In this document: in pieces, positions 1 through 23,545 of the stretch | Layout: each line of letters begins with the position of its first letter | Numbering within the stretch: position 1 is the stretch's first letter | Virus record (IMG/VR): IMGVR_UViG_3300023175_000198 | Span: 1 to 23,545 of that record | Origin: a virus | DNA length: 23,545 nt | Direction: 5' to 3' (one strand) | Program-made: the position numbers and the translations under genes | The notes under the pieces: generated by a model | Seen by the model: the letters and a program-made list of their open reading frames with translations, nothing else | The model's database searches: none | Told to the model about the DNA's origin: nothing

Positions 1-1
1 T

Positions 2-622
2 TCACATGGCGAAACTGTAAGTTCTGTGTCTAATGCAGGTGCAGTCCACGTTTGGCGAGATTCTAGTGGTAGTGGAACTTACACTTACGACCAAAAGTTA
101 GTAGCGAGCGATCCAGCAACAAATGCAAGATTTGGAAGTTCCCTTGCTTTAGATGGAAATAATTTAATAATAGGTGCAGAAGGTGCCGACACTTATGGTG
201 GCGCATATATCTTTACACAAGGAACAGATGGCAGTTGGACACAAAGAAAGAAAGTAAGTCCATCTGATGGTACAGCGGCAGCCAATAAATTTGGCGGTGA
301 AAACACTGTAGCCATTAGTGGAAAAGATGTTGCAGTAGGTGCATGGAACTATCCTTCAAGTTCTAAAGGAAGAGCATATGTCTTTAATACAACAGGACCA
401 AATGCTGAAGCGAGAGATAAAAAATATCATTCCGAAGAAATTTTACTTATGCATGACGGCACAAATGTTGCTATGACAAGTTATGGTAAGCTTCTATTAG
501 ATTCTGATCTTGGAACATTTGACGGAGTGGTTGCGGATTCTGGAAGTAATATTAATTTAACATTAAGTCCAACTTATCCAGATACAACTGTTAAACTGAA
601 AGCAATAAGAACAGAAGTATAG
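2..622 (+). CDS. FG-GAP-repeat virion structural protein, C-terminal part (5' truncated)
   Basis: The reading frame is open from the first complete codon (position 2) to a stop at 620-622, so the gene starts outside the window and about 206 C-terminal residues are visible. It shows the end of one FG-GAP-like blade (GAVHVW), then two full blades, each with an FG, a DG/GK turn, an 'xxVGA' strand and a closing aromatic strand (GGAYIF, GRAYVF). After the blades, the last ~75 residues form a different beta-rich tail containing HDGTNVAMTSYG and 'LGTFDG'. From memory, that pattern recurs at the C-termini of virion structural proteins of marine T4-like phages. FG-GAP blades usually form beta-propellers with surface-binding roles. 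Its place directly upstream of three adhesin-like genes suggests another fibre or surface protein. Identity as a specific T4 gene is not supported. Confidence 0.75.
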   Translation, partial: SHGETVSSVSNAGAVHVWRDSSGSGTYTYDQKLVASDPATNARFGSSLALDGNNLIIGAEGADTYGGAYIFTQGTDGSWTQRKKVSPSDGTAAANKFGGENTVAISGKDVAVGAWNYPSSSKGRAYVFNTTGPNAEARDKKYHSEEILLMHDGTNVAMTSYGKLLLDSDLGTFDGVVADSGSNINLTLSPTYPDTTVKLKAIRTEV

Positions 623-649
623 ATATCATTATAATATAAGGAGTATATA

Positions 650-877
650 ATGGAAAAACAAGACAATTCGAATATGGTCATAATCGACGATAAAGAATAT
701 AAGATTGAAGATTTTAATAAAGAGCAAACTTATCACATAACTCAAATCAGAGATTTACAAGCAAAAGCTGCTGATCTTCGTTTTAAGCTTGATCAGCTTA
801 CAACAGCTGAAAAGGCATTTACGAGTTTACTAGTAAAGTCTTTAACAACAGAAGAAGAGCCTAAAACCGAGGAATAA
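650..877 (+). CDS. Small acidic coiled-coil phage protein (DUF6447-like)
   Basis: A 75-residue protein with an N-terminal beta-hairpin-like segment (VIIDDKEYKIEDF) followed by a predicted amphipathic helix of about 40 residues (ITQIRDLQAKAADLRFKLDQ and on) and an acidic Glu/Thr tail. It has a strong ribosome binding site, AAGGAG at 638-643, seven bases before the ATG. Short proteins with an 'I-DGKEY-EDL' start and a coiled-coil end are frequent between structural genes of marine T4-like phages, and I believe they match DUF6447, though I could not test this. The stop lies 7 bases before the next start, so the two genes are likely cotranscribed. Function is unknown. A fibre chaperone or a small virion component would fit the context, but that is inference. 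Confidence 0.65.
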   Translation: MEKQDNSNMVIIDDKEYKIEDFNKEQTYHITQIRDLQAKAADLRFKLDQLTTAEKAFTSLLVKSLTTEEEPKTEE

Positions 878-884
878 TTAGTTA

Positions 885-3458
885 ATGCCAACTGCAGATA
901 AAAAGAACTTTATTGTTGAAAAAGGAATAGAGCTTGAAGGCGGATTTAAACTTAAGAATGTTACTGCAACGACTCTTATTGATTCAGCTGGAACTACTTC
1001 AGTACTAACCGACTCAAGCAATTCTGCATCAATTATAAGTGCAGCAGGTGGAAATATTGTAAAAGGTTATGATTCAAGTGAACTTCTTCCTCTTTCAAAT
1101 AATACTACAGGTGAACTTAATTATGTAACAGAAACTAATCGTTTATATCTTTGGAACGGAAGCGGTTGGTATAACATTGCCACAGTTAATACTACACCTA
1201 CAATGACAACGACTCCAGATTCAAACTATTCTATGGATTCGGTTGGTGCTTCACTTACAATTACATTAGTAGCCACGGATCCTGAAGGTTTACCAATAAC
1301 CTATTCTGCAACTTCAGATTCATCAAGCACCTTTGTGACTATTAGTCAAGACTCAGGCGTATTTACGATTACGCCATTAACTCAATCACAACTCGATTCA
1401 AATGGTGTCAGTGAAGGTGGAACATTTTCAATAAACTTTAAAGCATCAGATGGTGTTAATATTGTTCCTAACGTAACTAATTTTACTTTAACATTGGCTG
1501 CTGGACCAGTAACAAACAGTAAATATACCTCTAGATTAGTAACAGCAGTAGATACTTCTGATAATAATAATATTGTTGATGCATCATCTAATAGTCGCCT
1601 TATAACGTCATATGATGATACTTCTGCTGGAACTTTCACTCCCTATAGACACGGCGGGTATAGTTGGTATGGATCGGCTAGTGGTGCATATTCAACTGCA
1701 ACTATTGGCACAATAGGTACTAATGAATTTACGATTGAATGTTGGGTGTACTGGCCAACAGTAAGTGGACCGGAAGGTGTTTTTGAAATTAATACTTCAT
1801 TAGCACCTGGCAATCAAACGAACACTATAAGTGTGTTCACTCGTAGTTCAACTTATAGTTACAATTGGGCATTTGCAACTAACGGCACTCAAGTAGATTC
1901 AAGTACTGCTCCAACAGCAAACACTTGGCACCACGTTGCATTAGTGAGAAATTCGAGCAATTTAATAACGCTGTATATTGATGGTACTTCACTAATAACT
2001 CGTACCGATTCAACAAGTATAAGTGCCACCACTTTATCAATAGGAAGATATTATAACACATCGTTCAATGTAAACGGATATATTCATGATTTTAGAATAG
2101 TCAACGGCAGTGCTGTTTACACATCAAACTTCACACCACCAACAGAAAAATTAACAGCAATTACAAATACTGATTTATTAGCTTATCGTAATGGTACATT
2201 CATAGATGAGTCAACAAATTCTCGTTTTATATTTAAAGGATCTGGTGTAGAAAATCTTCCATTTACACCATACGACAATGTACCATATGCTGTTGATGAT
2301 CATGGCGGATCAATCTATTTTGACGGCGATGGCGATTACTTAAAATTAGCAACATCAGGAAATTCATCAGTTACAGATTTTACAATATCTTTTTGGATGT
2401 ATCCAGAAAGTTTTGCTGTTAACAATTCGCTTTATCCGCGTGTATTAGCAATTGGTGACGGATCTTCTGCAAGTACATTTATTCTTTATATAGACACTGG
2501 TTTGCAAATGAAATTATATACCGGTGGTGCTGTAAGAATTGAAAGTGGAGCAGGTACGAGTACGGTTTTTAGGGCAGATAATTGGCAACATATTGTTTTA
2601 AAAAGAAATTCAGGCACTTGGCGATTATTAGTTAATGGTACTTCACAAGGAACATATTCTAATTCAACCGGAATAAATTTTAATTCAGCCAGCATGTTTG
2701 TAGCAAGAAGTACTTCAGCGTCTGGTTATTATACTGGATATATTTCAGATTTTAAAATAGAGTTTAGTTCTGATAGTTCAAGTTCTGTCACAGTTCCAAC
2801 ATCACCATATTCCTCATCAGGAACTGAGTATCATATCAAAGGTACTGAGGCTTCTATTATTGATAAAGCACAAGGAACAAATTTAGTTATTCCGAGTAGT
2901 GGTGTAACTGGTTCGACGACACAAGTTAAATTTACAGATTCAAAATCAATATATTTTTCTGGTGGATCATCTGCAGGAATTGATTTAGGAACAAATCTCT
3001 TTTTAGACGCAACTAACACAGAGTACACATTAGAAATGTGGTATTATCCAACTCAAACAGGAAGTAATTCTTTTTTAATGGGTTCATATATAAGTACTTC
3101 CACTGGAAGATGGTTATTATATCAACAAGGATCAGACAGCAGAATTAGATTTTTTGCAAACTTAAATGGCACGAAAGAAATTTTTACTTCTGCTGTTAGT
3201 GCGAACACCTGGTATCACGTGGCACTTGTTAGAAAATCAAATGGATATATGTCAATTTTTCTCAATGGAACTGAAACAGAATTAACAACCGATGTAAGTG
3301 GATATGCTACAGTATTAGATAGACCAGTATTATTAGGCAGTGGCGATACATTTAGCTCAAGCGGCTGTCAAGCTTATATACAAGATGTTAGAATCACGAA
3401 AGGATTAGCAAGATATACTTCAAGTTTTACACCTCCTAGTGCATCACTAGATGGATAA
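885..3458 (+). CDS. Large adhesin-like structural protein with three LamG/concanavalin-like domains
   Basis: An 857-residue protein with a modular layout. Residues 1-100 share a cassette with the next two genes (start MPTADKKNFIVEKGIELEGG; later ETNRLYLWNGSGWYNIA). Residues ~102-208 are a cadherin/Ig-like domain (ATDPEGLPITYSA ... FKASDGVN). Three LamG-like jelly rolls then follow at ~212-425, ~432-637 and ~648-857. Each has the hallmark strands 'FTIECWVYWP', 'FTISFWMYP' or 'YTLEMWYYP', a 'WHHVALVR' / 'WQHIVLKR' / 'WYHVALVR' strand, 'LYIDGT'-type hairpins and, in the first and third, a closing 'FTPP'. LamG folds commonly bind carbohydrate. No signal peptide or membrane segment is visible. The start is supported by GAGGA at 869-873, inside the end of the preceding gene. 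It is probably a virion surface or tail-fibre protein; the exact location on the particle is inferred. Confidence 0.8.
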   Translation: MPTADKKNFIVEKGIELEGGFKLKNVTATTLIDSAGTTSVLTDSSNSASIISAAGGNIVKGYDSSELLPLSNNTTGELNYVTETNRLYLWNGSGWYNIATVNTTPTMTTTPDSNYSMDSVGASLTITLVATDPEGLPITYSATSDSSSTFVTISQDSGVFTITPLTQSQLDSNGVSEGGTFSINFKASDGVNIVPNVTNFTLTLAAGPVTNSKYTSRLVTAVDTSDNNNIVDASSNSRLITSYDDTSAGTFTPYRHGGYSWYGSASGAYSTATIGTIGTNEFTIECWVYWPTVSGPEGVFEINTSLAPGNQTNTISVFTRSSTYSYNWAFATNGTQVDSSTAPTANTWHHVALVRNSSNLITLYIDGTSLITRTDSTSISATTLSIGRYYNTSFNVNGYIHDFRIVNGSAVYTSNFTPPTEKLTAITNTDLLAYRNGTFIDESTNSRFIFKGSGVENLPFTPYDNVPYAVDDHGGSIYFDGDGDYLKLATSGNSSVTDFTISFWMYPESFAVNNSLYPRVLAIGDGSSASTFILYIDTGLQMKLYTGGAVRIESGAGTSTVFRADNWQHIVLKRNSGTWRLLVNGTSQGTYSNSTGINFNSASMFVARSTSASGYYTGYISDFKIEFSSDSSSSVTVPTSPYSSSGTEYHIKGTEASIIDKAQGTNLVIPSSGVTGSTTQVKFTDSKSIYFSGGSSAGIDLGTNLFLDATNTEYTLEMWYYPTQTGSNSFLMGSYISTSTGRWLLYQQGSDSRIRFFANLNGTKEIFTSAVSANTWYHVALVRKSNGYMSIFLNGTETELTTDVSGYATVLDRPVLLGSGDTFSSSGCQAYIQDVRITKGLARYTSSFTPPSASLDG
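1521..3455 (+). repeat. Three tandem LamG-like domain repeats inside the adhesin gene
   Basis: Coding repeat of about 200 residues per unit, recognised by a recurring Trp-centred strand (ECWVYW, SFWMYP, EMWYYP), about 60-70 residues later 'W-H/Q/Y-H-V/I', and 'IHDFRIVNG', 'ISDFKIEF' or 'IQDVRITKG' near the end. The units are clearly diverged in protein sequence, so this is an old duplication and not a recent one. Confidence 0.7.
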
Positions 3459-3461
3459 ATA
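3454..3461 (+). promoter_or_regulatory. Possible T4-type late promoter (one mismatch)
   Basis: GATAAATA overlaps the stop codon of the upstream adhesin gene and is followed by GTA, as are the perfect boxes at 10286 and 17493 (TATAAATAGTA). It lies 27 bases before the ATG of the next gene. The mismatch at the first base lowers confidence. Confidence 0.4.
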
Positions 3462-3488
3462 GTAGGATTAATAAGGATTTAAAAATTA

Positions 3489-6482
3489 ATGCCAACTGCT
3501 CTTAAGAAAAATTTTATATTAAGTAACGGATTAGAAGTTGAACAATCAATTAAGATTGGTGATCAAACATTCACATCTTTATTAGATTCTTCTGCCATTG
3601 TTAGTGTAGCTTCAGAATCTTCTACTGCAAAAACTATTAGTAAAACTGGTGGTTTTCTGTGTAAAAGTTATGATTCAGCGGATCTTCTTCCCGGAAGTGG
3701 TAATGACTCTGGTGAATTTGGGTTTGTATCATCAACAAATCGCTTATATATCTGGAACGGTTCTGGTTGGTATAACATTGCCTTGATTAACACCACACCA
3801 ACTTTATCAACTACGCCGGATTCAAACTATTCTATGGACTCAGTCGGTGCTTCTTTATCTATTACAATTTTAGCTACTGATCCAGAAGAAGTACCAATAA
3901 CATATTCTCATGTAGCATCAGATTCTGCAGCAGATCTTGTATCAATTACTCAAGACTCTTCAGTGTTTACTGTGACTCCATTAACTCAAGATCAACTTGA
4001 TTCTAATGGCTATAGTTCTGGTGGAACCTTTACTATCACATTTAGAGCGTCAGACGGAGTTAATATTGCTCCAGCAGTAAGTAGTTTTACTTTGACTCTT
4101 TCTTTAGGATATGATTGGACTAAAGGATTTCAGCAATCAATAATAACCCCATCAACAAGAACTAGTGGTGCTGAGTTTGGAACTAGTGTTTCTCTTTCAG
4201 AAGATGGTAGTTATGCAGCAGTTGGTTCTGAAAATTTAAGTAGTAGTGCAGGTGGTGTTTTTATATTTACAAGATCAGGTTCTACATGGACGCAGCAAGC
4301 TAGTTTAACAGCTTCTGACGCAGCGTCAGCTGATAAATTTGGTAGTGATGTCTCTTTAAATAAAGATGCAACAGAGTTAGTAGTAGGTGCTCAAGGTGAA
4401 GGTGGAACTGGTCGAGGCTCTATTTACATATTTACAAGATCAGGTTCTACATGGACACAGCAACAAAAAATAACGCCAGGCGATATTAGTGCTAATGATG
4501 CGTTTGGAGCTAAAGTAGAGATTAATTACAATGGAGATACTATTGCAGTATCTTCGCATGGAGATGATGACACTCAATCGGATTCAGGTGCTGTTTATAT
4601 ATACACAAAATCTGGTGGTACTTGGTCACAGCAAGCTAAAATTAAAGCTGATACACCAGTTAATAGTCAACGAATGTCACAAGATGCTATAGATCTCTCT
4701 GATGATGGAAATACATTAATAGCTGGTGCTTACCGCGATAGCACCAATCTCGGAAAAACATATATATTTACAAGATCTGGATCCACATGGTCAGAACAAG
4801 CTGCATTAACATCTAGTGATGCAACTGCTAGTCAAAGATTTGGTCATTCAGTTGGTATATCTGGTGATGGTAATACTGCAGCAATAGGTGCTTTTTTTGA
4901 TACTAGTGAAAAAGGGGCTTTCTATATATTCACGAGATCGGGTTCTACGTGGACACAACAAGTTAAAATAGCTGGACCTAATACAGTAGCTGGAGTAAGT
5001 GGTCAATCGGTTAATGAGAAATTTGGCACTGGAGTTCGTATGTCTGGAGATGGAGGCACTGTTATAGTTTCAGCACCTGAGGCTGATAAAGTAAATGTCC
5101 AGATAGGTGCTTTATATGTTTATACTGGATCTGGATCATCTTGGACTCAAGCTATAAAATTATTTAGATCTACACATGAGGCTACTGCTAATAGTTATGC
5201 TGCTTATAATACAGATATATCTCATGACGGTAATATAATTTTACTTGGAGCCAATGGTGAAGATGATGGTGGAAATTCAAATACTGGTGCAGCTTATGCG
5301 TTTGCAGCACCTGTAGCGTCAACTCCAGATTGGACAGCTGCAGCTCAAGAAGCTCAGCTATCACCATCATATACGCTGGCTAACTATCAAAATTTTGGAT
5401 ATAGTGTTGATATCAAAGGCGATAGGGCTTTAGTTGGAGCACAAGGTGTTGATAGTAATGCAGGTAAAGTGCTTTATTTTACAAGAGCTTACGAAGGATC
5501 AGCATGGACTTTACAACAAACATTTACAGGAAGTAATACTGAGGGTGGTGATTTTTTTGGTACTGATGTAGCAATGGATGAAAATGGAACTACGTGCGTT
5601 GTTGGTGCACCAGCAGAAGACACTGGCGCAACTCAAGCTGGCATGATTTATGTTTTTACTCTAAGTGGAAATACATGGACTCAAACAGCACAACTACAAA
5701 CAAGCGACACTAGAGCTAACTATGATAGCTTTGGCCAATCAGTTTCTATATACAATGGTACGATTGCTGCTAGTGCTCCTCAAAAAGACGGCCAAGGTGC
5801 TTGTTATGTTTTCACTGGTTCAGGCTCTAGTTGGACGCAACAAGCAAAAGTAGTATCATCAGATATAGCATCTAGTGATCAATTTGGAAGAGCCATATCT
5901 TTATGGGATGACAGTTTATTAGTCGGTGCTTATTACGAAGATCCTGGTAATGTTAATCTTGCAGGATCTGCATACGTGTTTACAAGATCTGGCTCATCGT
6001 GGTCACAACAAGCCAAATTAACAGCTTCTGACGCTGCAGCTAGTGATGTCTTTGGATCAGAAGTGTGTTTAGTGGGAGACACTGCTATAGTAGGTGCTTA
6101 TAATAATGACGATGATGGAACAAATTCAGGATCAGCTTATGTTTATGCAAGATCTGGCTCATCGTGGTCACAACAACAAAAGTTGACAGCTTCTGACGCA
6201 GCGGCCGGTGATCAATTTGGCGTTGCAGTTGCAATTAATAAAACAGACGAAGATGTTGTAGTAGTAGGAGCTCAAAGTAATGATGGTGGTAAAGCATACA
6301 CATTTACAAGATCTGGATCAACATGGACTCAACAGCAAGTATTTACAAGATCAGATGTTGCATCAACAGATGGATTTGGAAATGCAATTGTAGTAGATAA
6401 TTCTTCAATTATTATAGGTGATTATCAAGGTGACGAGGGTAGTTATACTAGCTCTGGAGCAGCGTTTGTATTTAAAGCATAA
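3489..6482 (+). CDS. Large adhesin-like structural protein with two seven-unit FG-GAP propellers
   Basis: A 997-residue paralogue of the preceding gene. Residues 1-100 are the shared N-terminal cassette (STNRLYIWNGSGWYNIA) and ~101-206 the cadherin/Ig-like domain. From Y208 onward the protein is FG-GAP-like blades: W-x-QQ, then FG, then a DG turn, an 'xxVGA' strand, and a closing strand such as VYIF or AYVF followed by TRSGSTW. I count seven closing strands between 208 and ~611 and seven more from ~612 to 997. The linker PVASTPDW marks the join. That is the number expected for two closed seven-bladed beta-propellers of integrin-alpha type. Acidic loops such as GDDDTQSDSG could bind calcium. 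RBS AAGGA is at 3473-3477. Most likely a tail-fibre or surface adhesin; the receptor is unknown. Confidence 0.8.
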   Translation: MPTALKKNFILSNGLEVEQSIKIGDQTFTSLLDSSAIVSVASESSTAKTISKTGGFLCKSYDSADLLPGSGNDSGEFGFVSSTNRLYIWNGSGWYNIALINTTPTLSTTPDSNYSMDSVGASLSITILATDPEEVPITYSHVASDSAADLVSITQDSSVFTVTPLTQDQLDSNGYSSGGTFTITFRASDGVNIAPAVSSFTLTLSLGYDWTKGFQQSIITPSTRTSGAEFGTSVSLSEDGSYAAVGSENLSSSAGGVFIFTRSGSTWTQQASLTASDAASADKFGSDVSLNKDATELVVGAQGEGGTGRGSIYIFTRSGSTWTQQQKITPGDISANDAFGAKVEINYNGDTIAVSSHGDDDTQSDSGAVYIYTKSGGTWSQQAKIKADTPVNSQRMSQDAIDLSDDGNTLIAGAYRDSTNLGKTYIFTRSGSTWSEQAALTSSDATASQRFGHSVGISGDGNTAAIGAFFDTSEKGAFYIFTRSGSTWTQQVKIAGPNTVAGVSGQSVNEKFGTGVRMSGDGGTVIVSAPEADKVNVQIGALYVYTGSGSSWTQAIKLFRSTHEATANSYAAYNTDISHDGNIILLGANGEDDGGNSNTGAAYAFAAPVASTPDWTAAAQEAQLSPSYTLANYQNFGYSVDIKGDRALVGAQGVDSNAGKVLYFTRAYEGSAWTLQQTFTGSNTEGGDFFGTDVAMDENGTTCVVGAPAEDTGATQAGMIYVFTLSGNTWTQTAQLQTSDTRANYDSFGQSVSIYNGTIAASAPQKDGQGACYVFTGSGSSWTQQAKVVSSDIASSDQFGRAISLWDDSLLVGAYYEDPGNVNLAGSAYVFTRSGSSWSQQAKLTASDAAASDVFGSEVCLVGDTAIVGAYNNDDDGTNSGSAYVYARSGSSWSQQQKLTASDAAAGDQFGVAVAINKTDEDVVVVGAQSNDGGKAYTFTRSGSTWTQQQVFTRSDVASTDGFGNAIVVDNSSIIIGDYQGDEGSYTSSGAAFVFKA
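4110..5321 (+). repeat. FG-GAP array, first set of seven units
   Basis: Seven coding units of about 55-60 residues, ending in VFIF, IYIF, VYIY, TYIF, FYIF, LYVY and AYAF. Most joins between units read TRSGSTW. DNA identity between units is patchy but locally exact: 29 bases at 4263-4291 recur at 4428-4456. Confidence 0.75.
5322..6479 (+). repeat. FG-GAP array, second set of seven units
   Basis: Seven further coding units, ending in VLYF, IYVF, CYVF, AYVF, AYVY, AYTF and AFVF. The last unit reaches the C-terminus. A 28-base stretch at 5983-6010 recurs exactly at 6148-6175, at equivalent positions of neighbouring blades. Confidence 0.75.
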
Positions 6483-6490
6483 TGAAATTA

Positions 6491-6498
6491 TATAAATA
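6491..6498 (+). promoter_or_regulatory. T4-type late promoter
   Basis: A perfect TATAAATA box nine bases after the stop of the upstream adhesin gene and 32 bases before the next ATG. By T4 spacing, transcription would start near 6504 and give a leader of about 27 bases. The sigma factor gp55 and its coactivators would be needed and are not in this window. Confidence 0.65.
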
Positions 6499-6530
6499 AG
6501 AGAATAAACATAAACAATTAGAGATAGTTA

Positions 6531-9500
6531 ATGTCAACCGCAATTAAAACAAAATTTAATGTTGATAAAATAGAAACTTCAGAAAGTCTTAAGCTTGGTG
6601 GCACAACCGCAACAAGTCTTATTGATTCTAGCACCGTTACATCTATAGGTACTTCTTCTTCAGTAGCTCTCTCTATAGTTCAAAATGCTGGAAACCCATC
6701 AGCAAAGATATACGATTCTGCAGAGCTTTTGCCAGGAAGTGCTGATTCTGGTTCAATGGCATTAGTAACAGAAACTAATAGATTATACATTTGGAATGGA
6801 ACTGGTTGGTACAATATTGCTTTAGTTAATACTTCTCCAACGTTAAGTACTACTCCTGATTCTAATTATACAATGGATTCAGTTGGAGCGTCATTAACAG
6901 TTACTATGGTAGCATCAGATCCAGAAGAATTGCCAATAACGTATTCATATCTTTCAGATTCAGCATCTAACTTTGTATCAATTACTCAAGACTCAGGTGT
7001 ATTTACTATTTCATCATTAACTCAAGCTCAACTCGATTCCAACGGAGTCAGTTCTGGTGGTACATTTAGTATTACATTTAGAGCAACAGATGGCGTTAAT
7101 ATAGCGCCAGCGGTAAGTAGTTTCACATTAACTCTTGCTGTAACATATGATTGGTCAACAACATCTCAAGCTAATAAGATAACTGCATCTGATGCTGCTA
7201 ATAATGATTTCTTTGGTAACGTTGTTGACATAGATGGTGATTACGCTGTAGTAGGAGCTCGAGGTAATAAGGCTGTTTACATTTACAAAGCATCAGATCT
7301 TAGTTGGGCTTATGGACAACAACAAGCTAATTTTCAAGGTGCAGATGTTGGTGGTAATAGTTTTTATGGACAGGGTCTAGAAATTTCCAATGATGGAAAC
7401 ACTACTGCAGTCGGAGCTAGAGGTGATTATGCTATCTACGTTCATACTAGATCTGGATCAACATGGTCTCAACAACAGAAAATTACAGTATCCGGACAAT
7501 CGGGTCATATTGGTCGTGTTGTATCTCTTTCCGGCGACGGAGACACAGTTGCTTTTTCTGACGCTATCTATAGCACCAATAATATTGGTAGAGTGTATGT
7601 TTGGACTAGATCTGGGTCAACTTGGTCATCAGAAACAATTATAGAATATGATGATGCAGATGCTGATTTAGATTCAGGTGATAGATTTGGAAGTTCTTTA
7701 GCGTTAACGGATGATGGTAATACATTAGTAATAGGTTGTTTTAAAGAAGATCAGGATGGGAGTAACACAGGAGGTGTTTATGTTTTTACAAGATCAGGTT
7801 CAACGTGGTCTTTTCAACAAAGACTTCAATCTAATCCCGTTATAACCAATTCTGAATTTGGTAATGAAAGACACGGTGTAGGAATTTCTGGAGATGGAAA
7901 TTATATAGTAGTAGGAGCAGGTGGTTCGAATAAATCACACGTATTTAATTTATCTGGAGGTACATGGTCTCAACAAGCAATATTAACACCAAGTGGTGGT
8001 AGCCCTGGAACGAACGCCCCATCTGTTGATATATCACAAAGTGGTGATACGGTAATAGTGGGGGTGCCGCTTTCTGATGGAGAAGCTTCTAATGCTGGTG
8101 CTGCATATGTATTTACGAGATCAGGCTCAACTTGGACTCAAGAAGCAAGATTAAACCATTCAACAGCTGCGTCAAATGATTATTTTGGATGGGACGTAGG
8201 TATATCAAATGATGGAAACACTGCTATTGTTTCAGCTTATGCGGATGACATAAGTTCTAGTACTGATGCCGGTTCAGCATTCGTTTTTACGAGATCTGGT
8301 ACAACTTGGACTCAACAAAAAGAGTTAAACCAAAGTACGGTATACGCTGAAAGTTATTTTGGTTATCAATCAAGAATTTCTGGAGATGCAACAACTGCAA
8401 TAGTAAGCGCAAATGGTTATGATACTTTATCTTCACCGTATGATGTTGGTATGGTGTACATATACGAGCAGGCACGCCAATGGACAGAACAAACAAAGAT
8501 ACAAGAAACAACATTCGGATCCAATTTCGGTCATTCTGTATCAATATCTGGTGACACAGTAGTAGTAGGTTCAAACAATACAGATGTTAATAGTCCAGAT
8601 GGAACAAAGTCTTATGTATATACGAGAGCTAGTTACAACTTAACGAATGCATCATACGCTAGTAAAACTTATTCATTTGCTTCTGTAGATAATGGACCTA
8701 CTGGATTTGCATTTAACAGTGATGGAACTAAATTATTTTTTGTTGGTTGGCAACAAACACTCATCAACAGTACTACTGGTGGTTGTTATCAGTATAGTTT
8801 ATCTACAGCTTACGACGTTTCGACTGCAACTTACGATAACGTTTCTTTAGATTTAAGTAGCCAAATGACACAACCTATGGGAATGAATTTTAGTTCAGAT
8901 GGAACTAAATTGTTTGTTCTCGATAATCAAGCAAGTGTTAATGGAGATGTTGTATTTCAATATAATTTGTCGACAGCATTTGATTTAAGCACAGCATCGT
9001 ATAGTAATAATAGTTTAGATGTTAGTTCGTACGAGACAATAGCATCCGGAATAGATTTTAAACCCGATGGAACAAAAATGTTTGTAGTGGGAGAGCAAAC
9101 AGATACTATCCGCGCTTGGAATCTTTCAAGTGCTTGGGATCTTTCAACTGCATCGTATGCTAGTGAAACTTATAGTGTTTCATCACAAGATGGTCTTCCA
9201 ACTGGATTCACATTTAACAGTACTGGAACTAAGATGTACTTCGTTGGTCGTACAAATCATGATATATATCAATATAGCTTATCTACTGCATGGGATGTTT
9301 CAACTGCATCTTATGATAGTATTAGTTTAGATGTTAGTAGTCAAGAAGGAGATCAACCGCGTCAGATTAGATTTAATTCAGATGGAAGTAAATTGTGGAT
9401 GATAGGCTCTGTTAGTGATTCAATTTTTGAATATAGTGTACCTGAAACGTGGTCTTTACAACAAAAAGTTGATCCGTCTCAAGCTCATCAGGATGATCAG

Positions 9501-10280
9501 TTTGGAAAACAAAGAACGATGAAATTAGATAAGTCTAATAACAATCAATTCATTGCAGGTGCATACAGCGAAGATGAAAGTTATTCTGCAGAAGGTGCTG
9601 TTTATATATTCACAAGATCAGGTTCAACGTGGTCAGAACAGCAAAGAATAGTACCTTCAGACGGAGCAATAAACTCTAACTATGGTATAACTGCAGACAT
9701 TTCTGGTGATTACGCAGTGTTTGGCGGTCGACCTGGTAACAATTTTGCAGTCTATGTTTGGACTAGGTCTGGGTCTACATGGAGCCAACAAACAAAGCTC
9801 ACACAACCATCTGGCCACACAAACTCTCAATATGCTTATGATAGTGGTTTATCAATAAATCAAGCTGGAGATACAATAGCAGTTGGTGCATATGGAAACA
9901 GTTCCACTCAAGCAGGAAAGGTGTTTATTTTTACAAGATCAGGTTCGACTTGGACAAATCAAGCTGTAATTCAACCTTCTGATACTGCTAATGGTGACTT
10001 TTTTGGATGGGAGTGTAGGCTAGACAGCACTGGTGATATTTTAGTAGTAGGTGCAAAAACAGCAGGCACTGGCGGAAAGGCATATGTATTCACAAGAGAT
10101 GGTGCAACTTGGACTCAACAAGCAAATATTACAGCTTCAGATGTCGCTAGTAATTGGGAATTTGGTGAAGATGTGGGTATTAGTGGTGGAGACGGTAGAT
10201 TAATAGTTGGAGCTAGACAATATAGCTCAAGTGCAAGTGGAAAAGGTGCAGCTTATATTTTTACAGCATCAGAATCTTAA
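6531..10280 (+). CDS. Giant adhesin-like structural protein: FG-GAP blades with a nested DVSTASY repeat module
   Basis: At 1249 residues this is the largest gene here and the third paralogue. Residues 1-100 are the shared cassette (ETNRLYIWNGTGWYNIA) and ~101-204 the Ig/cadherin-like domain. FG-GAP-like blades 1-9 span ~206-700. Five repeats of a different type follow at ~701-970: 'W/F-D-V/L-STASY', 'SLDVSSQ', 'P-G-FNSDGTKL-FVG' and 'IYQYSLS'. Blades 10-14 (~971-1249) end in VYIF, VYVW, VFIF, AYVF and AYIF. The FG-GAP total is 14, as in the neighbouring gene, so the repeat module looks inserted into the second propeller. The ribosome site is weak (AGAG near 6521), although a late promoter lies just upstream. 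No signal peptide or membrane segment is seen. It is probably a fibre or surface adhesin; a role in receptor binding is inference. Confidence 0.8.
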   Translation: MSTAIKTKFNVDKIETSESLKLGGTTATSLIDSSTVTSIGTSSSVALSIVQNAGNPSAKIYDSAELLPGSADSGSMALVTETNRLYIWNGTGWYNIALVNTSPTLSTTPDSNYTMDSVGASLTVTMVASDPEELPITYSYLSDSASNFVSITQDSGVFTISSLTQAQLDSNGVSSGGTFSITFRATDGVNIAPAVSSFTLTLAVTYDWSTTSQANKITASDAANNDFFGNVVDIDGDYAVVGARGNKAVYIYKASDLSWAYGQQQANFQGADVGGNSFYGQGLEISNDGNTTAVGARGDYAIYVHTRSGSTWSQQQKITVSGQSGHIGRVVSLSGDGDTVAFSDAIYSTNNIGRVYVWTRSGSTWSSETIIEYDDADADLDSGDRFGSSLALTDDGNTLVIGCFKEDQDGSNTGGVYVFTRSGSTWSFQQRLQSNPVITNSEFGNERHGVGISGDGNYIVVGAGGSNKSHVFNLSGGTWSQQAILTPSGGSPGTNAPSVDISQSGDTVIVGVPLSDGEASNAGAAYVFTRSGSTWTQEARLNHSTAASNDYFGWDVGISNDGNTAIVSAYADDISSSTDAGSAFVFTRSGTTWTQQKELNQSTVYAESYFGYQSRISGDATTAIVSANGYDTLSSPYDVGMVYIYEQARQWTEQTKIQETTFGSNFGHSVSISGDTVVVGSNNTDVNSPDGTKSYVYTRASYNLTNASYASKTYSFASVDNGPTGFAFNSDGTKLFFVGWQQTLINSTTGGCYQYSLSTAYDVSTATYDNVSLDLSSQMTQPMGMNFSSDGTKLFVLDNQASVNGDVVFQYNLSTAFDLSTASYSNNSLDVSSYETIASGIDFKPDGTKMFVVGEQTDTIRAWNLSSAWDLSTASYASETYSVSSQDGLPTGFTFNSTGTKMYFVGRTNHDIYQYSLSTAWDVSTASYDSISLDVSSQEGDQPRQIRFNSDGSKLWMIGSVSDSIFEYSVPETWSLQQKVDPSQAHQDDQFGKQRTMKLDKSNNNQFIAGAYSEDESYSAEGAVYIFTRSGSTWSEQQRIVPSDGAINSNYGITADISGDYAVFGGRPGNNFAVYVWTRSGSTWSQQTKLTQPSGHTNSQYAYDSGLSINQAGDTIAVGAYGNSSTQAGKVFIFTRSGSTWTNQAVIQPSDTANGDFFGWECRLDSTGDILVVGAKTAGTGGKAYVFTRDGATWTQQANITASDVASNWEFGEDVGISGGDGRLIVGARQYSSSASGKGAAYIFTASES
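7146..8630 (+). repeat. FG-GAP array, units 1-9 of the giant adhesin
   Basis: Coding units with closing strands VYIY, IYVH, VYVW, VYVF, SHVF, AYVF, AFVF, VYIY and SYVY. Linkers of the TRSGSTW type follow most of them. Units 8 and 9 (from about 8290) are more diverged, with linkers EQARQW and TRASYNL. Confidence 0.7.
8631..9440 (+). repeat. Five-unit DVSTASY/FNSDGTK repeat module
   Basis: Five units of about 50-60 residues with the pattern '(Y/F/W)D(V/L)STASY ... (S/L)DVSSQ ... P-G-F-FNSDGTK(L/M)-FVG ... I-QYSLS'. The 'FNSDGTK' turns and aromatic strand ends are those of WD40-like beta-propeller blades, and similar repeats occur in bacterial surface proteins. The module has none of the FG-GAP signatures that flank it. 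Confidence 0.7.
9441..10277 (+). repeat. FG-GAP array, units 10-14 of the giant adhesin
   Basis: The FG-GAP pattern resumes at 'ETWSLQQKVDPSQ' and runs for five units to the C-terminus (AYIFTASES). Together with the nine upstream units this gives fourteen. Confidence 0.7.
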
Positions 10281-10285
10281 ATTAT

Positions 10286-10293
10286 TATAAATA
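10286..10293 (+). promoter_or_regulatory. T4-type late promoter for the neck genes
   Basis: A perfect TATAAATA followed by GTA. It lies 19 bases upstream of the gene 13 start. The predicted start near 10299 leaves a leader of about 14 bases that consists almost only of the ribosome binding site (AAAGGA). Confidence 0.7.
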
Positions 10294-10312
10294 GTATAAA
10301 AGGATTTAAAAA

Positions 10313-11068
10313 ATGGCAACTCCAACATCACGTGCAACTCTTATAGACTATTGCAAAAGACGTCTCGGGGAACCAGTTATCGAAGTTAATGTTGATGAAG
10401 ATCAATTGGAAGACCGAGTAGACGAAGCTTTACAATATTATCGTGAGTTTCATTCAGATGCCACAGTAAGAACATATCTTAAACATCAAGTCACAGCTAC
10501 TGATGTTACTAATGAATATATTACATTAGCTGATAATATTATTTTTGTTTCAAAAATGTTTCCGTTATCGAGTTCATTTAATAATTCTAGAAACTTTTTT
10601 GATATTAAGTATCAAATGATGTTAAACGATATTGCAGATCTTATGAATTTTGCAGGTGATTTAGCTTATTATGAACAAATGCAGCAATACTTATCGTTAT
10701 TAGATATGAAATTAAACGGTACACCACAGGTTCAATTTTCAAGAAGACAAAATAGATTATACATCTTCGGCGATTTTGCTGATGGTGATATTAAAGAAGG
10801 CGATTATATAGTCGCAGAAGTTTATACAGAAGTAAGTGAAACTGATCATACTTCAATATTCAATGACATGTTTATTAAAGAATATACCACTGCATTAATT
10901 AAACAACAGTGGGGTCAAAACTTAATTAAGTTTGAAGGCATGCAATTACCCGGAGGAGTCATTTTAAACGGAAGACAAATATATGATGATGCGACTGGAG
11001 AGATCGCAACTCTTAGAGAGAACTTGAGATTAGAACACGAATTTCCACCAGACTTTTTCGTAGGATGA
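10313..11068 (+). CDS. 13: Neck protein gp13 (head completion)
   Basis: A 251-residue protein matching T4 gp13-type neck proteins, which complete the filled head and, with gp14, form the joining site for the tail. The typical N-terminus is visible: MATPTSRATLIDYCKRRLGE, then the acidic helix 'VNVDEDQLEDRVDEALQYYREFH'. Further recognisable parts are 'ADLMNFAGDLAYYEQMQQYL' and the C-terminal 'IATLRENLRLEHEFPPDFFVG'. T4 gp13 is longer (about 309 residues); marine versions are shorter. RBS AAAGGA is at 10299-10304, nine bases before the ATG. It is the first gene of the morphogenesis block and is separated from gene 14 by a single base. Assignment rests on recognition of the family and on gene order. 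Confidence 0.88.
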   Translation: MATPTSRATLIDYCKRRLGEPVIEVNVDEDQLEDRVDEALQYYREFHSDATVRTYLKHQVTATDVTNEYITLADNIIFVSKMFPLSSSFNNSRNFFDIKYQMMLNDIADLMNFAGDLAYYEQMQQYLSLLDMKLNGTPQVQFSRRQNRLYIFGDFADGDIKEGDYIVAEVYTEVSETDHTSIFNDMFIKEYTTALIKQQWGQNLIKFEGMQLPGGVILNGRQIYDDATGEIATLRENLRLEHEFPPDFFVG

Positions 11069-11069
11069 T

Positions 11070-11951
11070 ATGGCTACAAACTTCTATTTCAGTCAAAAAG
11101 TACGATCAGAGCAAAAGCTTTATGAAGATATAGTCATTGAAGCACTCAAGACCTATGGTCAAGACGTGTACTATTTACCAAGAGACATTGTAAATGAAGA
11201 TAAGATACTAGGTGATGATCCAGTATCAAGCTTCAACTCATCTTATAAAGTTGAAATGTATATCGAAAACACTGAAGGCTTCGACGGTGAAGGAGATTTG
11301 TTTACTCGATTCGGTGTAGAGATAAGAGATGAAGCTACCTTTATTGTTTCCCGTAGAAGATGGGAACAAACTATACAAAGATATGATAATGAAATTACAG
11401 TTTCAAGACCTGCAGAAGGTGATGTGATATATTTACCTTTAAGTAAATCTTTCTTTCAGATATCGCATGTTGAGCACGAACAACCTTTTTATCAATTAAG
11501 CAATCTTCCAGTATATAAATTAAGATGTCAGTTATTTGAATACACTGGCGAGCAAATGGATACAGGTGTAGATGTTCTAGATAATTTAGAAGGTGCATAC
11601 GCGTACAAATATATTTTATCATTAAACAATTTAAGTGCTGCTTCATTTAAAGTAGGTGAAACTATCACATCTCCAAGTGGTGACACGACAATGAGAGGTG
11701 AGGTTGTTAAATTTTCTGACTCAGATAATAAGCTTCATGTAATTCATGCAGGTGCAGATGATGGTAAATACCATACGTTTGTAGACAGCGCAACTGTAAC
11801 AGGACTAACTACTAATGCTACAGGCGTTATAACTCTTGTAGTTGAAGATAATCAATTATCTCAGAATGAACAAAATACAGATTTTTCAACAGGTGCAGAC
11901 TTTATTGATTTTAGCGAGTCTAATCCATTCGGCGATGTGAGTAATAACTAA
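11070..11951 (+). CDS. 14: Neck protein gp14 (head-tail joining)
   Basis: A 293-residue gp14-type neck protein, partner of gp13 at the head-tail interface. Family features include the start MATNFYFSQKVRSEQKLYED, 'ALKTYGQDVYYLPRDIVN', 'DRFGVEI'-like 'FTRFGVEIRDEATFIVSRRRW', and 'GDVIYLPLSKSFFQISHVEH'. It ends in 'DFIDFSESNPFGD', a typical C-terminal tail. Residues ~185-262 (KVGETITSPSGDTTMRGEVV ... TNATGVITLVVEDN) look like an extra small beta domain and explain why the protein is longer than T4 gp14 (about 256). The stop and the next start overlap as TAATG, so translation of gene 15 is probably coupled. Confidence 0.88.
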   Translation: MATNFYFSQKVRSEQKLYEDIVIEALKTYGQDVYYLPRDIVNEDKILGDDPVSSFNSSYKVEMYIENTEGFDGEGDLFTRFGVEIRDEATFIVSRRRWEQTIQRYDNEITVSRPAEGDVIYLPLSKSFFQISHVEHEQPFYQLSNLPVYKLRCQLFEYTGEQMDTGVDVLDNLEGAYAYKYILSLNNLSAASFKVGETITSPSGDTTMRGEVVKFSDSDNKLHVIHAGADDGKYHTFVDSATVTGLTTNATGVITLVVEDNQLSQNEQNTDFSTGADFIDFSESNPFGDVSNN

Positions 11952-12742
11952 TGTTCGGTACACATTTCTATCATTCAAAAACTAAAAAAGCGGTAGCGCT
12001 GTTCGGCAGGCTTTTTAACAACATTTATATTATTCGTAAAAATTCTTCAGGCGCCGTTATTAGTCAATTAAAGGTACCTTTATCATATGCACCAAAAGCA
12101 AAATATCTCGAAAGAATAAGAGAGAATCCTAATTTAAATGAAGATACACAAGTTGCAATTAAGTTGCCTAGAATGTCATTTGAAATTACTTCAATAGCTT
12201 ATGATGCTCAAAGACAATTGGCAAAAGTTGGTAACTTTACAACAATATCTTCAGATGGTGATGTTACAAAGAGACAAAAGTTTTTTAATCCTGTTCCATA
12301 TTCAATAAACTTTCAACTTAATGCATATGCTAAATCACAGGACGATGCGTTGCAAATAGTTGAGCAGATATTACCAACTTTTAATCCTCAGTACGCTCTT
12401 ACAATAAAGCCATTTCAAACTGAGTATCCGAATTTCAAAGAAGATATACAAGTAATAATTAATGGTGTAAGTTTTTCTGATGATTTCGAAGGAGCAATGG
12501 AGCAGAGAAGAACAATAATTTACAGTTTGGACTTTGAGATGAAGCTAAGTTATCACGGTCCAATCACAGACAATAGTATCATACGTGATGCTAGAACAAA
12601 GATATTTGACATCAATGCTGGTTTAAATGATTCAGATATAGGATTAGAAACTATAGTAGTTACTCCTAATCCATCTGACGTTATCGGTCTCGATGACAGT
12701 ACCTTTGGATTTTCAACAACAATTTTGGATAGTGCGAGTTAA
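11951..12742 (+). CDS. 15: Tail completion and sheath stabiliser gp15
   Basis: A 263-residue homologue of T4 gp15, the hexameric terminator that caps sheath and tube and binds the neck (T4 length 272). The N-terminus MFGTHFYHSKTKKAVALFGR, the segment 'FNNIYIIRKNSSG', 'LKVPLSYAPKAKYLERI' and 'IKLPRMSFEITSIAYDAQRQ' are all characteristic. 'NPVPYSINFQLNAYAKSQDD' and 'QILPTFNPQYALTIKPF' continue the alignment. The start overlaps the stop of gene 14 by one base. The gene ends two bases before the nuclease start. Confidence 0.9.
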   Translation: MFGTHFYHSKTKKAVALFGRLFNNIYIIRKNSSGAVISQLKVPLSYAPKAKYLERIRENPNLNEDTQVAIKLPRMSFEITSIAYDAQRQLAKVGNFTTISSDGDVTKRQKFFNPVPYSINFQLNAYAKSQDDALQIVEQILPTFNPQYALTIKPFQTEYPNFKEDIQVIINGVSFSDDFEGAMEQRRTIIYSLDFEMKLSYHGPITDNSIIRDARTKIFDINAGLNDSDIGLETIVVTPNPSDVIGLDDSTFGFSTTILDSAS

Positions 12743-12744
12743 CA

Positions 12745-13161
12745 ATGTATGAATATAGAGTAAAGATCGTTAAGATAGTCGATGGTGATACCGTTGATGT
12801 TGATATTGATTTAGGTTTTGGTGTATGGATGCACAAAGAACGCATAAGATTATTTGGTATAGACACGCCCGAATCAAGAACTCGAGATTTAGAAGAAAAG
12901 AAATATGGATTAGCTGCTAAAAAATTTCTGACAGGCATGTTAGATGATGAAGGTGGTATTATACTTAAGACGCATAAAGATAAAACTGGTAAGTTTGGAA
13001 GAATACTAGGTGAATTGTGGAGAACAACGAACTATGCTGATCAGTCTATAAATAATTATATGATTGACAAACACCATGCAGTAATGTACCTAGGACAATC
13101 TAAAGATGATATTCAAGAACAGCATATTAAAAATCGTGAGTTTGTGAACTTAGATGAGTGA
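12745..13161 (+). CDS. Staphylococcal-nuclease-like thermonuclease
   Basis: A 138-residue protein of the SNase (TNase) family, predicted to cut DNA or RNA with calcium. The OB-fold core is clear: 'KIVDGDTVDVDIDLG', then 'ERIRLFGIDTPESR'. R35, D40, T41 and E43 fall at the same residue numbers as the catalytic residues of mature S. aureus nuclease. D13/D15 stand for the metal-binding DGD, and 'DKTGKFGRILGELW' carries R86 in the place of catalytic R87. All key residues therefore seem intact. There is no signal peptide, so it should act in the infected cell. It lies between genes 15 and 16, where T4 has no gene, and its stop overlaps the gene 16 start (ATGAGTGA). A role in packaging-linked cleavage or host nucleic-acid salvage is inference. 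Confidence 0.9.
   Translation: MYEYRVKIVKIVDGDTVDVDIDLGFGVWMHKERIRLFGIDTPESRTRDLEEKKYGLAAKKFLTGMLDDEGGIILKTHKDKTGKFGRILGELWRTTNYADQSINNYMIDKHHAVMYLGQSKDDIQEQHIKNREFVNLDE
13047..13054 (+). promoter_or_regulatory. Possible internal late promoter before the terminase genes
   Basis: A TATAAATA box lies within the nuclease coding sequence, 99 bases upstream of the gene 16 ATG. It encodes Ser-Ile-Asn in frame, and such words arise by chance in AT-rich coding DNA, so this is a weak candidate. Confidence 0.22.
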
Positions 13162-13531
13162 TAAAAAAGATATGGAAAAGTTTTTTCCGCCTGAAGAAAA
13201 AAATATCGATAATGATTACAAGTATTCTCGTGATACTTATTATGAATTAGTTGAAAAAGGAAAACAGAGTTTAGAACTCATGATGGAGGTTGCGCGTGAA
13301 AGTGAGCATCCTCGAGCTTTTGAAGTCTTATCAGGAATGATAAAAAATATTTCTGATGTAAATGATAGACTTATGGACCTGAATAAGAAAAAGAAAGATA
13401 TTGACAAGAAAGATGAGATTAAGAAAGTTGAAAACACTACAAATAATCTTTTTGTTGGTTCCACAACTGAGCTTCAAAAGCTACTAAAGAATGAATCGGA
13501 AATGGTCAATGTCACGCCAAAACCAGAATGA
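13154..13531 (+). CDS. 16: Terminase small subunit gp16
   Basis: A 125-residue protein in the position of T4 gene 16, whose product recognises DNA for packaging and stimulates the large subunit. Visible features are an acidic/aromatic N-terminus (KFFPPEEKNIDNDYKYSRDT), a central helix pair (YYELVEKGKQSLELMMEVAR, AFEVLSGMIKNISDVNDRLM), a lysine-rich coiled-coil end and 'NNLFVGSTTELQKLLK', a motif I recall from marine gp16 proteins. It is shorter than T4 gp16 (164 residues). The start overlaps the nuclease gene by 8 bases, and the end overlaps gene 17 by 41 bases (23 if the second ATG of gene 17 is used). Confidence 0.85.
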   Translation: MSDKKDMEKFFPPEEKNIDNDYKYSRDTYYELVEKGKQSLELMMEVARESEHPRAFEVLSGMIKNISDVNDRLMDLNKKKKDIDKKDEIKKVENTTNNLFVGSTTELQKLLKNESEMVNVTPKPE

Positions 13532-15113
13532 AAATTATCTAGGCAATCCTAATATCAAAAAAGACGGTATTACTTCTAACTTCACACAAGAAGAAGTATT
13601 AGAATATGCCAAGTGCATGAAAGATCCTGTCTATTTTGTAGAAAAGTATGTAAAGATTATCTCACTCGATAAAGGATTAGTTCCTTTCGAATTATATCCT
13701 TATCAAAAAAGAATGTTTAAACAGTTCGAAGATAATCGATTTAATATCGTTCTTGCTTGTCGACAATCTGGTAAATCAATATCTGCGTGTGGTTATCTAC
13801 TTTGGTTTGCGTTATTTCAGTCAGAAAAATCTATTGCTGTTCTAGCTAACAAAGGTGCGACTGCAAGAGAGATGTTAGCAAGAATTACGATTATGCTTGA
13901 AAACATTCCTTTCTTTCTTCAACCTGGCTGTAAAGCTCTTAATAAATCTAATATCGATTTTAGCAATAATAGTAGAATTATAGCTGCAGCGACTACGGGA
14001 TCATCGATTCGTGGTCTTTCTATTAACTTATTATATTTAGATGAGTTTGCTTTCGTTGAAAGAGCGGCAGAATTCTATACTTCAACATATCCTGTTGTAT
14101 CATCTGGTGGAGATACTAAGATTATAGTAACATCAACAGCGAATGGCATTGGTAATACCTTTCATAAGATATGGGAGGGATCAATTCAAGGAGTTAATGA
14201 ATATAAAAACTTTAGAGTTGATTGGCATGATGTTCCCGGTCGAGATGAGAAATGGAAAGAAGAAACAATAAACAATACATCACAGGTGCAATTTGATCAA
14301 GAATTCGGTAATACTTTTTTCGGCACTGGTAATACTTTAATAAATGCGCAAACGCTTTTAGATTTAAGAGCTAAACCGCCGATAAAATATTTAGAAGGTG
14401 GAGATTGTTTAATTTATAAAGAACCAGTTAAAGATCACGAATATATTTTAGTTGCTGATGTTTCAAAGGGAAGAGGACAGGACTATTCATCTTTTTCTTT
14501 AGTCGATATTAACGTTCGTCCTTTTGAGCAGGTTGTTGTGTATCGCAATAATACTATCTCTCCATTACTCTTCCCTAATATTATATATAAGTACGCAAAT
14601 GTCTACAACAAAGCTTATTGTATAGTTGAATCTAATGATCAAGGTTCTGTCGTATGTAATGGATTATATTATGATTTAGAATATGAAAACGTACATGTTG
14701 AATCTGCAGTTAAAGCGAATGCTGTAGGTGTTGATATTAATAGAAAATCTAAGCGACTTGGTTGTAGCGCTTTAAAAGATTTATTAGAAAACAATAAACT
14801 TCATGTGGTTGATGAGCAGACAATATTAGAAATATCAACATTTGAAGCTAAAGGACAAACATATCAGGCTGCTGTAGGAAATCATGATGATTTAGTTATG
14901 AACTTAGTTTTATTTGGTTACTTTGTATCTTCATCATACTTTTCAAACCTAACTGACATTAATATTAAAGATATGATCTTTAAACAAAAACTTAAAGAAA
15001 TTGAAGAAGACATTGTGCCTTTTGGTTTTATAGATGATGGTCATGAACAAGTGAAAAGGATAGAAGCCTCTGAAGAGCATCCATGGGCTATAGAATATGA
15101 TAGAAATCTGTAA
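13491..15113 (+). CDS. 17: Terminase large subunit gp17 (packaging ATPase and nuclease)
   Basis: A 540-residue T4 gp17-type packaging motor. The N-terminal ATPase has the adenine-binding region 'LYPYQKRMF' (68-76), Walker A CRQSGKS (90-96), Walker B LLYLDE (180-185) and the coupling motif TST (214-216). The C-terminal RNase H-like nuclease shows 'VADVSKGRGQDYS' with D323, 'IVESND' with E380 and 'GNHDDLVMN' with D466/D467 as the likely metal-binding acids. It is shorter than T4 gp17 (610). Two in-frame starts are possible: 13491 (MNRKWS) and 13509 (MSRQNQ). Neither has a strong ribosome site, and the second looks equally likely. Both lie inside gene 16, so translational coupling is expected. 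Confidence 0.95.
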   Translation: MNRKWSMSRQNQNENYLGNPNIKKDGITSNFTQEEVLEYAKCMKDPVYFVEKYVKIISLDKGLVPFELYPYQKRMFKQFEDNRFNIVLACRQSGKSISACGYLLWFALFQSEKSIAVLANKGATAREMLARITIMLENIPFFLQPGCKALNKSNIDFSNNSRIIAAATTGSSIRGLSINLLYLDEFAFVERAAEFYTSTYPVVSSGGDTKIIVTSTANGIGNTFHKIWEGSIQGVNEYKNFRVDWHDVPGRDEKWKEETINNTSQVQFDQEFGNTFFGTGNTLINAQTLLDLRAKPPIKYLEGGDCLIYKEPVKDHEYILVADVSKGRGQDYSSFSLVDINVRPFEQVVVYRNNTISPLLFPNIIYKYANVYNKAYCIVESNDQGSVVCNGLYYDLEYENVHVESAVKANAVGVDINRKSKRLGCSALKDLLENNKLHVVDEQTILEISTFEAKGQTYQAAVGNHDDLVMNLVLFGYFVSSSYFSNLTDINIKDMIFKQKLKEIEEDIVPFGFIDDGHEQVKRIEASEEHPWAIEYDRNL

Positions 15114-15116
15114 TAT

Positions 15117-15124
15117 TATAAATA
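15117..15124 (+). promoter_or_regulatory. T4-type late promoter for tail genes 18 and 19
   Basis: A perfect TATAAATA followed by ATGG lies three bases after the stop of gene 17. It sits 55 bases before the sheath gene, which has its own ribosome binding site AAGGA at 15168-15172. Confidence 0.7.
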
Positions 15125-15179
15125 ATGGTAACAAGTGAATATTCGTATAATGTTAATCGCATAATAAAAGGAAAATAAG

Positions 15180-16949
15180 ATGGCACTCTCTACACCCTCC
15201 GAATCACCCGCGGTTGTTGTCAAAGAAATAGACCTGACTGGTGGCGTGCCTAATGTCCAGTCAACTACAGGCGCAATCGTAATAAATTCAAGGTGGGGAC
15301 CTGTTGAGCAAAGAGTTAAACTAAGTTCAGAAGCTGAACTAGTAGACGTATTTGGTTCACCAGATTCTGCCACCACCAATTCATTTCATCAGGCAAATTT
15401 TTTCTTAAAGTATTCCAACTCGCTTCAGACTGTTCGAGTAATAGATGGTACTGCTAAAAACGCAGTATCAACAACTGGTCAAACAGCTGCAGCTACACTT
15501 GCTGGATTACCTACAGAAGTTGTTAAGAATGAAACTAGTTTTAATTCTCAATTATCTGCTTTAGATTCAGATTTACATACATTTGTAGCAAAATATCCTG
15601 GAGCTCTTGGAAACAGCTTACAAGTTTCTTTATGCCCACACTCTGCTAATGATTCAGCATTTACTCAGTGGGCGTATAAAGGCGAATTTGATGCTGCACC
15701 AGGAACATCTGATTTTGCAACTAAAAATAATGCTTCTAATGACGAAGTACACGTAGCAATTATAGACAAGGCAGGAGCATTTACAGGCACACAAGGCACG
15801 GTGCTTGAAAGATACGCGTTCTTATCTCTTGGTTCTAATGCTAAAGATACTTCTGGTTCGAACATATTTGTTAAAGATGTGTTGAATGAACAATCAAAAT
15901 ATGTTTGGTTAATCGATTTTGACTCAGACTTAGCAGGAGCAGGAGCAGGCACATCAATAGACAGCGGAGACGATTTTACTAAGACAACTGGTACAACAAA
16001 CGCTGATATTGATTACAATTTTAGTCAAGGCGTTAATGTTGATGCATTAACCAGTAGTAATATGTTAACAGGCTATGATCTTTTTGAAGACAAAGATCAA
16101 GTTGAAATTGATTTCTTAATAGCACCAAGAGCAACATCAAGAACAGGTAATACTACCATTGTCAATGATCTTGTTACTACAGCTTCATCATTAAGGAAAG
16201 ACTGTGTAGTTGTTGCATCACCTGCTCAGTCAGATATCGTTAACGTAACATCAGCTTCTGACATTGTAACAAACGTAGTTGAAACTGCTGATACATTTAC
16301 TAAGTCTTCATATTTAATAATGGATGGAAACTTTCTTAAGGTTTATGATAAATTTAATGATCAATTTATCGAAATACCTGCAGCCTCATCCACTGCTGGA
16401 ATTATGGCAGCCACAGATCTTAACAGAGCACCGTGGTTTTCACCAGCAGGATCAAGAAGAGGTCAATACCTTGGAATAACTTCAATTTCATTTTCACCAA
16501 CAAAAGCTCAAAGAGATACACTCTATAAAGCAGGTGTAAATCCAATTGCAAATATCCCAGGAGCTGGTGTGATACTATTCGGTGATAAAACAAAACTTGC
16601 AAGACCTTCTGCATTTGATAGAATCAATGTAAGAAGATTGTTCTTAGTACTAGAAAGAGCTATTTCTAGAGCTGCAGAACAGGTACTCTTTGAATTCAAT
16701 GATGAATTTACAAGAGCTGAGTTTGTTAATATTGTCGAGCCAGTATTACGCGAAGTGAAAGGTAGACGTGGTATTACAGATTTTAGAGTCGTAGCAGATG
16801 AAACTAATAATACACCTGCAGTAATCGATAGAAATGAATTTATCGCAAGTATCTTCATCAAGCCGGCTAGATCTATCAACTACGTCACACTAAATTTCGT
16901 GGCTGTTAGAACTGGTGTCGACTTTGAAGAAGTCGTTGGCACAGTTTAG
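15180..16949 (+). CDS. 18: Tail sheath protein gp18
   Basis: A 589-residue contractile tail sheath subunit (T4 gp18 is 659). The N-terminus 'PAVVVKEIDLTGGVPNVQST' and 'VINSRWGPVEQRVKLSSEAE' are standard. The conserved C-terminal domain from about residue 450 is unmistakable: 'AGVNPIANIPGAGVILFGDK', 'PSAFDRINVRRLFLVLERAI', 'FEFNDEFTRAEFVN', 'EPVLREVKGRRGI' and the end 'SINYVTLNFVAVRTGVDFEE'. The middle region (~110-330) is more variable and corresponds to the protruding surface domains. The gene is followed 10 bases later by the tube gene, so sheath and tube are made from one message. Confidence 0.95.
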   Translation: MALSTPSESPAVVVKEIDLTGGVPNVQSTTGAIVINSRWGPVEQRVKLSSEAELVDVFGSPDSATTNSFHQANFFLKYSNSLQTVRVIDGTAKNAVSTTGQTAAATLAGLPTEVVKNETSFNSQLSALDSDLHTFVAKYPGALGNSLQVSLCPHSANDSAFTQWAYKGEFDAAPGTSDFATKNNASNDEVHVAIIDKAGAFTGTQGTVLERYAFLSLGSNAKDTSGSNIFVKDVLNEQSKYVWLIDFDSDLAGAGAGTSIDSGDDFTKTTGTTNADIDYNFSQGVNVDALTSSNMLTGYDLFEDKDQVEIDFLIAPRATSRTGNTTIVNDLVTTASSLRKDCVVVASPAQSDIVNVTSASDIVTNVVETADTFTKSSYLIMDGNFLKVYDKFNDQFIEIPAASSTAGIMAATDLNRAPWFSPAGSRRGQYLGITSISFSPTKAQRDTLYKAGVNPIANIPGAGVILFGDKTKLARPSAFDRINVRRLFLVLERAISRAAEQVLFEFNDEFTRAEFVNIVEPVLREVKGRRGITDFRVVADETNNTPAVIDRNEFIASIFIKPARSINYVTLNFVAVRTGVDFEEVVGTV

Positions 16950-16954
16950 GAGGT
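16948..16954 (+). promoter_or_regulatory. Strong ribosome binding site of the tail tube gene
   Basis: AGGAGGT overlaps the stop codon of gene 18 and is five bases from the gene 19 ATG. It is the best Shine-Dalgarno match in the window, fitting the high copy number of tube subunits. Confidence 0.7.
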
Positions 16955-16959
16955 AGAAA

Positions 16960-17487
16960 ATGGCAGTATTAGGCGTAGATGATTTTAAATCAAAGCTAAG
17001 AGGTGGAGGCGCTCGCCCCAATCTCTTCAAAGCTACAATAAACTTTCCTGGCTATGCTAATGGAGACCCAGAACTGACATCGTTTCTTTGCGAAACTGCT
17101 CAGTTGCCTGGATCGACATTAGGTCAAATTATCGTACCATTCCGTGGTCGACAGTTAAAAATGGCCGGAGATAGAACCTTCGATGTGTGGACAGTCACAA
17201 TTATCAATGACACTGATTTTGCTATCAGAAATGCAATGGAAAGATGGATGAACGGTATGAATGCACATAGTGCAAATACTGGTCTTACAACTCCAGTAGC
17301 ATATGAAGCAGATCTATTTGTTGAACAGCTCGATAGGTCAGGCGATACACTTAAGAAGTATACCTTTAGAGGATCATATCCACAAGATATGTCACCTATA
17401 GATCTTAATTATGCAACTAATGATGAGATCGAAAGGTTCACTGTAACGTTTGCTTATCAGTACTACGATACAGATACCACTACTTAA
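16960..17487 (+). CDS. 19: Tail tube protein gp19
   Basis: A 175-residue tail tube monomer (T4 gp19 is 163). Family signatures are 'ARPNLFKATINFPGYANGDP', 'SFLCETAQLPGSTLGQIIVP', 'FRGRQLKMAGDRTFDVWTVT' and 'AIRNAMERWMNGMNAH', followed by 'YTFRGSYPQDMSPIDLNYAT' and 'FTVTFAYQYYD'. It assembles as stacked hexameric rings inside the sheath and is the channel for DNA. It has the strongest ribosome site of the region and is directly downstream of gene 18. Confidence 0.95.
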   Translation: MAVLGVDDFKSKLRGGGARPNLFKATINFPGYANGDPELTSFLCETAQLPGSTLGQIIVPFRGRQLKMAGDRTFDVWTVTIINDTDFAIRNAMERWMNGMNAHSANTGLTTPVAYEADLFVEQLDRSGDTLKKYTFRGSYPQDMSPIDLNYATNDEIERFTVTFAYQYYDTDTTT

Positions 17488-17492
17488 GGCAA

Positions 17493-17500
17493 TATAAATA
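17493..17500 (+). promoter_or_regulatory. T4-type late promoter for the portal/prohead genes
   Basis: A perfect TATAAATA followed by GTA lies five bases after the gene 19 stop. By T4 spacing the start falls near 17506, inside the left arm of the adjoining stem-loop. Confidence 0.7.
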
Positions 17501-17502
17501 GT

Positions 17503-17522
17503 AGGAGGGCTGCGGTCCTCCT
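17503..17522 (+). other. Stem-loop with UGCG tetraloop between genes 19 and 20
   Basis: AGGAGGGC (17503-17510) pairs with GTCCTCCT (17515-17522) around loop TGCG. This gives an eight-pair stem with one G-U and a C(UGCG)G closure, a member of the stable UNCG tetraloop family. It resembles the terminator hairpin at 22933 but is followed by TACTATAAAGG and not by a run of Ts, so it may be a weak terminator, an RNase barrier or a processing site. The stem also hides an AGGAGG that could act as a ribosome site. The real site for gene 20 is AAGGA at 17530-17534. Confidence 0.6.
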
Positions 17523-17541
17523 TACTATAAAGGAATTCTAA

Positions 17542-19041
17542 ATGGCAGAAAACTCAATTAAATTATTTGGTTTTGAAATAACGAGGACAAAGGATAAAAA
17601 GGCGCTTGCTTCGCCTGTTCCGCCACGAGACGATGATGGTGCCGGTTATGTCACTTCGACATCAGCTGGAGCACATTATGGTCATTATATCAATATGGAC
17701 GGAGATGATTCTAAAGATAATGCTCAGCTTATACTTAAGTATAGAGGAAGTGCTATGCACCCTGAAGCTGATGCTGCTATTGAAGATATCGTAAATGAGT
17801 CCATAACAGCAAATGAATTAAAACCAGCAGTTACAATAAATTTAGACAATATACCAGTAAGTGATTCTATTAAAAAACAAATCACTGAAGAATTTGACAA
17901 TGTATATAACATGTTAAATTTTAAAGAACTCGGTCATGATATCTTTAGAAGATGGTATATTGATGGAAGATTATATCATCATTTAGTTGTTGACGAAAGT
18001 AACTTATCAGCAGGCATACAAGAAGTAAGATACATTGATGCTGCAAAGATGAGAAAAGTAAAACAAGTAAAGAGTAAAAAAGATCCAGTAACTGGTGCTA
18101 AACTTGTTGAAAAGGTAGATGAATTTTATATATTCCAAGAAAAACCAGGTTCACAAAATGCTGGTGTAAAAATGACATTAGACTCAGTAAGTTACATTAC
18201 TTCTGGTCTTTTAGATGAGAATAGAAAGAAAGTCGTTTCGTATTTACACAAAGCTTTAAAACCTATTACACAATTAAGAATGATGGAAGATTCTCTTGTA
18301 ATCTACAGATTAGCAAGAGCTCCAGAAAGAAGAATGTTTTATATTGACGTAGGTAACTTACCAAGAGGTAAGGCTGAGCAATATATGAAAGATATAATGT
18401 CAAAGTATCGTAACAAGTTAGTTTATGATGCTAAAACTGGTGAAATACGAGATGATCGAAAACACATGTCAATGCTTGAAGATTTTTGGCTACCAAGGAG
18501 AGAGGGTGGAAGAGGCACTGAAATCTCAACTTTACCGGGCGGTGAAAACTTAGGACAAATTGAAGACATTATATATTTTCAGAAAAGATTATATAGATCT
18601 TTGAATGTACCTATGAACAGGCTTGAACAAGAACAGCAGTTCTCATTAGGCAGAGCTACTGAAATAAGTAGAGATGAGTTAAAATTTCAGAAGTTTATTG
18701 ATCGTTTAAGAAATAGATTTTCTCATTTATTCTATGATATCTTAAAAAAGCAGTTAATGTTGAAAAACATTATTACTGAAGATGATTGGAATACTTGGAA
18801 AAATAAATTAACAGTTGAATACTCTCGTGATAATCACTTTTCAGAATTAAAAGAAGCTGAGCTTTTAAGAGAAAAGATACAAAGTTTAGATCAAGTATCT
18901 CAATACGTTGGAGAATATTTTTCTAAACAGTGGGTACAAAAGAATATTCTTCTAATGGACGATGAACAAATTAAAAATATGGAAAAAGAGATTGCAGCCT
19001 CACAAGCGCAAGAACCAGACGATGACCAAGGAGTAGTATAA
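17542..19041 (+). CDS. 20: Portal vertex protein gp20
   Basis: A 499-residue portal protein (T4 gp20 is 524), the dodecameric ring that nucleates the prohead and through which gp17 packages DNA. Recognisable parts are 'HPEADAAIEDIVNESI' (75-90), 'FRRWYIDGRLYHHLVVDE', 'LHKALKPITQLRMMEDSLVI', 'RAPERRMFYIDVGNLPRGKA', 'YDAKTGEIRDDRKHMSMLED' and 'LPRREGGRGTEISTLPGGEN'. 'FQKRLYRSLNVPMNRLEQEQ' continues the match. It ends in an acidic Gln/Asp tail. The stop overlaps the next start as TAATG. Confidence 0.95.
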   Translation: MAENSIKLFGFEITRTKDKKALASPVPPRDDDGAGYVTSTSAGAHYGHYINMDGDDSKDNAQLILKYRGSAMHPEADAAIEDIVNESITANELKPAVTINLDNIPVSDSIKKQITEEFDNVYNMLNFKELGHDIFRRWYIDGRLYHHLVVDESNLSAGIQEVRYIDAAKMRKVKQVKSKKDPVTGAKLVEKVDEFYIFQEKPGSQNAGVKMTLDSVSYITSGLLDENRKKVVSYLHKALKPITQLRMMEDSLVIYRLARAPERRMFYIDVGNLPRGKAEQYMKDIMSKYRNKLVYDAKTGEIRDDRKHMSMLEDFWLPRREGGRGTEISTLPGGENLGQIEDIIYFQKRLYRSLNVPMNRLEQEQQFSLGRATEISRDELKFQKFIDRLRNRFSHLFYDILKKQLMLKNIITEDDWNTWKNKLTVEYSRDNHFSELKEAELLREKIQSLDQVSQYVGEYFSKQWVQKNILLMDDEQIKNMEKEIAASQAQEPDDDQGVV

Positions 19042-19361
19042 TGGATAATGTCGAAAACGTGGAAAATGCAGAGAATGAAACAAATCCAATTCAGGATTTA
19101 ATTAAAGCTTCTCTAGACAAAGATTACAATAATGCGAATAAGATATTCGGTGAAGTCATGACAATTAAAATGTCTGATCTTCTTGACCAAGAAAAAGTTA
19201 AGATGGCTGATCAAGTATATAATGGTGCTGAAGAAGAGCCAGAAGAAGATCCGGATTTAAATGATGAAGAAGAAACTGAAGAAATAGAAGACGAAGCTGA
19301 AGAAGAGGCTGAAGAAGAAATAGAAGCTGAAGCTGAATCCGAAGAAGAAGAAACAGTGTAA
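19041..19361 (+). CDS. 67: Prohead core protein gp67
   Basis: A 106-residue, very acidic protein directly after the portal gene, as in T4. The first half aligns by eye with T4 gp67: 'QDLIKASLDKDYNNANKIFG' followed by 'MSDLLDQEKVKMADQVYNG' and 'EEEPEEDPD', against T4's LIEAI...ARKLFAEAM...IKEEK...EGEEPEDED. The second half is almost all Glu/Asp/Ala and is longer than in T4 (80 residues). gp67 is a component of the scaffold core and influences head length; in T4 it is cut up by gp21. Translation is probably coupled to gene 20 by the one-base overlap. Confidence 0.85.
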   Translation: MDNVENVENAENETNPIQDLIKASLDKDYNNANKIFGEVMTIKMSDLLDQEKVKMADQVYNGAEEEPEEDPDLNDEEETEEIEDEAEEEAEEEIEAEAESEEEETV

Positions 19362-19372
19362 ATCATAAAAAG

Positions 19373-19380
19373 TATAAATA
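19373..19380 (+). promoter_or_regulatory. Late promoter almost touching the gene 68-like start
   Basis: A perfect TATAAATA with only eight bases to the following ATG. With T4 spacing the start would be near 19386, which leaves a three-base leader and no Shine-Dalgarno sequence. Confidence 0.6.
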
Positions 19381-19388
19381 TAGTTAAC

Positions 19389-19601
19389 ATGAAAACTTTT
19401 TCACAATTAAGAGAATTAACAGGGCGTAAACCGATTGGTAAAGCTGTCTTCGATAAGAAGATTAATCGTATTCCTGTTAAGATACATAAAGAAAAAAATA
19501 TGTTTGTTGTTTATATTGATGGTGATAGATTAGACGCTTATAAATCGCAAGCAGAAGCTGAAAAGTCTGCTAAAGAATTTATGAAACAATACAAAGGATA
19601 A
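19389..19601 (+). CDS. 68: Small basic prohead core protein, gp68-like by position
   Basis: A 70-residue, lysine-rich protein between the gp67 homologue and the protease, the slot of T4 gene 68 (141 residues). It starts MKTFSQLRELTGRKPIGKAV. A beta-hairpin (IPVKIHKEKNMFVVYIDGDR) is followed by a C-terminal helix 'DAYKSQAEAEKSAKEFMKQY'. I recall similar 'FVVYIDG-LD-Y-S...AEK..KEF' proteins annotated as prohead core in marine T4-like phages, but I see no direct match to T4 gp68, so the symbol rests on gene order. The next in-frame ATG is too late to be a start. No ribosome site precedes the ATG, which fits the close promoter. Confidence 0.6.
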   Translation: MKTFSQLRELTGRKPIGKAVFDKKINRIPVKIHKEKNMFVVYIDGDRLDAYKSQAEAEKSAKEFMKQYKG

Positions 19602-19605
19602 AGTA

Positions 19606-19851
19606 ATGGAAATTAGACCTTTAGCTGCCAAAGTCACTGCAAATGGTGTCGGAGCCAAAACAACTGTTGGTGGAGCTCAAACTGTTTATGTTTGCGCAAC
19701 TGCAGATGATTTAATTACTAATGTTACAACAGGTGGTACAATACAAGTACACGAAAACCAATCTTTAGTAATACGAAAAGAGACAGGTGATGAAATACAC
19801 GCCGGCACTGCAACAACGCATTTTACAAAAATAGCGTATCCAAGAGGTTAA
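19606..19851 (+). CDS. Small beta-rich protein of unknown function between genes 68 and 21
   Basis: An 81-residue protein beginning MEIRPLAAKVTANGVGAKTT. It has alternating beta-strand character throughout (AQTVYVCATADDLITNV, 'GTIQVHENQSLVIRKETGD') and ends 'TTHFTKIAYPRG'. The pattern of a small strand-rich unit with 'VHENQSLVIRK' and a terminal 'TKIAY' resembles small proteins seen in other marine T4-like phages, whose function I do not know. T4 has no gene here. A RBS is weak (AAAGGATAAAG upstream). It is followed within one base by gene 21. A capsid decoration or core role would suit the location but is not shown. Confidence 0.7.
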   Translation: MEIRPLAAKVTANGVGAKTTVGGAQTVYVCATADDLITNVTTGGTIQVHENQSLVIRKETGDEIHAGTATTHFTKIAYPRG

Positions 19852-19852
19852 T

Positions 19853-20512
19853 ATGAAATTAATATCAGAATTTGTAGAAAACGATATTGAATTCTTAATT
19901 ACCGAAGATAAGAAAACTGGTAAAAAGAATTATGGTATTCAAGGAATCTTTGCACAAGCAGAGACTAAGAATCGAAACGGTCGTATATATCCAATGCCAG
20001 TAATGGAAAAAGCACTAGGTAAATATAATAATGACCAAGTGTCAAAAGGAAGAGCAGTTGGAGAACTGAATCATCCTGAAGGTCCGACCGTTAATTTAGA
20101 TAAAGTTTCTCACAAGATTAATGAACTCAAATTTGAGGGAAATAATATTGTGGGCAAAGCATCGATACTGAACACCCCTATGGGAGAAGTTGTTAAAGGC
20201 TTACTCGATGGCGGAGTTACTTTCGGTGTATCGACTCGTGGTATGGGAAGTTTGAGCCAGCGTAATAACGCAATGGTCGTCAATGACGATTATATTCTTA
20301 ACGCGGTAGACATCGTGCAAGATCCATCCGCACCTAGCGCTTTCGTTAATGGGATAATGGAAGGTGTTGAATGGGTTTGGAATAACGGTATTATAGAAGC
20401 ACAAACAATTGAAAGAATGGAGACTGAAATTAAAAAAGCTCCACGCGCTGATCTCTATGAGACACAAGTTCGTGAGTTCAAAAATTTCCTCTCGTTATTA
20501 AAATCAAAATAA
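19853..20512 (+). CDS. 21: Prohead core protease gp21
   Basis: A 219-residue maturation protease (T4 gp21 is 212; peptidase family S80 with a herpes-protease-like fold). 'NRNGRIYPMPVMEKAL' (40-55) and 'VGELNHPEGPTVNLDKVSHK' carry the likely catalytic His74. 'GVTFGVSTRGMGS' carries the likely nucleophile Ser127. 'NAVDIVQDPSAP' (D153, D157) is the conserved third block. It cuts core proteins and the N-terminus of the capsid protein after [LI]-x-E. Its C-terminal helix 'RADLYETQVREFKNFLSLLK' is probably part of core incorporation. The start is one base after the preceding stop; AGAGG upstream is the ribosome site. Confidence 0.93.
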   Translation: MKLISEFVENDIEFLITEDKKTGKKNYGIQGIFAQAETKNRNGRIYPMPVMEKALGKYNNDQVSKGRAVGELNHPEGPTVNLDKVSHKINELKFEGNNIVGKASILNTPMGEVVKGLLDGGVTFGVSTRGMGSLSQRNNAMVVNDDYILNAVDIVQDPSAPSAFVNGIMEGVEWVWNNGIIEAQTIERMETEIKKAPRADLYETQVREFKNFLSLLKSK

Positions 20513-20522
20513 GGAGTCTAAA

Positions 20523-21578
20523 ATGACTGATAAAATCGAAAATCAGGACGTGGAACTCCAAGAAGACGATGAGGAAATCTTGGAAGCTCAAGCACACGAT
20601 CCTAAGAATGCTGAAGCTCAGTCAGTTGCTTCTATTGACAAAGCAGGTGATGCTACTGGAACCGCTCCAAAGCGTAAAGGTGACAACACTAAGAAAGATC
20701 CAATGCCAAAGACTAAAGCAGGAATGATTGCTGCTATGGTTGGCAAAATGCAAGGTATGAAAAAAGAAGCTTTAATGGCTATGTACAATGGTACAGATCC
20801 AGAAGCTTTTGATGGAGAACAAATTGCTGAAGAGGAAATCAAAGATCAAGTTAAAGTCGAAGTTGACTTTAAAGATGATTTAGGTGCACTTGTCAATGAG
20901 GAAGCTACACTGTCTGATGAATTCAAGCAGAAAGCAGAAACTATCTTCGAAGCTGCAATTAATGCAAAAGTAAATGCAGAGATTGACAGATTAGAAGAGA
21001 AGTATAACGAGGAGCTTTCAGAAGAAATCGAAAGCACCAAAAAGGACCTTGTAGAGAAAGTAGACAGCTATCTTAACTACGTAGTTGAAGGCTGGATGGA
21101 AGACAACAAGTTAGCAATCCAAAATGGTTTAAGAACTGAAATTGCTGAAGATTTTATGAATAAGTTAAAAGACCTATTTGTTGAGTCTCACATTGAAGTG
21201 CCAGAAGATAAAGTTGATCTTGTTGACGAACTCGCAGATAACGTTGAGGAACTTGAGGCTAAACTCAATGAATCAACCGAAAGGTCAATTCAAATGGCTG
21301 AAGAGTTAGAGACATATAAGAGGGAGTCTATCATTAGAGAGGCAACCAAAGATTTGGCTGAAACTCAAGTCGAAAAGCTAAAGTCATTAGCAGAAAACGT
21401 AGATTTTGACGACGAAGAAACTTTTGCAAAGAAAGTTGCTCAGTTAAAAGAATCTTACTTCGCTAAGACTGCAAAAACCCAGGAAGAAATCATTGAAGAT
21501 GATGACGCTCCAATAGTAGAGTCAACAGGTTCAATGGATTCTTATCTTAAAGCAATAAAGAAAACTGCAAGTAAATAG
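20523..21578 (+). CDS. 22: Prohead scaffold (core) protein gp22
   Basis: A 351-residue, highly acidic, helix-rich protein between protease and capsid genes, as in T4, where gp22 (269 residues) is the main internal scaffold. Visible features are an acidic N-terminus, a basic disordered linker (TAPKRKGDNTKKDPMPKTKA), a helical middle with 'SDEFKQKAETIFEAAINAKV' and 'YLNYVVEGWMEDNKLAIQNG', and a coiled coil around 225-275 (VDELADNVEELEAKLNES). The C-terminus 'GSMDSYLKAIKKTASK' is basic. Several [LI]-x-E sites (LQE, ILE, IVE) could be cut by gp21. The extra ~80 residues compared with T4 are mostly N-terminal. RBS AAGGAG at 20511-20516 overlaps the gene 21 stop. Confidence 0.92.
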   Translation: MTDKIENQDVELQEDDEEILEAQAHDPKNAEAQSVASIDKAGDATGTAPKRKGDNTKKDPMPKTKAGMIAAMVGKMQGMKKEALMAMYNGTDPEAFDGEQIAEEEIKDQVKVEVDFKDDLGALVNEEATLSDEFKQKAETIFEAAINAKVNAEIDRLEEKYNEELSEEIESTKKDLVEKVDSYLNYVVEGWMEDNKLAIQNGLRTEIAEDFMNKLKDLFVESHIEVPEDKVDLVDELADNVEELEAKLNESTERSIQMAEELETYKRESIIREATKDLAETQVEKLKSLAENVDFDDEETFAKKVAQLKESYFAKTAKTQEEIIEDDDAPIVESTGSMDSYLKAIKKTASK

Positions 21579-21591
21579 GGAGTCCTAAAAA

Positions 21592-22908
21592 ATGACAGTA
21601 TCATACGATAGATTGATTGAGAAATGGGCACCAGTGCTGAACGAAGAGTCAGTTGGTACTATCTCAGATCATCATAAAAAAGCCGTAACTGCTGCAGTAC
21701 TTGAGAATCAGGAAATCGCTCTTAGAGAAGAAGGTCTGATTGCTGAAGCTGCTCCAGGAAACGCAACATCATCAGTAGCAAACTGGAATCCAGTATTAAT
21801 TGCACTCGTAAGACGTGCTATGCCAAACTTAATGGCATATGACATCTGTGGTGTGCAGCCAATGTCTGGTCCAACAGGTTTAATCTTCGCCATGAAGTCA
21901 AGATATGGCGGTGGTTCTACATCAAATAGAGAAGCATTATTCAACGAAGCTGAGACTCAGTTTTCTGGTGACAGTGCTGGTACTCACGACTCTGATAACG
22001 CTTCAGGTCTTAACGTTACTAACTTAGATTCAGACTCAACTGCTGATGACGCAAGACTAACTGCATTAGCTGCAGGCGGTATGTCAACAGCCGAAGCTGA
22101 AGCTCATGGTTCTACCGGAGAGACTTCATTCAGAGAAATGGGTTTCACTATTGAAAAAGCAACTGTGACTGCTAAGTCAAGAGCTCTTAAAGCTGAATAC
22201 AGCTTAGAATTAGCTCAAGACCTTAAAGCAATTCATGGTCTTGACGCTGAGACAGAATTGGCAAACATCTTGTCAACAGAAATCTTAGCTGAAATCAATA
22301 GAGAAGTTATTAGAACTATTAACTCTCAAGCTAAAACTGGTGCTTTACAAACTAACACAGCTGTTAACGGTATCTTCAACGTACAGACAGATGCAGACGG
22401 CAGATGGTCAGTTGAGAAGTTCAAAGGTTTGATTCTTCAAATCGAAAGAGAGTCAAACATCATTGCAAAAGAGACACGTAGAGGTAAAGGAAACTTTATC
22501 GTATGTTCATCTGATGTAGCATCTGCATTAGCTGCAGCTGGTATGATGGATTACACACCTGCAATGTCAACTAACTTAAATGTTGATGACACAGGTAATA
22601 CCTTTGCCGGTATTATAAACGGTAGAACAAAAGTGTACATCGACCCGTATGCAAATACAGACTATTGTACAGTAGGTTATAAGGGTACTAACCCATATGA
22701 TGCTGGTCTTTTCTACTGCCCATACGTTCCATTAACAATGGTACGTGCAGTTGGTGAGGACACATTCCAGCCAAAAATTGGTTTTAAAACCAGATATGGA
22801 ATGGCATCAAACCCATTCGTAGGTGCAACACCTGCTGATGGCTTAGCCGCTGTTAAGACTAACCAGTACTACAGAATATTCAGAGTTGACAATATTCTAG
22901 GTGCTTAA
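21592..22908 (+). CDS. 23: Major capsid protein gp23
   Basis: A 438-residue HK97-fold capsid protein of the T4 gp23 family (T4 521). Family blocks are 'WNPVLIALVRRAMPNLMAYD', 'CGVQPMSGPTGLIFAMKSRY', 'EMGFTIEKATVTAKSRALKA', 'YSLELAQDLKAIHGLDAETE', 'LANILSTEILAEINREVIRT' and the C-terminal 'FQPKIGFKTRYGMASNPF'. The N-terminal propeptide likely ends at I50-A-E52, an [LI]-x-E gp21 site just before AAPGN, giving a mature start near A53. Compared with neighbours, the gene uses more C-ending codons (AAC, TTC, GAC), as expected for the most abundant virion protein. RBS AGGGAG is at 21577-21582. Vertex gene 24 is not found downstream. Confidence 0.97.
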   Translation: MTVSYDRLIEKWAPVLNEESVGTISDHHKKAVTAAVLENQEIALREEGLIAEAAPGNATSSVANWNPVLIALVRRAMPNLMAYDICGVQPMSGPTGLIFAMKSRYGGGSTSNREALFNEAETQFSGDSAGTHDSDNASGLNVTNLDSDSTADDARLTALAAGGMSTAEAEAHGSTGETSFREMGFTIEKATVTAKSRALKAEYSLELAQDLKAIHGLDAETELANILSTEILAEINREVIRTINSQAKTGALQTNTAVNGIFNVQTDADGRWSVEKFKGLILQIERESNIIAKETRRGKGNFIVCSSDVASALAAAGMMDYTPAMSTNLNVDDTGNTFAGIINGRTKVYIDPYANTDYCTVGYKGTNPYDAGLFYCPYVPLTMVRAVGEDTFQPKIGFKTRYGMASNPFVGATPADGLAAVKTNQYYRIFRVDNILGA

Positions 22909-22932
22909 GTCTTAGTACTTATATTGAAGGAA

Positions 22933-22957
22933 GGGGAGCTACGGCTCCTCTTTTTTT
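22933..22957 (+). terminator. Intrinsic terminator after the major capsid gene
   Basis: GGGGAGC (22933-22939) pairs with GCTCCTC (22944-22950), including one G-U pair, around the loop TACG. The C(UACG)G closure belongs to the very stable UNCG family. The stem is extended by two A-T pairs into a run of seven Ts (22951-22957). This is a textbook rho-independent terminator, 25 bases after the gene 23 stop. Confidence 0.9.
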
Positions 22958-22958
22958 G

Positions 22959-22966
22959 TATAAATA
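22959..22966 (+). promoter_or_regulatory. Late promoter directly after the terminator, five bases before an ATG
   Basis: A perfect TATAAATA starts two bases after the T run of the terminator. T4 late-promoter spacing puts +1 at about 22972, which is the A of the next ATG, so the message would be leaderless. There is no Shine-Dalgarno sequence in the gap. Confidence 0.65.
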
Positions 22967-22971
22967 ACAGT

Positions 22972-23112
22972 ATGGAATTATTCTTAATAACATTGTTTGT
23001 ATTCATGTCATTCACAGCTTCAAGTTTGTCACTAGCAGCTATGCTTAATAGACCAATAAAAGGAAGTTGTGGTGGAATAAATTGTAGGTGTAAAGATGGC
23101 ACTAACGAATAA
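22972..23112 (+). CDS. Tiny membrane protein with NqrM-like Cys motif
   Basis: A 46-residue protein. Residues 1-24 form one hydrophobic membrane segment (ELFLITLFVFMSFTASSLSL). The short tail is 'RPIKGSCGGINCRCKDG' with Cys33, Cys38 and Cys40. The 'KGSCGG' block after a single membrane helix, followed by C-x-C, is the hallmark of NqrM (DUF539), the factor that helps supply iron to the Na+-translocating NADH:quinone reductase. Typical NqrM has about 11 residues between the first Cys and C-x-C; here there are four, and the tail is shorter. The reading frame continues upstream through the terminator to a TTG at 22924, but the ATG at 22972 fits the promoter. It overlaps gene 3 by 17 bases. Being expressed is supported by its own promoter; activity in Nqr assembly is inference. 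Confidence 0.6.
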   Translation: MELFLITLFVFMSFTASSLSLAAMLNRPIKGSCGGINCRCKDGTNE

Positions 23113-23545
23113 CTTTAACTATTTACAACCCACAGGGTTTAAATTAGTTATAGATAGAAAAAATTATCCAAATTTAGAATTCTTTTGTCAGGATTTTACT
23201 CATGCTGGTGTTATTATGAACACTGCAGATTTAGGATATAAAAAGATAGCATCTATTCCTTTTGTAGGCGACAAGTTAACTTATAACGAAATGCTTTCAA
23301 ACATCATTTTGGATGAAGATATGCAATCTTATATTGAGATGCATAACTGGATGAGAAGAATACTTGATCAAGATAATGTAACAGCATTAGATAGATTTAA
23401 GAATGCTACACAAAATCCGCCAGCGCAATCTGATATTACTCTATCGATATTAAATAGTTCGAATAATGCTGTTGCGCAAATTATATATAGAGATAGTATA
23501 CCAGTTGCATTGACTGATATACAGTTTCAAGCAACTAGTGGTGCA
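23096..23545 (+). CDS. 3: Tail tube terminator gp3 (3' truncated by window end)
   Basis: An open frame of 150 codons runs off the window end. It aligns by eye with T4 gp3 (176 residues), the terminator of the tail tube that sits under gp15. 'ILDEDMQSYIEMHNWMRR' matches T4's 'IVDEELKSWIGMYEWML', and 'SDITLSILNSSNNAV' followed by 'IPVALTDIQFQATSG' matches the T4 C-terminal half. The N-terminus is 'NYLQPTGFKLVIDRKNYPNL'. The start is supported by AGGTG at 23086-23090, five bases before the ATG, inside the NqrM-like gene, and the overlap suggests coupled translation. About 25-30 residues are probably missing. Confidence 0.8.
   Translation, partial: MALTNNFNYLQPTGFKLVIDRKNYPNLEFFCQDFTHAGVIMNTADLGYKKIASIPFVGDKLTYNEMLSNIILDEDMQSYIEMHNWMRRILDQDNVTALDRFKNATQNPPAQSDITLSILNSSNNAVAQIIYRDSIPVALTDIQFQATSGA

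Follow-up and report, generated by a model that had tools for sequence, protein, structure and literature searches.

In a T4-like bacteriophage, the three genes that immediately precede gp13 encode large proteins, designated A, B and C, that share an N-terminal cassette and a cadherin/Ig-like domain and carry different C-terminal payloads. In these proteins and their relatives, FG-GAP blades (FG units) mostly total a multiple of seven, while a second repeat (DV) occurs mostly in fives and is inserted among the FG units at one constant turn. The genes probably form a tail-associated bank of modular adhesins, at the variable site for host recognition in this T4-like genome, in which whole rings would be exchanged while docking is kept constant.

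An adhesin bank with a common N-terminus

The window, by which we mean the whole stretch of DNA analysed, is 23,545 bases long, and A-C take up 9,396 of these (40%), the share originally estimated. The features of the bank and its borders are as follows.

2..622, +: C-terminal fragment of a fourth FG-GAP protein
650..877, +: 75-aa ORF (phrog_21153) between the fourth FG-GAP protein and A
885..3458, +: putative adhesin A, 857 aa (cassette, Ig, three LamG domains)
885..1184, +: cassette of A
1185..1502, +: cadherin/Ig-like domain of A
1644..3455, +: three LamG domains of A
1931..2066, +: tract of 18 differences from contig L097, in LamG 1 of A
3489..6482, +: putative adhesin B, 997 aa (cassette, Ig, 14 FG-GAP blades)
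3489..3785, +: cassette of B
3786..4106, +: cadherin/Ig-like domain of B
4137..5324, +: FG-GAP blades 1-7 of B
5352..6479, +: FG-GAP blades 8-14 of B
6531..10280, +: putative adhesin C, 1249 aa (cassette, Ig, FG9-DV5-FG5)
6531..6824, +: cassette of C
6825..7142, +: cadherin/Ig-like domain of C
7173..8312, +: FG-GAP blades 1-7 of C (first predicted propeller)
8319..8639, +: FG-GAP blades 8-9 of C (blades 1-2 of the second)
8637..9452, +: DV5 module of C, five DV repeats between blades 2 and 3 of the second propeller
9462..10277, +: FG-GAP blades 10-14 of C (blades 3-7 of the second)
10313..11068, +: gp13 homologue (head-tail adaptor Ad2), the conserved downstream border

Beyond the bank the gene order is gp13, gp14, gp15, a nuclease-like ORF, gp16 and gp17, continuing to gp23. 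The nuclease-like ORF (staphylococcal-nuclease-like, PF00565, window 12745-13161, between gp15 and gp16) is 92-93% identical in the related contigs L008 and G002. The major capsid protein is nearest to that of Phage C48C1 (68%), followed by the Melnitz methylophages and HTVC008M (62%). The fourth FG-GAP protein is longer in L097, a near-identical contig, where it reaches at least 1290 aa with the architecture FG10-DV5-FG3; the cassette was not seen in the available part of this protein.

Residues 1-206 of the three proteins can be aligned throughout (A/B 63% over 208 aa, E 1e-77; A/C, E 4e-74; C 66% identical to both A and B), which bears out the original prediction of a common cassette and Ig domain. 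This N-terminus, 63-66% identical among the three, consists of a cassette of ~100 aa and a cadherin/Ig-like domain of ~105 aa. The predicted signature motifs NRLY(L/I)WNG(S/T)GWYNIA and SNY(S/T)MDSVGAS are invariant or nearly so in A, B and C; ITQDS holds for B and C, but reads ISQDS in A. A profile of the N-terminal family matched protocadherin-15 in the PDB (E 2e-10). In an AlphaFold model of residues 1-206 of C, made from an 83-row alignment (pLDDT 81), residues 1-55 were poorly modelled, residues 56-98 formed a small beta unit and residues 100-204 a well-modelled Ig fold, and Foldseek matched the model to Ig and protocadherin domains. The cassette had no family match in the libraries searched.

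The payloads, originally described as unrelated, do fall into a LamG, an FG-GAP and an FG-GAP/DV type: A matched Laminin_G_3 three times (E 7e-49), B matched FG-GAP_2 (E 3e-142), and C matched FG-GAP_2 (E 1e-90) and carries DV repeats as well. B and C nevertheless hold 14 FG-GAP blades each and are thus mutually related, leaving A as the outlier. Searches of Pfam and PHROGs with A-C gave no match to the T4 gp10, gp11, gp12 or wac families. The proteins may be trimeric, and no chaperone or trimerization domain was identified in any of the three.

With a profile of the three N-termini, the cassette and Ig domain were found together at 76 loci in viral contigs, including 18 matches in contig G007 (219,676 bp) and seven in G006 (177 kb). 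The G007 genes (L086-L091, L017, L030) lie in several clusters, and the 15 complete ones fall into eight payload clusters. The payloads of 127 distinct cassette+Ig proteins were LamG in 71, FG in nine, DV in five, FG with DV in five and of other kinds in 37. Where two N-termini were 65% or more identical (482 pairs), homology of the C-termini was undetectable in 99 pairs and below 60% in 354 more. The C-terminal partners thus vary, as had been predicted, and the cassette behaves as a conserved module, common to paralogues and relatives, with interchangeable partners that are varied and exchanged among relatives. The cassette could readily serve to detect recognition genes in T4-like relatives. 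Other phages (L104-L181) have genes composed nearly entirely of DV5, DV10 or DV15, often adjacent and lacking the cassette. Among bacterial genomes (genome_contigs), none of 145 pattern matches was confirmed with the cassette profile, an absence that is not absolute since it depends on a single peptide pattern. In isolate phages, tblastn with the N-terminus of A and a relative's cassette protein detected no cassette, to which low-complexity filtering may have contributed, and the cassette+Ig pair was absent from the scanned regions of HTVC008M, Melnitz and C48C1.

Like the published host recognition cluster, the bank occupies a hypervariable stretch of the structural genes, ahead of gp14. Relatives whose gp13 is 94-98% identical have different genes upstream of it and may have no bank next to gp13: L349/L351 have two FG21 proteins with another N-terminus, and L353 and L361 unrelated ORFs. 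In some phages with a gp13 ~96% identical, other genes replace the whole bank. The FG21 pair of L349 (L349:544-4389 and 4447-8331) has a common hydrophobic N-terminus, MPL(I/L)AALAAGAAAVYGWGRAVA, in place of the cassette; the gp13 downstream of this pair is 96% identical to that of the window.

This location leaves some room for the idea that the proteins decorate the capsid or neck, docking to the head or collar in the manner of Hoc or whiskers and holding glycans or particles rather than serving in the tail receptor-binding apparatus. Ig-like domains are common on phage capsids, the bank adjoins the neck genes gp13-gp15, and the label 'head and packaging, virion structural protein' is attached to some PHROGs matched by A. 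The same PHROG list, however, includes baseplate wedge families, whose matches fall on the LamG part of A; the bank of G002 comes after tail-fibre and baseplate genes; and the published host recognition cluster lies between VrlC and gp14 (PMC7029224). Decoration is consequently unlikely in our estimation, and association of the bank with the tail is preferred.

Repeat numbers and the predicted propellers

Complete ORFs were scanned with profiles of single FG and DV units, seeded from the window, and the units in each were counted. DV loci had been fetched with a DV5 query and FG loci later with an FG query, and a few of these loci were copies of close relatives of the window. In these samples, which are neither random nor fully independent of the seeds, DV totals were 5, 10 or 15 in 93 of 104 ORFs (P 2e-52 against 1 in 5), and FG totals were 7, 14 or 21 in 66 of 73 (60 with 7, five with 14 and one with 21). 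In the six cassette proteins that carry both kinds of unit, the FG units sum to 7 or 14 and all 12 DV blocks contain five repeats. C recurs, identical, in three contigs (window, L097 and L006); the other architectures come from one metagenome contig each.

Window C: FG9-DV5-FG5
L007: FG5-DV5-FG9
L008: FG1-DV5-FG4-DV5-FG9
G002, second gene (B): FG1-DV5-FG2-DV5-FG4
G002, third gene (C): FG5-DV5-FG4-DV5-FG3-DV5-FG2
L276: FG3-DV5-FG2-DV5-FG8-DV5-FG1 (FG 14, DV three times five)

The rule was already formulated when L276 was fetched via its gp13, and it held there too. Exceptions, outside this set, are a 2508-aa protein of L150 with FG20 and one DV5 and a 4681-aa ORF (L225:1263-15308) with DV59 and FG11, counted as DV38-FG7-DV6-FG4-DV15 and off the 5/7 rule as counted. 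The insertion turn was constant in all eight proteins examined: a strand ending YVFTRSG is followed by the W-QQ strand (YVFTRSG/STWxQQ). Any viral dataset can serve to check the rule, which is expressed in numbers: 7n FG, 5n DV and one insertion turn. The original prediction had missed this repeat grammar, together with the nested insertion and the replacement of the whole bank in some relatives; its observations were otherwise confirmed and its interpretation partly supported.

Alignments of the repeats used contiguous FG-DV5-FG segments, mixes of FG and DV fragments in MAFFT having misplaced rows. Residues 590-1249 of C, comprising the second propeller and the DV5 module, were modelled with AlphaFold. 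The model (pLDDT 87, pTM 0.80) was nearly all beta and propeller-like. VIA-align gave the headpieces of integrins alphaL, alphaX and alphaM as best matches (Z 34-37), aligning 348-352 of 660 residues over a model span of 2-660 at ~15% identity. The number of aligned residues is close to that of the FG residues, suggesting that the FG part forms a seven-blade ring from which DV5 is looped out. Foldseek returned mostly tandem WD40 proteins, with low TM. Taken with the counts, the integrin match argues for rings of seven FG-GAP blades, which would close in the predicted fold. The DV5 module is most likely a five-bladed propeller, presumably closed as well. Pfam gave weak matches to the propeller families Lactonase and SGL and none to vWA. 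Sequence searches against the PDB found no convincing match for the DV5 module and none for B.

Exchange between relatives

Comparison of the window with G002 showed that gp13-gp20 are 85-97% identical and the payloads of slots B and C only 33-38%. Cassettes, in contrast, are most alike slot for slot (A 82%, B 86%, C 79%) as compared with 44-58% across slots, consistent with the original view of an old family. In slot A, LamG is retained in G002, the one relative in which this slot is visible. Constancy of all three C-termini among related phages is thus contradicted for slots B and C, while slot A shows no such change. In a tree of cassettes only, the A cassettes of the window and G002 paired strongly (100/99); the other slot pairs lay in poorly resolved forks. 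The Ig domains follow no clear slot pattern, as would fit a breakpoint at the cassette-Ig boundary. Because each slot retains a cassette of its own, the three proteins may occupy three docking sites or make up an ordered branched fibre; this retention mildly favours separately docked proteins over spare or silent copies.

Differences at the level of modules were found among close relatives. Between L007 and L008, identity is 97-99.6% over gp13-gp15 and 99% over the cassette, and FG blades 1-7 correspond (54-88%), whereas blades 8-14 are mostly without counterpart. After blade 1, L008 carries a DV5 that L007 lacks, and after blade 5 the two have different DV5 modules (39-53%); DNA similarity between the two ends near module borders. 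Genes 2 and 3 of G002 have one DV5 in common (70% protein; 78% DNA over 753 bp), placed after different FG blades. In L276 a C-type cassette (84%) is joined to first-propeller blades 3-6 like those of L007/L008 (61-67%). Close relatives therefore appear, from these alignments, to swap recognition parts in whole pieces, in line with the exchange that the original prediction had allowed for.

The window and L097 differ at 24 positions in 15,168 bp, 18 of them within the 136-bp LamG 1 tract (binomial P 2e-32). This tract was probably imported, judging from the clustering of the differences; no donor was found among the fetched loci. The differences to L097 in the tract (1931-2066) are mostly synonymous. 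A crude motif search for the reverse transcriptase of a diversity-generating retroelement, in the forward ORFs of the window, L097, L005 and L085, gave matches inside an FG blade of C.

Apparent swaps could also arise with no exchange at all, by fast divergence of payloads under selection, old divergence and expansion or contraction of tandem repeats within genes. Repeat arrays can slip and expand, and the blades within one protein are 40-50% alike. Slippage would, however, yield any number of units, yet totals stay at 7n FG and 5n DV. It is also at odds with one DV5 module occurring in two G002 genes between unlike flanks, with L007 and L008 joining near-identical cassettes and corresponding first-propeller blades, beside an added DV5, to unlike second propellers, with the pairing in L276 of a C-type cassette and another lineage's blades, and with a LamG 1 tract that looks imported. 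We consider this explanation improbable. Misjoining of repeat-rich genes from different phages during metagenome assembly is very improbable as a source of the mosaics: although every relative with insertions is a metagenome contig, C is identical in three contigs, short-read overlap between DV and FG units is unlikely at only ~40-50% protein identity, and random joins would not leave FG totals at 7 or 14, DV blocks at 5 and every insertion in one turn.

The modular, tail-associated bank that we favour would work as follows. The cassette (residues 1-100) would dock each protein to the virion tail, an anchor role proposed by analogy, with the cadherin/Ig-like domain as spacer and the C-terminal payload binding glycans or proteins of the cell surface. 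Two of the three payloads would be integrin-type seven-bladed FG-GAP beta-propellers, and a self-contained DV5 module in the fixed turn would project from the propeller as an extra binding head, in the way that alphaI does in integrins. Since a closed ring of seven FG or five DV units could be gained, lost or substituted with the fold left intact, recombination in the bank would trade entire recognition parts, with docking held constant by the slot-specific cassettes. A more specific version, with integrin-like adhesins in which DV5 is a five-bladed receptor-binding head set in a seven-bladed propeller, the closed ring is the unit of recombination and all three proteins are present on each virion, is put forward only tentatively. 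If it were true, host recognition would evolve by the slotting of whole heads into a fixed turn. The findings as a whole suggest a rule for rebuilding phage recognition proteins unbroken: closed-ring exchange at that turn.

Comparison with known systems

Several elements of the bank are already known, namely host-recognition islands, anchored multi-copy modular receptor-binding proteins (RBPs) and a five-bladed propeller in an RBP. Pelagimyophages and cyanomyophages have a hypervariable host recognition cluster with tail-fibre genes between VrlC and gp14 and concanavalin-like domains (PMC7029224). Like the variable slot of the bank, it is a hypervariable island of T4-like marine phages; a shared-cassette bank, FG-GAP propellers and DV5 insertions, all present here, are not reported in the available part of that article. 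Anchored or branched systems are exemplified by Klebsiella phages with up to 11 RBPs (PMC6872550), which resemble the bank in having a conserved N-terminal structural module, a variable specificity module and several such proteins per phage. The Klebsiella proteins differ in carrying depolymerase domains and T4gp10-like docking, where the bank has LamG and FG-GAP/DV repeats. In Staphylococcus phage phi11, the RBP Gp45 has a propeller of five blades in which the GlcNAc receptor is proposed to be held (PMC4901313), akin in architecture to the five-unit DV5 module. The phi11 propeller, however, is an in-line part of a trimer that has a coiled-coil stem, whereas the five-unit modules described here lie inside predicted seven-bladed propellers.

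The nested, integrin-like five-in-seven design appears to be new. Neither this design nor the numerical rule or its use as an exchange unit was found in the limited open-access literature searched, and open-access full texts held nothing on point on FG-GAP in bacteriophage tails or integrin-like phage fibres. Its closest counterpart is the integrin alpha subunit (alphaL, alphaX, alphaM), which combines a seven-bladed FG-GAP propeller with an inserted domain, as the second propeller of C is predicted to do. The integrin alphaI domain sits between propeller blades 2 and 3 (PMC3192720), and by blade count the DV5 module of C follows FG unit 2 of its second propeller, so that the DV5 loop may be equivalent to the alphaI loop. 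The two systems differ in three respects. AlphaI is a vWA domain with a MIDAS, whereas the insert in C consists of five DV repeats and is not a vWA domain; integrin blades carry the DxDxDG (Cage) calcium motif, which had no match in the FG blades of B and C; and, unlike integrins, other phage alleles insert after blades 1, 3, 5 or 6. The bank would thus provide, in viruses of bacteria, a case of the integrin alphaI arrangement, with a domain held between the blades of a seven-bladed FG-GAP propeller.
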